Shown: positions 1-64,000, counted from the stretch's first letter. The stretch: DNA of 64,000 bases from an uncultured Brevibacillus sp. (GCA_946402065.1 CAMIVR010000010.1:1-64000), one strand, 5' to 3'. Translations and numbers: made by a program. The notes: a model not told the origin generated them from the sequence alone.

Positions 1-349
1 CGAGGATTTTCTCGATGTTGTGGCGGGGATTAAGCGACGCAAACGGGTCTTGAAAAACGATTTGCATGTCTCGCCGAACGCGTCTCAATTCGTCTTTTTT
101 CAAAGCGATGACCGATTTTCCTGCGAACTGCACGTCGCCGGCGGTCGGCTCGATCAGCCGCAAAATCGATCGTCCCGTCGTCGATTTCCCGCAGCCGCTC
201 TCGCCTACAAGACCGAGCGTCTCGCCTGTTTTCACCGTAAATGAAACGTCGTCAACCGCTTTGACTGTGCCTACTTCTCTGGCCAGAATACCGCCAGTGA
301 TGGGATAGTATTTTTTCAAGTTTTTGACGATGAGAAGGTCTTCAGCCAC
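1..349 (-). CDS. Oligopeptide ABC transporter ATP-binding protein, OppF/DppF type (partial)
   Basis: The N-terminal ~116 residues of an ABC ATPase are present and the rest lies beyond base 1. From a GTG start at 349 the protein has a Walker A motif ([10 protein letters not shown], near residue 57) and a Q-loop with FQDPFASLNP near residue 102, which is typical of the second ATPase of peptide importers. The start overlaps the stop of the preceding OppD-like gene by 8 bases, so the two are translationally coupled and probably form the ATPase pair of one peptide or dipeptide importer at the inner face of the membrane. The permease and binding-protein genes are not visible on this side. The family is clear; the exact substrate is not. 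Confidence 0.9.
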   Translation of the reverse strand, partial: MAEDLLIVKNLKKYYPITGGILAREVGTVKAVDDVSFTVKTGETLGLVGESGCGKSTTGRSILRLIEPTAGDVQFAGKSVIALKKDELRRVRRDMQIVFQDPFASLNPRHNIEKIL

Positions 350-1346
350 TAGCCTGCTCCTTTCCTGATTGCATGTTCGTTTGGTTCAGCCAACAGCGTG
401 AATAATGTCCGATGCCAACCTTTGAAAGCTCGGGCATTTCCGCGCGGCATCGGTCTGTGGTGTGCTCGCAGCGCGGTGCAAACCTGCAGCCGACAGTCAG
501 GGAACCAGGCAAGGGTACGTTTCCTGGAATGGAGTAGAGTCGTTCTTTGGTGTCCGTCAATTTCGGGATGGATTGTATCAAGCCAACGGTGTAGGGGTGT
601 TGCGGGTTTTTCAGGATGGTTCGCACATCGCCCTGTTCGACGATTTTGCCAGCGTACATGACGACCACTCGGTGGCACATTTCGGCGACGACGCCCAGGT
701 CATGTGTGATCAGCATAATAGCGGTACCGGCTTCTTCGTTCAGTTTGCGCATGAGGTCGAGGATTTGCGCCTGGATGGTAACATCCAGCGCGGTAGTTGG
801 TTCATCTGCAATCAACAGCTGCGGGTTACAGGCCATAGCCATCGCGATCATCACACGCTGTCGCATGCCGCCTGATAATTGATGAGGGTACTCGTGCACG
901 ATTGCTTCGGCTCGGGGGATACCGACCTTTTTCAGCATTTCTATCGTTTTTTGCAGGGCTGCTTTCTTTTTGACTTTCGTGTGGAGGCGAATCACTTCGG
1001 CTATCTGGTCGCCGATTGTGTAGACGGGGTTGAGTGAAGTCATTGGCTCCTGGAAGATCATGGCGATTTCGTTGCCGCGAATCTGCCGCATGCGCTTCTC
1101 CGTGGCCGTAACCAGATCTTCGTCCTTGAAGCGGATGGAACCCCCGACAATTTTGCCTGGCGGGTTCGGAACGAGTCCCATCACCGAAAGCGAGGTCACA
1201 CTCTTTCCACATCCGGATTCGCCCACGATGCCCAGAATTTCCCCCTCTTGGATCGAGATGTTGATTCCGTCGACAGCAGGAATCTGTCCTCTGTCGGTAA
1301 AAAAGTGCGTTTGCAAGTTATTCAATTCTAGTAACGTTTGTGTCAA
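342..1346 (-). CDS. Oligopeptide/dipeptide ABC transporter ATP-binding protein, OppD/DppD type
   Basis: 334 aa, full family length. Walker A GESGCGKS lies at about residues 42-49, the Q-loop at [10 protein letters not shown], the ABC signature LSGGMRQR near 157 and Walker [10 protein letters not shown] near 178. The C-terminal oligopeptide-type extension contains the Cys-rich GCRFAPRC motif that is characteristic of OppD/DppD. The start is TTG, with AGAGGTG about 7 bases upstream. It overlaps the downstream OppF-like gene by 8 bases. It should energise peptide uptake together with that partner. A candidate sigma-A promoter lies at 1402-1430. The Opp versus Dpp assignment cannot be made from the ATPase alone. 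Confidence 0.93.
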
Positions 1347-1401
1347 TCAGCGCACCTCTTTTTCCGAAAAATATTGGCAGAAAAGGAAACTAGCTGTAGA
1401 T

Positions 1402-1430
1402 ATTATCCCATTAACAATATTTTTTGGCAA
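1402..1430 (-). promoter_or_regulatory. Candidate sigma-A promoter for the oppD/oppF-like pair
   Basis: Minus strand: -35 TTGCCA at 1430-1425, 17-base spacer, -10 GATAAT at 1407-1402, about 55 bases before the TTG start. It lies in AT-rich DNA. It is a pattern match only. Confidence 0.45.
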
Positions 1431-1469
1431 CAAAATTAATTTTGAATATTATTTTAAATACAGGAAGAA

Positions 1470-1491
1470 AGACTTGTTTTTTTACAAGTCT
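1470..1491 (-). terminator. Intrinsic terminator after yqxA
   Basis: Perfect 8-bp stem AGACTTGT/ACAAGTCT (1470-1477 with 1484-1491) with a 6-base loop. On the minus strand it is followed by TTTC. It lies just beyond the yqxA stop and separates the sporulation block from the peptide-transporter genes. Confidence 0.6.
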
Positions 1492-1514
1492 CTGCGAATT
1501 TCTACGTATTATTG

Positions 1515-1820
1515 CTAGGGTTGAAGGAACCCAGCCACCCAGTCAATCGCTTTTTTCGTCCCGTCTTTGACGAACTGACCGGCTGTCAAACCGAATTCGC
1601 TGACGTAATTGATCATCTGCTTGGGATTTGCTTTCACCTGCTTGCCCATCACGGCAATTTCCATTTCGCCTTTATCTACTTTTGTAATGTAAAAGCTTTG
1701 CGGTTTTTGCTCCGGCAGACCGTCAACCTTGTATATCCCCCGTTCGGCCGTCTGCAATCCAAGCACTACCCCTACCAGCAAAATCGCCAAAAGACCGATT
1801 AACTTCAGCGTTACATTCAC
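1515..1820 (-). CDS. yqxA: YqxA-family small membrane protein (DUF3679)
   Basis: 101 aa. An N-terminal hydrophobic segment (about residues 5-22) is followed by a soluble tail. The sequence and its position immediately after spoIIP match the DUF3679/YqxA family of Bacillales. The start is GTG with GAGGTG about 7 bases upstream. It begins 7 bases after the spoIIP stop, so the two are co-transcribed. The function is unknown; the context suggests mother-cell or forespore membrane work during sporulation. In B. subtilis the next gene is lepA; here a terminator and transporter genes follow instead. Confidence 0.85.
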   Translation of the reverse strand: MNVTLKLIGLLAILLVGVVLGLQTAERGIYKVDGLPEQKPQSFYITKVDKGEMEIAVMGKQVKANPKQMINYVSEFGLTAGQFVKDGTKKAIDWVAGFLQP

Positions 1821-1826
1821 TTGCGC

Positions 1827-3044
1827 TCACCTCTTGTCTGCTTTCGGCGAACCTTCGGCAGAGACGCGTTCTGCTTGCCAGTAAAAATCTGCAAAGACGT
1901 CAGCAAACGCTTCTACCGAGTTGTAGCACTCCTGAACCGAATTTTCCGGTCCCCCGACCTCCAGCAGCAAGCTTCCCGGGGAGACCGATTGGTTGTACTC
2001 ACCATTATTCCCATTTCCTTCACTTTTAGCTGCAACACCGCGCGAAAGTCCCGGGTATTTCTTTTCCAGCAGCGCATGCAGCTCCTTGGCCAGCTGCGCG
2101 TTTTTCTCGTGGTTTTTGTTCAGCATGCCGATGACGAAAAACAGTCTCGCATACGTTTTGCCGTTGATGACGATCGTTGTGTTGTCGCGCGGCTTTGAGT
2201 CGCGATGGATGTCAAAGTAGTATTTGAGGCCGTGATTCCGCTGCGTTGCCGCCATGACCGTCTTGAGCGACTCGGCGTAGGAAAGCGGATAGCTCTGCCC
2301 TTTATCGACCAAGCGCTGGTAGATGTCGTCGGTGTTGACTTCCGTGCCGATCCCTTTGTCCCGCAGCGCTTCTCCCAAATGCCTGCCGACGAGGGTAATG
2401 TTTCGCGTCGGATGGTCGATCGACTCGCCCTGCCTGGTCGTTTCGCTCAACCAGGACTCCCTGTTGTGCGTATGGTAGACGAAGACCGTATTGTCTTTAG
2501 CCGGAACGGGATTGGCATGCTTGGGCTCGGTATTTTCTGTCGTAGGCTCCTCGATCGTCGGCGCTTCTGTCTGGGGCTGTTCCTTTGCCAGGTCGGAGGA
2601 TTTGGGAGGATTGGCCAGCGAATCAGGCACCTCCAGCTCGGGAATGGTCGGGGGCGGATATTCGACGTACAGGTCGGCGGGGCCTGTGCCCTTGCCGGCT
2701 ACGATCAAGCGAGCATCGTCAAACGTCAACAGACCAGGCAGCTCTCGTCCCAGCAGGCTGCGCAAATCTCCGGGGTGAATACTGGTGATCAGCTCGAAGA
2801 CAAAACTGCTGACAGAACCGCTCTCGTGATTCTCTGAAGCTTGTATGGAATCGGCCAGTGTCGGAATCTCTTTGCTCATGATCTCGATCATCGCCAGACT
2901 GGAGACGTTGGCAGTGGCCTGCTGTATCGTTGACGATGTCAGCATCAGCCGGTTGCCCGCCATTGCCATCCCGGCTGTAATCAAGAAGAGTAGTGCTGTG
3001 CCGAGAGAAAGTATGATAAAGTGGCGCTGCAATAAGTTCGTCAT
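1827..3044 (-). CDS. spoIIP: Stage II sporulation protein P (peptidoglycan hydrolase of the engulfment complex)
   Basis: 405 aa. There is an N-terminal transmembrane anchor (about residues 10-30), a low-complexity Pro/Glu/Thr linker (about 125-185) and a C-terminal SpoIIP domain. That domain starts near VFVYHTHNRESWL and contains the conserved His/Glu residues. SpoIIP is an amidase and endopeptidase that acts with SpoIID and SpoIIM to thin septal peptidoglycan so that the mother-cell membrane can migrate around the forespore. An AGGAGGAGAAG Shine-Dalgarno precedes ATG 3044. The gene lies between gpr and yqxA as in B. subtilis. The gap to gpr holds two strong hairpins, so it probably has its own promoter as well. 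Confidence 0.95.
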   Translation of the reverse strand: MTNLLQRHFIILSLGTALLFLITAGMAMAGNRLMLTSSTIQQATANVSSLAMIEIMSKEIPTLADSIQASENHESGSVSSFVFELITSIHPGDLRSLLGRELPGLLTFDDARLIVAGKGTGPADLYVEYPPPTIPELEVPDSLANPPKSSDLAKEQPQTEAPTIEEPTTENTEPKHANPVPAKDNTVFVYHTHNRESWLSETTRQGESIDHPTRNITLVGRHLGEALRDKGIGTEVNTDDIYQRLVDKGQSYPLSYAESLKTVMAATQRNHGLKYYFDIHRDSKPRDNTTIVINGKTYARLFFVIGMLNKNHEKNAQLAKELHALLEKKYPGLSRGVAAKSEGNGNNGEYNQSVSPGSLLLEVGGPENSVQECYNSVEAFADVFADFYWQAERVSAEGSPKADKR

Positions 3045-3147
3045 TGCTTCTCCTCCTCTGACTCTCGCTTGCGTGTCTTACTCTATCACTATGCTGGTAG
3101 CAGAAGAGGTAGAACGAATTTTTTACTAGAGATAAGTTGATAGAGAA

Positions 3148-3221
3148 ACACGCCAACGCATCCAGCCTGCCATGTGACCTAAGAGAAGGTCGACAGTCAG
3201 ACTTGAGAGACGTTGGCGTGT
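3148..3221. repeat. Structured inverted repeat in the gpr-spoIIP gap
   Basis: An 11-bp perfect inverted repeat, ACACGCCAACG at 3148-3158 and CGTTGGCGTGT at 3211-3221, encloses 52 bases that hold an inner GACC/GGTC hairpin. As minus-strand RNA it ends in GTGTTTCTC, so a gpr terminator or a structured spoIIP leader are both possible. Confidence 0.5.
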
Positions 3222-3233
3222 GTGATTTCACGG

Positions 3234-3271
3234 GATGAGCGAGATGCGCCACAGTGGCGCTCTCCCTCATC
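3234..3271. repeat. Strong hairpin downstream of gpr
   Basis: GCGCCAC-A-GTGGCGC core (3246-3260), extended outward by GATGAG...CTCATC and GAGA/TCTC to give a stem of about 18 bp with few mismatches. There is no U-run on either side, so it is not a classical intrinsic terminator. It may protect the gpr mRNA 3' end or act as a processing site. Confidence 0.5.
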
Positions 3272-3316
3272 AGCGTTGGAAAAGCTGATCTCTTGCCAGT
3301 GTCGCGGCGGGTGCTG

Positions 3317-4417
3317 CTAATGCGTGTACGCGCTCAGATTCTCGTCGTTTACTGCCTGGTGCAACGCATTGTTCAAGCCGCTGGCGATTACATTGGCAAC
3401 TCCTTCGATGAATTCATCGATCTCTTTTGGCGTGACGACGAGGTTTTGTCCAAGCGGCTGCAGCACTTCGTGTATGAGCTGTCGCTTATCCCCTTCGGAC
3501 AGGCTGCCGACCAGCCCCATGAACGTCTTGCGCGACTCCAAATCGGGCAGGTCCGCTTCCGTATACGGTTCCTTGCGCTCGGGCAGGTCGCTCATCGCCA
3601 GCCGGTTATAGGCCCGTTTGCTCTCCGCAAGAGACTGTCCAAAGTGACCGAGCAGATACGTGATTGCATCGTGGACGATGGTTGACGCAAAGACGACGGT
3701 AGGAACACCGATGGCAATCACCGGGATGCCCAGCGTTTCTTTATCGATCGCCTTGCGCTTGTTCCCGACGCCGGATCCGGGATGGATGCCTGCATCTGAG
3801 ATTTGAATGGTCGTGTTCACCCGGTGCAGCGCCCGTGAGGCGAGAGCGTCGATGGCGATGATGAAATCAGGCTTGCTCTGCTCGACCACGCCGAACACGA
3901 TCTCGCTCGTCTCGATACCGGTGATGCCGAGCACCCCGGGTGACAAAGCGCTCACTTCGCGATAGCCCTCTTCGACCGTTTCCGGTGCGAGTGTAAACAG
4001 ATGCCTGGTTACGAGCAGGTTCTCCACGACAAGCGGACCGAGCGCGTCAGGCGTGACGTTCCAGTTGCCCAAGCCTACAACGAGCGCCTTTTTGTCCACC
4101 GTCAGGCCCAGATCGTCGAGAAACCGCTTGAATTCCCGGGTAAAGCGCCTGGTCACCTGCGCTTCAATCTCCGTGTCATTGTTGCGCAGCTTGGGTACCT
4201 CGATCGTCACGTAGCGACCTGGCAGCTTGCCGATCTGCCGCCCTGCTTCGGCGTCTTTTACCGTGATTCGGGTGACCTTGATCCCCGGCTCCTGTTCATC
4301 GTCCTCCATCTGGACGCCGGTAAGATCGGCTCCTCCTTGCTGTTCGGCCAATTCGCGGGACTCCACTGCCAAATCGGTCCGTATCGAATAGACGGATAAA
4401 TCGATGTTGTGCTCCAT
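3317..4417 (-). CDS. gpr: Germination protease (GPR) for small acid-soluble spore proteins
   Basis: 366 aa from ATG 4417, close to the 368 aa of the B. subtilis enzyme. The N-terminus YSIRTDLAVE and the regions VVGLGNWNVTPDALGP, PDFIIAIDALAS and HPGSGVGNKRK are hallmarks of the A25 family. GPR is made in the forespore as a zymogen and degrades SASP when the spore germinates. An upstream in-frame ATG at 4462 would add 15 residues, but the GGAAAGGAG motif sits about 10 bases before 4417 and that start gives the usual N-terminus. It is divergent from rpsT; a sigma-G-like promoter overlaps a hairpin at 4487-4509. Confidence 0.95.
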   Translation of the reverse strand: MEHNIDLSVYSIRTDLAVESRELAEQQGGADLTGVQMEDDEQEPGIKVTRITVKDAEAGRQIGKLPGRYVTIEVPKLRNNDTEIEAQVTRRFTREFKRFLDDLGLTVDKKALVVGLGNWNVTPDALGPLVVENLLVTRHLFTLAPETVEEGYREVSALSPGVLGITGIETSEIVFGVVEQSKPDFIIAIDALASRALHRVNTTIQISDAGIHPGSGVGNKRKAIDKETLGIPVIAIGVPTVVFASTIVHDAITYLLGHFGQSLAESKRAYNRLAMSDLPERKEPYTEADLPDLESRKTFMGLVGSLSEGDKRQLIHEVLQPLGQNLVVTPKEIDEFIEGVANVIASGLNNALHQAVNDENLSAYTH

Positions 4418-4480
4418 CGCATTCCGGCTCCTTTCCACACTGGTTGGATGTGCTGCATTCATCCTTTGGCAACTCTTTAC

Positions 4481-4509
4481 TAGCTTGTATAAAACACGCG
4501 CTTTTATAC
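4481..4509 (-). promoter_or_regulatory. Candidate forespore (sigma-G-like) promoter of gpr
   Basis: Minus strand: GTATA at 4509-4505, 17-base spacer and CAAGCTA at 4487-4481 resemble the sigma-G pattern GNATR-N17/18-CATNNTA. gpr is known to be forespore-expressed in B. subtilis. The same bases form an 8-bp GTATAAAA/TTTTATAC dyad (4487-4494/4502-4509). Weak evidence. Confidence 0.3.
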
Positions 4510-4520
4510 GGATTCCTTTC

Positions 4521-4549
4521 TTGCATTCAGCCTAGTCACATGCTAGAAT
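4521..4549 (+). promoter_or_regulatory. Sigma-A promoter of rpsT
   Basis: TTGCAT (4521-4526), 17-base spacer, TAGAAT (4544-4549), about 60 bases before the rpsT start. It is a good match to a vegetative promoter for a single-gene transcript that ends at the terminator at 4898-4932. Confidence 0.6.
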
Positions 4550-4610
4550 ATGATTTGTTGTATTTCTATGACTCATGACCTTTTTTCCACGTTTTAAGGA
4601 GGTGACAACG

Positions 4611-4886
4611 ATGCCGAATATTAAATCCGCGATCAAGCGTACAAAACAAATTGAAAAACGCCGTGCACAACGCGCTTCTCAAAAGTCTGATCTCCGTTCT
4701 GCGGTGAAAAGCTTTGAAAAAGCTGCTGCTTCCAGCAACCTCGAATTAGCGAAATCTACACTCCTGGTAGCTGTTAAAAAGCTGGACAAGGCTGCTACCA
4801 AAGGTCTTATCCATAAAAACGCTGCGAACCGTCAAAAGTCCCGCTTGATGAAAAAATTAAACGCTCTTACTTCTCCTGTAGCGTAA
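4611..4886 (+). CDS. rpsT: 30S ribosomal protein S20
   Basis: 91 aa, highly basic. It starts MPNIKSAIKRTKQIEKRR and has the conserved KGLIHKNAANRQKSRL segment near the C-terminus, which is diagnostic of bS20. It binds 16S rRNA in the small subunit. The start is fixed by AAGGAGGTG at 4596-4604; the longer in-frame extension upstream is not translated. It is convergent with holA and shares the hairpin at 4898-4932. Confidence 0.98.
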   Translation: MPNIKSAIKRTKQIEKRRAQRASQKSDLRSAVKSFEKAAASSNLELAKSTLLVAVKKLDKAATKGLIHKNAANRQKSRLMKKLNALTSPVA

Positions 4887-4897
4887 GAACGTTATGG

Positions 4898-4932
4898 AAA
4901 ACCCCCGAGAATCTCGTGTTCTCGGGGGTTTT
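4898..4932. terminator. Bidirectional terminator between rpsT and holA
   Basis: 14-bp perfect stem (AAAACCCCCGAGAA at 4898-4911 with its complement at 4919-4932) and a 7-base loop. An A-run precedes and a T-run follows, so it can stop transcription of rpsT (+) and of holA (-). Confidence 0.85.
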
Positions 4933-4941
4933 CTTGCGTTC

Positions 4942-5982
4942 TCAGCGGCGCACGCGGGCAGCAACTCTGGTGATGAACAATTCAATCGCGAGCTGCTTGT
5001 CGACCTGCCCCGACTTCATTCGGTAATCCTCTTCTGCCAGCAGTGTCAGCAAGCTGCTCAAACTGCCTTCGTCAAAATGCCGGGCTTGGTCAACCGCTTT
5101 TTTGACTGCGAACGGATGGACCTTCAGCATGTTGGCGATTTGCTGCTGGGTATATCCGCGCGGGCCCCACACTTTTACGGCGAGCAGCAGGCGGAATTGT
5201 CTGGCAAGCAGCGCTAGCAGCTTGATCGGTTCCTCGCCTGTTTTGGCACAATCGTAAAAAATCCGGAACGCCTGGGTCAACTGCCCTGACACTACTGCTT
5301 CAACGAGCGCGAACACGTCCTGCTCCAGCGTACGGGCAGCGAGCAGCTCGATCGTTTCCCCTGTGATTTTGGCATCGTTGCCCCCGAGGTACAGGGCCAT
5401 TTTCTCCAATTCCTTATCCAGCAGGCGCAATTCGCTGCCGACCCACTCGACCAGCTTGATCGCCTCTTCCCGTTCGATCAGAGCGGCGTATTTTTTCGCC
5501 CGGCGCTCTACCCACGAGTACAAATCGTGGTCTTTCAACGGCTGGAACGAGAGAACCGTCGCTTTTTCATGCAGGACCTTGACGATTTTTTTCCGCTCGT
5601 CCAGCTTTTCTCCGGGGACGTCGATGATCAGGGACGTGTACGGGGGAGGGTTGTCCAAATAGTGGACCAATGCCGCCGGGTCTACCTCGAACTTCGCCTG
5701 GTTCGGCGCCTTGGCGCCAGTCAAAAAGTAGCCGCGACTGGCGACGACAAGCCGATGGTCGGCCAGGAAGGGCAATGTCTCCGCATCTTGCAGTATATCG
5801 GCGAGGGCGTGCTCGGTGCAGTCGTAGTAGCTGATATTGAGGTCGGCATAGGTCGGGTCAATCATCTCCCTTTTGGCCAGGGAAACGAATTCTTCCTTCA
5901 TAAAGCTCTCTTCCCCGCTCAAGACGTACACGGGGGAAAACTGCTTCTCTCTGATCTGTTTAATTGCCGTCCGCAACTCCAT
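4942..5982 (-). CDS. holA: DNA polymerase III delta subunit (clamp loader)
   Basis: 346 aa, usual length. The N-terminal HolA domain (PVYVLSGEESFMKEEF) and C-terminal domain with KLLALLARQFRLLLAVK fit the Gram-positive HolA/YqeN family. The protein opens the beta clamp during loading onto primed DNA. It is convergent with rpsT as in B. subtilis. The start at ATG 5982 is preceded by AAAAAGGAGACACACA. In B. subtilis comEC lies just upstream with little between them; here about 1 kb of non-coding DNA and an ECF sigma operon intervene. Confidence 0.95.
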   Translation of the reverse strand: MELRTAIKQIREKQFSPVYVLSGEESFMKEEFVSLAKREMIDPTYADLNISYYDCTEHALADILQDAETLPFLADHRLVVASRGYFLTGAKAPNQAKFEVDPAALVHYLDNPPPYTSLIIDVPGEKLDERKKIVKVLHEKATVLSFQPLKDHDLYSWVERRAKKYAALIEREEAIKLVEWVGSELRLLDKELEKMALYLGGNDAKITGETIELLAARTLEQDVFALVEAVVSGQLTQAFRIFYDCAKTGEEPIKLLALLARQFRLLLAVKVWGPRGYTQQQIANMLKVHPFAVKKAVDQARHFDEGSLSSLLTLLAEEDYRMKSGQVDKQLAIELFITRVAARVRR

Positions 5983-6550
5983 TGTGTGTCTCCTTTTTGC
6001 TTTGCGTAATCGAACCAGCTTTGTTTTTTACGATACCAAAAAACAGCCGAAAGGAAAACCCTGCGTCTCTGCTTGTCTGGGGCAATACGCAGCTTCTATC
6101 TGTGAAAAAAGAAAAAGACCTTGTTCCGGGCTGTCGGGGTGGGAGAGAAAAGAGAACTGGGCTCCGTTCGTTGCGGCTTTTGCAAGGAAGCAATCACTGG
6201 CCGGCTCCGCTCCAAAAACGGCACGCCGACCAAAATTCCGAAGAAGATTATTCAACCGTAGAGTTGGTCTATAAAGCTGTGCCATTTTTTCCGCTCCGCC
6301 TGGGTTAAGCCACAAAGGCCTCCGCCCATTTCTCTTTTCTCTCTCCAAGCGACTGGACAGGATCAACGTGCGAAAATTCTGCGATGAACTCGTCTGAATT
6401 TGCATTGCCGTACAAGGAAACATGAACCGTTCAAGGCAGCTTGTACAGGTAGAGATTGAAAAGCCGTTGGAAATATTACCGCTTGTTCGAGCGCAATCGT
6501 TGCTAAATTCGGATTTTCAGCATCCTGATCATCCCACAAACACTGCAGCC

Positions 6551-6761
6551 GGGGAATCGCCAAGAAGAGATAAGCGGAGCTTTTTGACAGCGCTACCCAG
6601 ACGGAGCCAAAAAAACGGAACGTCTTTCGCGCCACACTGGCATCCATGAAATACGTCCCTCGCGGCTTTTGGGGCGCGGTTCCGTTTTTTTGGCGGAGTC
6701 GGCCTTGAAGGCTCCCCCGGGCGCTGTCACTTGCGGAGCGTTCTCTTCTTGGCGATTCCCC
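6551..6761. repeat. 211-bp nested imperfect palindrome (MITE-like or large hairpin RNA)
   Basis: Three nested arm pairs occur in the correct order. They are 20 bp perfect at 6551-6570 with 6742-6761 (outer arm GGGGAATCGCCAAGAAGAGA), 9 bp at 6585-6593 with 6721-6729 (TGACAGCGC), and 16 bp perfect at 6606-6621 with 6679-6694 (GCCAAAAAAACGGAAC). The apical loop is 57 bases. A 7-bp direct repeat CACTGCA flanks it at 6541-6547 and 6769-6775, a few bases outside the arms. No ORF lies inside. The architecture resembles a non-autonomous element; a structured transcript is the alternative. Confidence 0.6.
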
Positions 6762-6815
6762 TCGTCTCCACTGCACCCACGATTGCACAATGATTACATA
6801 TCGTGCTGAAAATAA

Positions 6816-6846
6816 CGAGGCCGCAGCTCGTTGCGCTGCGACCTCG
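6816..6846 (+). terminator. Terminator-like hairpin in the holA upstream region
   Basis: 12-bp stem with one mismatch (CGAGGCCGCAGC at 6816-6827 with GCTGCGACCTCG at 6835-6846), 7-base loop, followed by CTTTTTC on the plus strand. On the minus strand (downstream of the anti-sigma operon) only TTATT follows, so which transcript it ends is unclear. Confidence 0.4.
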
Positions 6847-7044
6847 CTTTTCGGATTTGCACCTTTTATGTAAACGTCTAGGCAGAAGCCCCGGGTTTTC
6901 TCCTCCCTAAACGATAAGCAGGGGGTGCTTGGTACTTTACTATATGCACAGTGCAGAAAAGGGGTGCAGGTCCCTGCCGCCCCCATTTTCGCAAAGGATG
7001 CATTGCCAATCATGATACACTTCATGCACTTCAAACGTACGGTA

Positions 7045-8172
7045 TTAGTCCCATCCCTTTTTGCGTTTTTCCTGCTCTTTCTGTATCTCTTCTTTCAGCT
7101 TGTTTAGCGCTTTGCGCAATTCTTCCGCTACCTTTTCCCGGTTTTTATCCCGTTCTTCATCAAACTTTTTCTGCATCTCTTGCAGCTCTTGCATTTTCTT
7201 CGCAAATTCTTCTTCCCAATCCTTGCCTTGCCCGTTCTCGTCCTTTTCCTTGCCGTTGTTTTTGTTGCCGCTGTTTTTGTTGCCCTTGTTTTCCTTGGCG
7301 TCCTTGCTTGCCGCTTTGCCGGCAGCCCCTTTATTCCCCTTCTGCTGGTCCTTCTGGGCAGGAGCTATTGCCTTTGCCGAGCCCTTGTTGCCGTCTGCGT
7401 TCGGCCGCTGGTTACCCGTGGCTTGCTTGCCGCTCTTTTCACCTCCGGCAGGTTGATGGTTCGCCTGGCTCTTCCCTGGCGGCTGCTGGCCGACAGATTG
7501 TCCATTCTTGCCAGTCTGAGCATTCCCGTTGGGCTGCTCTTTCACTGCCGGTGGCGTTTGATTTCCTGACGGCTGAACCGGCGGCGTCTGTGGGGGAGTG
7601 GGCGTGTTCGCCGACGTTTGCTGATTGTCTTTGCCTTGGTTAAGCGTGCTAGCCGGTTGTTTGTCATCCGGCTCCGGATTGATTGCGACCATTTCGCCAG
7701 GCGAGCCGACTGAGGCCGAATTGCGGTCTTCCGGCTCTTTTTTGTCATGATTGGCGATGGCAAACAAACCGATCAAGAGACACGCCGCGGCTAGACCGGT
7801 ACCCGCTTTGGCCAACCAGACTCGCGTCAAGCTCTTTTTCTTCGCGGCAGGCAATTCCTGCTTGCTTTGCAAACGCGGCAATTCCGCATGTTCAGCCGAG
7901 CTTGCCAGCCCTGCCGCACTGGCCTGCAAAGCAGCAGCCTGTTCAGGTCCGGCGGTTGATTCAAGCCGGGGCAAAATCGAATCGACGATACTGAATGGAG
8001 GGGTCACTTTCGGAAGCTGGGTTAATTCATCGGAAACGGATTGCAGGCGTTCATTCAAGCACTTCATTTCAGGATTTGCCCGCAGTGCACTGTGCAGCTG
8101 CGCCTGCTCCACTTCAGTCAAATCGCCATCCAGATTGCGCTGGATCAACTCCATTATCGCTTCTCGATTCAT
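7045..8172 (-). CDS. Membrane-anchored anti-sigma factor
   Basis: 375 aa. The N-terminal ~60 residues have the anti-sigma-domain pattern (LIQRNLDGDLTEVEQAQLHS...), but the usual zinc ligands H-x3-C-x2-C are not conserved. One transmembrane segment follows (about residues 140-162). After it comes a long extracytoplasmic Pro/Asn/Gln/Gly/Lys-rich low-complexity region (about 170-310) and a charged coiled-coil tail (about 310-375). It overlaps the sigma-factor gene by 4 bases (ATGA), the classic sigma/anti-sigma pairing, so it should hold that sigma factor at the membrane until a wall or envelope signal arrives. The signal is unknown. AAAGGAGGGG precedes the ATG. Confidence 0.85.
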   Translation of the reverse strand: MNREAIMELIQRNLDGDLTEVEQAQLHSALRANPEMKCLNERLQSVSDELTQLPKVTPPFSIVDSILPRLESTAGPEQAAALQASAAGLASSAEHAELPRLQSKQELPAAKKKSLTRVWLAKAGTGLAAACLLIGLFAIANHDKKEPEDRNSASVGSPGEMVAINPEPDDKQPASTLNQGKDNQQTSANTPTPPQTPPVQPSGNQTPPAVKEQPNGNAQTGKNGQSVGQQPPGKSQANHQPAGGEKSGKQATGNQRPNADGNKGSAKAIAPAQKDQQKGNKGAAGKAASKDAKENKGNKNSGNKNNGKEKDENGQGKDWEEEFAKKMQELQEMQKKFDEERDKNREKVAEELRKALNKLKEEIQKEQEKRKKGWD

Positions 8173-8717
8173 GCCCTGACCCCTCCTTTCTGATATTCTC
8201 CCAATTTGTCCTGTAACTGTTGACGAGCGCGAAACAAATATGATTTCACCGTGTTTAATGGCAATTCAAGCGCCTCCGCTATTTCTTGATAGGAAAAATC
8301 CTGCAGGTAGCGCAAAACAATCACCAGCCGATACTGTTTCGGCAGTTGTCCTATCGCTTCTTGGATGTCACTTGACAACTGTTTGACCAGAACAGCCTCT
8401 TCCACCGAATACGTGTCAGGGAGAACAATTTCGTGTTCGTCGATGGAAATGACTTCTTTTTGCGAACGGAACTTGTCGATGCAGACGTTGCTGACTATTC
8501 GCTGAATCCATGTAGAAAATTTCGCTTTTTCCTGAAAGGTGTGTATTTTTCTGTAGATGCGTATCAGAGCTTCCTGGCTGGCGTCAAGAGCATCCTGCTC
8601 GTTGCCAAGAATGTAAAAAGCGCTCCGATAGACAGCGTTTTCGATTGAACGCAACAGTTCAACGAGTGCTTCATGATCGCCTTCCTGTGCTTTTTTAATC
8701 AATTCCGCTTCTGTCAT
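8169..8717 (-). CDS. RNA polymerase ECF sigma factor (sigma-70 family)
   Basis: 182 aa. Region 2 holds ALDASQEALIRIYRKIHTF and FSTWIQRIVSN; region 4 holds LPKQYRLVIVLRYLQDFSYQ followed by an HTH ending in LNTVKSYLFRARQQL. This is the SigW/SigX-type ECF layout without regions 1 and 3. It is followed with a 4-base overlap by its anti-sigma gene. GGGGGAGGAG stands just before ATG 8717. A candidate self-recognised promoter lies at 8734-8760. The regulon cannot be read from this window. Confidence 0.93.
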   Translation of the reverse strand: MTEAELIKKAQEGDHEALVELLRSIENAVYRSAFYILGNEQDALDASQEALIRIYRKIHTFQEKAKFSTWIQRIVSNVCIDKFRSQKEVISIDEHEIVLPDTYSVEEAVLVKQLSSDIQEAIGQLPKQYRLVIVLRYLQDFSYQEIAEALELPLNTVKSYLFRARQQLQDKLGEYQKGGVRA

Positions 8718-8733
8718 GTCTCCTCCCCCTTTC

Positions 8734-8760
8734 GACGCTGTTGGGCGCGAAAAAGTTGCA
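8734..8760 (-). promoter_or_regulatory. Candidate autoregulatory ECF promoter
   Basis: Minus strand: TGCAAC at 8760-8755, 17-base spacer that begins with a T-run, then CGTC at 8737-8734. This resembles the TGAAAC-N16/17-CGT(A/C) pattern of Bacillus ECF sigmas, which commonly control themselves. The predicted leader would be only about 10 bases, which weakens the case. Confidence 0.35.
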
Positions 8761-8812
8761 CGCTGCTGAAAATCTTATTTCTATCCGAGGAATTTGCAAA
8801 ACACCGGGCTGT

Positions 8813-11179
8813 TTAATCGACGATTTCCGTTTTCCATTTCATTCCATCCCGGTCAACGGTCAGCGTAACCGCGCCGTCCCGATCCGTTCGTAAAATGGTC
8901 ACCCCTGCGTGTTCAAGACGACGTAGCACGTCGGGTGCCGGGTGGCCGTACCGGTTGTTGCGACCGACCGAAATCACCGCCAGCTTCGGCTGTATTCTAT
9001 CTAAAAATGCCTGTGTCGTAGAACTTTTGCTGCCATGATGAGCCACTTTTAAGACGTCGATTGGCGGCAGCAGGTCACGCTCAAGCAATATCCCCTCACC
9101 ATTTGCTTCCAGATCACCGGTAAACAGTATATTTACCCCGTATGCGGTCAAAAGCAGGACAACAGAGGCGTCGTTATCACGGAGGCCGTCCTGCTTGTCT
9201 GGATGCAGCCAGGTCCAGCGTACACCCGGTGCATCTGTCCAGCTTGACTGGCTGGTTCCGGTATACACCGGTGCGTTCCGCTCCTTTACCATTTCGATCA
9301 GTTCTTTTTCTTTCCCTTCTGGCGGTTTTCCATTAACCAGTGCTGCCCCGACGGATACCCGCGGCAGCCACCCGCTAAACCCGCCGATATGGTCCAGATC
9401 CCCATGTGTCATCACGATCCGTTCGACTCGCTCGATTCCCCGCGAGCGCAAGAACGGCAGGAGCGTATCGCGCCCCACCTCAAAAGGCTTGCGCCGCTTT
9501 TTCCACTCCGCTTTCTCGGCAAATTGGACTACTCCGCCGCTGTCGATGACGTAGACAAGCGAATGGCCGATCTCAACGACGGCGGAATCCCCTTGTCCGA
9601 CGTCGAGAAACGTGATTCTCACCTGTCCATTTCCGTCAAATGGCTGCCGTGCCCAAATCATGAAGAGAGCAAAACATAAGATGTATATTACCATATCCTT
9701 TCCCCGATGGTAACCACGTCTCCAGCAAACCAGCACAGTGACGAGAAAAATCGCGTAGCCGGCAAGCCAGTACCAGGAGGGGTGCGGCCAAAAGGAGAAC
9801 GGGACGCGAATGCTGTGAATCTGCTCCAAGAGACCATGAACAAACGTCACCAGCCAGGTGATGACGTTTGCCGGCAGGACAGCCAGAGATGGGTGAATCG
9901 TGCCCAAAAGCAGCGCCACATAGCCGAGTGGCAGGACGCCGATCGACAAGACGGGGACAAACAGCAGGTTGACCGGCCACGACATGGGAGAATTTTGATG
10001 AAAATAATAGATGAGAAACGGAAAGGAGACGAATTGTGCAGCAGTCGTGACGGCGAGCGACGAGCGCAGCCACTCGAATTTGCTGATGCGAATGCTCATC
10101 AGCAGCGGCACGAACTCGATCAAGCCGAGCGTCACGGCAAAGGACAGTTGAAATCCAAGGTGCCAGAGCTGGTACGGGTTGATTGCGAGCATCAGCATCA
10201 GCGCCAGACTCCACAGATCACGCACGCGAAAACGATGCCCTGCATAGCTCCCCCACAAATATAGGCCGCTCATCAGACCGGCTCGCACAGCCGAGCCGCT
10301 GGCGCCTACCAGCATGACGTAAAAAGCGACCAGCGCCATCGTCAGCCAAAGGGCTTTTGCCTTGGGCAAGCCAACCTTCCTCAACAACAGCGAGCAAAAT
10401 CCGCTGACCAGCGTGACGTGCAAGCCAGAGATGGCCAACACGTGGATCAGTCCCAAATCCGAATACATCGCTGCTACTTCCGGCGACGGGCCGTCCGCCA
10501 CGCCCAACAGCAGAGATTTCAGAAATCCCGCAGTATCCGCATCGGAAAAAAGCGTGTCGATCCGCTTGGCTGCCGCTTCCTGGAGTCGGTGGAACTGCGC
10601 TTCGACGCTCCTGTTTCCCGGTCTGACGCTTACTTGATCGAAGCCGGCTTTGGCGATGACGGTTACTCCTTGCCAGCGAAGGTAATCACCGTAGTCAAAC
10701 CCGTGCGGATTTCTCGCACGCTCCGGGATTGCCAGGGTCATTTGGCCGTGCAGCAGATTGGCCTCCTGCCACGCCGACACTGCTTCCACCTGCTCCTCTT
10801 CACTGAGCGTGATCCGGGCCAGTACCGTTTCTCCGGCGTAAGGTTCACTCGTGATTCGCAGAAAGCATTGGACCAGATCGCCGTCGCGTTTCAGCGAAGA
10901 CGCGATCTGTCCGTCAAGAGTGACTTGCTGCGCTTGTTCGGCCAGCGGCTTCAGTGCCGAGGCGTGCAGATGATCGTAGACAAAAAAATAGCTGACCGCA
11001 ATCGCGCAGACGATCGCAAACTGCCACACGCCGGCTCGACTGTGTTTCGGCAAGAGCAAGATCAGGAGGATCAACGCAGCAGCCGCGACCGCCCATACAA
11101 ACGGCGGCAGCTGTGCCGCAGCAAAAAAACCCGTCACTGCCGCCATACTTAGCGAAAACATACGCCAATGTCCGTCCAT
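8813..11179 (-). CDS. comEC: DNA internalization competence protein ComEC/Rec2
   Basis: 788 aa, usual length. There are N-terminal membrane helices and a DUF4131-like region, then the Competence domain with many helices (about residues 220-490; VLAISGLHVTLVSGF is the family signature). A C-terminal metallo-beta-lactamase-like domain follows (FLDVGQGDSAVVEIG near 525, THGDLDHIGG near 588, ILFTGD and VAHHGSKSS). ComEC is the membrane channel that takes up single-stranded DNA during transformation. It is divergent from comEB, unlike the comEA-EB-EC operon of B. subtilis. GGGGAGGAA precedes ATG 11179. It appears intact. Confidence 0.96.
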   Translation of the reverse strand: MDGHWRMFSLSMAAVTGFFAAAQLPPFVWAVAAAALILLILLLPKHSRAGVWQFAIVCAIAVSYFFVYDHLHASALKPLAEQAQQVTLDGQIASSLKRDGDLVQCFLRITSEPYAGETVLARITLSEEEQVEAVSAWQEANLLHGQMTLAIPERARNPHGFDYGDYLRWQGVTVIAKAGFDQVSVRPGNRSVEAQFHRLQEAAAKRIDTLFSDADTAGFLKSLLLGVADGPSPEVAAMYSDLGLIHVLAISGLHVTLVSGFCSLLLRKVGLPKAKALWLTMALVAFYVMLVGASGSAVRAGLMSGLYLWGSYAGHRFRVRDLWSLALMLMLAINPYQLWHLGFQLSFAVTLGLIEFVPLLMSIRISKFEWLRSSLAVTTAAQFVSFPFLIYYFHQNSPMSWPVNLLFVPVLSIGVLPLGYVALLLGTIHPSLAVLPANVITWLVTFVHGLLEQIHSIRVPFSFWPHPSWYWLAGYAIFLVTVLVCWRRGYHRGKDMVIYILCFALFMIWARQPFDGNGQVRITFLDVGQGDSAVVEIGHSLVYVIDSGGVVQFAEKAEWKKRRKPFEVGRDTLLPFLRSRGIERVERIVMTHGDLDHIGGFSGWLPRVSVGAALVNGKPPEGKEKELIEMVKERNAPVYTGTSQSSWTDAPGVRWTWLHPDKQDGLRDNDASVVLLLTAYGVNILFTGDLEANGEGILLERDLLPPIDVLKVAHHGSKSSTTQAFLDRIQPKLAVISVGRNNRYGHPAPDVLRRLEHAGVTILRTDRDGAVTLTVDRDGMKWKTEIVD

Positions 11180-11399
11180 CCCGTTCCTCCCCCTCTCAAT
11201 GCAAGATGCTGCCGAAGGATTTTGGCTGCATCCTCCCTGTCCAGAATAAAGGAGACGTTTCGGACAAAAACACTTTTGTCAAGGTGCAGGTTGTTGCTGA
11301 AAAAAGAGCGTGTTATCATGAAGACGTTCCTGTTCTTTGCATTGTGGCGAGATTGGGACAGGCTACATAAAAACCACGGTAAGTCGAGGTGAATGATCG

Positions 11400-11804
11400 A
11401 TGCGAAAATCATGGGATCAATACTATATCGATTTGGCGGATCAAGTGGCGACGCGGGCAACATGCAATCGCCTGCAGGTCGGCTGTGTCATTGTCAAGGA
11501 TAACCGGATCGTGGCGACAGGCTATAACGGCTCAATCCACGGCCATCCCCACTGTACAGAGGTCGGCTGTTTGCTAAAGGACGGACGCTGCATTCGCACT
11601 CTTCACGCCGAGGAAAATGCCATCCTGCATGCGCGGCGGGATGATTTGGTCGGGGCTACCGCGTACGTGACGCATGAGCCATGCGAGAATTGCACGAAGC
11701 GTTTGAATCAGGCCGGGGTGATCCGCGTCGTTTTTCGCAACCCGTATCCGAGTGAGTACAATAAACATTTCATCGAGCCGATGGAATGGATTTTGTTTGA
11801 ATAG
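11400..11804 (+). CDS. comEB: dCMP/deoxycytidylate deaminase, ComEB type
   Basis: 134 aa. The zinc-dependent deaminase motifs are present: LHAEENAIL (zinc His and catalytic Glu) and PCENCTK (two zinc Cys). The N-terminal region carries further ligand-like Cys/His residues (HGHPHCTEVGC) as in dCMP deaminases, which convert dCMP to dUMP for dTTP synthesis. It is shorter than the B. subtilis ComEB I recall (about 189 aa), with no C-terminal extension. GAGGTG precedes the start by 8 bases. It is transcribed away from comEC and followed by its own hairpin (11810-11838). Confidence 0.92.
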   Translation: MRKSWDQYYIDLADQVATRATCNRLQVGCVIVKDNRIVATGYNGSIHGHPHCTEVGCLLKDGRCIRTLHAEENAILHARRDDLVGATAYVTHEPCENCTKRLNQAGVIRVVFRNPYPSEYNKHFIEPMEWILFE

Positions 11805-11809
11805 CCCAC

Positions 11810-11838
11810 AACGTCCGTACAATTGCCACACGGACGTT
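11810..11838 (+). terminator. Terminator after comEB
   Basis: 9-bp perfect stem AACGTCCGT/ACGGACGTT (11810-11818/11830-11838), 11-base loop, then CTTTCATT on the plus strand, 5 bases after the comEB stop. Confidence 0.55.
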
Positions 11839-11954
11839 CTTTCATTATAACGAATGGGTATTTGTTCGATTGCACCACACTATCAATTCATGATAGATTT
11901 AGCTGTAGTGTTTTTGAAAGGGAAAGCTTTTTGCGAGAGGAAGAGTCAACATTT

Positions 11955-13865
11955 ATGTGTGGAATCGTATCGCTTTACAATAAACGGAAACAGCCCGTCC
12001 ACCACGACGTAATCGCCAAGATGGCTACGATCATCACTCACCGCGGACCGGATGATGACGGGTTTCACCTGGACGAGAACATCGCTCTCGGGTTCCGCCG
12101 CTTAAGCATTATCGATGTCTCAGGCGGGCACCAGCCGCTTTTTAATGAAACCCGTGACGTATGGATTATCGGGAATGGCGAAATCTACAACTACAAAGAG
12201 CTGCAAAACTGGCTAAAAGATCTGGGCCATCAGTTCCAGACCGATTCCGATATTGAAACCATCCTGCATCTGTATGAAGAGGTCGGATTTGACGCCGTCA
12301 AGAAATTGCGCGGCATGTTTGGCTTCACCATATGGGATTCGCGGCGCAAGCTGATGTTTGGCGCTCGCGATCACTTCGGGATCAAGCCGCTGTACTACAC
12401 GGAAACCCCGGACTCCATCGGCGTCGCCAGCGAGATCAAAAGCCTGCTGGAAATGCCGGGCGTTAAGCGGGAGGTCAACCGTACGGGCTTGTATCACTAT
12501 TTGACATTCCAGTACGTCCCCGATCCCGAGACGATGTACGCAGGCATTTACCGCATCCCCCCTGCGCATTACTTCGTCATCCAGAATGACCAGTTGTCGC
12601 TGACCCGCTATTGGGATGTCGCCTTTGCTCCGGACGAGAGCAAACCGTTCTCCTACTTTGTGGAAGGAACGCGGAATATTTTGCTCGATTCGGTCGACAA
12701 GCACCGGATGAGCGAAGTGCCGCGCGGAGCTTTTCTCTCCAGCGGCGTCGATTCCAGCAGCATCGTCGGCATGTTGCGGACGTTTGAACCGGTGAAGACA
12801 TTCTCTGTCGGTTCGGATATTCCCGGCTACAGCGAGCTGGAGTACGCCCGCCGGACAGCGAAATACCTCGGCACCGAGCACCATGAACTGGTAATCTCGG
12901 CAGAGCGCTATATGGCGGAATTGCCGCGGCTAGTCTGGCACCAGGACGAACCGGTAGCGGATCCGTCGGCGATTTTGCTCTACTTCGTCTCGGAGCTGGC
13001 CAGCCAACACGTCACCGTCGTGCTCTCCGGCGAAGGTGCAGACGAATTTTTCGGCGGGTATAAAATCTACCGCGAGCCTCAGTCGTTGCGGATGTTTTCC
13101 CATCTGCCGGGCTGGGCCAGAGGCTCGATTCGCTCGATTGCCGAGAAGCTGCCGGATACGGTCAAAGGCAAGAACTTCCTCATTCGCGGCTCGAAAACGG
13201 TGGAGGAGCGCTTCTTCGGCAACGCCTTGATCTTTAGCGAGGAGCTGAAGGAAAACGTCGTCACAGACGATATTCTGCGTTCCGCCGACTACCAGTCCCC
13301 GCGGGAAATTACGCGGAAAATTTACGAGCAAGCGAAAGGCTACGACGATGTAACCAAAATGCAGTACCTCGACATCCACACCTGGCTGCGCGGCAACATC
13401 CTGATGAAGGCTGATAAAATGACGATGGCCAACTCTCTGGAGCTGCGCGTGCCGTTTATCGATCCAAAAGTATTTGAATTCGCAGCAACGATTCCGACCA
13501 AGTACAAAATCGCAAACGGTACGACCAAGCACGTGCTGCGGGAAGCGATGGCCGAGTTCCTGCCGCCGGAAATCAAGACCCGCCCCAAGCTGGGCTTCCC
13601 TGTACCGACGCGCTATTGGCTGCAAAACCATTTTTACAAATGGGCAAAAGAGCTGATTTTTGATGCAAAAGTCGACGACCTGATCAACAAGGCGTACGTC
13701 CTCTACATGCTTGACGAACATCGTGAAGGACACGGCGACTACAGCCGAAAAATCTGGACCGTGCTGATCTTCATGCTCTGGCACCAAATTTTTATCGAGC
13801 AAAAGTATTCGTTCGGTCCGTACATGAGCCCAAGCGTAGAAACGCGGAAAAAAGTCCATCAGTGA
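11955..13865 (+). CDS. asnB: Asparagine synthetase (glutamine-hydrolysing)
   Basis: 636 aa. The start is fixed by MCGIV: Cys2 is the Ntn nucleophile of the class-II glutaminase domain (about residues 1-210; RRLSIID, NGEIYNY). The C-terminal synthetase domain binds ATP through LSSGVDSS (near 260) and has GEGADEFFGGY. It makes Asn from Asp, Gln and ATP. AGAGGAAGAG precedes the ATG. It is inserted between comEB and comEA, and terminator-like hairpins on both sides indicate its own transcription unit. Of the three B. subtilis paralogues (AsnB, AsnH, AsnO) I cannot say which it matches best. Confidence 0.93.
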   Translation: MCGIVSLYNKRKQPVHHDVIAKMATIITHRGPDDDGFHLDENIALGFRRLSIIDVSGGHQPLFNETRDVWIIGNGEIYNYKELQNWLKDLGHQFQTDSDIETILHLYEEVGFDAVKKLRGMFGFTIWDSRRKLMFGARDHFGIKPLYYTETPDSIGVASEIKSLLEMPGVKREVNRTGLYHYLTFQYVPDPETMYAGIYRIPPAHYFVIQNDQLSLTRYWDVAFAPDESKPFSYFVEGTRNILLDSVDKHRMSEVPRGAFLSSGVDSSSIVGMLRTFEPVKTFSVGSDIPGYSELEYARRTAKYLGTEHHELVISAERYMAELPRLVWHQDEPVADPSAILLYFVSELASQHVTVVLSGEGADEFFGGYKIYREPQSLRMFSHLPGWARGSIRSIAEKLPDTVKGKNFLIRGSKTVEERFFGNALIFSEELKENVVTDDILRSADYQSPREITRKIYEQAKGYDDVTKMQYLDIHTWLRGNILMKADKMTMANSLELRVPFIDPKVFEFAATIPTKYKIANGTTKHVLREAMAEFLPPEIKTRPKLGFPVPTRYWLQNHFYKWAKELIFDAKVDDLINKAYVLYMLDEHREGHGDYSRKIWTVLIFMLWHQIFIEQKYSFGPYMSPSVETRKKVHQ

Positions 13866-13875
13866 TCGTACCTGC

Positions 13876-13904
13876 AAACCTCTCCAAAGCGACCGGAGAG
13901 GTTT
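13876..13904 (+). terminator. Terminator after the asparagine synthetase gene
   Basis: 10-bp perfect stem AAACCTCTCC/GGAGAGGTTT (13876-13885/13895-13904), 9-base loop, followed by ATTTGC; 10 bases after the stop. Confidence 0.65.
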
Positions 13905-13970
13905 ATTTGCGTGTGCCTCTGTCTTTTCGTAGGCTTGAAGCATGCGAGATCCTGCGAGGAGTGATTCACC

Positions 13971-14759
13971 ATGCTGATGGAGTTATGGGAGCGTTATCGG
14001 CGTATTTTGCTCTCCGTGGCTATTGTCCTGTTTTTGTTGATCAGCTACTTTCTGTACAATGCTTCATCAGAGCACGTGCCTGATTTGCCTCTGGAAGCGT
14101 CCGTTTACGCTTCTGACAGCGGGAACAAGCAGCCGGCAAAAGACGAGCGCTCACAGCCGATTGCCGCCTCGACAAAAGCAGACAAGCCAATGTCCCCTGC
14201 TGCATCCCGGCAGACCAATACCAATGCCGGCGAGTCCGCTGCCGATGCTATCAACGTGCCGCCACAACCGGCTGAGGTGAAAATGTACGTCGATGTAAAG
14301 GGCAGCGTCAAATCTCCCGGCCTGTATTCGTTCAAGCCAAACGACCGTATCGCCAATGCCGTCGAGCAGGCAGGCGGCTTTTTGCCGGAAGCGGATCGGG
14401 ACAGAGTGAATCTGGCACAGGCACTAAGCGACGGGATGAGCATCTGGATACCGGCCAAAGGAGACCCGGCGATTGCGCCACCTGCTGCTGGTCCGTCGCA
14501 TCCGGTCCCTGTCGTGCAAGAACCAGCCCAACCGTCGCAAGCCAAGCCGGACGCAGCCAAAGCGGGGGTGGTCAACATCAATACGGCAACGGTTGCCGAG
14601 CTGCAGACTCTGCCCGGCATCGGCGAAACGCGTGCGAAAGCGATTATCGCTTATCGCGAACAGCACGGTCCGTTTGAAGCCGTAACCCAGTTGCGGAGCA
14701 TTTCGGGCATCGGGGAAAAAACGTACAAGAAGCTGGAAAGCAAAATAACCGTCAATTGA
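13971..14759 (+). CDS. comEA: Competence DNA receptor ComEA
   Basis: 262 aa. It has a short cytoplasmic N-terminus, one membrane helix (about residues 11-28) and a Ser/Ala/Pro/Gln-rich linker. An SLBB-type domain follows (MYVDVKGSVKSPGLYSF, near 103-155), then a Pro/Ala linker and a C-terminal helix-hairpin-helix DNA-binding domain (VNINTATVAELQTLPGIG, near 198-262). It binds incoming double-stranded DNA outside the membrane and hands it to ComEC. GAGGAG lies 9 bases before the ATG. It is next to comER but separated from comEB and comEC by the asparagine synthetase gene. Confidence 0.95.
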   Translation: MLMELWERYRRILLSVAIVLFLLISYFLYNASSEHVPDLPLEASVYASDSGNKQPAKDERSQPIAASTKADKPMSPAASRQTNTNAGESAADAINVPPQPAEVKMYVDVKGSVKSPGLYSFKPNDRIANAVEQAGGFLPEADRDRVNLAQALSDGMSIWIPAKGDPAIAPPAAGPSHPVPVVQEPAQPSQAKPDAAKAGVVNINTATVAELQTLPGIGETRAKAIIAYREQHGPFEAVTQLRSISGIGEKTYKKLESKITVN

Positions 14760-14765
14760 CGGTTA
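14746..14765. repeat. Perfect 20-bp palindrome over the comEA stop codon
   Basis: TAACCGTCAATTGACGGTTA is fully self-complementary with no loop and covers the comEA TGA (14757-14759). It sits 65 bases upstream of comER. Lack of a loop and U-run favours a protein-binding DNA site over a terminator, but it could also be chance at the gene end. Confidence 0.4.
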
Positions 14766-14829
14766 CCGGTCATGATCCCTTTTGCTTCTTCATATACTTG
14801 TGAAAACAGTTCTGGTTGGAGGGATTATC

Positions 14830-15651
14830 ATGCAGGTTGGTTTTATTGGTACTGGCAGCATGGGCAGCATTCTCATCGAGGCATTGCTTTCGTCTCGTAC
14901 GTTGCTCCCCAGCCAAATCATCGCCTACAATCGCACTCTCTCTAAAGCGGAAATGCTGGCGGAGCGCTATCCTGGGCTTGCTGTCGCCGCATCAAATGCA
15001 GAAGTGGCCCGGTCAGCCAATGTGATCTTTCTCTGCGTGAAGCCGTTTGAATATAACCAGGCACTTGAGCAAGTCTCCGGTCAGCTGACCGAACGGCAAC
15101 TGCTGGTGACGATCACCAGCCCGGTAGAGCTGGCTGATCTGGAAGAGCATGTCCCTTGCCAGGTACTACGCGTCGTACCGAGCATCACAAACGCAGCATT
15201 GGCCGGGACCACGCTGATCGAATTTGGTTCACGCGCCACCAGTGAAACGCGCAGCGCGATTTTTGCGCTCTTTTCACGGATTAGCCAACCGGTTGAAGTC
15301 GCCCCGTGCAATTTGCGCATCGCCGCCGACCTCAGCAGCTGCGGCCCTGCGTTTATCAGCTACGTGTTGCAGGAGATGATTTTGGCTGCTACGGAAGAGA
15401 CCGGCATCACTCAGGAAGCGGCTACCCACTTGACCACGGAAATGATTATCGGCCTTGCCGAACTGCTGAAAAAAGAGATATTCACCCTGCCAGCCCTGCA
15501 GCAGCGCGTGTGTGTTCCCGGCGGTATAACCGGTGAAGGGCTGATTCCCCTGCAGCAAGGCATTCCCGGCCTCTTTCAACAGGTGTTTCGGCGAACGCAC
15601 GAAAAATTCGCCGAGGACTGCCGTGAAATGAAAAGCCATTTGACAACTTAA
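14830..15651 (+). CDS. comER: Late competence protein ComER (pyrroline-5-carboxylate reductase family)
   Basis: 273 aa. It has an N-terminal Rossmann fold with GFIGTGSMG and a C-terminal P5CR dimerisation domain (DLSSCGPAFISYVL, VCVPGGITGEG). Like ComER of other Bacilli it is ProC-like; whether it reduces pyrroline-5-carboxylate is uncertain. In B. subtilis comER is divergent from comEA; here both are on the same strand. The ATG at 14830 is set by GGAGGG six bases upstream, so the longer frame from 14782 is not used. It ends at the terminator at 15657-15687. Confidence 0.88.
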   Translation: MQVGFIGTGSMGSILIEALLSSRTLLPSQIIAYNRTLSKAEMLAERYPGLAVAASNAEVARSANVIFLCVKPFEYNQALEQVSGQLTERQLLVTITSPVELADLEEHVPCQVLRVVPSITNAALAGTTLIEFGSRATSETRSAIFALFSRISQPVEVAPCNLRIAADLSSCGPAFISYVLQEMILAATEETGITQEAATHLTTEMIIGLAELLKKEIFTLPALQQRVCVPGGITGEGLIPLQQGIPGLFQQVFRRTHEKFAEDCREMKSHLTT

Positions 15652-15656
15652 AAAAA

Positions 15657-15687
15657 ACACTCCCGAAGCCAAACAAGTCGGAAGTGT
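15657..15687. terminator. Bidirectional terminator between comER and yqeM
   Basis: 10-bp stem with one mismatch (15657-15666/15678-15687), loop of 11. An A-run lies on the left (U-run for minus-strand transcripts of the yqe cluster) and ATTTA on the right. Confidence 0.7.
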
Positions 15688-15721
15688 ATTTACGACAGTG
15701 AGCTATCTTTGTTCATGTCAG

Positions 15722-16459
15722 CTACGGGCGACGTGCAGTGAAAAAGAGACGCTCACTTTTCTTTTGCGGCGGAAGGTCTTGAAAATCGGCAGTGACGACG
15801 ACATCGACAAACCCGGCGTCACGCAGCCATTTTTCCAAAGACAACGCATGGTAGGCGCGTTGGACATGCACTTCCTCAAGCCGTCGGTAGCAGCCGTTTT
15901 GCTCGTGGATGAAAAACGTCAATTGATGCTCGACTTCAAAGCGGAGCGGATCTGTAAAGCACTGCCAGATGTAGGCGATCTCCGGCTCATCGAGCGTAAA
16001 CGTGTTGTCGCCATACACGTTTACAATTTTGTACGGGCTGTGCACGTCGAACAAAAAGTGCCCGCCCGGCTTCAGATGTGCGAAGACGCGCTGAAACATC
16101 CGCTTCACATCATCTTCCTCAAGCAGGTAGCTGGGCGAGTCACAGCACGAAATCACTGCATCGACCGGCTGTACGTCAAGCTCGCGCATGTCTTGTTCAA
16201 TCCATGTCACTCGTACTTGCTCCTGCTTCATTTTTTCGTAGGCAACCGCCAGCATGTCTGCCGACAGGTCGACTCCGTATACGGTATATCCCTGTTTCGC
16301 AAGCGGGATAGACAGATTGCCGGTTCCACAGCCGAGGTCGATAATCGACGACGGCTTGCCGACTTTCTCCCAGACTTCGCCCAACCACCGCAGCCAGGCG
16401 TCGTACGGTGTATCCGCCATCAATCGATCGTAAACCGCAGCAAGGTGAGTATACGACAT
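15722..16459 (-). CDS. yqeM: Class I SAM-dependent methyltransferase YqeM
   Basis: 245 aa. The SAM-binding motif I is IIDLGCGTGNLSIPL (near 39-53), with the acidic motif GVDLSADM after it and a later D-AVISCCDS segment. The location directly behind rsfS matches YqeM of B. subtilis. The target molecule is unknown. It begins two bases after the rsfS stop, so it is the last gene of the yqe operon and ends at a strong terminator. Confidence 0.88.
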   Translation of the reverse strand: MSYTHLAAVYDRLMADTPYDAWLRWLGEVWEKVGKPSSIIDLGCGTGNLSIPLAKQGYTVYGVDLSADMLAVAYEKMKQEQVRVTWIEQDMRELDVQPVDAVISCCDSPSYLLEEDDVKRMFQRVFAHLKPGGHFLFDVHSPYKIVNVYGDNTFTLDEPEIAYIWQCFTDPLRFEVEHQLTFFIHEQNGCYRRLEEVHVQRAYHALSLEKWLRDAGFVDVVVTADFQDLPPQKKSERLFFTARRP

Positions 16460-16461
16460 CC

Positions 16462-16818
16462 TTACACCTGCTCACTAACGCTGACGATCGGCGCATCGCC
16501 CCATAGCCGCTCGATATTGTAGAAATCGCGTTCTTCGCGATGGAAGACGTGGACGACGACATCGCCCAGGTCAATCAGCACCCAGCGGCCTTCATCCGCC
16601 CCTTCGATCCCGCGCACTTCATAGCCGTTTTTGTGGGCTTTATCGCGGATTTCCGTGACGATCGCTTGCACCTGGCGTTCGTTGTTGCCGTGGCAAATGA
16701 TGAAATAATCGCTGATCACCGACAATTTGCTGATGTCCAGGACCATGATTTTTTCCGCTTTTTTATCTTCTGCAGCTTTCACTGCCAGCTTTAGCAACTC
16801 ATCGATATTCTTTGTCAT
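16462..16818 (-). CDS. rsfS: Ribosomal silencing factor RsfS
   Basis: 118 aa. It has the RsfS/Iojap signature VLDISKLSVISDYFIICHGNNERQ and the C-terminal GxxxGRWVLIDLGDVVVHVFH. It binds ribosomal protein L14 and blocks subunit joining in starving cells. AAGGAGGAATTAC precedes the ATG. It sits between yqeK and yqeM as in other Bacillales. Confidence 0.95.
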   Translation of the reverse strand: MTKNIDELLKLAVKAAEDKKAEKIMVLDISKLSVISDYFIICHGNNERQVQAIVTEIRDKAHKNGYEVRGIEGADEGRWVLIDLGDVVVHVFHREERDFYNIERLWGDAPIVSVSEQV

Positions 16819-16845
16819 GTAATTCCTCCTTTTTCTTTCCTGCCG

Positions 16846-17421
16846 CTACCGGCTGACCAAGTCGTTATACGCCTGTAAGGTTAACGGAAATACCGTCTTT
16901 CGCTTCCCGATCAGCTGTGCTATCGTCCCGCCAAATGCCTCCGCCAGCGCCTCATCGAGATCCTTTTTCGCCAGTATGCGCAGCTCTTCCACACCTGGAA
17001 ACTTGCGATTCGGTTCGATGTAATCCGCCAGACAGACGACTTTTTCCAATAACGTCATCCCTGATCGGCCCGTCGTATGATAACGCACGGCCTGGATGAT
17101 CTCCGGATCCGTTATCTGCAGTTCATTCTGAATCACGACAGCTCCGACAAACGCGTGCCACAGCTCTTTCTCCCCGTGCAGCACCGCTTCGGGAAAATCG
17201 TACCGCAGCAAGTAATCGCGCATTTTTTCAGTCGGCCAGCACTTGCAATAATCGTGTACATAACCGGCTACTTCTGCCTTATCAGGGTCGGCTCCGTATT
17301 TCTTGGCCAGGCTGCGCGCCGACTCTGCGACGCCAAGCGTATGAACATACCGCTTTTCATTCATCTGCGCCCTGATCTGTTCAAGCAGTTTCGCACGGTC
17401 AGCTATCAGGGGGTTGCTCAT
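16846..17421 (-). CDS. yqeK: YqeK, HD-domain hydrolase (probable Ap4A hydrolase)
   Basis: 191 aa from ATG 17421. HD-domain metal ligands are visible: H in YVHTLGVAE, HD in YVHDYCK, then H in HGEKELWHAF and the D of CLADYIEPNR. Recent work on the family assigns symmetrical diadenosine tetraphosphate hydrolysis. The ATG at 17430 has AAAGGAG only one base away; the ATG three codons later has proper spacing (10), so I use it. The 5' end overlaps nadD by 23 bases, indicating coupled translation. Confidence 0.9.
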   Translation of the reverse strand: MSNPLIADRAKLLEQIRAQMNEKRYVHTLGVAESARSLAKKYGADPDKAEVAGYVHDYCKCWPTEKMRDYLLRYDFPEAVLHGEKELWHAFVGAVVIQNELQITDPEIIQAVRYHTTGRSGMTLLEKVVCLADYIEPNRKFPGVEELRILAKKDLDEALAEAFGGTIAQLIGKRKTVFPLTLQAYNDLVSR

Positions 17422-18001
17422 ATAGACCATGCTCCTTTATATACGTCTCCACAGCGGGTGGCAGCATGTACCGAATGCTTTTGCCTGCTTTCGCTTTCTC
17501 ACGGATGAGTGAGGACGACAGCTCCCATGCGGGCATTGTGACAAAATGGACGATGTGTTCGAACGCCTTCTGGTCTATCGTGCTCCCTGGACGCAAGAGC
17601 CCGATAAACGGCACCAGTTTGACCAGTTCCTTGTAGCGGTACCACGTTCGCAGTGTCTGGATCATATCGCCGCCGACGATAAAGGAAAAGGCGATATCCG
17701 GGTGCATCTGGATCAACTGCTGCATGGTGTCGTACGTGTAAGACGGACCGCTGCGGCGAAATTCTACGTCGGTCATGCGAAAAGCAGAATGGTCGCTGAT
17801 CGCCAGCTCAATCATCCGCTGACGGTGATGCTCGCTGCTGATTCCTTTGCCCAGCTTGTGCGGCGGGATGCGGGCCGGCATGAACCAGACTTCATCCAGT
17901 TCGCCTTGTTCCCGCGCCTGTTCCGCCGCCAGCAGATGGCCGTAATGTATGGGATCAAACGTGCCGCCGAGAATACCGACGCGTCGTTCTGGTGTTTTCA
18001 T
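17399..18001 (-). CDS. nadD: Nicotinate-nucleotide adenylyltransferase
   Basis: 200 aa. The nucleotidyltransferase signature GILGGTFDPIHYGHL (residues 9-23) has the T/HxGH-type ATP site, and the C-terminal ISSSLIREK equivalent appears as LSSSLIREKAKAGKSIRYMLP. It adenylates nicotinate mononucleotide to deamido-NAD in NAD synthesis. GGGAGATAC precedes the start, 13 bases after yhbY. Full length. Confidence 0.96.
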   Translation of the reverse strand: MKTPERRVGILGGTFDPIHYGHLLAAEQAREQGELDEVWFMPARIPPHKLGKGISSEHHRQRMIELAISDHSAFRMTDVEFRRSGPSYTYDTMQQLIQMHPDIAFSFIVGGDMIQTLRTWYRYKELVKLVPFIGLLRPGSTIDQKAFEHIVHFVTMPAWELSSSLIREKAKAGKSIRYMLPPAVETYIKEHGLYEQPPDS

Positions 18002-18014
18002 CTGTATCTCCCTT

Positions 18015-18305
18015 TTACGGAAGTGAAATCGTCTTATGCTCCGCAGATTCCTTGTACAAGACGACGGTATGTCCGATCAACTGTACCAATTCAGCCTCGC
18101 ATCCCTCTGCAAGGGCATGTGCTACCTCGTTCTTATCATCGGTATTGTTTTGCAGAATGGATACCTTGATGAGCTCGCGAACTTCCAGCGCCTCTTTGAT
18201 TTGCTTGATCATGTTTTCGTTTACGCCGCCTTTTCCGACTTGAAAAATCGCGGAGAGATGGTGCGCTTCCGAGCGCAAAAACCTTTTTTGCTTGCCTGTT
18301 AACAT
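18015..18305 (-). CDS. yhbY: YhbY-family RNA-binding protein (CRM domain)
   Basis: 96 aa. It starts MLTGKQKRFLRSEAHHL and has the CRM signature VGKGGVNENMIKQI followed by LIKVSIL. YhbY/YqeI associates with pre-50S particles. The ATG immediately follows the aroE stop (TAAATG), with GGAGGAAATT before it. Member of the yqe operon. Confidence 0.93.
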   Translation of the reverse strand: MLTGKQKRFLRSEAHHLSAIFQVGKGGVNENMIKQIKEALEVRELIKVSILQNNTDDKNEVAHALAEGCEAELVQLIGHTVVLYKESAEHKTISLP

Positions 18306-19160
18306 TTAATTTCCTCCTTGTTGGAGCTGCTTCAACACTGTTTCGCGCATTAACTCCACGGGTGCGTCGGCTTCCAGCCAGATTTCATACGCAAGCGCCC
18401 CCTGGTTGACGAACATCCCTACGCCGGAATGCGTTTTTGCCCCGATTTTCTTGGCTGCCTGAAGCAGCTTCGTCTCCAGCGGGTTGTATATCAAGTCGCT
18501 GACTACCAGGCGGGGATGCAGCAATTCGGCCGCGATCGGCATTTCATCGACTTGCGGATACATGCCAATGGAAGTCGTATTGATCAAAAGCGTCGCATCG
18601 CTGACCGCCAGATGGGCGTCTGCGGGATCGATCGCTCTCGTCGGCACCAGTCCGTTGAGGTGTTCAGCCAGGCGCTGTGCCTTTTCCCGGGAGCGGTTGA
18701 CGATGCGGATTTCCTTGACTCCTTCTTCGGCAAGCGTACACGCGACTGCTCTCGCTGCGCCGCCCGCTCCCAGCATCGTCACTACCTGGTCTGCCAACTC
18801 GATCTTCGTCTCATTGACAAGCGAGCGAACGTACCCGGTGCCATCCGTGTTGTAGCCGATGAGCCGGCCATTGTCATTGACGACCGTATTGACCGCGCCG
18901 ATGCGTTTGGCCAACGGATCGATTTCATCCAAGAGCGGGATGATCGCGACCTTGTGCGGGATGGTTACATTCACCCCGCGCAAGCCGAGAGAACGAATGC
19001 CGGCTACTGCTTCCGGCAGCTTTTCCGGTGCGACATCAAACGCTACGTAGACATAGTTTACGTTATTTTCGCGAAATGCAGTATTGTGCATGATCGGAGA
19101 TTGTGAATGGCCGACCGGATGACCGAGCAGACCAACTACTTTTGTTTTACTTGTAATCAT
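18306..19160 (-). CDS. aroE: Shikimate dehydrogenase
   Basis: 284 aa. The shikimate-binding N-terminus is [14 protein letters not shown]; the catalytic Lys/Asp region is [16 protein letters not shown]. The NADP-binding loop is [15 protein letters not shown], and [16 protein letters not shown] lies at the C-terminus. It reduces 3-dehydroshikimate with NADPH in aromatic amino-acid synthesis. AAAGGAGCG precedes the ATG. A hairpin with a U-run separates it from yqeH, so it may head its own transcript. Confidence 0.96.
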
Positions 19161-19250
19161 AGGACGCTCCTTTCCCGTACCATAAAACGCATTGCATGAA
19201 AAAACATTTTACAGGCATGCAAGCGAAACACTCTCTATACGTGTGTAAAA

Positions 19251-19271
19251 CCCCCTCCGGACAGGAAGGGG
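19251..19271 (-). terminator. Terminator between yqeH and aroE
   Basis: Minus strand: CCCCTTCC/GGAGGGGG stem (about 8 bp with one G-U pair, 19251-19271) followed by GTTTTAC, 14 bases after the yqeH stop. Confidence 0.6.
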
Positions 19272-19285
19272 CTTGAGAACTCAGC

Positions 19286-20416
19286 TTAAATCAGACCCTT
19301 GCGTATGCCGACACTTACCCCTTTTGGCGCATGCACGACGACAGATGCCGGTTTTTTTCCTTGCAGGGCAACCCAGCCCAGACCGGAGATGACGATATCC
19401 ATCGGTCCCTTGCCGTCAATTTTACATGTATGCTTCGTAAAGGCGGGCAGTTGCTTGGCCGCTTCTCCGCTCGGCGGCATGAGCAGAGTGCCGTGGTGCT
19501 TGGCCAGCACTTCGTCGGCGTTTTCCAGCTTGGTGCGGTGAATGTACAATTGATTCGCTACGTACAAGACAAACGGCTGGTGCTCGCCATGGACGAAATC
19601 GATCCGGGCCAAACCGCCGATAAACAGGCTTTGGCCGGCATTCAGTTGATAGCCCTTCGGATTGATCCGCGCAGTCGGGGTAAGCGCGCGCAAGTCTTCC
19701 GGGGTCACCATATGACCGATTTGATCGCGATTGATAATGCCTGGCGTGTCGTATATCGATCGACCGTCTTCCAGCGGAATCTCGATTTTATCTAGCGTCG
19801 TGCCCGGGAAAGGCGAGGTCGTAATTTCCATGTCGGCCGCGCCGTAATCGTGCAGAATTCGGTTGATGAGCGTCGATTTGCCGACGTTGGTAACCCCGAC
19901 GATGTAGACATCCTTGCCGTGGCGCCGCTTGCCGATCCGCGTCAGCAGCTCGTCAATGCCGGTGCCCTTCGCCGCACTGACCAAAATGACTTCTTCCGGC
20001 TTCAAGCCGCGCTCCTTGGCTTCGTGCTGAATCCAGTTGCGCACGCGATTGAGATTGATATTGCGCGGCAGCAAATCGACTTTGTTGCCGACGAGCAGGA
20101 TCGGATTGCCGCCGACAAAGCGCGGCAGGCCGCGCAGCCAGGAGCCTTGGAAGTCGAACAGGTCGACCACCATGACCACGAGGCTGTCCGTATCGCCAAT
20201 GCCGTTTAAAATCCGCAAAAAGTCATCGTCAGACATCTCGACAGGGGCTACTTCATTATAGTGCTTGATGCGAAAGCAGCGCTGGCAGATCAGTACGTCG
20301 CGTTCCAGGGCAGACTTTGGCGCAAAGCCCGGTTTGGTTTTCTCTTCTGATTGTATCTGTATGCCGCACCCGGCACAGATTGCGTCGTGTTCGTTCACTA
20401 GTGTCTTTCCTTCCAT
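19286..20416 (-). CDS. yqeH: Ribosome biogenesis GTPase YqeH
   Basis: About 376 aa. An N-terminal zinc finger (CAGCG, then CQRCF) is followed by a circularly permuted GTPase: G4 VGNKVDLL comes before G1 GVTNVGKSTL and G3 DTPGI. The C-terminal domain is the YqeH type. It is needed for 30S assembly. Start choices: ATG 20416 (AAAGGG 8 bases before) or GTG 20398, which overlaps the yqeG stop by one base and also has AAGGAAAG upstream; the GTG gives an N-terminus closer to B. subtilis YqeH. Overlap with yqeG means coupled translation. Confidence 0.93.
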   Translation of the reverse strand: MEGKTLVNEHDAICAGCGIQIQSEEKTKPGFAPKSALERDVLICQRCFRIKHYNEVAPVEMSDDDFLRILNGIGDTDSLVVMVVDLFDFQGSWLRGLPRFVGGNPILLVGNKVDLLPRNINLNRVRNWIQHEAKERGLKPEEVILVSAAKGTGIDELLTRIGKRRHGKDVYIVGVTNVGKSTLINRILHDYGAADMEITTSPFPGTTLDKIEIPLEDGRSIYDTPGIINRDQIGHMVTPEDLRALTPTARINPKGYQLNAGQSLFIGGLARIDFVHGEHQPFVLYVANQLYIHRTKLENADEVLAKHHGTLLMPPSGEAAKQLPAFTKHTCKIDGKGPMDIVISGLGWVALQGKKPASVVVHAPKGVSVGIRKGLI

Positions 20417-20919
20417 GAAATCATCCCTTTCCTGCGCATCCAATAGAGGGCAACCCTCTCCATTTGCCGGTTAAAACGGGTCCAGAAGCCGTCACTGCTC
20501 GCGACTGGCACAACCAAAATGGTATGGAAGCCAAGCAGGTTTCCGCCAAGTACATCTGTAAACAGTTGATCGCCGATGACAACGGTCTCCTCTACCGACA
20601 CGTTCATAGCTTTGATCGCCCGCATGAACGCCTGTCCTGTCGGCTTGCGTGCGGAAGCGATGAAGGTGACGCCGAGCGGATCGCAAAAGCTGTGGACGCG
20701 GGCATGCGAATTGTTGGAGATTACCGTCACTTGTATTCCCGCTTCCCGCAAGCGGTTAAACCACATCTGCACTTCCGGGGTCGCTTGCGGACGGTCCCAC
20801 TCCACCAGCGTGTTGTCCAGGTCCGTAATAATCGCCCGAATCTGGTGCTTAAGTAGTTCGTCTATGTCAATCGAAAAAATCGATTCTGCATACTGGTTCG
20901 GCATTAGTTTTTCTAGCAC
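20398..20919 (-). CDS. yqeG: HAD-superfamily phosphatase YqeG
   Basis: 173 aa from GTG 20919 (GGGAGG six bases upstream), almost the length of B. subtilis YqeG. HAD motif I is ITDLDNTLVEWDRP, motif II VISNN, motif III RKPTGQAF and motif IV GDQLFTDVLGGN. It belongs to the subfamily IIIA phosphatases; the substrate is unestablished. The longer frame upstream of the GTG does not look coding. First gene of the yqe cluster. Confidence 0.92.
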   Translation of the reverse strand: MLEKLMPNQYAESIFSIDIDELLKHQIRAIITDLDNTLVEWDRPQATPEVQMWFNRLREAGIQVTVISNNSHARVHSFCDPLGVTFIASARKPTGQAFMRAIKAMNVSVEETVVIGDQLFTDVLGGNLLGFHTILVVPVASSDGFWTRFNRQMERVALYWMRRKGMISWKERH

Positions 20920-20997
20920 GGGACACCTCCCGATCTCTACGATATCGGGACTAACTATACCATAATCCCGCCCTTCGTTGCAAAGAAACATCGCCGT

Positions 20998-21201
20998 TTA
21001 CTGCTGATCGCAATCCGCCTCTTGCTTTTGCATCAGACGGCGGATGTGTTCCTTGGGTGACCAGCAGTCAAACCGGTAATCGGGGCGGGTTTCATAGCCG
21101 AGCCGGGAACAGCGGTAAGCGGTTTTGTCCGGCTGTTTTTCCACGCGAAAATGCTCACAGGTGGCGCAGCAGTGGAACTGTTTGGCTTTAATGGCGCTCA
21201 C
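20998..21201 (-). CDS. Small Cys-rich protein of unknown function
   Basis: About 64-67 aa, with a HCCATCEHF N-terminus, later YRCSRLGYET and FDCWSPKEH. The spacing CxxC...C...C suggests a small zinc or metal site. I do not recognise a named family. The start is odd: GTG 21201 overlaps its own GGGAG motif, while an ATT codon at 21192 has ideal spacing (8 bases after GGGAG), so a non-canonical ATT start is possible. It lies between dinB and yqeG. Confidence 0.65.
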   Translation of the reverse strand: MSAIKAKQFHCCATCEHFRVEKQPDKTAYRCSRLGYETRPDYRFDCWSPKEHIRRLMQKQEADCDQQ

Positions 21202-21278
21202 TCCCTTTTTTAGAGAACACAAGCGAATGACGAGCCGGGCGTTCAAACGGTTGGGTATGAAGCCTGACCGGGGGCCCC

Positions 21279-22373
21279 TCATTCGAGCGCAGTTGAACCT
21301 TTGTCACGAAGCAGGGGAAAGATCGTCAGCTGCTCATAATGCGGTCCATGATTTTTATCGAGAAAATTGGAAACGCCGACGCCGACCAGCCTGATCCCGG
21401 ACGAATAGTCAAAAGCGTCAACCAGCTCCTCCAGCACCGTGCTCCAGTCCGCCCCCGGCGCTACGCGCTGCTGCTTGCTTCGCTGCGTAAAGTCAGCGTA
21501 CTTGATCTTCAGCGTCATCGTCTGCGCAATCACTTGTTCCTCTTTCATATCGGTGATTACTTCGTTCATCAGCTCGCGGGCGATCGGCAGGACAGCATCG
21601 CTCTGATAGACGTCAAACGGCAGTGTGGTCTCCCGGCTGATCGACTTGACTGGCCGATCCATGACGATTTCCCGCTCATCGATGCCGCGTGTGCGATTGT
21701 ACAGCGAATAGCCAAGCTTGCCGAACATCTGTACGACTTCGTCAAGGGACAACTGCCAGAAGTCCTCTACGGTATAAATCGCACGCTTTTCCAGCAGCTC
21801 CTGAGACTTTTTGCCGATTCCGTGAATGGCGCCGATCGGCAGCGGACGCAAGACGTCAAGTGCTTCGTGAGGCCGGATGATGACGAAACCGTCCGGCTTT
21901 TTCAGATCGCTGGCGATCTTGGCCAGGCTCTTGTTGTAGGAAAGGCCGATACTGCAGGTGAGACCGACTTCCTGCCTGATTCTTCGCTTCAGTTCTTTGC
22001 CGACGGGGACAGCGTCGTCGTAATGGCTGACATCGAGATAGGCCTCGTCCAGCCCCATCGTTTCGTATAAAGGCGAGTATGCCTTGTAAATGGCCCTGAC
22101 TTCGGCCGACTTTTCCTGATAACGGGAATAGCGCACGGGGACGAAAATTCCCTGCGGACACTTCTTACGCGCCAATGCGATCGGCATCGCTGAACGAACG
22201 CCAAACGCTCTCGCTTCATAGCTGCACGTCGAGACGACGCCGCGATTGTCGCTGCCGCCGACGATGACCGGTTTTCCGCGCAGCTCCGGTCGATCCAGCT
22301 GTTCCACACTGGCAAAAAACGCATCGAGGTCCAGATGTAAAAACTTTTTCATCCGGGGAACACCCCCAAACAT
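21279..22373 (-). CDS. dinB: DNA polymerase IV (Y family)
   Basis: 364 aa. The Y-family catalytic motifs are HLDLDAFFASVEQ (first Asp pair) and SYNKSLAKIASDLKKP, with the YLDVSHY Asp region (GLDEAYLDVS). An HhH segment (PIGAIHGIGKKSQELL) and a little-finger domain follow. It carries out translesion synthesis. The sequence runs to the stop at 21279 without a recognisable clamp-binding QLxLF, but EQLTIFPL near the C-terminus is a likely beta-clamp motif. The ATG at 22373 has AGAGGGG; an alternative ATG at 22352 would give the more usual MKKFLHLDLDAFF start. Confidence 0.95.
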   Translation of the reverse strand: MFGGVPRMKKFLHLDLDAFFASVEQLDRPELRGKPVIVGGSDNRGVVSTCSYEARAFGVRSAMPIALARKKCPQGIFVPVRYSRYQEKSAEVRAIYKAYSPLYETMGLDEAYLDVSHYDDAVPVGKELKRRIRQEVGLTCSIGLSYNKSLAKIASDLKKPDGFVIIRPHEALDVLRPLPIGAIHGIGKKSQELLEKRAIYTVEDFWQLSLDEVVQMFGKLGYSLYNRTRGIDEREIVMDRPVKSISRETTLPFDVYQSDAVLPIARELMNEVITDMKEEQVIAQTMTLKIKYADFTQRSKQQRVAPGADWSTVLEELVDAFDYSSGIRLVGVGVSNFLDKNHGPHYEQLTIFPLLRDKGSTALE

Positions 22374-22442
22374 ATATTCCCCTCTATTATCTGCCTTTTT
22401 GTCGCGGAAAGCAAGGTGGTATCCGACCGCAATTCTGCGTCC

Positions 22443-22883
22443 TTAGCGTGCTCCTTTGATCACGGCGAGCAGTTCATTCGGACTCGGATTGCCTTTGCGC
22501 GCATAGATGACCGTACCCGTCTTATCGATGATAAAGACGACGCGCTGTTGGGCGAACAGTCCGAGAATTTTGCCTACTCCGTACTTTTTGCGGATGTCTT
22601 CCGCTTCATCAACGATCAACGGGAATGGATAACCGAACTTTCGTGCGAACGCCTCGTGTGTGGCTGCACTTGCCGGGTTGATCCCCAGCACAATCGTTTC
22701 AGCAGCGTCAAATGCTGCGTAATTGTCCCGCACAGCGCACAATTGCTTGGTGCATATCGGCGTATCGTCACCCGGATAAAAAATCAGCACGACGTTTTTC
22801 TGGCCGCGCATCGATTCCAGCGAGATGGGGCCGGCTGTGCTTTCCGCAGAAAATAAGGGGGCTGTTTGCCCGACTTGCAGCAT
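22443..22883 (-). CDS. Peroxiredoxin, BCP/AhpC-TSA family
   Basis: 146 aa thioredoxin-fold peroxidase. The motif PGDDTPICTKQLCAVRD contains the peroxidatic Cys and a second Cys five residues later, the arrangement of atypical two-Cys BCP (PrxQ-type) enzymes. It reduces hydroperoxides with thioredoxin. Usual length. AAAGGAGGACGCCCC precedes the ATG. It probably stands alone; dinB follows 69 bases downstream on the same strand. Confidence 0.9.
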   Translation of the reverse strand: MLQVGQTAPLFSAESTAGPISLESMRGQKNVVLIFYPGDDTPICTKQLCAVRDNYAAFDAAETIVLGINPASAATHEAFARKFGYPFPLIVDEAEDIRKKYGVGKILGLFAQQRVVFIIDKTGTVIYARKGNPSPNELLAVIKGAR

Positions 22884-23056
22884 GGGGCGTCCTCCTTTCT
22901 AAACCTTGTGACGTAAGCTTGTTAGAATACGATTCATTTTGAGACAAAGATTCCTTAAAATATACTCGGGATCTTTCTATTGTTCAGTCTGCTTTATTGT
23001 AATATTTTCACTTTTAAAATACTGTTAAGAAAATGATCTTGATTGGGGATTATATA

Positions 23057-23977
23057 ATGTTCAAGCAATGTATCCTTTCTATAACCTACTGGATTAGCAA
23101 AATTCTTTCAGTGCTCCAAAACAAGGCTATTCTACTGATTTTGATTGTTTTATACGCAATATTGCCTCTGTATCCAGATGCGCTAGTTTTGCAATTGGTT
23201 GCTTTGAATCATACTCTCCTTTTCATCCTGAACGGATGCTCCCTAATCCTTTTTTCGTTTATCGGATTTCCTCTCATCCTGTTTCGAAATATTAAAAGAT
23301 TACCGCTCTCATTCGTAGCTTTCCTTTCTTTATTTGGGATTATTTTGGGGCTTAGTTCATTTCTGCTTTTAGTTCAATTTGCCATTAAGCTCCATCTGGA
23401 AGGCGAGCAATTCATTTACTTTTTTGGAGCTCTCATTAATATTATTTTCACATTTAACTTTGCAGCGATTATCATAAAATGCTTGTATGAGATAACCGAT
23501 TTAAGTAGAAAACGGAAAAAACCGGCCTCTACTATAATAGTATCCATTTTACTCACGATCTTTTTTTTATGTGTTCCCGATGCTGTATACGCCCTTAGCT
23601 ACCAATTCTGGTTTCAACAGACGACACCTTATGCTGAAGCCGGAAAACTGGGCAACGAAACCATTGATGTAATTGAAGAAAACGAGCAGTTTTTAGATAC
23701 CCGGAATCACATACTAGCTTTTAGAAAAACTGTAGACAACTACTTCGAGATGTATTACTTTTCTTTTTCTATCCACTATGCCTTATCTCTAAATAACGAG
23801 ACCTACCAATTTATGCAGACCATTATCCAAAACAATACGCCTTTAAAATTGCAGCAAATAGTTCACATCGTCTTCAACAGGTTAATGGAACTCATCCTGA
23901 TAAGTTACATCGTCTCAATTATCATTGATAAGGTTAAGGAAGGGGATGATCAATATAACAACAACGCTCCAAACTAG
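23057..23977 (+). CDS. Polytopic membrane protein of unknown function
   Basis: 306 aa from ATG 23057 (GGGGA about 7 bases upstream; another ATG at 23033 has no good site). About six hydrophobic segments are visible: residues ~20-40, 50-75, 85-107, 113-135, 150-170 and 275-298. A soluble region of about 100 residues precedes the last helix and holds WFQQTTPYAEAGKLG. I do not recognise the family. The coding sequence is clearly AT-richer than its neighbours, which suggests recent acquisition. It ends 10 bases before the convergent C26 hydrolase gene. Confidence 0.75.
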   Translation: MFKQCILSITYWISKILSVLQNKAILLILIVLYAILPLYPDALVLQLVALNHTLLFILNGCSLILFSFIGFPLILFRNIKRLPLSFVAFLSLFGIILGLSSFLLLVQFAIKLHLEGEQFIYFFGALINIIFTFNFAAIIIKCLYEITDLSRKRKKPASTIIVSILLTIFFLCVPDAVYALSYQFWFQQTTPYAEAGKLGNETIDVIEENEQFLDTRNHILAFRKTVDNYFEMYYFSFSIHYALSLNNETYQFMQTIIQNNTPLKLQQIVHIVFNRLMELILISYIVSIIIDKVKEGDDQYNNNAPN

Positions 23978-23987
23978 CAGATCGGTT

Positions 23988-24716
23988 TCATCCGGCTTTC
24001 TTCTCTTTTACCTTTTCCACAAACGCCGCCGCCAGCTTCAGCATCACAGGGTCGTGCATCCACATCCGCTCCGGATGCCACTGTACCCCGATCACCGTAC
24101 CGTCTTCATTTTCAATCGCTTCAATGACGCCGTCGGCTGTAGTCCCGGTCACGCGCAGTCCCGGAGCGACATCCTTGACTGACTGGTGATGGGATGTATT
24201 GACCAGCACTTCCGTCGTACCGATGGCCTCGCTGATAAAGCCTGGCTCCAGCTTGATCCAGTGCGCACCATACTGTCTGGAACCTTTTTGCGCATGCTGG
24301 TAAGCGCCTGGAACCTGGCTCGGTATATCCTGAACGAGTGTGCCGCCCAGAGCGACGTTGAGAATTTGCATTCCGCGGCAGATGCCGAGCATCGGCTTGT
24401 TCATTTCCCTGGCCAGCTTGATCACGGCGAGCTCGGCCAGATCCCGTTCGTAGTCCACTTCGCCCAAGCCCGCCAGCGGCGGTTCATTGTACAGGTGTGG
24501 AGCGGGGTCTTCCCCACCGGTCAAAATAATCCCGTCCAGCGAAGCGACAATGTCGCGAAACGGGGCGTCCGGGCTCGACATCAGCGGCACGATCAGCGGT
24601 ATCGCTCCTGATCGGGCAACCCCTTCCGCATAGCTGGCTCCCACGTAGTAATACTGATCAAGGTTGTTCCCCGGCAAAAACATTTTGGCACTGGCAATCC
24701 CAATGACAGGCTTCAC
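23988..24716 (-). CDS. Gamma-glutamyl-gamma-aminobutyrate hydrolase family protein (peptidase C26)
   Basis: 242 aa from GTG 24716, which has AAAGGAG nine bases upstream and yields the usual MKPVIGI-type start; a longer frame to 24785 is unlikely. It is a class-I glutamine amidotransferase fold with nucleophile Cys in GICRGMQILNVALGG, oxyanion GGEDPAPHLY and catalytic His/Glu in GVQWHPERMW. PuuD-like enzymes cleave gamma-glutamyl bonds, often in polyamine or GABA breakdown. No such pathway genes are adjacent, so the substrate is open. It is divergent from the beta-lactamase-like gene. Confidence 0.9.
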   Translation of the reverse strand: MKPVIGIASAKMFLPGNNLDQYYYVGASYAEGVARSGAIPLIVPLMSSPDAPFRDIVASLDGIILTGGEDPAPHLYNEPPLAGLGEVDYERDLAELAVIKLAREMNKPMLGICRGMQILNVALGGTLVQDIPSQVPGAYQHAQKGSRQYGAHWIKLEPGFISEAIGTTEVLVNTSHHQSVKDVAPGLRVTGTTADGVIEAIENEDGTVIGVQWHPERMWMHDPVMLKLAAAFVEKVKEKKAG

Positions 24717-24853
24717 ACTCGTTCGCTCCTTTACTTGATCCATCGTCTGTTCAAGATCAATGGAAAAATGGTTGTCTCTCTCCAACGGTACCCTTTATCA
24801 TTAAGTATATTACAGAATTGTTTGCACGCGCATTAGAAAGGGAGATGTTCTCA

Positions 24854-25660
24854 TTGATCGCTAACCTGCAAGAATCCATTTTGGCTATTACGGAACAGAC
24901 GGGCGGCACCTGGGGTGTTGTCATTGAAGACCTGCAGTCCCACGAGCGGTTTACACTCAACCCAGACGAACGCTTCTACGCAGCAAGCATCATCAAGCTG
25001 CCGATCATGACAGCCGTGTTCGCCCAGGTGTACAGCGGCAAGCTTTCCTTCGAGCAGACGATCCCGCTGCGCCAGGAGGACCTGGTTGGCGGCGATGGCG
25101 TCCTGAAGCACATGTCTGTCGGACTCCCGTTAACGGTGCACGATCTCGTCACCCTGATGATCATCCAAAGCGACAATACGGCGACAAACGTGCTGATCGA
25201 TCTCGTCGGAACCGAGAACATCCGGGAAATGATGCGCAAGACGGGGATGCACAACTCTGCGTTTTACAACAAGCTGATGATTATTCCAGCCGAGCTGGAA
25301 GGCAAAAATGAAGTGACTGCTGCGGACGTCGCCAGTCATTTGCGCCATTTGGCCACGGGTCAAATCCTCTCCTACAACAGCTGCCTGCAGATGATTAGCC
25401 TGTTGAAAAAGCAGCAGCAGCGCGACTCGCTCCCGTCCCTCCTGCCTGATCCGGAGGGTGAGATCATCGGCAGCTTGCCGCTCTGGGAGTTGGCCAACAA
25501 GGCCGGGAGCATCACGGATATCAAGCATGATGCAGGCATTTTATACGTCGATCAGGCCGCTGTCATCATCACCACACTGAGCAAAAACGTCGATGAAAAA
25601 CCGGCCAAGAAAGCGATGGGCGAGATCGGACGGTTGGTATATGAGGCTTACAAGCGCTGA
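24854..25660 (+). CDS. Class A beta-lactamase-like serine hydrolase
   Basis: 268 aa from TTG 24854 (AAAGGGAG nine bases before); an ATG at 24845 touches the same site. The active-site SxxK is ASIIK, the SDN loop is IQSDNTATN and the third motif is NKAGSI in place of the usual KTG. No signal peptide or membrane helix is visible from either start, unlike secreted beta-lactamases. It may be an intracellular esterase or peptidase of the fold rather than a resistance enzyme. Family certain, activity uncertain. Confidence 0.88.
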   Translation: MIANLQESILAITEQTGGTWGVVIEDLQSHERFTLNPDERFYAASIIKLPIMTAVFAQVYSGKLSFEQTIPLRQEDLVGGDGVLKHMSVGLPLTVHDLVTLMIIQSDNTATNVLIDLVGTENIREMMRKTGMHNSAFYNKLMIIPAELEGKNEVTAADVASHLRHLATGQILSYNSCLQMISLLKKQQQRDSLPSLLPDPEGEIIGSLPLWELANKAGSITDIKHDAGILYVDQAAVIITTLSKNVDEKPAKKAMGEIGRLVYEAYKR

Positions 25661-25690
25661 GCAATCAGGCCGTTGGATTGGCGCTTGCTT

Positions 25691-25925
25691 TCAAAGCTTG
25701 CCAGCATCACCAAACAAGCACGGGTTCCGATCGGTGTATGCACGCCACCGTTCGGAACCCTGTTTTTCACGCAGCCCGTAATACCACAATAACAGCCAGC
25801 CGGAAAACGTCGTACCGAGAATATCGAAATTCCCCATGGCGGCCAGCATGCCTGCCGCCGCCACTCCCGGAATCCCGTGCTCCATACAGACCGGAATGAG
25901 CTGTGTGCCGATGTTCGAGTTAGCA
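25691..25925 (-). pseudogene. MFS transporter fragment with internal deletion
   Basis: Minus strand reads NIGTQLIPVCMEHGIPGVAA, then AAMGNFDILGTTFSGWL joined directly to LLLWYYGLR. In intact MFS proteins of this type the GWL is followed by the DRYDPRK-like loop before the next helix, so that loop is deleted. Homology ends shortly after YYGLR (about 25770) and the frame closes at 25691. The upstream edge abuts the stop of the OppA-like gene. This is the relic of a transporter gene that probably once ended the operon. Confidence 0.8.
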
Positions 25926-25927
25926 GA

Positions 25928-27631
25928 TCAGCGCGCTTCTACCCAGCTATCCTGGAAAATAAAGCCGAGCAGAGGATGGAGCTTCACACCGTGCACGCGT
26001 TTATTTACGATCGTGAACTCCTTGTCCGTATACAGCGGAATCCAGTAAGCCTGATCGACGGCAATCTTCTGGACTTGCTCATATAGCTTTTGTCTTTCCA
26101 CAGGTTCTAACGTCGCTTTACCCTTTTCCAGCAGCATATCGATCTCTTTACTATTGATCCGCGAGTGATTTCCTCCGCCGATTTGACTGGAGTGCATCAA
26201 TGTATACAGAATATTGGGATCATTATCCACATAGTACAGCATCGCCAGATCAAACTTCCCATTTCCGGCAACCTCAAGCACAGTCGCAATTTCCAGCAGT
26301 TGAATGTTCAGTTCTACCCCAATCTCTTTCAGCATGCCCTGGAAGAGCTGGTTGGCCTGGGCAAATTTGGGCAGGCTCGTCAGCGTCAGAGAAAGCTTTT
26401 TCCCGTCCTTTTCCCTGATCCCCTGGGCATTTAGCTGCCAGCCGGAAGCCTCCAGCAGCTGCTTGGCTTCCTCCACATTGTACTTGTACGCATACTGCTT
26501 GATAGCTGGATCATAGCCAAACATGCTCGATGGCAGCGGACCGTCTGCGACTTCTCCCTCTCCCTGCAGTACGCCTTTGAGAATCGCTTCTTTATTGACC
26601 GCAAGATTCAGCGCCTTGCGCACGTTGACATCCTTCAAAATCTCGTTTTCTGTATTCATTTCGATAAAAGTAACGCCTGAGCGCATTTTTTCCAACACCG
26701 TGTAAGCCGCATTGTCCTTGTATTTCTTGGCATCCTTGGCGGGAATGTCCATAGCGATATCAAGTGTGCCGCTCTCCAATGCGGCCAGCATCGTCTGAAT
26801 GTCCTTGATGAATTTGAAGTTGAGCTTATCCGGTCGCGGCGGTCCCTGATTCTCCGCCAAGCCGTCAGCCCAGTTGAACGCGTCATTGCGGACGAGCGTA
26901 ATCGATTCTCCCGGCTTCCAGCTGCGGAATTTCCACGGCCCCACCCCGATCGGATTTCGTCCGTAATCATTGCCTGCCTTCTTCACAGCTTCTACGGAAA
27001 CCGGCTGCATCGTCGATGGGTCCCACAGGTTCGTCAGGAGCGGAGCGGTCGGTTCTTTCAAATGCAGGACCAGCGTTTTATCGTCCGGCGCATCGATTGA
27101 CGCGATGGAGCTGAGCATTTGTCCCGCCAGTGGCGCTGCCGTCTCGGGTGCCAGGGCGCGTTCGAAGGATTGCTTGTAAACGGTCGCAGTCAACGGCGTC
27201 CCGTCGTGAAAGGTCACTCCGGACCGCAGGATAAAGGTCCAGGTTTTCCCGTCGGCAGAGATTTTGTACGACTCTGCAAGATACGGCTTCACTTCATTCG
27301 TTTTCGGGTCGTAATAGACCAAGCCGCCGCCGAGCTGTGACGTGACGATTGAAGCTGCGAGCATTGCCGATTTTTGCACATCCAGCGTATCGGGCTCCTC
27401 AGTCATTCCGATGGTAATTTCGCCGCCGGTGGCCGGCTTCGCCTCGTCCGCCTTCCCCTCGGCAGCATCCGGTTTGTTCGGCGCTGACGACGAGCTGCAG
27501 CCAATCAAGCCAACCATCAGGCAAGCGATCAAAAGCAACGCGGCAAACACTCTGTTCGTATGGCTTGACGATTTGCGCTTGCTTCCGCTGCCAGTCAAGT
27601 CGGCCACTGCTTCTATTTCTTTATTGAGCAT
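25928..27631 (-). CDS. Peptide/solute-binding lipoprotein (SBP family 5, OppA/DppA-like)
   Basis: 567 aa. A basic N-terminus and hydrophobic stretch end in a lipobox LIGC (Cys near residue 45), followed by a flexible Ser/Ala/Lys region. The family-5 solute-binding fold follows (GGEITIGMTEEPDTLDVQ, YKQSFERAL, YDPAIKQYAYKYNVEEAK). It should capture peptides or similar ligands at the outer membrane face. No permease or ATPase gene is adjacent, so it must share a transporter or act as a receptor. Its start overlaps the upstream hydrolase gene by 11 bases. The N-terminal ~27 residues before the signal core are unusually long. Confidence 0.9.
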   Translation of the reverse strand: MLNKEIEAVADLTGSGSKRKSSSHTNRVFAALLLIACLMVGLIGCSSSSAPNKPDAAEGKADEAKPATGGEITIGMTEEPDTLDVQKSAMLAASIVTSQLGGGLVYYDPKTNEVKPYLAESYKISADGKTWTFILRSGVTFHDGTPLTATVYKQSFERALAPETAAPLAGQMLSSIASIDAPDDKTLVLHLKEPTAPLLTNLWDPSTMQPVSVEAVKKAGNDYGRNPIGVGPWKFRSWKPGESITLVRNDAFNWADGLAENQGPPRPDKLNFKFIKDIQTMLAALESGTLDIAMDIPAKDAKKYKDNAAYTVLEKMRSGVTFIEMNTENEILKDVNVRKALNLAVNKEAILKGVLQGEGEVADGPLPSSMFGYDPAIKQYAYKYNVEEAKQLLEASGWQLNAQGIREKDGKKLSLTLTSLPKFAQANQLFQGMLKEIGVELNIQLLEIATVLEVAGNGKFDLAMLYYVDNDPNILYTLMHSSQIGGGNHSRINSKEIDMLLEKGKATLEPVERQKLYEQVQKIAVDQAYWIPLYTDKEFTIVNKRVHGVKLHPLLGFIFQDSWVEAR

Positions 27632-28541
27632 GCGAGCTTGCCTCCCCGCTCAGCTTGTCGGCAACAAATTGTCTGACAGTCGCAAGGAACAGCTCGTATT
27701 CATCATTCATCACCAGATGACTGCTCTGCTCAAAAATGACGAGTTGACTATTCGGCATCGCCTCCGCGATTTCGATGGAATCCTCCACCGGCGTAATCCA
27801 ATCGTGTCTGCCGGCAATAATGAGGATAGGCGCAGTAATCTGCTTGAGCTGCTCGACTACATTAAAGCTGCGCAAGGCTCCCTTGAAGCCTTCGTTAGTC
27901 GCTTGGTAGCACGGTCTTACCCGCCTTCCTTCCTCTTCTCTCAGCTTCAGCTCTGCCTCCGAGAGACCAGCCTGATACGAATAGGAATAGAGCGAGTCGG
28001 TCGCCTGCATGAATGCTCCGAGCGCTTCATTGGAAGCAAAGGTCCCATTCCACAGATCTTCTGCCAGGCGAATCTGTTCCTCTGTCCCTTTTTCGCGAAG
28101 GATTTTTTTCGCCCGCTCGAATCCCCGTGTATTGGCCGTCGTTGTAATCAGGATCAGTCCCGCGACATTTTCGGGATAAGCAACCGCGTAGCTCTCCGCT
28201 GTCATCCCGCCGTAGGATTGGCCCAGGATGACGATTTTGTCCAGACCGAGATACTGCCGGAGTGCCTCCACGTCCTTCACGTTGTTTTCAAGCGTATACG
28301 TCGACTGCGGTCCTTCCGCTGACAATCCGCTGCCGCGATTATCAATGTAGACAAGCTGCATCAAATCGCTTAACGGCGTCAAATACGGCTTGTAGCCTGT
28401 ATGATCCACTCCCGGTCCGCCGTGAAGGACAAAGCAGACGGGCTTCTGCCTCATCAGCGGGCCGTCCGGAACACTTCCCGCCCCTTCCACGTCAAAGTAA
28501 ATCCGCGTACCATTAATCGCTGCAAACATCGTCAACACCAT
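27621..28541 (-). CDS. Alpha/beta hydrolase, proline iminopeptidase type (S33)
   Basis: 306 aa. It has the oxyanion motif HGGPGVDHTGY (near 40), IDNRGSGLSA, the nucleophile elbow GQSYGG (near 109) and the late Asp/His pair GRHDWITP and SSHLVMND. The HGGPG form points to prolyl aminopeptidase-like enzymes that remove N-terminal Pro or related groups. Co-transcription with a peptide-binding lipoprotein supports a role in using a small peptide or amide. The start is uncertain: ATG 28541 or the ATG four codons later, both with poor sites. Confidence 0.88.
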   Translation of the reverse strand: MVLTMFAAINGTRIYFDVEGAGSVPDGPLMRQKPVCFVLHGGPGVDHTGYKPYLTPLSDLMQLVYIDNRGSGLSAEGPQSTYTLENNVKDVEALRQYLGLDKIVILGQSYGGMTAESYAVAYPENVAGLILITTTANTRGFERAKKILREKGTEEQIRLAEDLWNGTFASNEALGAFMQATDSLYSYSYQAGLSEAELKLREEEGRRVRPCYQATNEGFKGALRSFNVVEQLKQITAPILIIAGRHDWITPVEDSIEIAEAMPNSQLVIFEQSSHLVMNDEYELFLATVRQFVADKLSGEASSHAQ

Positions 28542-28602
28542 CCCATCGATTGTGATTTATTTTATGGAAGTAAGCCGGCTATACTGGTTATCGGCCAGAC
28601 GT

Positions 28603-29859
28603 TTAAAAGCACGTCATGCAGACAGGCTTGCGCGGCGTGTAGAACAATCTGTCCAACTGCTCCAGATACCGTTCATCCGACACCCGGACGGCACTGTATT
28701 GCATCAGGCGGTGAAACGGTACGGCTCCCATCAAGAGCGAGGAGAAGTCGGCAATGTCCAGCTCAATCGCGACGTCGGGCGTTGCCCCTTCACAAACGCT
28801 TGCCCATCCGTCCTGGAATCGCACGATCGTGCTGCCGGCATTCTCCGGCAAAAATTGATCCCGAATGCAAATGTCAACCGTCATGCTCAGCCCGCCAAAG
28901 TTGTGACTCGCCAGATCGGCAAATGCCTGGCGGACATCAATCACGCGAAACATCGCGCCAATCCCGGTGATATGGCTCGCCAGATAGGCATGCGGGAGGA
29001 TGTTGCCGCAATCGTTGGTCGGATCAAGCAGCAGGTGCTGCCAATACTCGTCCTGCGTCTCTAGGACGACTCGCTCGATTTGATCGGCCTGGCTGTGCAA
29101 AAACGTACATAGCTGTGACAGCGCTTCCGGCGTTTCATAGATGAACTCATTGACGACGAGATCATGAGGCGAAAAGTTGTCTTCCGGATTCAGCCGTTTA
29201 AAGCCGAAGGCGAGATAGCCCTCGACTTTGCCATCGTGCTTGTAAGCCACAATCACCTGGTCCTGATCGGCAAACATCAGCCTCGCTTCCAGCTCCGTCT
29301 TGACGATCATTCCGTGCGTCCGTTCGACATACCTGTGATAGCAGTCCAGCACCAGCTCCCGGTCGCTCTCGGTCACCTCGACGATCTGCTTTTTCGAGCC
29401 GCCGTTCGGAAAACTGGACGGATGCAGCCGGTATTGGTCCACCATCGTACCGATGCCAAAGCCCATCTTGCGGTAAAAGTCGACGCGAAACGGATACAGC
29501 AGTGCTATGCTCGTTTTCTGCTCGCGAAAGGATCGCATAAAATACGTCAGCAAATCGCGGCCAACTTTTTCTTTTTTATGCAACAGCCCCACTGCGACAA
29601 GCCCGATACCGCCGACGTTCAACAGCGTCCCGTGGACGTTCATCATGTAGTGGTGAAACTTCATGCTCCCCAGCAGTCGATTGTGCTCAAACAGGCCGTA
29701 TATTTCCGTTGTCCCGTCCTGCTGTTGGGTAGCAATGAACCGCTCTTTCAGGCTGCCCCTTCCGTCCAGCAAAGCAAACCGGGTTCCGGGGAAGGCGTTG
29801 CGAAGCAAAGGAACGAGCTGGTCGTAATCGTTTACTGCCAATTGGCGAATTTCTCTCAT
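28603..29859 (-). CDS. GNAT acetyltransferase, Eis-like, with SCP2-type C-terminal domain
   Basis: 418 aa. An N-terminal GNAT domain carries the acetyl-CoA loop (VGLLHKKEKVGRDLLTYFM). It is followed by a second GNAT-like half and a C-terminal SCP2-like domain (LTVDICIRDQFLPEN... region). This tripartite layout is that of Eis/Rv2416c enhanced-intracellular-survival proteins, which acetylate amino groups of aminoglycosides or proteins. The C-terminus ends PVCMTCF with two Cys. It lies 16 bases after the aldehyde dehydrogenase gene, so they are co-transcribed. Substrate not predictable. Confidence 0.85.
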   Translation of the reverse strand: MREIRQLAVNDYDQLVPLLRNAFPGTRFALLDGRGSLKERFIATQQQDGTTEIYGLFEHNRLLGSMKFHHYMMNVHGTLLNVGGIGLVAVGLLHKKEKVGRDLLTYFMRSFREQKTSIALLYPFRVDFYRKMGFGIGTMVDQYRLHPSSFPNGGSKKQIVEVTESDRELVLDCYHRYVERTHGMIVKTELEARLMFADQDQVIVAYKHDGKVEGYLAFGFKRLNPEDNFSPHDLVVNEFIYETPEALSQLCTFLHSQADQIERVVLETQDEYWQHLLLDPTNDCGNILPHAYLASHITGIGAMFRVIDVRQAFADLASHNFGGLSMTVDICIRDQFLPENAGSTIVRFQDGWASVCEGATPDVAIELDIADFSSLLMGAVPFHRLMQYSAVRVSDERYLEQLDRLFYTPRKPVCMTCF

Positions 29860-29875
29860 CGAGGCACCTCCGGTT

Positions 29876-31315
29876 TTAGCGCAAATCCAGCGCGATCGTC
29901 TTTAAATCCGTCATCTCCAGAATGGCGTGTTTTCCACCGATTCTGCCGACACCGCTGCCTTTGCCCGCTACGCCGCCAAATGGCACATGTGCGCCGCCAG
30001 GGCTGCTGTCGTTGATGTTGACAATTCCCGCCTTGATCTTTTCTGCAAAATACATGCCTTGCTTCACATCGGCGGTAAACACGGAGGAAACGAGGCCCCA
30101 CTTGTTCCGCGATGCCATCGCCAGTGCATCGTCGCGATGTGTAAAGGAGACAATCGGCGCGACCGGCCCAAACGTTTCTTCCTGGCTGTACAAGCACGCT
30201 TCCGTGACATCGACGATGACGGTCGGCTCAAAGAACAGCGCACTCGGCTGATTCGCTGCACGGGCTCCGCCGGTGAGAATGCTCGCGCCGTTTTGCACGC
30301 TGTCGCGGGCATGGAGATCGTTTTTCGCTGCGACCTGTTCATTATTGAGCGGCCCCATCGTCGTATTTTCGGCAAACGGATCGCCTAAAACGATTTCCTT
30401 CGCATGCTTGACCAGCCGCTCAGCCAAACCATCGCGAATATCGCGGTGAGCCAAAATCAACTCGGTAGAGCTGCAAACCTGTCCGGCATTGTAGAAGCAG
30501 TTAGCCGCTATCGCTTGTGCGGCATGGTCCAAATCGGCGTCGTCCAGCACGATCGTCGGTCCGTTGCCGCCCAACTCCAGCAGCAGCGGCTTGCCTGCAC
30601 CGCGCGTGGCGATCTGTCTTCCTGTCGCCGTACTGCCGGTAAACGCGATTGCGTCCGTGCCCGGATTGGCGACTATCTCATCGCCGACGATCGCCCCGTG
30701 CCCGGTCACGCCGTTGACCACGCCGCCTGGTACGCCTGCTGCTTCCAGGCATTCCAGCAGCTTGACGGCGCACACAGAGGTAGACGGTGCCGGAACCCAG
30801 ACCACTGCGTTCCCTGCGGCCAGCGCGTATGCCAGGTATTCGCCGGGCATCAAAACCGGAAAGTTCCACGGCGTAATGATCCCGTACACGCCTTTGGGCT
30901 GGCGAATGGTGAACACCTTCTTGTGCTTCTCTTCAACCGGGATAACGGACGTCTCCAGCCATTTGATTTGTTCCGCAGCCTCGCTAAAGGCCAAGACCGT
31001 TGCCTCGATTTCGCTCAACGCTTCCGCGTAGTAGGGCTTTCCCTGATCGCGGGTGACGACATGGGCCAAGTCCGCTTTGCGCGCTTCCAGCACATCCGCT
31101 ATCGATCGCAGCAGGCGGGAACGGTCCCAGACAGACATCGCGGCGATTTGCTCTGCTCCCTGGCGGGCTGCCGCGATGGCAGCTCTCGCATCTGTACGCG
31201 ATCCCTCCGCTACTTTGCCAATGACTTCGCCCGTCGCCGGATTGACAGCGTCGAAGTACCCGCCTTCTGCCGGTTCAACCCATTTGCCGCCCATATACAT
31301 GCGCCATGTACTCAT
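29876..31315 (-). CDS. Aldehyde dehydrogenase (NAD(P)-dependent)
   Basis: 479 aa, usual length. The ALDH signatures are TPWNFPVLMP, the Rossmann-type GSTATGRQIA, catalytic Glu in LLELGGNGPTIV and nucleophile Cys in NAGQVCSSTE (near 281). ETFGPVAPI marks the C-terminal part. It oxidises an aldehyde to the carboxylate; it resembles succinate-semialdehyde, lactaldehyde and vanillin dehydrogenases equally, so the substrate is open. Second gene of the TetR-controlled operon. Confidence 0.93.
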   Translation of the reverse strand: MSTWRMYMGGKWVEPAEGGYFDAVNPATGEVIGKVAEGSRTDARAAIAAARQGAEQIAAMSVWDRSRLLRSIADVLEARKADLAHVVTRDQGKPYYAEALSEIEATVLAFSEAAEQIKWLETSVIPVEEKHKKVFTIRQPKGVYGIITPWNFPVLMPGEYLAYALAAGNAVVWVPAPSTSVCAVKLLECLEAAGVPGGVVNGVTGHGAIVGDEIVANPGTDAIAFTGSTATGRQIATRGAGKPLLLELGGNGPTIVLDDADLDHAAQAIAANCFYNAGQVCSSTELILAHRDIRDGLAERLVKHAKEIVLGDPFAENTTMGPLNNEQVAAKNDLHARDSVQNGASILTGGARAANQPSALFFEPTVIVDVTEACLYSQEETFGPVAPIVSFTHRDDALAMASRNKWGLVSSVFTADVKQGMYFAEKIKAGIVNINDSSPGGAHVPFGGVAGKGSGVGRIGGKHAILEMTDLKTIALDLR

Positions 31316-31363
31316 CGTGATTTCCCTCCACCATTTATCTAGTGCGTCAACTTCGCGGAAAAG

Positions 31364-32368
31364 CTACTTGCCGGGCTGATCGCCCAACTCCACCCGAACT
31401 GGCCGCCCTTCGTCAATCGATTGTTCTGCCGCCAGCAGTATGGTCAGCGCATCCAGCCCTTCCTGTCCGCCAGCATGCGGCATGGCATCACTCACGATGC
31501 ACTTGATGAAGTGGTCCGCCTCGATCGGATATCCGCTATCCAGCGATAACTCAGGGCGATCGGCGTATGTATCGGTTGAAATGGCGAGCTGTTGTCCGGC
31601 CAGCTTCAGCTGGGCGCTGCCTTTGGTGCCGTTGATGTTGCACTCCATCTCGATCAGGTTTTTGTAGCCTTCCGGTTCGTTCCAGGTGACTTGGGCAACA
31701 GCAGTCGCTCCATTTTTCCACTTCAGGACATTCCAGTAGTAGTCAGCCACACCCAGACTGTCGTAGATTTCAAAATCACCGCGCGTGGCGTAAACCGTAT
31801 CTACCTCACGCCCGAAAATCGAGAGCAGGAAGTCGATGTCGTGAACGCCCAAATACGCATTTACGCTGCACCGTCCATTGAGCCGGTGGGCTTCCGACTT
31901 TTTTGCCACCCGCTTTGTAAAGGCGTTGATCGGTTCGCCCAATACGCCGTTGCTAAATTGTTCCTGAATGTGCACATACGTCGGCATGTAGCGCAGTGTC
32001 ATGCCGAGCATCAGCTTGACCCCTGCTTGCCGGGTCGCCTGAATGATCGCCAATGCATCTTCTCTCGTCGTGGCGATCGGCTTTTCCAGCAGGATGTGGA
32101 CGCCCGCTGCTGCAGCCAGCTTGACCGGCTCAAGATGGGCGTTGTCAGGCGTAGCGATTACAACACCGTCAAGCGCACACGCCGCATGCATCGCCTGTTG
32201 ACTTGTATATGCCTGTGGAATACCGTAAAGCGTTTTCATCTCGTCCAGGCGCGCTTGATTCGGATCACAGATCGCCGCTACCTCGCACAGCGGGTTGAGC
32301 TGAAACGCTTTGATATGCGTCTCGCCGATCAACCCTGCTCCAACAATGCCTATCTGCACTTTTTTCAT
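31364..32368 (-). CDS. Gfo/Idh/MocA-family NAD(P)-dependent oxidoreductase
   Basis: 334 aa from ATG 32368 (AAGGAG ten bases upstream; the longer frame to 32422 is not needed). An N-terminal Rossmann motif GIVGAGLIGETH is followed by ATPDNAH, the catalytic-type Lys in ILLEKPIATT, and a C-terminal dimer domain with GVHDIDFLLSIFG. Family members oxidise or reduce sugars, inositols or trans-dihydrodiols. It is first in the operon, directly behind the promoter at 32483-32511. Confidence 0.9.
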   Translation of the reverse strand: MKKVQIGIVGAGLIGETHIKAFQLNPLCEVAAICDPNQARLDEMKTLYGIPQAYTSQQAMHAACALDGVVIATPDNAHLEPVKLAAAAGVHILLEKPIATTREDALAIIQATRQAGVKLMLGMTLRYMPTYVHIQEQFSNGVLGEPINAFTKRVAKKSEAHRLNGRCSVNAYLGVHDIDFLLSIFGREVDTVYATRGDFEIYDSLGVADYYWNVLKWKNGATAVAQVTWNEPEGYKNLIEMECNINGTKGSAQLKLAGQQLAISTDTYADRPELSLDSGYPIEADHFIKCIVSDAMPHAGGQEGLDALTILLAAEQSIDEGRPVRVELGDQPGK

Positions 32369-32456
32369 TGACCAGCCACTCCTTTTTTGCAAGACCTGAT
32401 TGTTCATCTGTCTCTTGATCACCTTTCCGTTTCGCGGTATAATCCAACTACACTTA

Positions 32457-32474
32457 CCGAACGATCGGTTGGTT
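32457..32474. promoter_or_regulatory. Candidate TetR-family operator
   Basis: ACCGAACGATCGGTTGGT is an 18-bp dyad with 7 of 9 positions paired around a CGATCG core, typical in size for a TetR-family site. It lies just downstream of the -10 box of the minus-strand promoter, covering the expected transcription start, and in the same gap as a tetR gene. Binding would block the operon. Confidence 0.6.
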
Positions 32475-32482
32475 AGGACCGA

Positions 32483-32511
32483 TTATAAAGCACGGTCTTT
32501 TTAATTGCAAG
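32483..32511 (-). promoter_or_regulatory. Sigma-A promoter of the oxidoreductase-ALDH-Eis-hydrolase-OppA operon
   Basis: Minus strand: -35 TTGCAA (32511-32506), exactly 17 bases, -10 TATAAT (32488-32483). It is the only strong promoter in the 299-base gap, about 115 bases ahead of the first gene, and is overlapped downstream by the candidate operator. Confidence 0.7.
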
Positions 32512-32667
32512 ACAATTCGTTTTATTTTCACTTGCACCACTTTTCGCTATTTTCCCTCCCGCCCAATGATTTCCTTTTTACAGCCGAGGGGATATAATCG
32601 TGCTTAGTAAAGATCGCTGAACGGTAGCCACCACAATGCATGCGACTGAGAGAATATAGGAGGTACT

Positions 32668-33252
32668 ATGTCATCTGCCCAAGAGATTAAAACGGTTGCA
32701 CTCCGGTTGTTTACGCAAAACGGTTACGAAGGTACATCTCTATCTGAAATCGCCAATGGTGTCGGCATCACGAAATCTTCCATATACGCCCACTACAAAG
32801 GAAAAGAACATTTGTTTCTCGCAGTATTCGACGATGCCCTGTGGGATTACAATAACCACGTGGAGCAGATGACGAAAGAAATCAAGCATGACTCTGTAGA
32901 GCAGCAGTTGTACAAGATTCTCGCCGATATTTGCAGCTACTACCACAATAGCGAGGAAAAGGTCGTTTTTTTGAAACGAGCGATGCTGTTTCCGCCTGCC
33001 TTTTTGCAGGAGGAGTTGAGGGAAAAGTTCGCCACCTCTGAAAAGGCCCTGCTGCAAATGCTGTATTCCATCTTTGAAGAGGGGATTGAGGATGGGATTA
33101 TTCGCGAAGAAAAAACGGCCAATTTGCTTGGTTCCTATCTCTGTGTGCTCGATGGCTTGTTTTCCCACATGGTGTATTACGGCATGGAAGGATTTGAGGA
33201 GAGATTGCAAAGTATTTGGAAAATTTTCTGGGGAGGGATTCAGGTGGTGTAA
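32668..33252 (+). CDS. TetR/AcrR-family transcriptional regulator
   Basis: 194 aa. The N-terminal HTH is VALRLFTQNGYEGTSLSEIA then GITKSSIYAHYKGKEHLF, a textbook TetR domain. The C-terminal ligand domain is AcrR/QacR-like in length. TAGGAGG lies 6 bases before the ATG. It is divergent from the five-gene operon and most likely represses it through the dyad at 32457-32474. The inducer is unknown but probably a substrate or product of the operon's hydrolase and dehydrogenases. Confidence 0.92.
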   Translation: MSSAQEIKTVALRLFTQNGYEGTSLSEIANGVGITKSSIYAHYKGKEHLFLAVFDDALWDYNNHVEQMTKEIKHDSVEQQLYKILADICSYYHNSEEKVVFLKRAMLFPPAFLQEELREKFATSEKALLQMLYSIFEEGIEDGIIREEKTANLLGSYLCVLDGLFSHMVYYGMEGFEERLQSIWKIFWGGIQVV

Positions 33253-33391
33253 TATTCAGCGCTCCCTGGCGACCATCCCGATGATTCTTACCAGCTAGTG
33301 CATTTTTTTAAAATTCGAAACGTTGATTGTTTTTTTCGAACGATATGATACATTGGTTCTTATTACCATCTTTATAGAAGGAGATCAGTAA

Positions 33392-35626
33392 ATGAACCAA
33401 CGATCAAAAATTATGGCAAGTGGAGTCATAGCAGTAGCCTTACTACTTGTTCCTGTGCTGGTCGCGGCACGATCAACTGATCAGACGAGCAGCGACCGTA
33501 TTTCCTTGCGTTCCTCGTCTTTTGCTAAAAAGCTACCTGCTTTGCGTACAAACTCAGATTCAACTCTATACATTATCACCTGTGATGGCCCCATAGAGGA
33601 AGCATGGAAAAGTGAATTAGAAGAGGCCGGAGTCGAGTTAGGCGCTTATTTGCCGGATTTCTCATTTGTTTCAAAAATCACTGACAAAGCCCTCGTAAAA
33701 AAAATCAAACGCCTGCCGTTCGTTTCCAATGTAAAAATCTTTGATCCAGCTTATAAGCTGGCACCAGAGCTGGAAAAGGAACTAAAAAAAGGAGAAGAAT
33801 GTAAAGTTGTCGTACGTGCTTTTGACCATGAAAAAAATTTGAGCGGCCTCGTAAAGCGGCTGGTTAAGAATCGCGAGACAGATTCTGAAAACCGGGAAGG
33901 GGTATCAACGCTCACCGTTGATGAGGACTTGCTGACAACCTTAGCGACCTCTGATGATGTTGTCTGGATAGAACCGTATCCGGAAATAACCGTTTTCAAT
34001 GACCGCGCGCGTGAAATCGTTCATTCGGATGTTCTGCAGCGGACGGGCTTTACCGGAAAGGGACAAATTGTCGGGGTGACAGATACCGGTTTAGATACAG
34101 GTGACATCCATAACCTCCACCCTGATTTGGCTGGACAAGTCCTACAGATCATTCCTTCCGATTTCAGACCCAATCCCAGCGATACAAGTGACAGGAACGG
34201 ACACGGGACACATGTTGCCGCCACCGTTCTCGGTACAGGTAAAGCATCGAATGGAAAGCTTGCCGGAATGGCTCCCGACGCCAAACTCGTCTTTCATGCA
34301 GGTGGTATTAACGATAGCAGTGGACTTAGTTTTTTGAACAGTTACGATACATGGAGCGAAGCTTATCGTTATGGTGCCAAAATCAATTCTGTCTCATGGG
34401 GCTCAATGACCAATGCAACCTACAACTACCTGGCCTGGGAAGCAGATCGTTTCTTATGGGATCACAAAGATGCAATATTACTTGTTGCCGCAGGAAATAG
34501 TGGTTTTGAAGGATTGGGGACTGTCTCCAGCCCTGCCACTGCCAAAAATGTTGTGGCAGTTGGCGCAACAACAACGAATCGTTTTGAAGAACATTTTAAA
34601 GACAGTGTTGCCTCTTTTTCAGGTAAAGGTCCAACGCTTGACGGACGATTGAAACCCGATGTTGTAGCTCCGGGAGTCACAATATTGTCCGCCCGCTCCT
34701 CTTTGGCCAAGGATGATATTTTTTCCCCTCCGTTCGAAAACAGTAAATACGGGTATTTGAGTGGAACATCGATGGCCACTCCTGTAGTAGCAGGAGGAGT
34801 AGCCCAAATCCGCCAGTTTCTTAATGAAAATGGTTATTCTAATCCGAGTGGTGCCTTGATGAAAGCAATGTTAGTAACTGGTACAGACCAGGTCACTTAT
34901 AAAGCTTGGCATAGGCCAAACGATTTGTTTGAAACATATGTACAGGGTTACGGACAAGTAAATCTACAAAAAGCCATTCGGACGGATTTTATTGACGAGA
35001 CAAAGGGATTACAGACAGGTGATTCGGTTTCCTACCACTTAACCGTAACAGAGACGGACAAACCGGTAATTGTGACTCTAGCTTGGACTGACTATCCATC
35101 CGAACCGCTAGCTTTCAAAAATTTGGTAAACGACCTTGATTTGTCAATTACTTCTCCCACTGGGGAGAAATTCTACGGCAATTACGGAAACAACATGGAA
35201 AACCGATTCAATAACGAGGCCGACCATAAAAACAATGTAGAGCAGATTTTTATTCCCAACGCGGAAAAAGGTACCTACACTGTTACAGTTAAAGCCTATA
35301 ACATTCCCCAAGGTCCACAGCCTTATGCCATCGCGACAAATCAAACACTCCGCTTGGAAGGAGAACAGCCCGATAAAATAGTAAAACTAACCGCTAACCA
35401 GAAGAAAGTCGAGATTCAAGAAAATGAAGATATACAATTGTCCCTTACCGCAACGCAACAAAACGGGAAAAAGGTGGACGTGACAAACAAAGCCACATGG
35501 AAATCCTTAAAAGCTAGTGTCGTTAGTGTGGAAAAAGGAAAAATATCGGCCAAGATGAAAGGCCAAACGTCAGTTCAGGCAACATATGGAGGTAAATCTA
35601 TAAAAATTCAGGTTATCGTAAAATAA
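33392..35626 (+). CDS. Secreted subtilisin-family serine protease (S8) with C-terminal Ig-like domain
   Basis: 744 aa preproprotein. There is a signal peptide (about residues 1-27) and a propeptide of roughly 170-190 residues. The S8 catalytic domain has Asp in GVTDTGLD, His in NGHGTHVA, Asn of the oxyanion in VAAGNSG and Ser in SGTSMATPVVAGG. A beta-rich P/C-terminal domain as in KP-43-like subtilases follows (about 535-660). The last ~85 residues form a BIG2/Ig-like module (VDVTNKATWKS). It is a cell-surface or secreted general protease. The gene is somewhat AT-richer than its flanks. GAAGGAGATC precedes the ATG. Confidence 0.95.
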   Translation: MNQRSKIMASGVIAVALLLVPVLVAARSTDQTSSDRISLRSSSFAKKLPALRTNSDSTLYIITCDGPIEEAWKSELEEAGVELGAYLPDFSFVSKITDKALVKKIKRLPFVSNVKIFDPAYKLAPELEKELKKGEECKVVVRAFDHEKNLSGLVKRLVKNRETDSENREGVSTLTVDEDLLTTLATSDDVVWIEPYPEITVFNDRAREIVHSDVLQRTGFTGKGQIVGVTDTGLDTGDIHNLHPDLAGQVLQIIPSDFRPNPSDTSDRNGHGTHVAATVLGTGKASNGKLAGMAPDAKLVFHAGGINDSSGLSFLNSYDTWSEAYRYGAKINSVSWGSMTNATYNYLAWEADRFLWDHKDAILLVAAGNSGFEGLGTVSSPATAKNVVAVGATTTNRFEEHFKDSVASFSGKGPTLDGRLKPDVVAPGVTILSARSSLAKDDIFSPPFENSKYGYLSGTSMATPVVAGGVAQIRQFLNENGYSNPSGALMKAMLVTGTDQVTYKAWHRPNDLFETYVQGYGQVNLQKAIRTDFIDETKGLQTGDSVSYHLTVTETDKPVIVTLAWTDYPSEPLAFKNLVNDLDLSITSPTGEKFYGNYGNNMENRFNNEADHKNNVEQIFIPNAEKGTYTVTVKAYNIPQGPQPYAIATNQTLRLEGEQPDKIVKLTANQKKVEIQENEDIQLSLTATQQNGKKVDVTNKATWKSLKASVVSVEKGKISAKMKGQTSVQATYGGKSIKIQVIVK

Positions 35627-35650
35627 ATGTTCACTGTTGGACTACAGCAC

Positions 35651-35697
35651 AAAGGGGCTGTCTCAAAAGTCATTTTTCGACCTAGAGACGCCCCTTT
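35651..35697. terminator. Hairpin after the subtilase gene (terminator; IS-end-like)
   Basis: AAAGGGGCTGTCTC at 35651-35664 pairs with GAGACGCCCCTTTT at 35684-35697 (one base bulged or mismatched). The 19-base loop includes CATTTTTCG. The U-run makes it a working terminator. The GGGGCTGTCTCAAAAGT wording resembles terminal repeats of some Bacillales IS elements, so it may be a domesticated IS end. Confidence 0.6.
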
Positions 35698-35787
35698 TGC
35701 ATATCAAAACCCTTGATAAATCAACGTTTCTGATTATTGAATGGTAGTGGATTTGCCTTTTGGACAGCCATTTTGCGTTTGTTCGTT

Positions 35788-36921
35788 TTAACGCTCCCGA
35801 TTCGTCATCTGCTGCCAGACCGAGCCGCTGGCCGCTTCGCCCCGTTCGATCCGTTCAATCGCCATTTTGATCTGCATGCTGACTTCAAATTCCGGGTCGT
35901 CCTCTGCCTCTTTCAGACCGGCCAGCGCCGTCTCATCGCCAACTTCATACAGAAAACGGGCGGCCCGCCAGCGGACCAGCTTGTTGCGGTCCTTTAGGGC
36001 GTTGAGCATCGGGCCGATTGCCTGCGGATCGCCGATGTCGGACAAGGTATCCCCGGCAGTTCGGCGCACAGGGACTGACTCGTCCTGCAGTGCCTGGTAC
36101 AAGTACGGCAGCACGATCTCTCCGCCGATAATGCCTAAATAGACAGTCGCCAGGCGGCGGATCGATGACTTTTCATCCGTGAGCGCTTTGACGACCAGCG
36201 GCAGCGTCTCCTCTGTCGGCTCCAGCTGCTCCAGTGCTGCGTACCGCTTGCGCCAGTCGGGATCGTCAAACATCTCTGCCGTTATCGTCACGGTCCGCGC
36301 TGGAGCCGGCGCTTGCTCGCCTACGTCTTGCAAAATTTCTTGCATCAAGGCTTCCAGACGCGCCTGATCATAGGCGGCATCAATTTCCTGGGCGACCTCT
36401 TCGCCAATCTCTTTCAGCTCGCCATAGCGTACGCCCTGTTCCACCCAACGCCGTTCCATGACGAGGTTCGGCGACGCGGCCCCGGCCTGCATCGCCGCCT
36501 TGGTGAAGCGCTCCGGCAGGGCAGCGCGGATTTGTTCCGTCTCCGTCGTTACCTTCACTTGCATCGGCAGAGTACGGAACATCTGGATGAACACCTTCGC
36601 TTCGCCGAATGCCGCTTCTGGCTGACTTGGCGCTTGGCCGCCATTCACTGCCTCGCCCGTCACCGCCCCGCCAAGAATCTCGCCCGCCTGAGCCAGAATC
36701 GTCTGCCAACTGGCTGTCGCCACCCGCTCAAGGGCGATGAAATCGGCGACGCGAAACACTTCCTTCACGCCCGGAATGGCCAGCAGCTTCTGGACGTACT
36801 CCGGAGCCTGGTCCTTGTTTTTCTGTGTATATTCTTCATGAACACCGCCGGGAAGCTTTTCATCCACGTTCAGCTTCATCGAATTCGGACTCGGTGTAGG
36901 TTCAATTGAGAGTAGTTTCAT
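35788..36921 (-). CDS. Conserved virulence factor C-like protein (Nfu-N domain plus HEAT repeats)
   Basis: 377 aa from ATG 36921 (AAAGGAG nine bases upstream). The N-terminal ~85 residues (IEPTPSPNSMKLNVDEKLPGG) match the Nfu/NifU N-terminal scaffold domain. The middle is a VirC-like region, and the C-terminal ~150 residues hold HEAT/PBS-type repeats (LATVYLGIIGGE, VRRTAGDTLSDIGD, VRWRAARFLYEVGD). This is the CvfC architecture known from Staphylococcus and Bacillus; the molecular role is not known to me. Monocistronic. Confidence 0.85.
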   Translation of the reverse strand: MKLLSIEPTPSPNSMKLNVDEKLPGGVHEEYTQKNKDQAPEYVQKLLAIPGVKEVFRVADFIALERVATASWQTILAQAGEILGGAVTGEAVNGGQAPSQPEAAFGEAKVFIQMFRTLPMQVKVTTETEQIRAALPERFTKAAMQAGAASPNLVMERRWVEQGVRYGELKEIGEEVAQEIDAAYDQARLEALMQEILQDVGEQAPAPARTVTITAEMFDDPDWRKRYAALEQLEPTEETLPLVVKALTDEKSSIRRLATVYLGIIGGEIVLPYLYQALQDESVPVRRTAGDTLSDIGDPQAIGPMLNALKDRNKLVRWRAARFLYEVGDETALAGLKEAEDDPEFEVSMQIKMAIERIERGEAASGSVWQQMTNRER

Positions 36922-37072
36922 GTGTGGGCACTCCTTTCTGCTGCTTCGCAAATGGCGTTGCTCTCTTCTCATCATACCACTCTTGACCCCGGCGCAGACA
37001 AGGCGCGGATGTGCTTGGGGGATTATTGCAGAGCAGGGTATCCCTTCTTCAGACCCGATGAGCTTACCAAGT

Positions 37073-37115
37073 GAAAACCCATCGAGTAAAGATTGGTAGT
37101 CCTCGATGGGTTTTC
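37073..37115 (-). terminator. Terminator after the 37153-37893 gene
   Basis: 14-bp perfect stem, GAAAACCCATCGAG at 37073-37086 with CTCGATGGGTTTTC at 37102-37115, and a 15-base loop. The T-rich end sits on the plus strand and an A-run/TTTTC on the minus strand is modest. Confidence 0.5.
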
Positions 37116-37152
37116 GACAGGTAATTTAATAAAGCTAAAGGCGGCTTGTCCC

Positions 37153-37893
37153 TCATTCCAACAAGTTTTCATTTAACTCTCGCTTAACTGCATGAATCAG
37201 CTCGGATATTGGTCGTCCCGAGTACTCTTCTTGTAAAAAATACAGGTCGTCATGTTTTTTTCCATGTTCGATTGTTTCAGGGGAAATCTGTGAAACCAGT
37301 TCGCCTTTATTCGTAATCTTGATTTTCCCTTGTACTGCCCCTGCTACATTGTAATTGCCCTGTTTATTATTTTTTTTCAAGAAAACAAAATACTTATTCC
37401 CTTTTTTCATAGGAACTGAGCCTTCAATACCTTCTTCAATAATGCCGAGCTCCTGTTCCAGGTCGCTTCCAGGCTTTCCATCGGGAATATACTTGGCAGC
37501 TTCCCGTTCATCGTACTCCCCTCCCGTTTCCAGAACAGAAATTATATCGTCAACCTTTTTATCCCCTTTATATACTTCATTAAGCTTTAATTGTGAGATC
37601 GTATGCACACTTAGTATCTCATATTCAGGATAAGTTTCTTGTGAGACAACCTCCGCTTCCGCGATTAAATCTGCTTTTTCAACTAATCCTTTTACATCAC
37701 TAAATGTTTCGGCAAATAGTGCCTCCCCTGAAACAATTCTATGACTTGTTTCGCTTGAAAAAGGAATATTTTTCCTCGATTCCGAGTAACTTGAATGATA
37801 AAAAGCTAGTCCCCCCAATAATACGAAACTCGTTGCAGTTAAAATTACGCTTTTACCTACTCTAACCCCATAATTTTCACTACCCCCTTTCAA
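37153..37893 (-). CDS. Membrane-anchored protein of unknown function
   Basis: 246 aa from TTG 37893 (GAGGG seven bases upstream); a longer ATG frame begins at 37920. One N-terminal hydrophobic segment (about residues 15-35 of the short form) acts as signal anchor. The rest is an extracellular domain that is Glu/Lys-rich, with YKGDKKVDDIISVLETGGEY and KKGNKYFVFLKK. The sequence wording suggests a beta-rich domain found in other Bacillus lipoprotein-like hypotheticals, but I cannot name it. AT-rich relative to its surroundings. No operon partner. Confidence 0.7.
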   Translation of the reverse strand: MKGGSENYGVRVGKSVILTATSFVLLGGLAFYHSSYSESRKNIPFSSETSHRIVSGEALFAETFSDVKGLVEKADLIAEAEVVSQETYPEYEILSVHTISQLKLNEVYKGDKKVDDIISVLETGGEYDEREAAKYIPDGKPGSDLEQELGIIEEGIEGSVPMKKGNKYFVFLKKNNKQGNYNVAGAVQGKIKITNKGELVSQISPETIEHGKKHDDLYFLQEEYSGRPISELIHAVKRELNENLLE

Positions 37894-38008
37894 TACTTTT
37901 CCCTCGAAACATTGTAGCAATTTTTCCTAAGAACCATATCGCTCTATAACCGCATTTATTGCCTCTTCATCTGGAAATGCCATTCCATGTGTTACTCTAT
38001 TTTTTCTT

Positions 38009-38040
38009 GAAAAAATTGGCTACGCCAAGCTTTTTGGCGT
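38009..38040 (-). terminator. Terminator after the DUF4931 gene, carrying the TTGGCTACGCCAAGC motif
   Basis: ACGCCAA (38022-38028) pairs with TTGGCGT (38034-38040). On the minus strand TAGCCAATTTTTTC follows, a good U-run. The overlapping palindrome TTGGC-TAC-GCCAA offers an alternative fold. The 15 bases at 38016-38030 occur identically at 55768-55782. Confidence 0.6.
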
Positions 38041-38047
38041 AAATACG

Positions 38048-38806
38048 CTAAAAATACAGCCCGCGAATCCTCGCCGCGACCTCCTCCAGATTATTCGCCA
38101 CCTGCGGAATCCCGTAGCCGACAAACAGCGGAGAGGTGACGAATCGCGGTACCACTTTGACCATAATATTGCCGTGAATATGATAAAAAAACAGGTTGTA
38201 GCTGGCACAGCGCTGATTAAAATGATGGAGAATAAAGTGCGTCAGCACCTGAATGTAATCTGCCATCGCATTCAGGTAGGCAAAATCAGTCAGAATGACA
38301 TTGAATTCAAAAAAGCCGATGCGCGGCATGGTTGAGATATTGCAAGTGACTCCGTGCTGGGCGGCGATGACGACACCTTCAAAATGATCCTCATTCGTAT
38401 GCTCCAGGCAATCAAGCGTCTCCAGGCCGACGATCTGCATGTGCGGGTGCCGGATCGAGCCGCCGGAGTACGGTCCGTGGTTTTTGAAGAACATCACCGA
38501 GGTGAACGCTTTGCTCGCTTCCATCTCCAGCCACTTCTCCACCCCGAACGCCATCAAGGCGTGCAGGTGATCCCTGGAGTAGAGCGACAGCTCGGAATCG
38601 CATTCATCGGTTTCGATTAAGACAGTCTGAAACGCATCTTCCAGCACAGGAAACTTGTTTTTCAGCAAAATCATCGAACCGTGTTGATCGAGGATGCCTT
38701 CCAGACTGGAGCGGTCACAAAACGGGCAGGCAGTTGTCCGGTTGATGATGCTTTCGGGCTTTTGCTTGCCAATTGCCGATCGAAAATAGAGCTGGGACTG
38801 AGCCAT
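38048..38806 (-). CDS. DUF4931 / galactose-1-phosphate uridylyltransferase-like protein
   Basis: 252 aa from ATG 38806 (AGGTG six bases before; a GTG three codons earlier is less likely). It has an N-terminal zinc-type CPFCDRSS and a later GGSIRHPHMQIVGLE, the HxH-x-Q-like active-site motif of the HIT/GalT superfamily. Length and motifs match DUF4931 of Bacillales. Expected chemistry is nucleotidyl transfer or hydrolysis, but the substrate is unknown. Stands alone, with a terminator behind it. Confidence 0.82.
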   Translation of the reverse strand: MAQSQLYFRSAIGKQKPESIINRTTACPFCDRSSLEGILDQHGSMILLKNKFPVLEDAFQTVLIETDECDSELSLYSRDHLHALMAFGVEKWLEMEASKAFTSVMFFKNHGPYSGGSIRHPHMQIVGLETLDCLEHTNEDHFEGVVIAAQHGVTCNISTMPRIGFFEFNVILTDFAYLNAMADYIQVLTHFILHHFNQRCASYNLFFYHIHGNIMVKVVPRFVTSPLFVGYGIPQVANNLEEVAARIRGLYF

Positions 38807-38947
38807 GGTTTTCACCTACTGTTTATTGTAATTGTCCATATTTTAAAAATTAATCGCTCGATAAAATCGTTCTTATTGGGATTATACTAAATATTACACT
38901 TCACATTAGAACAAATTCACGTTATTGTTTCCATAGGGAATTTTTTA

Positions 38948-38979
38948 GTCGACCGGAATTTTTACAAATTTCAATCGAC
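38948..38979. repeat. Degenerate copy of a 32-bp hairpin repeat
   Basis: A 32-base dyad framed by GTCGA...TCGAC with an AATTT-TTAC-AAATT centre. It corresponds base for base in layout to the perfect hairpin at 55798-55829. Several stem positions no longer pair. It lies 90 bases upstream of the aspartokinase gene. Confidence 0.5.
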
Positions 38980-39069
38980 CACAGCTTAAAATTGACAACG
39001 AATGCAGCCTATGCAGAGAGAGCCGCCTGGACAATTGGACGGCGGATAGGAAAAAATGGAGGGTACATG

Positions 39070-40425
39070 ATGAAAGTAGCAAAATTTGGCGGCACTTCTA
39101 TGGCGAGTGCTGGACAGTTTCAAAAGGTTTACGAAATCATTCAAGCGGATCCGGAGCGCAAAATTATCGTCGTTTCTGCCCCGGGTAAACGATATAAGGA
39201 AGATACAAAAGTTACTGACCTGCTGATCGCTTTGGCGACGCAATACCTCGAGCATCGCGAAGCGGAAACCGAGCTGCAGCAGGTAGTCAACCGCTACCGG
39301 GAGATCGCCGATGAGCTGCAGCTGGACGGACTGATCATCGAGCGGATTACGGCAGATTTGCGTGACCTGTTGAAGCTGGATACTTCGAACCCGGATCGCT
39401 TCCTCGACGCGGTAAAAGCCGCCGGAGAAGATAACAGCGCCAAATTGTTCGCTGCCTTCCTGCAGAGCAAAGGCCTCGATGCCCACTATGTGAATCCGAA
39501 AGAAGCGGGACTGCTCGTGAGCGACGAACCCGGTAATGCACAAGTACTGCCCGAGTCGTACGAAAATCTGCACGCACTGCGCGAGCGCAAAGGGCTTATT
39601 GTGTTTCCCGGCTTTTTTGGATTCTCTCCGGACGGCGTGCTCGTCACCTTTTCACGCGGGGGCTCCGATATTACCGGCTCGATTCTGGCAGCTGCAGTCA
39701 AGGCTGAATTGTACGAAAATTTCACCGATGTCGATTCGGTCTACTCGGTCAACCCGAATCTGGTCAGCAATCCAAAAGAAATCAAAGAGATTACGTACCG
39801 CGAAATGCGCGAGCTGTCGTACGCCGGCTTCTCTGTCTTTCACGAGGATGCCCTCCTGCCTGCCTTTAGTGCCGGTATTCCTGTCTGTGTAAAAAATACC
39901 AACAATCCGGACGCCCCGGGTACGATGATCGTTTCCGAACGCCATTCCGCTGCCGAGACAGTCATCGGCATTGCCAGCGACGACGGGTTTTGCAGCATCT
40001 ACATGAGCAAATATTTAATGAACCGGGAGATCGGATTTGGTCGCAAGGTATTCCAAATCCTGGAGGAAGAGGGCATCTCCTACGAACATACGCCATCTGG
40101 CATCGACAACATCTCTGTCATCATTCGCGACACGAATTTTGATGTAGAAAAAGAAAAACGCATTGAAGCGCGGATTAAAAACGAGTTGAAGGTTGACGAC
40201 ATCGCGATTGAACGCAATCTGGCACTGGTGATGATCGTCGGGGAAGGCATGCGCCGCTCGATCGGAGTATCGGCGCGGGCTACCGCTGCCTTGGCCAAGG
40301 CCAATGTCAACATCGAGATGATCAATCAAGGCTCCTCGGAAGTCAGCATGATGTTTGGCGTCAAGGCACACGATGCCGATTTCGCCGTTGTCTCCCTGTA
40401 CAACGAATTTTTCGGCAATAAATAA
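39070..40425 (+). CDS. Aspartate kinase (monofunctional, class III type)
   Basis: 451 aa from the second ATG of ATGATG (GGAGGG six bases before 39070). The kinase signature KVAKFGGTSMASAGQF is at the N-terminus. RGGSDITGSILAAAV and VYSVNPNLVSNPKEI are the aspartate/ATP-site regions. Two ACT domains follow (IGIASDDGFCSIYMSK and LVMIVGEGMRRSIGVSARA), the regulatory domains for Lys/Thr feedback. It phosphorylates Asp as the first step to Lys, Met, Thr and diaminopimelate. Closest in layout to B. subtilis YclM. I looked for a lysine riboswitch upstream and found none. Confidence 0.93.
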   Translation: MKVAKFGGTSMASAGQFQKVYEIIQADPERKIIVVSAPGKRYKEDTKVTDLLIALATQYLEHREAETELQQVVNRYREIADELQLDGLIIERITADLRDLLKLDTSNPDRFLDAVKAAGEDNSAKLFAAFLQSKGLDAHYVNPKEAGLLVSDEPGNAQVLPESYENLHALRERKGLIVFPGFFGFSPDGVLVTFSRGGSDITGSILAAAVKAELYENFTDVDSVYSVNPNLVSNPKEIKEITYREMRELSYAGFSVFHEDALLPAFSAGIPVCVKNTNNPDAPGTMIVSERHSAAETVIGIASDDGFCSIYMSKYLMNREIGFGRKVFQILEEEGISYEHTPSGIDNISVIIRDTNFDVEKEKRIEARIKNELKVDDIAIERNLALVMIVGEGMRRSIGVSARATAALAKANVNIEMINQGSSEVSMMFGVKAHDADFAVVSLYNEFFGNK

Positions 40426-40493
40426 TGCGGATAGGCCAAATCGTGCCTGCGTGAACTCATCGCAGCAATGACAGAGTAAATAGATTCCCCGGC

Positions 40494-40523
40494 AAGCCGC
40501 CGATGTATCAGCATCTGCGGCTT
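40494..40523 (+). terminator. Terminator after the aspartokinase gene
   Basis: 12-bp stem with one mismatch, AAGCCGCCGATG (40494-40505) with CATCTGCGGCTT (40512-40523), 6-base loop, then TTTT. Confidence 0.8.
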
Positions 40524-40639
40524 TTTTCCGCGGTGGCTGTCCATACGTGGCACATGCGGACAAAACGCCGTTCCCTTCCTTCGCAGGCGCTCGTATATAT
40601 GATAGAAGATTGTTGGAAGAGAGTCTGGGAGGAGATTGG

Positions 40640-41467
40640 ATGTTTGCGACAAATTGGGTGCCGCTGCAAAAATCCCTGCGCAAGGTCGGCCCTGTGTGGC
40701 ATGTATACCGTCGCAACGGTGAGCGCAAAGAGTTCGGCTATTTCAAGTATTCCACAGCGAAAAGCAGACGATTGGCCGGGCCAATGATCGCCAACGAGTA
40801 CATCAGCTATCGCTTGGCCTCGATGTCAGGACTCGATGCAGCGGAATTCGAGTTTGCCAAAGTAGAAGGAATCGTCGGCGGGGTCTCTATCGTCAAACCG
40901 ATCGGCAATCTCGCAAGTTGGAATCAACTGCGTCAGCGTAAAGGAATGCCGGTAACGCACTTCCTGAGTCGGCCGGAACAACTGCTGAACCTCTTTGTGT
41001 TCGACACGTGGATTTGCAACCTGGACCGACACGGCGGCAATCTGATTACCTACCCTGTCGGCCGATCCTATGATTTTTATTTGATCGATCACGGTCTGTC
41101 GCTACTGGGTGCGCTTTGCTGGCGAGGGGTTCATTGGCCGTCGCCTTACTGGAATCACGTGTCGAAGTACAATCGCCACTACGTAGCCGGTTTGATCTCC
41201 TCCATTCGCTCTGCTGAACAACTGGAGCCGTTTATTTATCGCATTCAACAAATTCCCGCCAGAAGTATCGAGCACATCATCAGCGAAGTTCCCTCCTGCT
41301 TTCTCAACCGCAAGCAAGCGGGAATCATCTATCAACTGCTCCTCTCGCGGCAGAAAGATCTCCCGTCGATTCTCGCCCTCTGGTTTCAGAAATACAAGAA
41401 AAGCACGTCGACCACGACAAGACATACGTGCGAAGAACACGTTGACGACTACTATTACTATTACTAA
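40640..41467 (+). CDS. HipA-like kinase family protein with poly-tyrosine C-terminus
   Basis: 275 aa from ATG 40640 (GGGAGGAG five bases upstream); the longer frame from 40547 is unsupported. HipA/PI3K-like features are a nucleotide-binding beta region with VSIVKPIG, the catalytic loop NLDRHGGNL (NxDRHxxN form) and the metal-binding FYLIDHGLSL. No HipB partner or antitoxin is present, so it is not a classical toxin-antitoxin module. The protein ends EEHVDDYYYYY, an acidic tail with five tyrosines. The position next to CotB-like and ATP-grasp coat genes suggests spore-surface protein modification, by inference. Confidence 0.85.
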   Translation: MFATNWVPLQKSLRKVGPVWHVYRRNGERKEFGYFKYSTAKSRRLAGPMIANEYISYRLASMSGLDAAEFEFAKVEGIVGGVSIVKPIGNLASWNQLRQRKGMPVTHFLSRPEQLLNLFVFDTWICNLDRHGGNLITYPVGRSYDFYLIDHGLSLLGALCWRGVHWPSPYWNHVSKYNRHYVAGLISSIRSAEQLEPFIYRIQQIPARSIEHIISEVPSCFLNRKQAGIIYQLLLSRQKDLPSILALWFQKYKKSTSTTTRHTCEEHVDDYYYYY

Positions 41468-41772
41468 ACGTTTGCTTGATCATTGGAACCGCTATCGAAC
41501 CGCCTGTGCAAGCCTCAAAGCTGTTCATCCGAAAGACTCCCAGGGCTCTCCTGGTTGTTTTATCCTTTCAAAAAGTTACATTCGCTAAAGCCCTAGCTTC
41601 GTCATGACGCCCGCATTTTGACCGTTCATATTCAGTCCATACATGCTCGTCCAGTGGTGCGCACGCGGACCTGTCCGCTCGTATGGCTCGCTCGATCAGC
41701 AGTCAAAGCCAACCGTGCCCTGAAGCGATTGGCCATGACGCTACGCACTGCTTTTCTTCGGGCAGCACAATT
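41468..41772. other. Gene-free spacer of about 300 bases
   Basis: Between the HipA-like gene and the terminator at 41773. It has no ribosome-binding-site-led ORF and no conserved motif. A 70-codon frame at 41618-41830 (+) runs through the terminator hairpin and has no start signal. I see nothing functional. Confidence 0.4.
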
Positions 41773-41805
41773 GGCAAAAAGCCGATCACATATCGGCTTT
41801 TTGCC
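41773..41805. terminator. Strong bidirectional terminator
   Basis: 14-bp perfect stem GGCAAAAAGCCGAT (41773-41786) with ATCGGCTTTTTGCC (41792-41805), 5-base loop, with a U-run in both directions. It ends the small coat-protein gene (-), whose stop is one base away, and probably the HipA-like gene (+). Confidence 0.8.
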
Positions 41806-41806
41806 A

Positions 41807-42472
41807 TTAAGGTGTATAGACTGCTTTTAAATGCTGAATATTCCACATGATGCGCTGCCCTTCACCAGTTACCAACTCTAGCAGGTTGTTTTCAATCTTC
41901 TGCAGCAATCCGATTTTATGGGGATTATCTCCAATGTCAAATACGACTATCCTCCCTTCAAGCTTCTTTAAATGCTCTTCAAAAGTGCGGGGCAAGACCA
42001 TTTTCGCAGGATGAACCGGCAGGTGCTCATCCCCCAGCGTGTACGGCGTGCTGGTCCGATTATACGGCGTCAGCCATTTGAGATGGTGCAGGGCAATAAA
42101 CATCGTCTTGTAGACAGGCGAATAAAAGACAAAGTAATTATTTAAAATACTCGTGACATACCCATGAATGGATTGGTTCCCCGAGACAAAAATCTCGGTA
42201 AAGAGACCTTTGGCATTGTTTAGTATATTGCGGAAAGAGATTTTGTCTGTTTGGCTATCAATCAGCATTTTATCGTTTGAAATTTCTTGAAATTGCGAAT
42301 TTGTGCTAATCCTCATATTTTGCACTTGCATAAGAGGAATATAGCGGTAATGCTCGCCCGAATTGATGACGAGGATGTCCAGACCGTAGTCTACGAGCAT
42401 TCCAAAGACTTTGATTTTTCCGGACAGCTCTATGGATACAAAGTTATTCAAGTATTGATCGAGCTGGTTCAC
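41807..42472 (-). CDS. Sm-like/DUF2642-type spore-coat-associated protein
   Basis: 221 aa from GTG 42472 (GGAGG six bases upstream; a TTG two codons earlier touches it). It has three successive ~60-residue beta-rich segments with the wording NNFVSIELSGKIKVFGMLVDYG...LVINSGEHYRYIPL, GLFTEIFVSGNQSIHGYVTSI and EGRIVVFDIGDNPHKIGLLQKI. Each resembles the Sm-like fold seen in CotB and DUF2642 proteins. A paralogous relation to the CotB-like gene 136 bases upstream (in minus-strand sense) is likely. The coat role is inferred from fold and context only. Confidence 0.7.
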   Translation of the reverse strand: MNQLDQYLNNFVSIELSGKIKVFGMLVDYGLDILVINSGEHYRYIPLMQVQNMRISTNSQFQEISNDKMLIDSQTDKISFRNILNNAKGLFTEIFVSGNQSIHGYVTSILNNYFVFYSPVYKTMFIALHHLKWLTPYNRTSTPYTLGDEHLPVHPAKMVLPRTFEEHLKKLEGRIVVFDIGDNPHKIGLLQKIENNLLELVTGEGQRIMWNIQHLKAVYTP

Positions 42473-42554
42473 ACGCAACCTCCTTCTGCCGATACTCCCT
42501 GAATATCAGCACAACTTTATTACGCAAATGCGAGAGCACTTCCTCTTGCCCAAA

Positions 42555-42597
42555 TAGGTGCATTGGAGGTCACGTCAGACGTCAGCCAATGCACCTA
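42555..42597 (-). terminator. Hairpin after the CotB-like gene
   Basis: 12-bp perfect stem TAGGTGCATTGG (42555-42566) with CCAATGCACCTA (42586-42597). The 19-base loop contains a second small ACGTC dyad. It lies 11 bases after the stop; on the minus strand ATTTGG follows. Confidence 0.55.
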
Positions 42598-42607
42598 CGT
42601 GTCTTCT

Positions 42608-43645
42608 TTAGACCCTTCTCGCTCTTTGCCGGGACACCACAGTCGTACTCTTTATTGGCCGAGATGAGCGTGTAACTTGGGAAGCACGCTGTCTATGGTC
42701 TTTCCTTACCGTGCTGGAGAAGATCGGGCGATTTCCCATTCGATTTTGGCGGGAGTTGGTCGGCATCCTTCTGCTGCGGTTCGACCGGTTGCCATATCTG
42801 CTTGCATATCTGTTGCCATATCTGCTCGCAGATCGTCTAACGTACCGGTTGGCATACCTCGTATACTGGCGGCTGCTTTTTTGCTGTGACTGTTGACTTT
42901 GGCTCTCGCCTTGCTGCTGAGAACCTTGATTTTGGCTGGAATTCTGGCCTTGCGTCTGATCCGACTCCTGCTGAGCTGCTTCTGCCTCTTTGTAGCTGAA
43001 ATTGCGTACATGGAATCGGGAAATGTAATACACCTCTTTGTTGACGATCATGGTAATGTACTCATCTGTGCTGGCTGACACGACCCCTTCCAGAGCTTCC
43101 GGTCCGCCACGATTGATTTTGATCCAGCGATGCTGCAGACTCCTCAGCAGTTCACCCATGTTACTGCCAGTGATATACGCTGTGCCGCCTTTCATCTCTT
43201 CCTGGACAGAAGTATCTTCATTGATACTTTTGACATGGCTGGTTTGATAGTAGAGGACACCATCCTCTTTTGTATTTATGACGAAGTAATCCTCACCCAC
43301 GCCGAGCAAGCGTCCGGTTCTCGATTCGGGACCGCCTCGATCGACCCGAACGAATTTGTTTTTCAAACCCTGGAGAATATCGGAGAGCGATTCGATTTCC
43401 TCGTAACTGCCGGACGTATCAGTTGACCGTTCCGCGGATCCGGAGATCTTGTTTGACTCCTCACAGACACTTTTGATGTGCTCGAGATTGTAATAGATAA
43501 TGCCGTCTTTTTCTGTCTCCAGAACGAGAATGTTGTTGTTAACCGCGAGCACTTTTCCGTTGCGAGATTCCGGCCCGGCTTTGTACACTCGTATGACCTT
43601 CCCCACCATCGAACGTAAAAAACCCGTCTCCGCATTATTTCTCAT
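42608..43645 (-). CDS. cotB: Spore coat protein CotB-like
   Basis: 345 aa from ATG 43645 (AGGGG seven bases before). Three Sm-like repeats each carry a GGPE or AGPE turn: KVIRVYKAGPESRNGKVLAV, FVRVDRGGPESRTGRLLGVG and WIKINRGGPEALEGVVSAS. The same order and wording occur in B. subtilis CotB. The C-terminal third (about residues 225-345) is low-complexity, Gln/Ser- then Arg/Tyr/Asn/Ser-rich (NRYVRRSASRYGNRY), where CotB has its Ser/Lys repeats phosphorylated by CotH. Here the tail is Tyr/Arg-rich, so modification could differ. Outer coat location is expected. Confidence 0.88.
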   Translation of the reverse strand: MRNNAETGFLRSMVGKVIRVYKAGPESRNGKVLAVNNNILVLETEKDGIIYYNLEHIKSVCEESNKISGSAERSTDTSGSYEEIESLSDILQGLKNKFVRVDRGGPESRTGRLLGVGEDYFVINTKEDGVLYYQTSHVKSINEDTSVQEEMKGGTAYITGSNMGELLRSLQHRWIKINRGGPEALEGVVSASTDEYITMIVNKEVYYISRFHVRNFSYKEAEAAQQESDQTQGQNSSQNQGSQQQGESQSQQSQQKSSRQYTRYANRYVRRSASRYGNRYASRYGNRSNRSRRMPTNSRQNRMGNRPIFSSTVRKDHRQRASQVTRSSRPIKSTTVVSRQRARRV

Positions 43646-43901
43646 CAGATATCCCCTCTCATTTGTCTGCAAGGTTTATTTGTTATGCATGTATATGTGC
43701 CGGGAAATGAGATGAGATAAGCATTTTCACTATTTCTTGAAAATTGGTCTCCTAACGATCAGCTAATGCCACTAGACTACCTCCTCTAGGAAAATCCGCT
43801 CTTGTTGATAGGTACATTCCGTAGAGTTTGCAAAATCCGGTGAATAGTATGTAAAAACCCTGGCGTTGCCAGTCCAGTTCATCCGAGAGGAGAGGGATGT
43901 C

Positions 43902-44702
43902 TTGAGCTTTTATCGCAAGATCGGCAAGTGGGCAAAATACTGCCACATGCGATCTGACCCTGTGTTATCGCCGACGCTGGCGGAAACAGAGCCATTGGAT
44001 GAGCAATCGTTTTGGAATTTTCTGGATCGCTATAAGAAAGTCATACTGAAGCCGGTCAGCGGGGCACGCGGTGCGGGAATATTGGTTGTGACGAAAGTGG
44101 CAGATCATTGCTACGCAGTGAAAATACGCAAAAAACGTTACTGGATGAAATCGCGTAAACGCCTGTATTCCTTTATAAAGGCAATCGCAAAACGACGACC
44201 TTATCTCGTTCAGCGATTTGTTTATTTCGCGCGTCTGGATAATCGCCTGTTTGACCTGCGCATAATGGTTCAACGCGACAAGAATTTTGCCTGGACAGTG
44301 ACAGGTAGATTAGCCAAGCTTGCCTATTACGGATACAGTGTGACCAATCCGGAGAAAAAAGTCCTGTCGGTAGCGTCTGTGCTAAACCGCTCTGCCGTCA
44401 ACACATGTTCACCTGATGGCCTGATAGAGCAAATCGATTCTCTCGCCTTGCGGGCAGCCGATCGACTCGCAGAACCATATCCAAAGCTATCGATCATCGG
44501 CTTTGATATAGGCGTCGATGTCGAGGGGAAAATTTGGTTGATCGAGGCCAATTTTCTCCCCGCCATCTACTGGTTTAAACAACTGCCCGAGCAATCCGCC
44601 TATGCTGCTATCATCGCTCATAAAAAGCTGAGTTTCCCCCGCTCGCCTCAACAGAATCAGATTTCTCTTCCAAACGACGAGGAGTTTTATTTCTATCACT
44701 GA
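43902..44702 (+). CDS. YheC/YheD-type ATP-grasp spore-coat-associated protein
   Basis: 266 aa from TTG 43902 (GAGGAGAGG six bases before); the in-frame ATG at 43866 has no site. The ATP-grasp fold is seen in VILKPVSGARGAGILVV (nucleotide-binding Lys and Gly loop), PYLVQRFVYF, LFDLRIMVQR and the metal-binding ending GFDIGVDVEGKIWLIEANFLP. YheC/D proteins are linked to the endospore coat in Bacilli, but their product is unknown. The C-terminus is NDEEFYFYH, an acidic/aromatic tail like that of the HipA-like neighbour. It is divergent from cotB. Confidence 0.85.
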   Translation: MSFYRKIGKWAKYCHMRSDPVLSPTLAETEPLDEQSFWNFLDRYKKVILKPVSGARGAGILVVTKVADHCYAVKIRKKRYWMKSRKRLYSFIKAIAKRRPYLVQRFVYFARLDNRLFDLRIMVQRDKNFAWTVTGRLAKLAYYGYSVTNPEKKVLSVASVLNRSAVNTCSPDGLIEQIDSLALRAADRLAEPYPKLSIIGFDIGVDVEGKIWLIEANFLPAIYWFKQLPEQSAYAAIIAHKKLSFPRSPQQNQISLPNDEEFYFYH

Positions 44703-44863
44703 TGGGTTGGTGGCCTGTGTTTGATCGAGAACCGGTTCACTCTGTCGGTGCCAAAAACTCTCGACTTATTGCCAGGGCCTCCTCCTCCGTGAAGAGCCAC
44801 TCTTCGGAAATCGTTTTGTCATACGATTGCCCGCCCGGGTCCGCAGGTTGCACTCAGCGGTTT

Positions 44864-45418
44864 TTATTCCGCTTTCGCATCCATCCCGATTTTTCGCCCG
44901 GGATAATACATTTTCGCTTCATTGACCGGATTTACTTTTGCGGTAATTTCTGTTGCAGCGAGTTTATAGACGGCGACTTTTGCCCCGTGCGAAGAAACAT
45001 ACTTCAGAACATGCTGCTTGGACAGCGGCGAATCGTAGTAACCGGGGACGTACTTGTCCAGCAGCTGCTGCAAGGCTGCTGTCGCCTCCTCAATCTCCCC
45101 TACTCGCTCTACCTGTCCAAACACCATGACGCTCATATACGCAGTGTCGGTTTCTGCCGGAACCGGATGGGCGATCGTGCCGTACGCCTCACAGACGAGA
45201 AAACAGGCGCGTTGATTCGTCTGCATAATCGTCTCTTTGCGGCCCGCATCGGCACCGTGAAAGTAAATCGCATTGTCGTACCAGACAAAATTAAGCGGAA
45301 CGACATAGGGCTGGTCCCCGTCCGCCAGTGCGAGCGAACCAATCTCTGCCTTTGCCAAAAAGTCGTTGATTTGCTGCTGATCGTCACATGTACGGGAGCT
45401 GTACCTGATCGTATTCAT
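44864..45418 (-). CDS. Pyridoxamine 5'-phosphate oxidase-like flavin-binding protein
   Basis: 184 aa from ATG 45418 (AAGGAG eight bases upstream; a GTG three codons earlier is also open). The split-barrel FMN-binding fold is suggested by IGSLALADGDQPYVVPLNFVWYDNAIYFHGA and RACFLVCEAYG, as in the PNPOx-like/NimA-like family. These proteins bind flavin or heme; this one's reaction is unknown. It sits inside the spore-surface neighbourhood but on the opposite strand, with no evidence of a link. Confidence 0.85.
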   Translation of the reverse strand: MNTIRYSSRTCDDQQQINDFLAKAEIGSLALADGDQPYVVPLNFVWYDNAIYFHGADAGRKETIMQTNQRACFLVCEAYGTIAHPVPAETDTAYMSVMVFGQVERVGEIEEATAALQQLLDKYVPGYYDSPLSKQHVLKYVSSHGAKVAVYKLAATEITAKVNPVNEAKMYYPGRKIGMDAKAE

Positions 45419-45607
45419 CCTTCCCACTCCTTCTCAATATGCTTGATGCATGTATACACAAGATTGTAGGAGATCGACTGACCTTTTCATATGGTCAGTT
45501 CCTTTTATTTTGATCAGGACAGAATCATCACGAAAATGGGTATCTGTCTAATGCACTCCTGACCATCCAGGCATAATGTATGGTATCTATGTATAGGAGG
45601 CCTGAGG

Positions 45608-45859
45608 TTGAAAAGGAAAAACGACTGTATTCCATACGATCAGCCAGTCTATCATTACCGGCCCGCAAGACAGGAGCTGCCGGGAGCGTCGCCATTTATC
45701 ACCCATCTTCAGCAGCAAGTCGGAAAATCGATCACGGTCGTGACTTCATCGGATAAATTGCTTGGTACTCTCGCTGCTGTATATTCAGACCACATCGCCC
45801 TGAGAAGAGACTCAACGATTTACCATATCCCCCTTTTCAGCATCGTCTATTTTTATTGA
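45608..45859 (+). CDS. Small DUF2642-like (Sm-like) protein, probable spore-coat component
   Basis: 83 aa. TTG start at 45608 with AGGAGG five bases upstream. A Tyr/Pro-rich N-terminus (YDQPVYHYRPARQE) precedes a compact Sm-like domain with VGKSITVVTSSDKLLGTLAAVYSDHIALRRDSTIYHIPL. This is the DUF2642/CotB single-repeat pattern. It ends in SIVYFY. Similar small proteins are spore-associated in Bacillales; the role here is inferred from family and neighbours. Confidence 0.72.
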   Translation: MKRKNDCIPYDQPVYHYRPARQELPGASPFITHLQQQVGKSITVVTSSDKLLGTLAAVYSDHIALRRDSTIYHIPLFSIVYFY

Positions 45860-45981
45860 CTGCAAGCAGGCAAGCCGCGATCACGCGTTACTTTTTTTCA
45901 AGAGTAACGCGTTTTCTGCTGTTTTTTACTGAAACTTCTGCTCTCTTGTCAACGTCGAATGATGTAGAGAGGAGCGGAATT

Positions 45982-47256
45982 ATGAGAGTAGAAAAACGTC
46001 GAATTGCCCTTGCTTTGTTGACAATCCTTGTCTGTAGCGGCTGTGCCGTCAATCAGGCGAGCGGCGGTGATCCCCAGGTGAGCACGGGTCAGATTCAAGC
46101 CCAGCAGCAGTTGGCCGATAAGGTGGACCAAGCGGCTGAATCGATGACCTCCTCGCCTGCACCAGACCCGTCACCCGCTGACCAGCCAGCCGATCCGCCG
46201 GAGGAAAAAGCGGAAAAACTCGTCCCGTACAAGGGGCCTGTTGAACACATCTTTTTTCACCCGTTGATCGCCTATCCGGAGCTCGCCTTCGACAACGATT
46301 CGATGTCAAAAGGCTATGACGACTGGTTTGTCACCGTCAAAGAATTTGATAAAATCATTCAGTCCCTGTATGCGAACAATTACATTCTCGTCGACATCCA
46401 CTCGTTGATTGATGAGACGCAGCAGAACGGCAAAACTATCGTCACGCAAAAAGAACTGCTGCTGCCGGAGAACAAGAAACCGCTGGTGCTCTCGATCGAC
46501 GACATGAATTACTACGACTACATGCTGCAAAACGGCAACGTCTACAAGCTTATCCTGGACGACCAGGGAAACATCGCTACCTATTCGCTCACACCCGCCG
46601 GCGAGAAGAACATAGCCTATGACAATGAAATCATTCCGATTCTTGACCAGTTCGTAAAGGAGCACAGCGATTTTTCGTTTCACGGCGCCAAAGGCGTCAT
46701 TGCTTTGACCGGCTACCAGGGTGTGCTTGGCTATCGCACGAATCTGCTGGACTCGCCTACATACGCCACGGAGAAAGAAGAAGCGCTGAAAGTCATCAAA
46801 CGCTTGAAAGAGACAGGCTGGACCTTCGCCTCCCACGGCTACGGTCACCTCGACGCCAACAAAGTAAGCTACGATCGATTGGCCAGTGACACGCAGCAGT
46901 GGAAAAAAGAAGTAGAATCCTTGACCGGCCCAGTCAATGTCTATATTTACCCATACGGCAGCCGCGTCGAGACGGATAGCAAAAAGTACCGTCTCCTCGT
47001 AGATTCCGGCTTTGACATCCTCTGCTCGGTCGGGCCTGCGCCCTATTTAAAAGTCAAGCCTGATGCACTCATGATGGACCGCCGCCATATCGACGGCATT
47101 TCGCTGAAGACGCAGGGAGAGCGGATGCTCGGACTGTTTAACGCCAGTGAAGTGATCGACTCCGTCAGACCCGTGGATCCCAAGCCGAATGTCGCTGCGG
47201 GCAAGCAACCGCCAGCAAAGAAAGCGAGTCCCTCAACTTCAGCCGTGAAAAAATAA
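45982..47256 (+). CDS. Polysaccharide deacetylase (NodB domain) lipoprotein
   Basis: 424 aa from ATG 45982 (GAGGAG seven bases before). Lipoprotein signal with lipobox CSGC (Cys near residue 20), then a Gln/Pro/Asp-rich linker. The NodB-type domain has LVLSIDDMNYYDYML for the metal-binding Asp pair (canonical TFDDG is altered to SIDDM), FASHGYGHLDA for the His-x-x-x-His zinc site and VNVYIYPYGSRVE. It probably de-N-acetylates cell-wall glycans at the outer face of the membrane. A Lys/Pro-rich tail follows. A second lipoprotein gene starts 116 bases downstream. Confidence 0.88.
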   Translation: MRVEKRRIALALLTILVCSGCAVNQASGGDPQVSTGQIQAQQQLADKVDQAAESMTSSPAPDPSPADQPADPPEEKAEKLVPYKGPVEHIFFHPLIAYPELAFDNDSMSKGYDDWFVTVKEFDKIIQSLYANNYILVDIHSLIDETQQNGKTIVTQKELLLPENKKPLVLSIDDMNYYDYMLQNGNVYKLILDDQGNIATYSLTPAGEKNIAYDNEIIPILDQFVKEHSDFSFHGAKGVIALTGYQGVLGYRTNLLDSPTYATEKEEALKVIKRLKETGWTFASHGYGHLDANKVSYDRLASDTQQWKKEVESLTGPVNVYIYPYGSRVETDSKKYRLLVDSGFDILCSVGPAPYLKVKPDALMMDRRHIDGISLKTQGERMLGLFNASEVIDSVRPVDPKPNVAAGKQPPAKKASPSTSAVKK

Positions 47257-47372
47257 CCGGCCAGCCTTTTTTTGTGAACGGATGACTCGATGTGCCCAGG
47301 CATTCACGCGTATGCGGCTGTGAAATAGCTAGACAAGTGCAACGATAAAATAGTGTAAGGGTGAAATTCCGG

Positions 47373-47966
47373 ATGAAAAAAGCTCTGCTAGTAATCTCAG
47401 CAACGATCGTGGTCTTAGGCGTCAGCGGTTGTCAAACGGCAGCTGTACAAGATTCGGATTCTGCAGGAAATAGCAGCAAAGAAGCGCCACAGTCGATCAT
47501 CGAAACGAGCTCTCCAGCCGCAGGCACTGCCAATGCGGCAGATCAAGCGAAGAGTCCTTCACCAGCGGCAAGCAACAGCTCGGCAAGCTACCAAAAAATT
47601 TCCCGCTATCTGGAAGAAGAGTCCAAGAAAGCTTTTTCGCCTTACTACGAGCTGCTGGACTCTACCGTGTCAGATTATCAGGAAGCAACCGTTGACGGTA
47701 ATGTAGAAGCCACATTCGGCTATACTTTGGTACACAAAAATTTTGACAAAGACCCCGATACCGTCGACTACATTCAAAAGGCCAAAGAAACAGGTGATCC
47801 GCATTACCAGCAACTGCACGATGAATATTTGGCACCAAAGGAAATGAGCTTTCACTTGAAAGCCGTGATCGATAAGACCGACTCGATCACGCTGTATTCA
47901 AATGCCAGCCCCAAAGGGGTTCAATGGGAGAAAGTAACCATGGCTGATTTTGTCTTGAAGAAATAA
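47373..47966 (+). CDS. Putative lipoprotein of unknown function
   Basis: 197 aa from ATG 47373 (AAGGGTG nine bases upstream). Signal peptide with lipobox VSGC (Cys near residue 20), then an Ala/Ser/Pro-rich linker to about residue 75. A folded domain follows with YYELLDSTVSDYQEATVDGNVEATFGYTLV and SITLYSNASPKGVQWEKV. I do not recognise the family. It is next to the NodB lipoprotein and could be co-transcribed with it; a large hairpin ends the unit. Confidence 0.8.
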   Translation: MKKALLVISATIVVLGVSGCQTAAVQDSDSAGNSSKEAPQSIIETSSPAAGTANAADQAKSPSPAASNSSASYQKISRYLEEESKKAFSPYYELLDSTVSDYQEATVDGNVEATFGYTLVHKNFDKDPDTVDYIQKAKETGDPHYQQLHDEYLAPKEMSFHLKAVIDKTDSITLYSNASPKGVQWEKVTMADFVLKK

Positions 47967-47980
47967 GGCACGCATGCCAA

Positions 47981-48050
47981 AAGAGCACCTTTCACGTTTG
48001 GTATTTCGGGAAAGCCATAAGCTCCCCATACCGGACAGGAAGGTGCTCTT
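47981..48050. repeat. 70-base structured inverted repeat after the lipoprotein gene
   Basis: Outer 11-bp perfect arms AAGAGCACCTT (47981-47991) and AAGGTGCTCTT (48040-48050) enclose an inner GGTAT/ATACC pair and a GGG/CCC loop. It could serve as a terminator, but the loop is long and the trailing U content is low (CTTCCCTTG). Confidence 0.5.
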
Positions 48051-48214
48051 CCCTTGTACACCACTGCGCCTGCACGGAAAAGCAAGTCCGCAGAATTCAA
48101 TAAAATTAGTGAAATTTCTCTCAAAAGAACGCTGCGAAAGTGCCGTGAGTGCGTTAGACTATAAGGAAGAAACACCCACTCAAAAACAAACAGAGGTAGA
48201 GGGAGGGAACCGAC

Positions 48215-48691
48215 ATGAAAACTGCTGATTTGTCCGACAAGTATCTGCAAGATTTGCAAATTTGTGAATTATCGTTTCAATCTTATGGCAAGCGCCGTGC
48301 CTTCCACGGGCCCATTCATACGGTACGGGTATTGAATGACAACTCGCTTGTGCTGGAAGCATTGGAAACAATCCCGCCAGGCAGCGTGCTGGTTGTCGAC
48401 GGCGGTGGCTCTCGCTACAGCGCACTCGTCGGCGATCGACTGGCCGGGATCGCGGCTGACCGCGGATTGGCAGGCGTCATCATCAATGGCTGCGTGCGCG
48501 ACAGCCGCGAGCTCATAGACATCGACTGCGGGATATTCGCCCTCGGCACGATGCCGCGCAGGAGCGCCAAGAACGGCGAAGGCAGCCGAGATCAAGCGCT
48601 TGTTTTCGGGGGAGTCACGTGGACACCCGGCCATTACGTCTACGCAGACGAAGATGGCGTGGCCATCGCTGACCGGCCTTTGGAACTGTAA
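48215..48691 (+). CDS. RraA-family protein (RNase E regulator / 4-hydroxy-4-methyl-2-oxoglutarate aldolase-like)
   Basis: 158 aa. The family core is TIPPGSVLVVDGGGSRYSALVGDRLAGIAADRGLAGVIINGCVRD, where the Gly-rich loop and the Arg/Asp of CVRD are the metal and pyruvyl site of aldolase members. The length equals RraA. RNase E is absent from most Bacilli, so the aldolase or an unknown role is more plausible. GAGGGAGGGAACCGAC precedes the ATG. It is followed by a strong terminator. Confidence 0.9.
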   Translation: MKTADLSDKYLQDLQICELSFQSYGKRRAFHGPIHTVRVLNDNSLVLEALETIPPGSVLVVDGGGSRYSALVGDRLAGIAADRGLAGVIINGCVRDSRELIDIDCGIFALGTMPRRSAKNGEGSRDQALVFGGVTWTPGHYVYADEDGVAIADRPLEL

Positions 48692-48712
48692 CAGCTCTCC
48701 ACACGATGTGAA

Positions 48713-48740
48713 AGCCCTCCCGGTACCAGTCGGGAGGGCT
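48713..48740. terminator. Terminator between the RraA-like and Ig-like genes
   Basis: 10-bp perfect stem AGCCCTCCCG (48713-48722)/CGGGAGGGCT (48731-48740), 8-base loop, then GTTTTTG on the plus strand. The minus-strand gene stops 8 bases away, so it can serve both. Confidence 0.8.
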
Positions 48741-48747
48741 GTTTTTG

Positions 48748-49140
48748 CTATTCCACTGTGACGCTGATTGTTGCCGTTTTGCCTTTGTACTTCGCTTTGA
48801 CTTTTGTCTTGCCCTTTGCCACTGCGGTGATTTTGCCATCCTTAACGGTAGCGATTTTACTGTCGCTCGTGGACCACGTTGCTTTGGAGGTGACATCTGT
48901 TCCGTCGTAGCTAAGAGTGATTTCTTCGCTCTTGCCTTTTTTCAGGGTAACTTTTTTCGTGCTTGGCTTCAGCTTGGCCTTGGTGCTCTTTTGAGCTTCT
49001 TTGCTGCCTGCCTGTGCTGCTTGTGCGGACACACCTGTCTCAGCAGCCGAGGCGGTCGCTTGTCCACCAAGCGAGACTGGAGCCAGCGTAACGAGTAATG
49101 CGAGTGCGGAACCGATGAGAAGAGCTTTGCTTTTTTTCAT
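48748..49140 (-). CDS. Secreted protein consisting of a single BIG2/Ig-like domain
   Basis: 130 aa from ATG 49140 (GGAGG five bases before). A Sec signal peptide (about residues 1-33, cleavage near ASAAE) is followed by an Ala/Lys/Gln-rich spacer. One Ig-like domain makes up the rest (LKPSTKKVTLKKGKSEEITL, TDVTSKATWSTSD, AVAKGKTKVKAKYKGKTATI). The domain is clearly similar to the C-terminal module of the subtilase at 33392-35626. With no catalytic part it may bind cell wall, polysaccharide or protein partners outside the cell. Highly basic. Confidence 0.85.
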   Translation of the reverse strand: MKKSKALLIGSALALLVTLAPVSLGGQATASAAETGVSAQAAQAGSKEAQKSTKAKLKPSTKKVTLKKGKSEEITLSYDGTDVTSKATWSTSDSKIATVKDGKITAVAKGKTKVKAKYKGKTATISVTVE

Positions 49141-49389
49141 GACAACCTCCATGGTAAGGTAGATTATTTTACCATTTATTGAGACGTAGGCCCGTTCACA
49201 TTCGTTACAGCTTTTTCCTGTTTGCGCAAAATAAAAATGAAAAAAATCAGCAGATACATGACAGGCGGCGCGATGGACAGCCCATGCTTGCAAAGCCGGA
49301 TGGACCGCACCGCTATTTTCGCCGCAAGTACCCGCATGTCTCGCTTCGACTGTGCACCGCCGCTTTATCGCGACGTTTGAACCAGACAA
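49141..49389. other. Spacer with a possible tiny membrane ORF
   Basis: A 53-codon minus-strand frame (49337 to 49176) reads MRVLAAKIAVRS and ends in a hydrophobic segment PPVMYLLIFFIFILRKQEK plus a short tail. It has no ribosome binding site, so it may be the remnant or tail of a lost membrane protein gene. Nothing else is visible. Confidence 0.25.
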
Positions 49390-50775
49390 TCAGGATTGGC
49401 TAGGAGAAGCGATTTCTCCGTAATAGCAGCAGATCGTCCGCAGTCCGGCATCAAAATTCTCCAAGTGAAAATGCTCGTTGGGCGCGTGGACGTTCTCACC
49501 CGGCAGACCGAAGCCCATCAGGACGACGGGAAGCTCCAGAATCCGGTCGAACGTCTCCACGACGGGAATCGAACCGCCGCCGCGAATATAGTACGGCGTG
49601 TCTCCGTAGGTGGATTCATAGGCGCGAGCGGCCGCCTGTATCGCCGGATGATCGATCTCGGCGACGTACGGTCTCGCTTTGTCGATCGGGGTGATCGAGA
49701 TCGTTACGCCGGGCGGTGTATGCTTGTGCAGATGCTTCTCCACCAGCGAGAGAATCTCTTCAGGCTCCTGGTTGTTGACGAGGCGGCACGTAATTTTCGC
49801 ATGCGCTTCTGCCGGGATGACCGTTTTCGTCCCTTCGCCCTGAAAGCCGCCCCACATCCCGTTAATATCGAGCGTCGGCCTGCTCCAGTTGCGCTCGCGC
49901 TGAGTGAAATCGCTTTCACCAAACAAGCAAGGTACCCCCAAAGCCTCTCGCAATGCTTCCTCATCGTACGGTACGCGGGCAAATTCCGCTTTCTCCGCGT
50001 CGCTGATCGGCCGGACAGCATCGTAAAAGCCCTCCACGGCGATTTTCCCGTCGTCTTCAAACAGCGAAGCGAGCAGACGGGCCATCGCGTGCAGCGGATT
50101 GTGGATCGTCCCGCCGTACATTCCCGAGTGCAGGTCGCTCCGCGGTCCGCGCATATCCACTTGCAAACCGCACAGCCCCTTCAAGCCATAGCAAATCGCC
50201 GGCTGCCCCGGGGCAAACAAGGACGTGTCCGAGACCAGCAGCAGATCGGCAGCCAGCAGCTCCTGATTGGCCTCGACAAACGGATCGATATTCGGACTGC
50301 CGATCTCCTCTTCCCCTTCGATGATCAGCTTGACATTTACCGGTAGCGCCCCCAGACAATGCATCAGGGCCTCGATGGCCTTGACGTGCATAAATACCTG
50401 TCCTTTATCGTCGACAGCACCACGGGCATAGATTTTGTTCTCTCTGATCTGCGGTTCGAACGGCGGTGTTTCCCACAGGTTGAGCGGGTCGACAGGCTGC
50501 ACGTCATAATGGCCGTAAATCAGCATGGTCGGCTTCCCCGGCGCGCCCAGCCATTCGGCGTAAACGACAGGATGGCCGCCTGTCGGCATAATCGCTACAT
50601 TGTTCATTCCCACCGTCTTCAGTTGGTTGGCCAGCCACTCCGCAGCCTTGACCATGTCCTGCTTGTGTTCGGAGAGCGAGCTCACACTCGGTATCGTCAA
50701 GAAATCGCTCAGTTCTTGCAAGTGGCGCTCCCGGTTGTCGGCAAAATAGCGATGAAGCTGTTCGGATATGGACAT
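49390..50775 (-). CDS. M20-family dipeptidase / peptidase
   Basis: 461 aa from ATG 50775 (AAGGAG nine bases before; the longer open frame to 50973 is not used). Zinc-binding signature LIYGHYDVQPVDP, then RGAVDDKGQ, catalytic EGEEEIGSP and a C-terminal GFGLPGENVHAPNEHF. It is a cytosolic dinuclear-zinc peptidase of the ArgE/DapE/CPG2/carnosinase group that cleaves dipeptides. Divergent from the aminotransferase gene. Confidence 0.93.
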   Translation of the reverse strand: MSISEQLHRYFADNRERHLQELSDFLTIPSVSSLSEHKQDMVKAAEWLANQLKTVGMNNVAIMPTGGHPVVYAEWLGAPGKPTMLIYGHYDVQPVDPLNLWETPPFEPQIRENKIYARGAVDDKGQVFMHVKAIEALMHCLGALPVNVKLIIEGEEEIGSPNIDPFVEANQELLAADLLLVSDTSLFAPGQPAICYGLKGLCGLQVDMRGPRSDLHSGMYGGTIHNPLHAMARLLASLFEDDGKIAVEGFYDAVRPISDAEKAEFARVPYDEEALREALGVPCLFGESDFTQRERNWSRPTLDINGMWGGFQGEGTKTVIPAEAHAKITCRLVNNQEPEEILSLVEKHLHKHTPPGVTISITPIDKARPYVAEIDHPAIQAAARAYESTYGDTPYYIRGGGSIPVVETFDRILELPVVLMGFGLPGENVHAPNEHFHLENFDAGLRTICCYYGEIASPSQS

Positions 50776-51028
50776 CTTTTCATGCTCCTTCCTGTTTTTA
50801 CTATTCAAATTCATCATACTATATCTGACACTTCGGTCCAACAACGGTCCGCCGGGGAATTTTCTCTCGGACGGGAGGCAGGGGCTGCTCTGTCGGGAAG
50901 TCGCCCCCTCCATACGGGAAAAATACACCTCCCGGCCCATCGATAAAAAATCCCTGATTTCGCACTTGTCCAAGCAAAAAGTGGTATAATACTGGCAAAG
51001 CGACTAACAGATTGGAAGGAAGGACATT

Positions 51029-52339
51029 ATGCATCCACTAGCTAAGCAGTTAAATGAAACCCTCCAGCGTGAAAATCCCCATGTACTCGACATGCTTTCG
51101 AAGCTGGGAAGAGAAATTTACTTCCCTAAAGTCGGCATCTTGAGCCAAGGCGCCGAAGCGAAAGCAAAAGCGAAAAAGTTCAATGCCACCATCGGGATTG
51201 CCCTGGAAAACAACGAACCGATGCACTTGAAAGTCATTCAGGATACACTCTCGGCTTACGATCCGAAAGACATTTACGAATACGCTCCGCCTGCCGGAAA
51301 ACCGGAGCTGCGAGCAGCCTGGCGGAAAAAAATGCTGGAAGAAAACCCGTCGCTGGAAGGCAAAAAATACGGCAACCCAATCGCCACCAACGCGCTTACA
51401 CACGGCTTGAGCATTGTGGCTGACCTGTTTGCAGATGTCGGCGACAGCGTGATTTTCCCGGATAAAAACTGGGAAAACTACGAGCTGACCTTCAGCATTC
51501 GCCGTGGTGCAGAAATTGTCAACTTCCCGCTGTACAACGATAAAGGCACGTTTAACGCTGACGGCCTGCGCGACTCGCTGCTCAGCCAGAAAGACAAAGG
51601 CAAAGCAATCGTCGTCCTGAACTTCCCGAACAATCCGACCGGCTATACGCCGAACGCTGAAGAAGGCAGAGAAATCGTGCAAGCGATCAAAGATGCGGCG
51701 GACGCTGGCATCAACGTCGTCGCCGTCACTGACGATGCGTACTTCAGCCTGTTCTTCGAGGACAGCCTGCACGAATCGCTGTTTGGCTCCCTGTGCGGCT
51801 TGCACCCGCGCGTGCTGCCGGTTAAAGTCGACGGCGCGACGAAAGAAGAATACATCTGGGGCTTCCGCGTCGGCTTTGTCACCTATGGCGGAGAAAGCGA
51901 TGCCCTGCTGGCAGCGCTTGAACAAAAAACGATGGGAATTATCCGCGCGACGATTTCCAGCGGACCGCACCCATCGCAAACGTTTGTGCTGCATGCGCTC
52001 AACGCTCCGGAGTTCCACGCGCAGAAAACAGAGAAATTCAACATCATGAAAGGCCGGGCGAACCGCGTCAAGCAGTTGCTCGACAGCGGCAAGTACGACG
52101 ATGCCTGGGACTACTACCCGTTCAACTCCGGCTACTTCATGTGCCTGAAGCTGAAAACCGTCGATGCCGAGACGCTGCGCTTGCACTTGCTCGATGAATA
52201 CGGCGTAGGGACGATCGCACTGGGTGAGACTGACCTGCGGGTGGCGTTCTCTTGCATCGAGGAAGAGGATATCGAGGAGCTGTACGAACTGATCTATCGC
52301 GGTGTGAAAGACGTGGAAAATGTAGCGGTAAAAAGCTGA
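51029..52339 (+). CDS. PLP-dependent aminotransferase, class I/II
   Basis: 436 aa. The fold type I core is visible: TNALTHGLSIVADLFADVGD, VVLNFPNNPTGYTP (PLP Asn region), VTDDAYFSLFF (Asp/Tyr pair) and DGATKEEYIWGFRVGF with the Schiff-base Lys in a TKEEY context instead of the usual SxSK. The C-terminal LRVAFSCIEEED contains the substrate-carboxylate Arg. Amino-acid specificity cannot be assigned. GGAAGGAAGGAC precedes the ATG; a terminator follows. Confidence 0.88.
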   Translation: MHPLAKQLNETLQRENPHVLDMLSKLGREIYFPKVGILSQGAEAKAKAKKFNATIGIALENNEPMHLKVIQDTLSAYDPKDIYEYAPPAGKPELRAAWRKKMLEENPSLEGKKYGNPIATNALTHGLSIVADLFADVGDSVIFPDKNWENYELTFSIRRGAEIVNFPLYNDKGTFNADGLRDSLLSQKDKGKAIVVLNFPNNPTGYTPNAEEGREIVQAIKDAADAGINVVAVTDDAYFSLFFEDSLHESLFGSLCGLHPRVLPVKVDGATKEEYIWGFRVGFVTYGGESDALLAALEQKTMGIIRATISSGPHPSQTFVLHALNAPEFHAQKTEKFNIMKGRANRVKQLLDSGKYDDAWDYYPFNSGYFMCLKLKTVDAETLRLHLLDEYGVGTIALGETDLRVAFSCIEEEDIEELYELIYRGVKDVENVAVKS

Positions 52340-52357
52340 TAAATACGAACGAATAAA

Positions 52358-52382
52358 AGAAGGGCCCAGAGCAGGCCCTTCT
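52358..52382. terminator. Bidirectional terminator between the aminotransferase and LCP genes
   Basis: 9-bp perfect stem AGAAGGGCC (52358-52366)/GGCCCTTCT (52374-52382), 7-base loop, followed by TTCG on plus; TTTTATTC follows on minus. Confidence 0.8.
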
Positions 52383-52395
52383 TTCGTGCAAATCG

Positions 52396-53502
52396 TCAGT
52401 TTTCCACAACAGAATCATTTCGTTCTTCACTGCTGCTTGGTGAGACACCCATCTCCGCTTGCAGCGCAGAGCGGATCTCTTCCAGCTTGTCCTTGGGAAA
52501 GAACGAATACGAGCTTCGCGAGCTCCAGTATGCTCCGTTTTCCAACGATCGGATATCTGCCGAGCTCACGCCTTTGAATTTGACAGCCAGCCCTTCGATT
52601 TGATTCACAGACAAATCGGTGCGGATGTGCTCGCTTCCGATCTCGATCACTTTAAACAGCTTGGTTATCCCTTCCAGGCCGGTCATTTTATCGATGAGTG
52701 ACTTGATGACTTCCTGCTGCCGCTCATTGCGTTCGTAATCGCTTGAGAAGTATTTCGTTCCGCGGTTGTCATGGCGGTGGCGAACAAAACCCAATGCCTG
52801 CTCTCCGTTTAACACTTGAACGCCCGGATCCAGCTTGATGTGGGTTCCGTCTGTTGGATCGTCGTAGACAAGCTTCCGATCTACCGTGACCTCTACCCCG
52901 CCCAATTCATCGATAATTGTCATGAAGCCGCTAAAATCCAATTTGACATAATGCTGGATCGGGATGCCAAACACCTGCTCCAGCGTCTTTTTGGTCAACG
53001 ATATCCCATTCTCCGTCACCGGCTCACCGGCTCGCTCAGCCTGCCGCCTTTCAGCTTCACCGTATGCGTAGACGGCATTTATTTTGTGGTAATCCTTGTA
53101 CCCCGGGATTTTTACCCGCGTATCGCGAGGGATGGAAAGCAATGTCACCTTCTTCGTCTTCGGATTGATGATCGATAGCATCATCACATCCGTATTCATC
53201 GGCCCCCCCTCTTCCCGCCAGTCCAATCCCAGGATGAGTACAGCGAAAGGCTGCTCTGAATCGTTAGTCGTATCTTTATCCGGCGGCTTGGTCGGAATGG
53301 TCGTCAGTTTTTCGTCATCATTCGTGGATATCAGCTCAATGGCATGGTGTATTTTCCAATACGCCGCACCGGTACAAGCGACGATGGCAACCAACGCGAA
53401 CAGTGAAAGCACGGTAAGGTATGTACGAATTTTCCCTTTTTTCTTCTGCACCTTTGGCTGCAGTACACGTCGTTCCTGATCGCGGCTCTTTGTGTCCGGC
53501 AT
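52396..53502 (-). CDS. LCP (LytR-CpsA-Psr) family cell-wall polymer ligase
   Basis: 368 aa. Short basic cytoplasmic N-terminus, one membrane helix (about residues 27-50). The LCP domain follows with LILGLDWREEGGPMNTDVMMLSI, the catalytic-type SIPRDTRVKIPGY, KINAVYAYG and VDRKLVYDD. LCP proteins transfer teichoic or other anionic polymers from lipid carriers to peptidoglycan, TagTUV in B. subtilis. A Ser/Glu-rich tail follows. AGGAGG nine bases before ATG 53502. Confidence 0.93.
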   Translation of the reverse strand: MPDTKSRDQERRVLQPKVQKKKGKIRTYLTVLSLFALVAIVACTGAAYWKIHHAIELISTNDDEKLTTIPTKPPDKDTTNDSEQPFAVLILGLDWREEGGPMNTDVMMLSIINPKTKKVTLLSIPRDTRVKIPGYKDYHKINAVYAYGEAERRQAERAGEPVTENGISLTKKTLEQVFGIPIQHYVKLDFSGFMTIIDELGGVEVTVDRKLVYDDPTDGTHIKLDPGVQVLNGEQALGFVRHRHDNRGTKYFSSDYERNERQQEVIKSLIDKMTGLEGITKLFKVIEIGSEHIRTDLSVNQIEGLAVKFKGVSSADIRSLENGAYWSSRSSYSFFPKDKLEEIRSALQAEMGVSPSSSEERNDSVVEN

Positions 53503-53777
53503 CGCTCTTCGCCTCCTTTCACAACGTAAGCATGGCTCAGTTTTTCGCGAAAATTGTCGATCATCATTGTAACATAAAGCGACGGGATAAAGGGAAAATA
53601 TTGCAAATTATTTTCATATACCTAATATTTTTTCCCTCACCAATAGATGTTGATACAATGAAAATTTTCGTTTGTGCTCTAGCGGAGATGGCCGTTTCTC
53701 CTCTATGATGAAGCTAACAGAAACGCCACGACATCCTGGTGTGAAATGATTCTATCTGGAAATGAGGCGAGCGATTG

Positions 53778-54146
53778 ATGGATCTGAAATCAGCTTTCAC
53801 TGAGGAAGAGCAAGCGTACTTGCTGCGGACGCGAAAGTCAGATGAGCTGTATCAGGCTGCACGACAGGTGATGCCTGGCGGAGATACGCGCCGACTGTTT
53901 TTTATCATCCGTATCCGTTGACGATGAGCCACGGGTCGGGGCCCGAACTGCATGACGCCGACGGGAATACGTATCTGGATTTTCTAAACAATTACACCTC
54001 GACCATTCACGGGCATGCTCATCCGCGGATCGTCCAGAGCGCACTGCAAGCGTTGCACGCGGGAACTGCCAATGCCAGTATCGCAGAGGAGCAAATCGCG
54101 CTTGCCCGGATGCTGATTAACCGGATACCCGGCAAAAATGTAACCA
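53778..54146 (+). pseudogene. Truncated, frameshifted class III aminotransferase (HemL-like)
   Basis: The N-terminal part reads MDLKSAFTEEEQAYLLRTRK and on to QVMPGGDTRR, then the frame breaks near 53897. The next frame continues FYHPYPLTMSHGSGPELHDA, then NTYLDFLNNYTSTIHGHAHP. Homology stops around INRIPGK at ~54137, about 120 of ~430 residues. So the gene carries both a one-base frameshift and loss of two thirds of its length, including the PLP Lys. Glutamate-1-semialdehyde-aminotransferase-like in wording. Confidence 0.85.
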
Positions 54147-54147
54147 G

Positions 54148-54180
54148 AAGGCGGCCGACAAGGGAATCGTCGGCCGCCTT
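54148..54180. terminator. Strong hairpin at the end of the aminotransferase relic
   Basis: 12-bp perfect stem AAGGCGGCCGAC (54148-54159)/GTCGGCCGCCTT (54169-54180), 9-base loop. The U-run is weak (ATTCG), so it is terminator-like only. Confidence 0.5.
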
Positions 54181-54289
54181 ATTCGTGGAACGAAAACGAT
54201 AGCTCCATTTTGCACACGCAAACAAAAGCTTTCCGCAATACCAATGCTCTCCGCTTCCGGCGAAGAAAGAGCCGGTTGTACGGATCTCG

Positions 54290-54703
54290 TCAATAGTAAC
54301 CGCGGCCTTCGCCTTTGGTAAACGTGGCGATATACCAGTGGTTGCCAAAAGGATCTTCCACCCCGCCGCTGCGTTCGCCATAAGGCATGTCCGCCGGCTC
54401 GTACAGCGATTTTGCCCCGGCTTCCAACGCCCGCTTATAGCATGCGTCCGTATCTTCGACGAAAATGTGCAGCGTGTTGCAGCGCGGCGGAAAACTGTCT
54501 CTGCCATCGGATACTTCTACGATCGTTTCGCCAATGCGAATTTCCGAGTGGCTGACGGCCCCGCTCTGTTCATCCGTATGCCGATTCAATTCTTCCGCAT
54601 GAAACACTTGTTGTAAAAACGCGATCATCCTGTTCGCGTCCTGCACCGTAAAATACGGTACGACATTCAGGTAACCGGCTGGTACGTGCTTATTGTTGCT
54701 CAT
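54290..54703 (-). CDS. VOC/glyoxalase superfamily protein (PhnB-like)
   Basis: 137 aa. beta-alpha-beta-beta-beta modules: YLNVVPYFTVQDANRMIAFLQQVFHAEE, then HSEIRIGETIVEVSDG and a second module ending VEDPFGNHWYIATF. This is the PhnB/YciI-like bleomycin-resistance-type fold; the metal and substrate are unknown. Downstream of an AraC regulator on the same strand (gap about 90 bases), which may control it. AAAGGGGAGTGACTTGCA precedes the ATG. Confidence 0.85.
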   Translation of the reverse strand: MSNNKHVPAGYLNVVPYFTVQDANRMIAFLQQVFHAEELNRHTDEQSGAVSHSEIRIGETIVEVSDGRDSFPPRCNTLHIFVEDTDACYKRALEAGAKSLYEPADMPYGERSGGVEDPFGNHWYIATFTKGEGRGYY

Positions 54704-54793
54704 TGCAAGTCACTCCCCTTTACGCAAATTTCCGTGATAGCCTGATTATCCTCGATAACGGCTGCGGCGTATTGTAATTTTTTGACCTTCTGC

Positions 54794-55651
54794 TCACAGT
54801 GAGACGTGATTGCGGTGTCTGCCCGGAATTGTGTCATATTGGCTTGGATTGATCCCGGAGAATGACTGGAAGTCTTTGATGAAATGCGCTTGATCGTAGT
54901 AGCCGCAGGCAAAAACGATGTCTTGCCAGATCACGTTCGCGCTTTTTCCCATCAGCTCCAGAGCTGTCTGAAAGCGATAGAGCCGGCTCAAGCGCTTTGG
55001 CGCCATGCCGATTTCATCCTTGAACAGTTCGTTGAAGCGCCTGTGGCTAAAGCCGACCCTGTCCATTATGTCTGCCACCTGAGCATGCTGCAGATGGCTC
55101 AGCGCATACTGGACGGCCTGATTCCGTGCAAATGGCTTGAAGGCGAGAGCGCGCAACGTCTTTTCCAGGACGTGAAACATCGCGTCCGGCCCTTCAGCTT
55201 CCTGCAGAGCTTCAACCAGCTCATCGGCTTTTGCTCCCCAAAGATCACATAAAGACACGTGCTGATTGAGAAACGGATGCAACGGCCCCTCTACAAACGG
55301 ATGCAGTCCGCCCGGTTTGAAATGGATCCCGATCACATTCCCTTCGCCAGCCGTGTCAATGATAAAAAAATCGGTATGTGGCCCACAAAGAACGGAATGA
55401 CCGAAAACCAGTGCGCGATTATGCCGATCGAACAGGCGAATGGGTCGGCCCGTCAGGTTGATGATCGCGTCTGCCGAGCCGTCCGGCAGCGTCAGTTCGC
55501 GGGAATGGGCAGGATTGTACCCTTCGAGATACCAAAAACAGTCCACAAATGGGGACAGCGGCAGAAGTGGTGTGTATGTACGGAGCAGCATAGCTTTCAT
55601 ACGCGACGGCCACATGCACAGAAGACTCGTTCTTACGTGAAGGTCGCGCAT
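54794..55651 (-). CDS. AraC-family transcriptional regulator
   Basis: 285 aa. The N-terminal sensing domain is of the DUF6597 type (YTPLLPLSPFVDCFWYLEG, GIHFKPGGLHPFV). The C-terminal double HTH has VADIMDRVGFSHRRFNELFK and VIWQDIVFACGYYDQAHFIKDFQ, the AraC signature. The start is uncertain: AAGGAG abuts ATG 55651, and an ATG at 55600 would also keep the domain. Probably regulates the adjacent VOC gene. Confidence 0.88.
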   Translation of the reverse strand: MRDLHVRTSLLCMWPSRMKAMLLRTYTPLLPLSPFVDCFWYLEGYNPAHSRELTLPDGSADAIINLTGRPIRLFDRHNRALVFGHSVLCGPHTDFFIIDTAGEGNVIGIHFKPGGLHPFVEGPLHPFLNQHVSLCDLWGAKADELVEALQEAEGPDAMFHVLEKTLRALAFKPFARNQAVQYALSHLQHAQVADIMDRVGFSHRRFNELFKDEIGMAPKRLSRLYRFQTALELMGKSANVIWQDIVFACGYYDQAHFIKDFQSFSGINPSQYDTIPGRHRNHVSL

Positions 55652-55766
55652 CTCCTTTCGTCTTCGTTAATGGTTGGCATTATTATACATGTATTTCTTG
55701 CGTTCGCACAGTCGCACGGCCCCGTGCGGTGTACACGGTAATTGTCTCTCCCATCACGTTAGAAAA

Positions 55767-55829
55767 CTTGGCTACGCCAAGCCTTAGTTACACTTATGTC
55801 GATAAGAATTTTTATAAATTCTTATCGAC
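55767..55829. repeat. Double-hairpin element (second copy of a dispersed repeat)
   Basis: Hairpin 1: CTTGGC-TAC-GCCAAG (55767-55781). Hairpin 2: a perfect 14-bp stem GTCGATAAGAATTT (55798-55811) with its complement at 55816-55829, loop TTAT. The first motif recurs identically at 38016-38030 and the second, decayed, at 38948-38979. No ORF is included. A subterminal-hairpin mobile element or REP-like repeat is possible. Confidence 0.55.
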
Positions 55830-55830
55830 C

Positions 55831-55854
55831 AAAAAAGCAGCCGCTGCTGGCTGC
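55831..55854 (-). terminator. Terminator after the VOC gene at 55875
   Basis: Minus strand: GCAGCC/GGCTGC stem (55849-55854 with 55837-55842), 6-base loop, then TTTTTT at 55836-55831. It lies 20 bases after the stop. Confidence 0.8.
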
Positions 55855-55874
55855 ATTCAAACTCGAAAAACAAA

Positions 55875-56321
55875 TCAGCTGCCGGACTGGCTCTCCGTGT
55901 CATTCACCTGTTGGGCGTCCGTGTTTACAATCCCGTTATGCTGAAGCAAATCAAATCGGTTGCCATACAGGTCAGCAAAAACAACCTCGATCCCCCACGG
56001 CATTTCTTTTGGCTCGCCAAAAAACGTGACTCCCTTCTCTTTCATGGCAGCGAAATCGCGGTAGCAATCATCTGTCTCCATGACGAGAAGGACGTGGTTG
56101 GCCACCTGAGTGCCTACCCGCTCCGCCTTTTCCCGCGTATCCGCCTTGACGAATACAATAGCGGAACCGTTTTGCCTGGAAGGGGCAACGCTTACCCATC
56201 TCATCCCATTGCCAAATGCATTGTCCGCCAACAACTCAAAACCCAGCTTTTGTGTGTAGAATTGGATTGCTTCATCGTAGTCGTTGACCAAAATGGTGAT
56301 GTGGCCGATCTTTCGGTTCAT
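55875..56321 (-). CDS. VOC/glyoxalase superfamily protein
   Basis: 148 aa. It starts MNRKIGHITILVNDYDEAIQ, followed by FYTQKLGFELLADNAFG and, in the second module, EVVFADLYGNRFDLLQ. A His near the N-terminus and a Glu near EVVFADLYGNRFDL fit the metal ligands of glyoxalase-I-like proteins, but the substrate is open. The C-terminal tail is polar. AAAGGAGAACCGTGCC precedes the ATG. The remnant of another VOC gene lies directly upstream at 56344-56479. Confidence 0.88.
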   Translation of the reverse strand: MNRKIGHITILVNDYDEAIQFYTQKLGFELLADNAFGNGMRWVSVAPSRQNGSAIVFVKADTREKAERVGTQVANHVLLVMETDDCYRDFAAMKEKGVTFFGEPKEMPWGIEVVFADLYGNRFDLLQHNGIVNTDAQQVNDTESQSGS

Positions 56322-56343
56322 GGCACGGTTCTCCTTTGTTTAC

Positions 56344-56479
56344 TTATTTGTTTGTTTTGCCTTCGTACGCTTCCATCAGTTTGCCGACCTCAAGCTTCTT
56401 CAGCGTTGTCATTGAACCACAAAAACGGCGTAATTTTTTGTATCGCTTTTCGTCCTTTGCCCTGTTTCAATTTATCCAT
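56344..56479 (-). pseudogene. PhnB-type VOC gene reduced to its two ends
   Basis: Minus strand from ATG 56479 reads a short leader and then KITPFLWFNDNAEEA, the N-terminal signature of PhnB/3-demethylubiquinone methyltransferase-like proteins. It stops at TGA. A few bases later, in another frame, comes KLEVGKLMEAYEGK followed by a stop, which is the usual C-terminus of the same family. About 100 codons between are missing, so this is an internal deletion relic. Confidence 0.8.
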
Positions 56480-56498
56480 TTTTTCCCATTTGCAAACA

Positions 56499-56885
56499 TT
56501 AAAAAGGAATCACATTCCGCACTCTCTCGTCCCGCAGCCAGATTCCTCCCCACATCAGCACTGCCAGATAGACAGGGAACAGGATATGGCTAAACAGGGG
56601 ATCATCCATGCGAACATGTGTAGCAATCGCCCCGCCAAAATATCCGGTCAGTAGCACCGCACCCAAAACAGACGTGCGCGGGATGGCGTACAAAATGGTA
56701 GAAAGCAAGCCGAGCAGGCCTATTACGAGCAAATGATGTTCGGCATAGCCGAGCGATTTGGTGCCTTCTACAACTTCTGCCGGCTTGATAAATTTGGTAA
56801 TGCTGTCAAAGAGCATAAAGAGTATAACGAGTCCGCTAAAAATACGCGCCGTCCACAGGCGGCCCTTGGAAATCGCGTTGACCAT
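56499..56885 (-). CDS. DoxX-like small membrane protein
   Basis: 128 aa from ATG 56885 (AGAGG 11 bases before; a GTG four codons earlier overlaps it). Four hydrophobic helices, with FSGLVILFMLFDSITKF, GLLGLLSTILYAIPRTSVLGAVLLTGYFGGAIATHVR and ILFPVYLAVLMWGGIWL, match the DoxX/DUF4267-type family. These proteins are often linked to redox stress, but no activity is firmly known. Confidence 0.85.
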   Translation of the reverse strand: MVNAISKGRLWTARIFSGLVILFMLFDSITKFIKPAEVVEGTKSLGYAEHHLLVIGLLGLLSTILYAIPRTSVLGAVLLTGYFGGAIATHVRMDDPLFSHILFPVYLAVLMWGGIWLRDERVRNVIPF

Positions 56886-57322
56886 TGCTTTACCCACCTC
56901 TACTCATTTTGTTCATATTCTCTTTATTAGATGCTATGTGACAATTCGAATTCCCAGTTCCCTCCTTTTGCAATTTCCAGTCAAGAAAATAGTAGCATGC
57001 CCGAAGTTCCGGCATTTCTTCTCGATTGCGTTTTTAGAAAGTTGCTGTTCAAAGGTGAACATATGGCTAATCGTCTCGTCCGGCATGTACTTCAGGCAAA
57101 CTCTCCGCAAGGCCGTTTCTTCCCTTTCAATTGGATGGCCTTCATACAGCATGAGGTTGTTGATTGGCTTGCGCGTCTGTTTTTATTCCCCTGAAACGGG
57201 TGTGCACAACCTTGGCTGCCGGCGATACAAATACGTCGGGCCATAAGAGATTTGAAAGCTCCCTTATGGCCCGACGCAGTTGGTCCTCTTGCAATTAACT
57301 GCCTTTACTGATGCTCCATGCA
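56886..57322. other. Intergenic stretch with a strong hairpin and a doubtful ORF
   Basis: A 72-codon minus frame (57152-56934, MLYEGHPIEREETALRRV...) reads like protein but has no ribosome binding site, and its frame is closed upstream; it may be a gene fragment. A 14-bp perfect hairpin CGTCGGGCCATAAG/CTTATGGCCCGACG (57234-57247/57263-57276) lies downstream of the ABC exporter gene and may end its transcript, although the U-run is poor. Confidence 0.4.
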
Positions 57323-59188
57323 TCAAATGCGTGCCGGATCGCCCATCACGGTCTCTGCCTCCGCTTCCCGCTCCGCACTGTGATACAGCCCGTAATAAAA
57401 CCCTCTCTCCGCCAACAGCGACTGATGATTCCCCCGCTCGATTATTCGCCCGTCTTCGATTACGAGAATCTGGTCAGCCCGGCGAATCGTGTTCAGCCTG
57501 TGGGCGATTACGATACTCGTCCTGCCTTCCATCAGGCGATACAGCGCCTCCTGTATTTTCAGTTCCGTAATCGTATCGATGCTGCTCGTCGCTTCATCCA
57601 AAACAAGCAGCGACGGTGAAGCCAGAAAAGCCCGGGCGATGGCGATCAACTGCTTTTGTCCCTGGCTGATCCCGCCACCGTCATGCTGCAGTACGGTATC
57701 GTATCCGTCAGGCAGCTTGACGATGAACGAATGGGCATTGGCGAGCTGTGCCGCCTGCTCGACTTCCTCATCGCTCGCCGTCAGCTTACCGTAGCGAATG
57801 TTCTCGCGAATCGTGTCCTGAAAGAGAAACGACTCCTGCAGGACGAAGCCCATGTGCTGCCGCAGGCTGTTGCGCTTGATTCCTGTGAGATCGTGCCCGT
57901 CCATGAAGATGTGCCCCTCTTTCGGATCGTAAAAACGCGAAAGCAGCTGCACAATCGTCGTTTTGCCCGCACCCGTTGGTCCGACGAGCGCAACCGTCTG
58001 GCCCGGCTTGACGTGAAAGTCGATGCCGTGCAAAGTCGGCTCCTCGCCACCATAGGCAAATGAAACGTTGACAAAGTGAATCTCTCCTTGCAGCGTTTGC
58101 AAAGAGACAGCATCCTGCTCGTCAATTTCCTCCGGCTCCGCCTCCAGCACCTGAAAGACCCGCTCCGCTCCGGCGATCGCGGAAAGAAACGTATTGAACT
58201 GGTTGGCCAGGTCGTTCAGGGGTCGGATAAACTGTCTTGCGTACTCCGTAAACGTCACGATTACGCCGATGGAGGTCATCCCGTTGATCACCATGATCCC
58301 GCCCGCTCCGGCAATCAGCGAAAAGCTCATGTTATTGAGCACGTTCATCAGCTTGGGAATAAAACCGGAGTACGCTTGTGACCAGTAGCCGGACGCCTTC
58401 AGCTTTTTGCTTTTGGCGATGAACTCAGCCGTCACCCGACTCTCCTGGGAAAAGGCCTTGACGATTTTCTGGCCGGAAAACGTCTCCTCAATAAACCCGT
58501 TGAGCTCTCCCAGATTGCGCTGCTGCTCCTTGAAATAGCCTCCCGTCCGGCTCGTAATCCACTTCATCCCCACGTACATGAACGGTACGACCGAGAGCGT
58601 GACCAGCGTCAGTAGCGGACTTAGCCACAGCATCAGCGTGAGCATCCCGACGAAGGTAAGCAGACTGGAAAACAACTGAATAAAGGAACTGTTCAGTGTC
58701 TGGCTGACGTTTTCGATGTCGTTGGTCAACCGGCTCATGATTTCGCCGTTTTGCCTGGAAATATAGTAAGCGACCGGCAGCTTGTGCAGGTGAACAAACA
58801 GCTCATTGCGCATCCGGTACACCGTCTTTTGCGCGACGCCGATCATCCAGTAGTTTTGCAGCATGACGGAAACGGAATAGAGCACATACACCGCAGCCAG
58901 CAGCAACAGCAGCTTGACCAGTCCGATACTGTCCGCTGACAGGAGAAAATGGTCAATCGCCACGCCGACCAAATACGGTCCGAGCAGCCCCAAAACCGAG
59001 CTTGCGATGACCATGAACAGAATCAGCGCCAGCCAGCCGCGAAACGCCTGGAGATAGGCCCAGATTTTACGCAGGGTCGCCATGGCATTTTCCGCCCGCG
59101 GGCCTTTTTTCCCCGGTTGCCTTCCGCTCCAACGCACGACCGGATCTCTCGCCCCGGTTCGTCCCAGATTACTCGACAGCCTTGCCAT
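57323..59188 (-). CDS. ABC exporter subunit (permease-ATPase fusion), heterodimer partner 2
   Basis: 621 aa. A basic N-terminal extension (about 35 residues, Arg/Gly/Pro-rich), six-helix type-1 ABC membrane domain (about 50-340) and the ATPase: Walker A LVGPTGAGKTTIVQLL, Q-loop VLQESFLF, signature GGGISQGQKQLIAIARA and Walker B LLVLDEATSSIDT. It is an MsbA/YfiC-like exporter. The start overlaps the stop of the partner gene by 20 bases, so a 1:1 heterodimer is likely (YfiB/YfiC type). Substrate unknown (drug, lipid or peptide). Confidence 0.93.
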   Translation of the reverse strand: MARLSSNLGRTGARDPVVRWSGRQPGKKGPRAENAMATLRKIWAYLQAFRGWLALILFMVIASSVLGLLGPYLVGVAIDHFLLSADSIGLVKLLLLLAAVYVLYSVSVMLQNYWMIGVAQKTVYRMRNELFVHLHKLPVAYYISRQNGEIMSRLTNDIENVSQTLNSSFIQLFSSLLTFVGMLTLMLWLSPLLTLVTLSVVPFMYVGMKWITSRTGGYFKEQQRNLGELNGFIEETFSGQKIVKAFSQESRVTAEFIAKSKKLKASGYWSQAYSGFIPKLMNVLNNMSFSLIAGAGGIMVINGMTSIGVIVTFTEYARQFIRPLNDLANQFNTFLSAIAGAERVFQVLEAEPEEIDEQDAVSLQTLQGEIHFVNVSFAYGGEEPTLHGIDFHVKPGQTVALVGPTGAGKTTIVQLLSRFYDPKEGHIFMDGHDLTGIKRNSLRQHMGFVLQESFLFQDTIRENIRYGKLTASDEEVEQAAQLANAHSFIVKLPDGYDTVLQHDGGGISQGQKQLIAIARAFLASPSLLVLDEATSSIDTITELKIQEALYRLMEGRTSIVIAHRLNTIRRADQILVIEDGRIIERGNHQSLLAERGFYYGLYHSAEREAEAETVMGDPARI

Positions 59189-60911
59189 CTGCTATGCTCT
59201 CCTCTTCGCTTTGGGATTGAACGATTTGTCTGTACAGCGCTGATTGTCTGAGCAACGTGGCGTGATCGCCTTCTGCCAGCACCCGGCCGTCCTCCAGCAG
59301 AATAATTTTGTCAGCCTGCATCGCCGTGCTGATTTTCTGCGTGATCATCACGATTGTGCAGGAGTACGTTTTGATCGCGGCAAGCAGCCTCGCCTCGGTG
59401 CGCAGATCGAGCGCACTCGTGCTGTCGTCGAGCAAGAGCAGCTTCGGTTTGCGGATGAGCGCCCGGGCGATCGTCAGACGCTGCCGCTGCCCGCCGGACA
59501 AGTTGATGCCTTTTGCCCCGATCATCGTCTCGTACTGCTGCGGCAGCTTCATGATCGTATCGTGGATCTGCGCGTCCCGGGCGGCCTGAAGCAGTTCCTC
59601 CTGTGTCGCATCGGGCTTGCCCCACATGATGTTCTCCCGGACGGTCCCCGTGAACAGCAGCGGTTCCTGATGGACATAGCCGATCTGATTGCGCAAATCA
59701 TCCTGCCTTAGCATGCGCACGTCACGATTGTCAAACAGCACCCGGCCTTCATCGACGTCGTAAAAGCGCGGGATCAATTGAAACAGCGTCGACTTTCCCG
59801 AACCCGTCGCACCCAGAATAGCCAGCGTGCTGCCCGCTTCCGCAGTAAACGAAACCGACTGAAGGACAGGGGCAGCCGTACCCGGATAGCGGAACGATAC
59901 CTGGTCAAAGACGAGCTTGCCCGCACCGGCATCGCCGGTTGGCATCGTTTCTTCGCCGTCGATCATGTCAATGGTCGCGTCGAGCACCTCCGTGATTCGC
60001 CGGGCGGAGGCTTTCGAGCGGGAAAGCACGGTGACGATCATCGAGATCGCGGAAAACGCCGCCGTCATCCGCGTGGCGTAATTGACGATCGCGACGACCT
60101 CGCCGACGTTGATGCTGCCCGCGTTTACCTGCAGGCTGCCGAACCAGAGTATCGCCAGCACGCCCAGGTTCATCAGCAAGAGCAACAGCGGGATGACGAT
60201 CTCCATCAGCCGCAGCGCTGCCATCGTTCTGTCCATCAAGTCTTCGTTCGCTTTGGTAAACCGCCTGATTTCGTGGGCAAAGCGGACAAACACCCTGATC
60301 AGGCGCATGCCGATCAGGTTTTCCCGCAGAATGCCATTCGTCTTGTCCAGACGATCGCGGACTGTGCGAAACAGGATGAAGCTTTTGTTCATCGACCAGA
60401 CCAGACAGATGATCAGCAGCGGCATCAGGACGGCTAATATCAGCGCCAGCTTGGCATTGACCGTAAAGGCCATGACGATGCCGCCGACAGTGAGAAGGGG
60501 CGCCCGCATCATGATCCGCAAGCCCATAAAGACGTTGTTTTGCAACTGCGTCACATCTCCCGTCACCCGTGAAATCAAGGTCGCCGTCGAGTACTGATGG
60601 AGATTGGACAACGAAAAGCGCTGAATTTTTTCAAACAACAGATTGCGCACGTCGAAGCCGAAATTTTGACTGACGTGTGCGGCAAAAAACGAATTCGCCA
60701 CACCGGCGATGAAGCCAAGCACTGCAAGCACGACCATGAATCCGCCCCATTTGAGCACAAATGGCAGATCATTGTATGCGATGCCCTCGTTGATAATCTT
60801 GGCCATGAGCAGCGGATGCCACATTTCCACGAGCAGCTCGACAAGCATCAGTGATAATGCCAGACTGATTGGCTTCCAGTACGGTTTGAGAATAGAAAAC
60901 AGATTGTGCAT
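59169..60911 (-). CDS. ABC exporter subunit (permease-ATPase fusion), heterodimer partner 1
   Basis: 580 aa from ATG 60911 (GGAGG six bases upstream; the frame open to 60944 is not used). Six-helix membrane domain followed by Walker A ILGATGSGKSTLFQLI, signature [16 protein letters not shown] and Walker B LLLLDDSTSALDL. Walker B ends in Asp (LLDDSTS) where Glu is the catalytic residue in its partner (LLDEATS). This points to one degenerate ATP site, as in BmrCD- and TM287/288-type heterodimeric exporters. Confidence 0.93.
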   Translation of the reverse strand: MHNLFSILKPYWKPISLALSLMLVELLVEMWHPLLMAKIINEGIAYNDLPFVLKWGGFMVVLAVLGFIAGVANSFFAAHVSQNFGFDVRNLLFEKIQRFSLSNLHQYSTATLISRVTGDVTQLQNNVFMGLRIMMRAPLLTVGGIVMAFTVNAKLALILAVLMPLLIICLVWSMNKSFILFRTVRDRLDKTNGILRENLIGMRLIRVFVRFAHEIRRFTKANEDLMDRTMAALRLMEIVIPLLLLLMNLGVLAILWFGSLQVNAGSINVGEVVAIVNYATRMTAAFSAISMIVTVLSRSKASARRITEVLDATIDMIDGEETMPTGDAGAGKLVFDQVSFRYPGTAAPVLQSVSFTAEAGSTLAILGATGSGKSTLFQLIPRFYDVDEGRVLFDNRDVRMLRQDDLRNQIGYVHQEPLLFTGTVRENIMWGKPDATQEELLQAARDAQIHDTIMKLPQQYETMIGAKGINLSGGQRQRLTIARALIRKPKLLLLDDSTSALDLRTEARLLAAIKTYSCTIVMITQKISTAMQADKIILLEDGRVLAEGDHATLLRQSALYRQIVQSQSEEESIADGKAVE

Positions 60912-61086
60912 GCAAAGCCTCCAGGGCCGCTGGGTGAGCATCATGCGTCAGCCGCAGTGGTTCAGTTTAGCCCCGTTGATCGGGGAATGATTTGCAAAAC
61001 ACCGTTCAGATACATTGTACACAACTTTGTTGCAAATAGGCGTGTCAATTCTGACAAAAAGGCTGGTCCCAGGCTTTTCTTTTTCA

Positions 61087-61115
61087 TTGAAATCGGGTTA
61101 AAAATTGGATAAAAT
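61087..61115 (+). promoter_or_regulatory. Sigma-A promoter of the pyrH-like transcript
   Basis: TTGAAA (61087-61092), 17-base spacer, TAAAAT (61110-61115) on plus. It is the strongest promoter pattern in the 60912-61337 gap and precedes a small ORF and the UMP-kinase-like gene. Confidence 0.55.
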
Positions 61116-61149
61116 TGAGAACGATAAAAACGGGAAAGGCGGGGGGAAT

Positions 61150-61335
61150 ATGACGATGGCTGATCAAAACGCTTATGGTGAACCGTTCGCGCATATTCCT
61201 TTTTTGCTGACATCCATGAAAGCGATGGTTGCTTACGATAAGCTGGCGAGCAGGTCTCGGCAGCCCTTTTTATGCGTTCGGCTATTGCTGTGTGACTGGG
61301 CAATCCGCCTGGTTTTTCTATCGGAAGGAGGATAG
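61150..61335 (+). CDS. Possible small leader ORF ahead of the UMP-kinase-like gene
   Basis: 61 codons from ATG 61150, with a purine run GGGGGGAAT just before it. The product starts MTMADQNAYGEPFAHIPFLL and has no recognised domain. Its stop lies two bases before the pyrH-like ATG, so translation would run through that gene's ribosome binding site. It could be a coupling or attenuating leader, or a chance frame; the C-terminal third, translated from the downstream Shine-Dalgarno region, is not protein-like. Confidence 0.25.
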   Translation: MTMADQNAYGEPFAHIPFLLTSMKAMVAYDKLASRSRQPFLCVRLLLCDWAIRLVFLSEGG

Positions 61336-61337
61336 GG

Positions 61338-62072
61338 ATGAGATATAGACGGGTTCTGATCAAGCTGAGCGGCGGTGCCGTTGCCGGCAGCCACGAGTTC
61401 GGTTTTGATCCGGAAAAACTGGAGCATATCGCAAACGAAATCATCAGTGTGGTCAGTATGGGTGTCCAGGTCTGCCTGGTCATCGGCGGCGGCAATATTT
61501 TTCGCGGCAACATGGGGGAAAACTGGGGCATAGAGCGGGCGGAAGCAGACAATATCGGCACGTTGGCCACTGTCATCAACAGCTTGATGCTGCGCGGCGT
61601 GTTAAAAGCGAAAACATCGACAGAGGTTCGCGTCATGACAGCCATTCCGGTCACCTCGGTGGCGGAGCCGTACATCCGGCTGAAGGCGATTCATCATCTG
61701 GAGAAAGGCTACATCGTCATTTTTGCCGGGGGCAACGGCCAGCCGTACGTCACGACGGATTATCCGTCTGTCCAGCGCGCCATCGAGGTGAACTGCGAAG
61801 CGATTCTCGTGGCCAAGCAAGGCGTAGACGGGGTCTACGAACAAGACCCGAAGCTGTATCACAACGCGCGGAAATACCGCTCGCTGCACTACAATGACGT
61901 CATCGCCCAGAATGTCAAAGTCATGGACCAATCCGCCTTTATCCTGGCTCGCGAATACCGCATCCCGATTCACGTCTTCAACTTCGACAAGCCCGGCTCG
62001 ATGCGGGACATTCTCGCGGGCAAGGACATCGGAACGGTGATCAGCGAGCACTCGAAGCTGGTCTTCGCTTAA
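61338..62072 (+). CDS. UMP kinase-like protein (divergent second PyrH)
   Basis: 244 aa of the amino-acid-kinase fold: RRVLIKLSGGAVAGSHEFGFD (canonical KLSGEAL altered), VIGGGNIFRG, RAEADNIGTLATVINS and VTTDYPSVQRAIEVNCEAIL (canonical TTDTAAALRA altered), with VDGVYEQDP near 175. PyrH normally sits in the rpsB-tsf-pyrH-frr operon, which is not here, so this is probably a paralogue. It keeps the UMP and ATP loops and may still phosphorylate UMP or a related nucleotide. GGAAGGAGG lies seven bases before the ATG. Confidence 0.85.
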   Translation: MRYRRVLIKLSGGAVAGSHEFGFDPEKLEHIANEIISVVSMGVQVCLVIGGGNIFRGNMGENWGIERAEADNIGTLATVINSLMLRGVLKAKTSTEVRVMTAIPVTSVAEPYIRLKAIHHLEKGYIVIFAGGNGQPYVTTDYPSVQRAIEVNCEAILVAKQGVDGVYEQDPKLYHNARKYRSLHYNDVIAQNVKVMDQSAFILAREYRIPIHVFNFDKPGSMRDILAGKDIGTVISEHSKLVFA

Positions 62073-62247
62073 AAAAAAGGCCACATCCCAGAGCGGATCA
62101 TCGCGTTCTTCGCCTCCGTGTCAGGGGGTCCATGTCGTCTACCCGTGACCGGTCGGCAAAAAAACGATGGGGATGAAGCCTTTTATCTAACGAACGGTGC
62201 GATTGCACCTGTTAACCGTTGCTGCCGGCAAACCTCGAAACACCAGA

Positions 62248-63372
62248 TCAAACATCCGCTACAGATTGCATTGCGAGCAGCTTCTGCTCGTAGCGGGCGG
62301 ACTGCTTGTGCGGCTCTTTAACGTAGATGTTGACGTTGCGCAGGTCGACATATACCGTCTCCCCGATCGCCGCTCCCAGCTCCCGGTACCGCTCGATGCT
62401 GAGCTCTGCCTCGAACCCCTCGCCTGTCTCCAGTCGCTTCAAGGCCAGCCGGATGGTCGGCCCTACAGCAGAAATTTGCTGGACGACAGCGGCATGCGGC
62501 GTTCGCTGGCTCTGTCTGCGCGACAGCTCGATCTCGTGCGGGCGGATGAAGCCGACTGCTTCCACGCTGTGCACATCGGTACCCGGTGACAGCTCCACTT
62601 CGGTATCGCCGACGATCAACCTGCCGTTGGCGACACGGCCCGGAAAGCTGTTGACCCTGCCGAGAAAGCTGTAGACAAACGGATTGAGCGGCGAATGGTA
62701 CACCTCAGCCGGCGTTCCGATCTGCTCCACCTTGCCCTGGTTCATCACGACGACGCGGTCAGCCATTTCCAGTGCCTCCTCCTGGTCATGGGTGACAAAC
62801 ACCGTCGTGATGTGCAGCTTGTCATGCAGCTCCCTCAACCAGCGGCGCAGCTCCTGGCGCACCTTGGCGTCCAGCGCGCCAAACGGTTCATCCAGCAGCA
62901 GCACCTCAGGCTCGATAGCCAGCGCGCGGGCCAACGCTACGCGCTGCCGCTGACCGCCGGAGAGCTGCGAAGGGTAGCGGTCAGCCAACCCTTCCAGCTG
63001 CACGAGCGAGAGCAGTTCGTGCACGCGCTCGCGGATTTCCGCTTTCGACGGACGTCGCTTGCGCGTGCGAACCTGCAGGCCAAAGGCGATATTGTCAAAG
63101 ATCGTCATGTGGCGAAACAGTGCATAGTGCTGAAAGACAAAGCCTACTTTGCGCTCGCCCAACGGCTTGCTCTGAAAATCTTCGCCTCTGATCAGCAGCT
63201 CCCCGCTGTCCACCCCTTCAAGTCCGGCGATCATCCGCAGCAGCGTCGTTTTGCCCGAACCCGATGGGCCAAGCAGCGCGACCAGCTCTCCAGTGGGAAT
63301 GGTCACACTGACATCCTTCACAGCTTGAAAGGAACCGAACGACTTGGCGACATTGCGAATTTCAATACTCAT
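62248..63372 (-). CDS. cysA: Sulfate/thiosulfate ABC transporter ATP-binding protein CysA
   Basis: 374 aa. Walker [17 protein letters not shown]-loop [12 protein letters not shown], signature [14 protein letters not shown] and Walker [12 protein letters not shown] lie in the first 170 residues. A C-terminal TOBE-type regulatory region follows ([24 protein letters not shown]). The [10 protein letters not shown] form and length are those of CysA. It energises uptake of sulfate through CysT/CysW, whose gene precedes it 18 bases away. The C-terminus ends in a short charged tail. Confidence 0.93.
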
Positions 63373-63390
63373 ACGTCTCCCCCGCTTCTT

Positions 63391-64000
63391 TTATTTCGTC
63401 TCATGTCGTGTCGTCTTCCATTCCACGACGCTTTTCAACACCAATGTGATCAAGGCCAGGATGGCCAACAGCGAGGCTACGGCAAACGCCGCCGTAAAAT
63501 TGTACTCGTTGTACAAAATCTCTACGTGCAAGGGGATTGTGTTGGTCATCCCGCGGATATGCCCGGAGACGACCGAAACCGCGCCAAACTCGCCCATCGC
63601 CCGCGCATTACAGAGGATCACGCCGTAGAGCAGGCCCCATTTGACGTTGGGCAGGGTAATGCGGAAAAACGTCTGCCACCCGTTCGCCCCCAGTGTGCGG
63701 GCTGCTTCCTCCTCCTCCGTCCCCTGTGCCTGCATGATCGGAATCAGTTCGCGAGCGACAAACGGTGTAGTGATAAACACGGTCGCCAAAATAATTCCCG
63801 GGACGGCGAAGACGATTTTCATGTCGTACGCTTCAAGCAGCGGCCCGAAGACCCCTTGTGCCCCGAACAGCAGGACGAAGATCAACCCGGAAATGACCGG
63901 TGAAACGGAAAACGGCAAATCAATCAATGTAATCAACAAGTTTTTACCGCGAAACGAAAACTTTGTGATGGCCCAGGCAGCCGCCACGCCAAACACGAGG
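63391..64000 (-). CDS. cysW: Sulfate ABC transporter permease CysW (partial)
   Basis: The C-terminal ~202 residues are present and the N-terminus lies beyond base 64000. Binding-protein-dependent permease features: [21 protein letters not shown], the EAA-loop [23 protein letters not shown] and [21 protein letters not shown], the wording seen in CysW. Several membrane helices are visible. It is directly upstream of cysA in one operon. Confidence 0.92.

Follow-up and report, generated by a model that had tools for sequence, protein, structure and literature searches.

Kinases of the HipA family are interpreted almost by reflex as persistence toxins. The window, a 64,000-nucleotide stretch of DNA from an uncultured Brevibacillus sp., holds a gene for such a kinase among spore-coat-type genes, which raises the question of whether its product is an orphan toxin or a component of the spore surface. 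The initial annotation listed a HipA-like kinase without HipB or another antitoxin, a CotB-like protein, a second Sm/CotB-type protein, a DUF2642-like protein and a YheC/D-type ATP-grasp protein. All five genes lie where that annotation placed them, and the locus comprises the following features:

40640–41467, + strand: solitary HipA-fold kinase gene without HipB (ATG start, 275 aa, clade A)
41444–41467, + strand: acidic-aromatic C-terminal tag of the kinase, DDYYYYY stop
41807–42478, − strand: Sm223, a coat-type protein of 223 aa, Sm/DUF6897-like; its gene converges with the kinase gene across a gap of 340 bp
42608–43672, − strand: CotB-like protein, three Sm-like repeats followed by a disordered tail rich in Arg/Ser/Gln (start listed as TTG at 43672; ATG at 43645 also possible)
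43902–44702, + strand: YheC/D-type ATP-grasp enzyme (likely TTG start), divergent from the CotB-like gene
44679–44702, + strand: acidic-aromatic C-terminal tag of the ATP-grasp enzyme, EEFYFYH stop
44864–45427, − strand: Nim-like flavoprotein gene, between the ATP-grasp and DUF2642 genes
45554–45580, + strand: SigK-like promoter, CAC N15 CATAATGTA, ahead of the DUF2642 gene (background rate 0.0025 per 200 nt)
45608–45859, + strand: DUF2642 single-Sm-repeat protein (E 7e-8), loosely linked

The kinase and its immediate neighbors

The kinase gene is intact and encodes a 258-aa kinase domain followed by a short disordered tail. Its match to the HipA_2 profile PF20613 is weak (E 1.8e-5, 24.6 bits, under the Pfam cut-off of 27 bits), and a 15-sequence kinase profile matched CtkA, a HipA-like kinase of solved structure, in the PDB (E 1.6e-6). 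An AlphaFold2 model of the window kinase (pLDDT 89.2, pTM 0.87) matches CtkA, PI4KII, HipA and HipT among PDB folds (E 4e-8 to 7e-5), and the protein has a HipA/PI4K-like kinase fold with the DRxxxN catalytic and (I)D metal motifs. Profile and model together identify it as a predicted member of the HipA superfamily (HipA_2, PF20613). Across 15 divergent members, the expected glutamate (E53), the catalytic-loop residues D129 and N134, and the metal-binding D150 are invariant and K36 is nearly so, and an active kinase is therefore to be expected. The gene is flanked by an aspartokinase gene upstream and by Sm223 downstream; no HipB-type, HipS, HIRAN or DUF3037 gene adjoins it, nor does any antitoxin gene of a HipBA or HipBST module lie beside it. 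The kinase contains no PF08757 (CotH) domain and shows no sequence match to TIGR02906/PF01636 (the CotS/CotI family), and an Rfam scan around the locus found no RNA element.

The CotB-like protein matches DUF6897 (E 1.4e-12), and its structure model shows three repeats, each of one helix and five strands, followed by a disordered tail; the model matches small-barrel PDB entries, Hfq among them. The three repeats that the initial annotation described are thus borne out by the model, while the tail, described there as Tyr/Arg-rich, proved to be Arg/Ser/Gln-rich with some tyrosine (R24 S21 Q15 Y6 in the last 110 aa). We retain Sm223 as the second Sm/CotB-type protein on the basis of sub-threshold matches at residues 7–53 (DUF6897) and 168–221 (MM0924 family) and of a homologue that travels with CotB. 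The ATP-grasp enzyme matches PF14398 with an E-value of 2.7e-48 and is accordingly a YheC/D family member, in a short form of 266 aa with an acidic-aromatic tail. The DUF2642 gene is present as annotated, but the Nim-like gene stands between it and the ATP-grasp gene, so of the five genes it is the one least firmly tied to the group.

The kinase and the ATP-grasp enzyme end in related acidic-aromatic tags. The pattern [DE][DE][YF]4x-stop has two matches in the 5.84-Mb window genome (G000), in these two proteins only, and one in the sister genome G001, on a CotB-adjacent ATP-grasp protein (DDFYYYS); the reversed control pattern has zero matches in either genome. In other genomes the pattern has single matches, about as many as its reversed control, and we left them out of the argument. 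The kinase of locus L031 ends in DYLYYYYS, and that of L090 has a Tyr-rich tail. That the two window enzymes have a tag in common came as an unexpected find. Such a tag may act in coat targeting or cross-linking.

Distribution and genomic neighborhoods of the kinase family

A scan of a one-genome-per-species collection with the single window sequence returned only one relative, and we therefore used whole-genome searches instead. The kinase profile found matches in 83 of the 399 class genomes and in 8 of the 299 phylum genomes; matches of at least 200 bits with profile A1 define the core branch, and the remainder belong to more distant HipA_2 groups. All 41 core-positive genomes encode SpoIVA, compared to 268 of 399 across the class sample (p about 3e-8, kinship ignored). 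PF20613 occurs in one of 14 control genomes, a Bacteroides, with B. subtilis among the controls. We rejected a phage or plasmid origin, as neither 50,697 phage nor 72,556 plasmid records contain a match to the kinase.

One particular GT4 glycosyltransferase, here called GTA, lies within 5 kb of the kinase at 19 of the 51 core loci fetched. GTA and HipA are encoded on one strand, abutting, overlapping or at most 75 nt apart, in 17 of 18 measured pairs. Conversely, 11 of 28 genomes searched contain GTA, with 12 copies in all: ten directly adjoin a HipA gene, one (in G056) lies within 3 kb, and the second copy in G240 is not linked. GTA is absent from the window genome, and no glycosyltransferase lies beside the window kinase. 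Five core loci have a CotS-type spore kinase within 5 kb, identified by TIGR02906 (195 bits in L039) and a genome-wide search. YheC/D genes lie within 5 kb at 9 of the 51 fetched core loci, or 10 counting the window; as core genomes carry about 6 to 18 YheC/D genes each, about 1.2 of 53 loci would be expected to show this by chance. This excess and the common C-terminal tag support a connection between HipA and ATP-grasp proteins. The CotB/Sm223 pair lies beside the core kinase at L031 only among the 51 fetched loci, plus the window, so that adjacency of CotB to the kinase spans two genera in the core family. At 30 of the 51 loci, none of our six markers is found within 5 kb; most loci of the window's clade fall in this set, as do the Brevibacillus-like g7 copies. 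Linkage is seen in GTDB families f1, f12, f19 and f48; because related loci have a shared history, the p-values overstate the linkage case. Given the GTA coupling, the YheC/D excess and the marker counts, we rejected chance co-location for the family; for the window's CotB neighborhood, the rejection of chance draws on two genera and the distant locus L136.

In a tree of the core branch, clade A comprises 17 sequences, including the window, and has no GTA; clade B comprises 33 sequences and is GTA-linked except in the Brevibacillus-like g7 copies and a small number of further sequences. L039, which has CotS, GTA and GTB, branches apart from both. Within clade A, the window locus carries CotB, Sm223 and ATP-grasp genes, L031 carries CotB and Sm223 in an arrangement and context other than the window's, the kinase of L038 converges with an ATP-grasp gene, and L035–L037 adjoin rhamnose and glycosyltransferase genes. 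Linkage evidence is thus weaker in the window's own clade than in its sister clade, where it is strongest. The initial annotation had proposed to examine HipA homologues in related genomes for linkage to coat genes. Such linkage exists in many genomes, to GT4/CotS clusters, YheC/D genes and CotB/Sm genes, but CotB itself is seldom the linked gene in the window's clade (the window, L031, and at a distance of 9 kb in L049).

We scanned for promoters with the SigK-like pattern CAC N15 CATAATGTA and a SigE-like −10 consensus. The DUF2642 gene has a good match to the SigK-like pattern. No clean element precedes the window kinase gene in a sigma-E/K promoter scan. Among core HipA genes without GTA linkage, 10 of 34 have a SigE-like −10 upstream versus 6% of control genes, in a comparison of related sequences.

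Several of the more distant HipA_2 genes directly adjoin another GT4 glycosyltransferase at L127, L144, L145, L148, L151–L153 and L156, lie in CotS/UDP-sugar clusters at L124, L134, L142 and L147, and stand beside YheC/D genes at L126, L133, L139 and L141, with an alternating YheCD-HipA-YheCD-HipA order at L126. At L136, a distant HipA_2 gene is arranged tail-to-tail with a Sm223 homologue (303 bits) and 112 bp separate it from a gene made up of ESESESQRH repeats. Ser-rich genes show no overall enrichment near HipA (3/549 near versus 1/1010 far), and we dropped them as a general rule of the neighborhood. The lowest-scoring HipA_2 group, which served as an informal control, has DUF3037 or HIRAN partners (DUF3037 at L161 and L162, for example), resembles a PADLOC defence candidate and occurs also in SpoIVA-negative genomes such as G100.

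Searching in reverse from CotB loci, we found ATP-grasp, CotB and Sm223 genes in the window's order at L185 in sister genome G001, where the ATP-grasp protein is 43% identical to that of the window. By eye, a 134-aa gene beside CotB/Sm223 at this locus resembles the N-lobe of a kinase; Pfam returned nothing for it and the PDB nothing significant, and it is left uncounted. At L186 (G006), an APH-type kinase gene (PF01636, 5e-23) directly precedes CotB-Sm223. The complete locus of genus g3, L031, reads Mur ligase, CapA, Sm223, CotB, HipA, exonuclease; variants in this genus are without CotB and Sm223 (L032) or without Sm223 and HipA (L187). CotB has no kinase neighbor at L188, L189 or L190, and a kinase beside CotB is thus frequent, not obligatory.

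Proposed role and rival explanations

Genome context provides good support for a spore-surface role of this HipA branch, and we consider it probable that the window-type kinase is a spore-surface kinase of HipA descent and not a toxin-antitoxin toxin. As to timing, location and substrate, we infer three steps. The kinase would be a product of the sporulating mother cell, as the SpoIVA restriction of the branch and the SigE-like −10 elements of its relatives suggest; together with the ATP-grasp enzyme, it would be brought to the forming coat, perhaps via the common acidic-tyrosine tail; and it would there phosphorylate a coat component encoded nearby. In the window's clade, the likeliest target would be the Ser/Arg-rich tails of CotB/Sm-type proteins, in a CotB-plus-kinase module that would work like CotB-CotG-CotH with an unrelated kinase. 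That the kinase phosphorylates the CotB-type tail itself is a tentative proposal, and we lean somewhat against it. The sister clade has a glycosyltransferase as its commonest partner, which suggests that the kinase may act on a sugar and not on a CotB tail; the target there may be a sugar, a glycan or the glycosyltransferase, as proposed for CotS-type kinases. A fuller scenario would have the HipA branch recruited from toxin-type kinases to coat assembly, with the kinase slot beside cotB filled by unrelated kinases (CotH in B. subtilis, HipA-type in the window and L031, APH-type in L186) and the acidic-tyrosine tag bringing kinase and ATP-grasp enzyme into the coat to phosphorylate and ligate groups onto CotB-type tails; taken whole, this scenario is rather unlikely.

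The initial annotation had proposed that the kinase and the ATP-grasp enzyme modify the coat, replacing or supplementing CotH. A role as coat-modifying enzymes gains from the spore-surface linkage, the proximity of HipA and ATP-grasp genes and their common tag, whereas linkage to CotB is not general and the replacement of CotH is not supported. CotH phosphorylates CotB in Bacillus subtilis (PMC7821199). No CotH-domain gene is found anywhere in the window genome, yet family f1 has few spore-type CotH genes (about 370 aa), with or without HipA (4/22 HipA-positive versus 2/14 HipA-negative genomes), so that no CotH-HipA swap can be claimed. As the family shows no alternation between CotH and HipA, we rejected strict replacement as unproven.

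Other functions could account for the same neighborhoods. The protein could be a coat-associated sugar or small-molecule kinase, or a substrate-binding pseudokinase, that acts with glycosyltransferases and ATP-grasp ligases on spore-surface glycan like CotS/CotI, its proximity to CotB being incidental. We regard this reading as possible, though we would not favor it. It accords with the tight GTA-HipA coupling, the CotS and nucleotide-sugar genes nearby, and the rhamnose and glycosyltransferase genes adjoining L035–L037 in clade A; Scheeff et al. found CotS, CotI, YtaA and YsxE kinases in the same genomic setting, linked to spore glycosyltransferase and nucleotide-sugar genes (PMC2860764). At the window, however, no glycosyltransferase lies beside the kinase and the genome has no GTA; the characterized HipA-family kinases in the literature that we found (HipA, HipT and YjjJ) are protein Ser/Thr kinases; and the CotB/Sm223 linkage recurs at the window, L031 and L136. 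The same study infers that catalysis was lost repeatedly among spore kinases and that several have a noncatalytic function (PMC2860764), which, with the Tyr-rich tails of the window, L031 and L090 kinases, would suit a structural or scaffold protein of the coat that keeps the kinase fold and needs no catalysis. The invariance of E53, D129, N134 and D150 and near-invariance of K36 make such a scaffold improbable.

We judge it very improbable that the window kinase is an orphan HipA-type toxin, stress kinase or phage-defence kinase that lies near coat genes by chance. Its HipA-superfamily fold, its match to the PADLOC candidate profile PDC-M03A (1.3e-11) and the DUF3037 and HIRAN partners of the most distant HipA_2 group point that way; the DUF3037 partner of PDC-M03 is itself deduced from the distant loci, not from PADLOC rules. 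Against this, no HipB, HipS, HIRAN or DUF3037 gene adjoins the window kinase, the phage and plasmid records hold zero matches, and the core branch combines a strict SpoIVA association with recurrent spore-gene linkage, while the distant low-scoring group extends to SpoIVA-negative genomes (G100).

A spore-surface role of the HipA branch would make it the third kinase family at the spore surface, after CotH and CotS/CotI, with named glycosyltransferase and ATP-grasp ligase partners, and many “HipA family” annotations in spore-formers would then be misleading. It would also open to experiment the questions of how spore-formers without CotH modify their coat proteins, and what role sporulation-regulated YheC/D ATP-grasp proteins play. 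The HipA survey of Gerdes et al. (2021) included a kinase only when a putative antitoxin gene lay next to it, and never mentions spores (PMC8262856), and we found no paper in the open-licence literature that ties HipA kinases to spores or spore coats.

Comparison with known systems

The toxin kinases HipA, HipT and HipH share their fold and catalytic-site pattern with the window kinase, which differs in having no antitoxin gene, no separate match to an N-terminal HipA subdomain and a spore-gene context. CtkA of Helicobacter pylori is the best solved match both by profile (1.6e-6) and by fold, but is only 14% identical and has an unrelated biological context. The B. subtilis genes yheC and yheD belong to the sigma-E regulon (PMC517825); their products share PF14398 with the window ATP-grasp enzyme, which is distinguished by its short length (266 aa) and acidic-aromatic tail.

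By family, the kinase belongs with neither CotH nor CotS; in function, it is taken to resemble a CotB-kinase module or a CotS-type kinase. With the bacterial spore kinases, it has in common a kinase fold, a sporulation-linked distribution and, in the sister clade and not at the window copy, linkage to glycosyltransferase and nucleotide-sugar genes; those kinases, however, are choline/aminoglycoside-kinase-like (PF01636, TIGR02906), and some HipA relatives adjoin one as a separate gene. Compared to CotB-CotG-CotH (PMC7821199), the putative window module has no cotG-like gene and has a HipA-fold kinase where CotH is a PF08757 kinase. What the two have in common is a kinase gene next to one for an Sm-type coat protein whose disordered tail is Ser/basic, as at the window and L031. 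L136 adds a Ser-rich repeat gene as a third part, and its trio of HipA, Sm223 homologue and Ser/Glu-repeat gene strongly recalls cotB-cotG-cotH.

C-terminal tag and other genes of the window

The HipA-fold kinase of the window carries an acidic-aromatic tag at its C-terminus, and so do the ATP-grasp enzymes encoded at CotB loci; no other protein of the genome has this tag.

Window 41444-41467 (+): tag, HipA kinase
Window 44679-44702 (+): tag, YheC/D-type ATP-grasp enzyme
L185 (CotB locus of the sister genome) 9818-10627: tagged ATP-grasp gene

The reported neighbourhood also contains a Nim-like (5-nitroimidazole reductase-like) flavoprotein gene (44864-45427). Away from it, genes at 1827-4462 were judged by eye to be SpoIIP-like and Gpr spore-protease-like.

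Kinase genes beside CotB

An APH-type kinase gene (8465-9439) lies immediately 5' of CotB-Sm223 in L186, another CotB locus, which suggests that unrelated families fill the kinase position by CotB. In L185, a 134-aa gene convergent with Sm223 (13048-13452) appears kinase-like by eye only, and had no match in Pfam.

HipA-type kinase genes in other settings

Brevibacillus-like HipA copies (L046-L048, L115-L119) are located in the region of hemB-hemL, and several of them are preceded by hemL and a GyrI-like gene; in B. subtilis, spoVID-ysxE follow hemL. L126 (family f31; 7733-12057) carries a tandem YheCD-HipA-YheCD-HipA array.

In L155 and L157, HipA_2 adjoins both a CotS-like kinase gene and genes whose proteins terminate in poly-Ser and acidic tails (for example SSSSSSDDDH), three in tandem in L157. 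L136 (family f28; 8313-11034) comprises adjoining genes for an Sm223 homologue, a HipA_2 kinase and an ESESESQRH-repeat protein, a trio resembling cotB-cotG-cotH in appearance, but with a HipA-type kinase.
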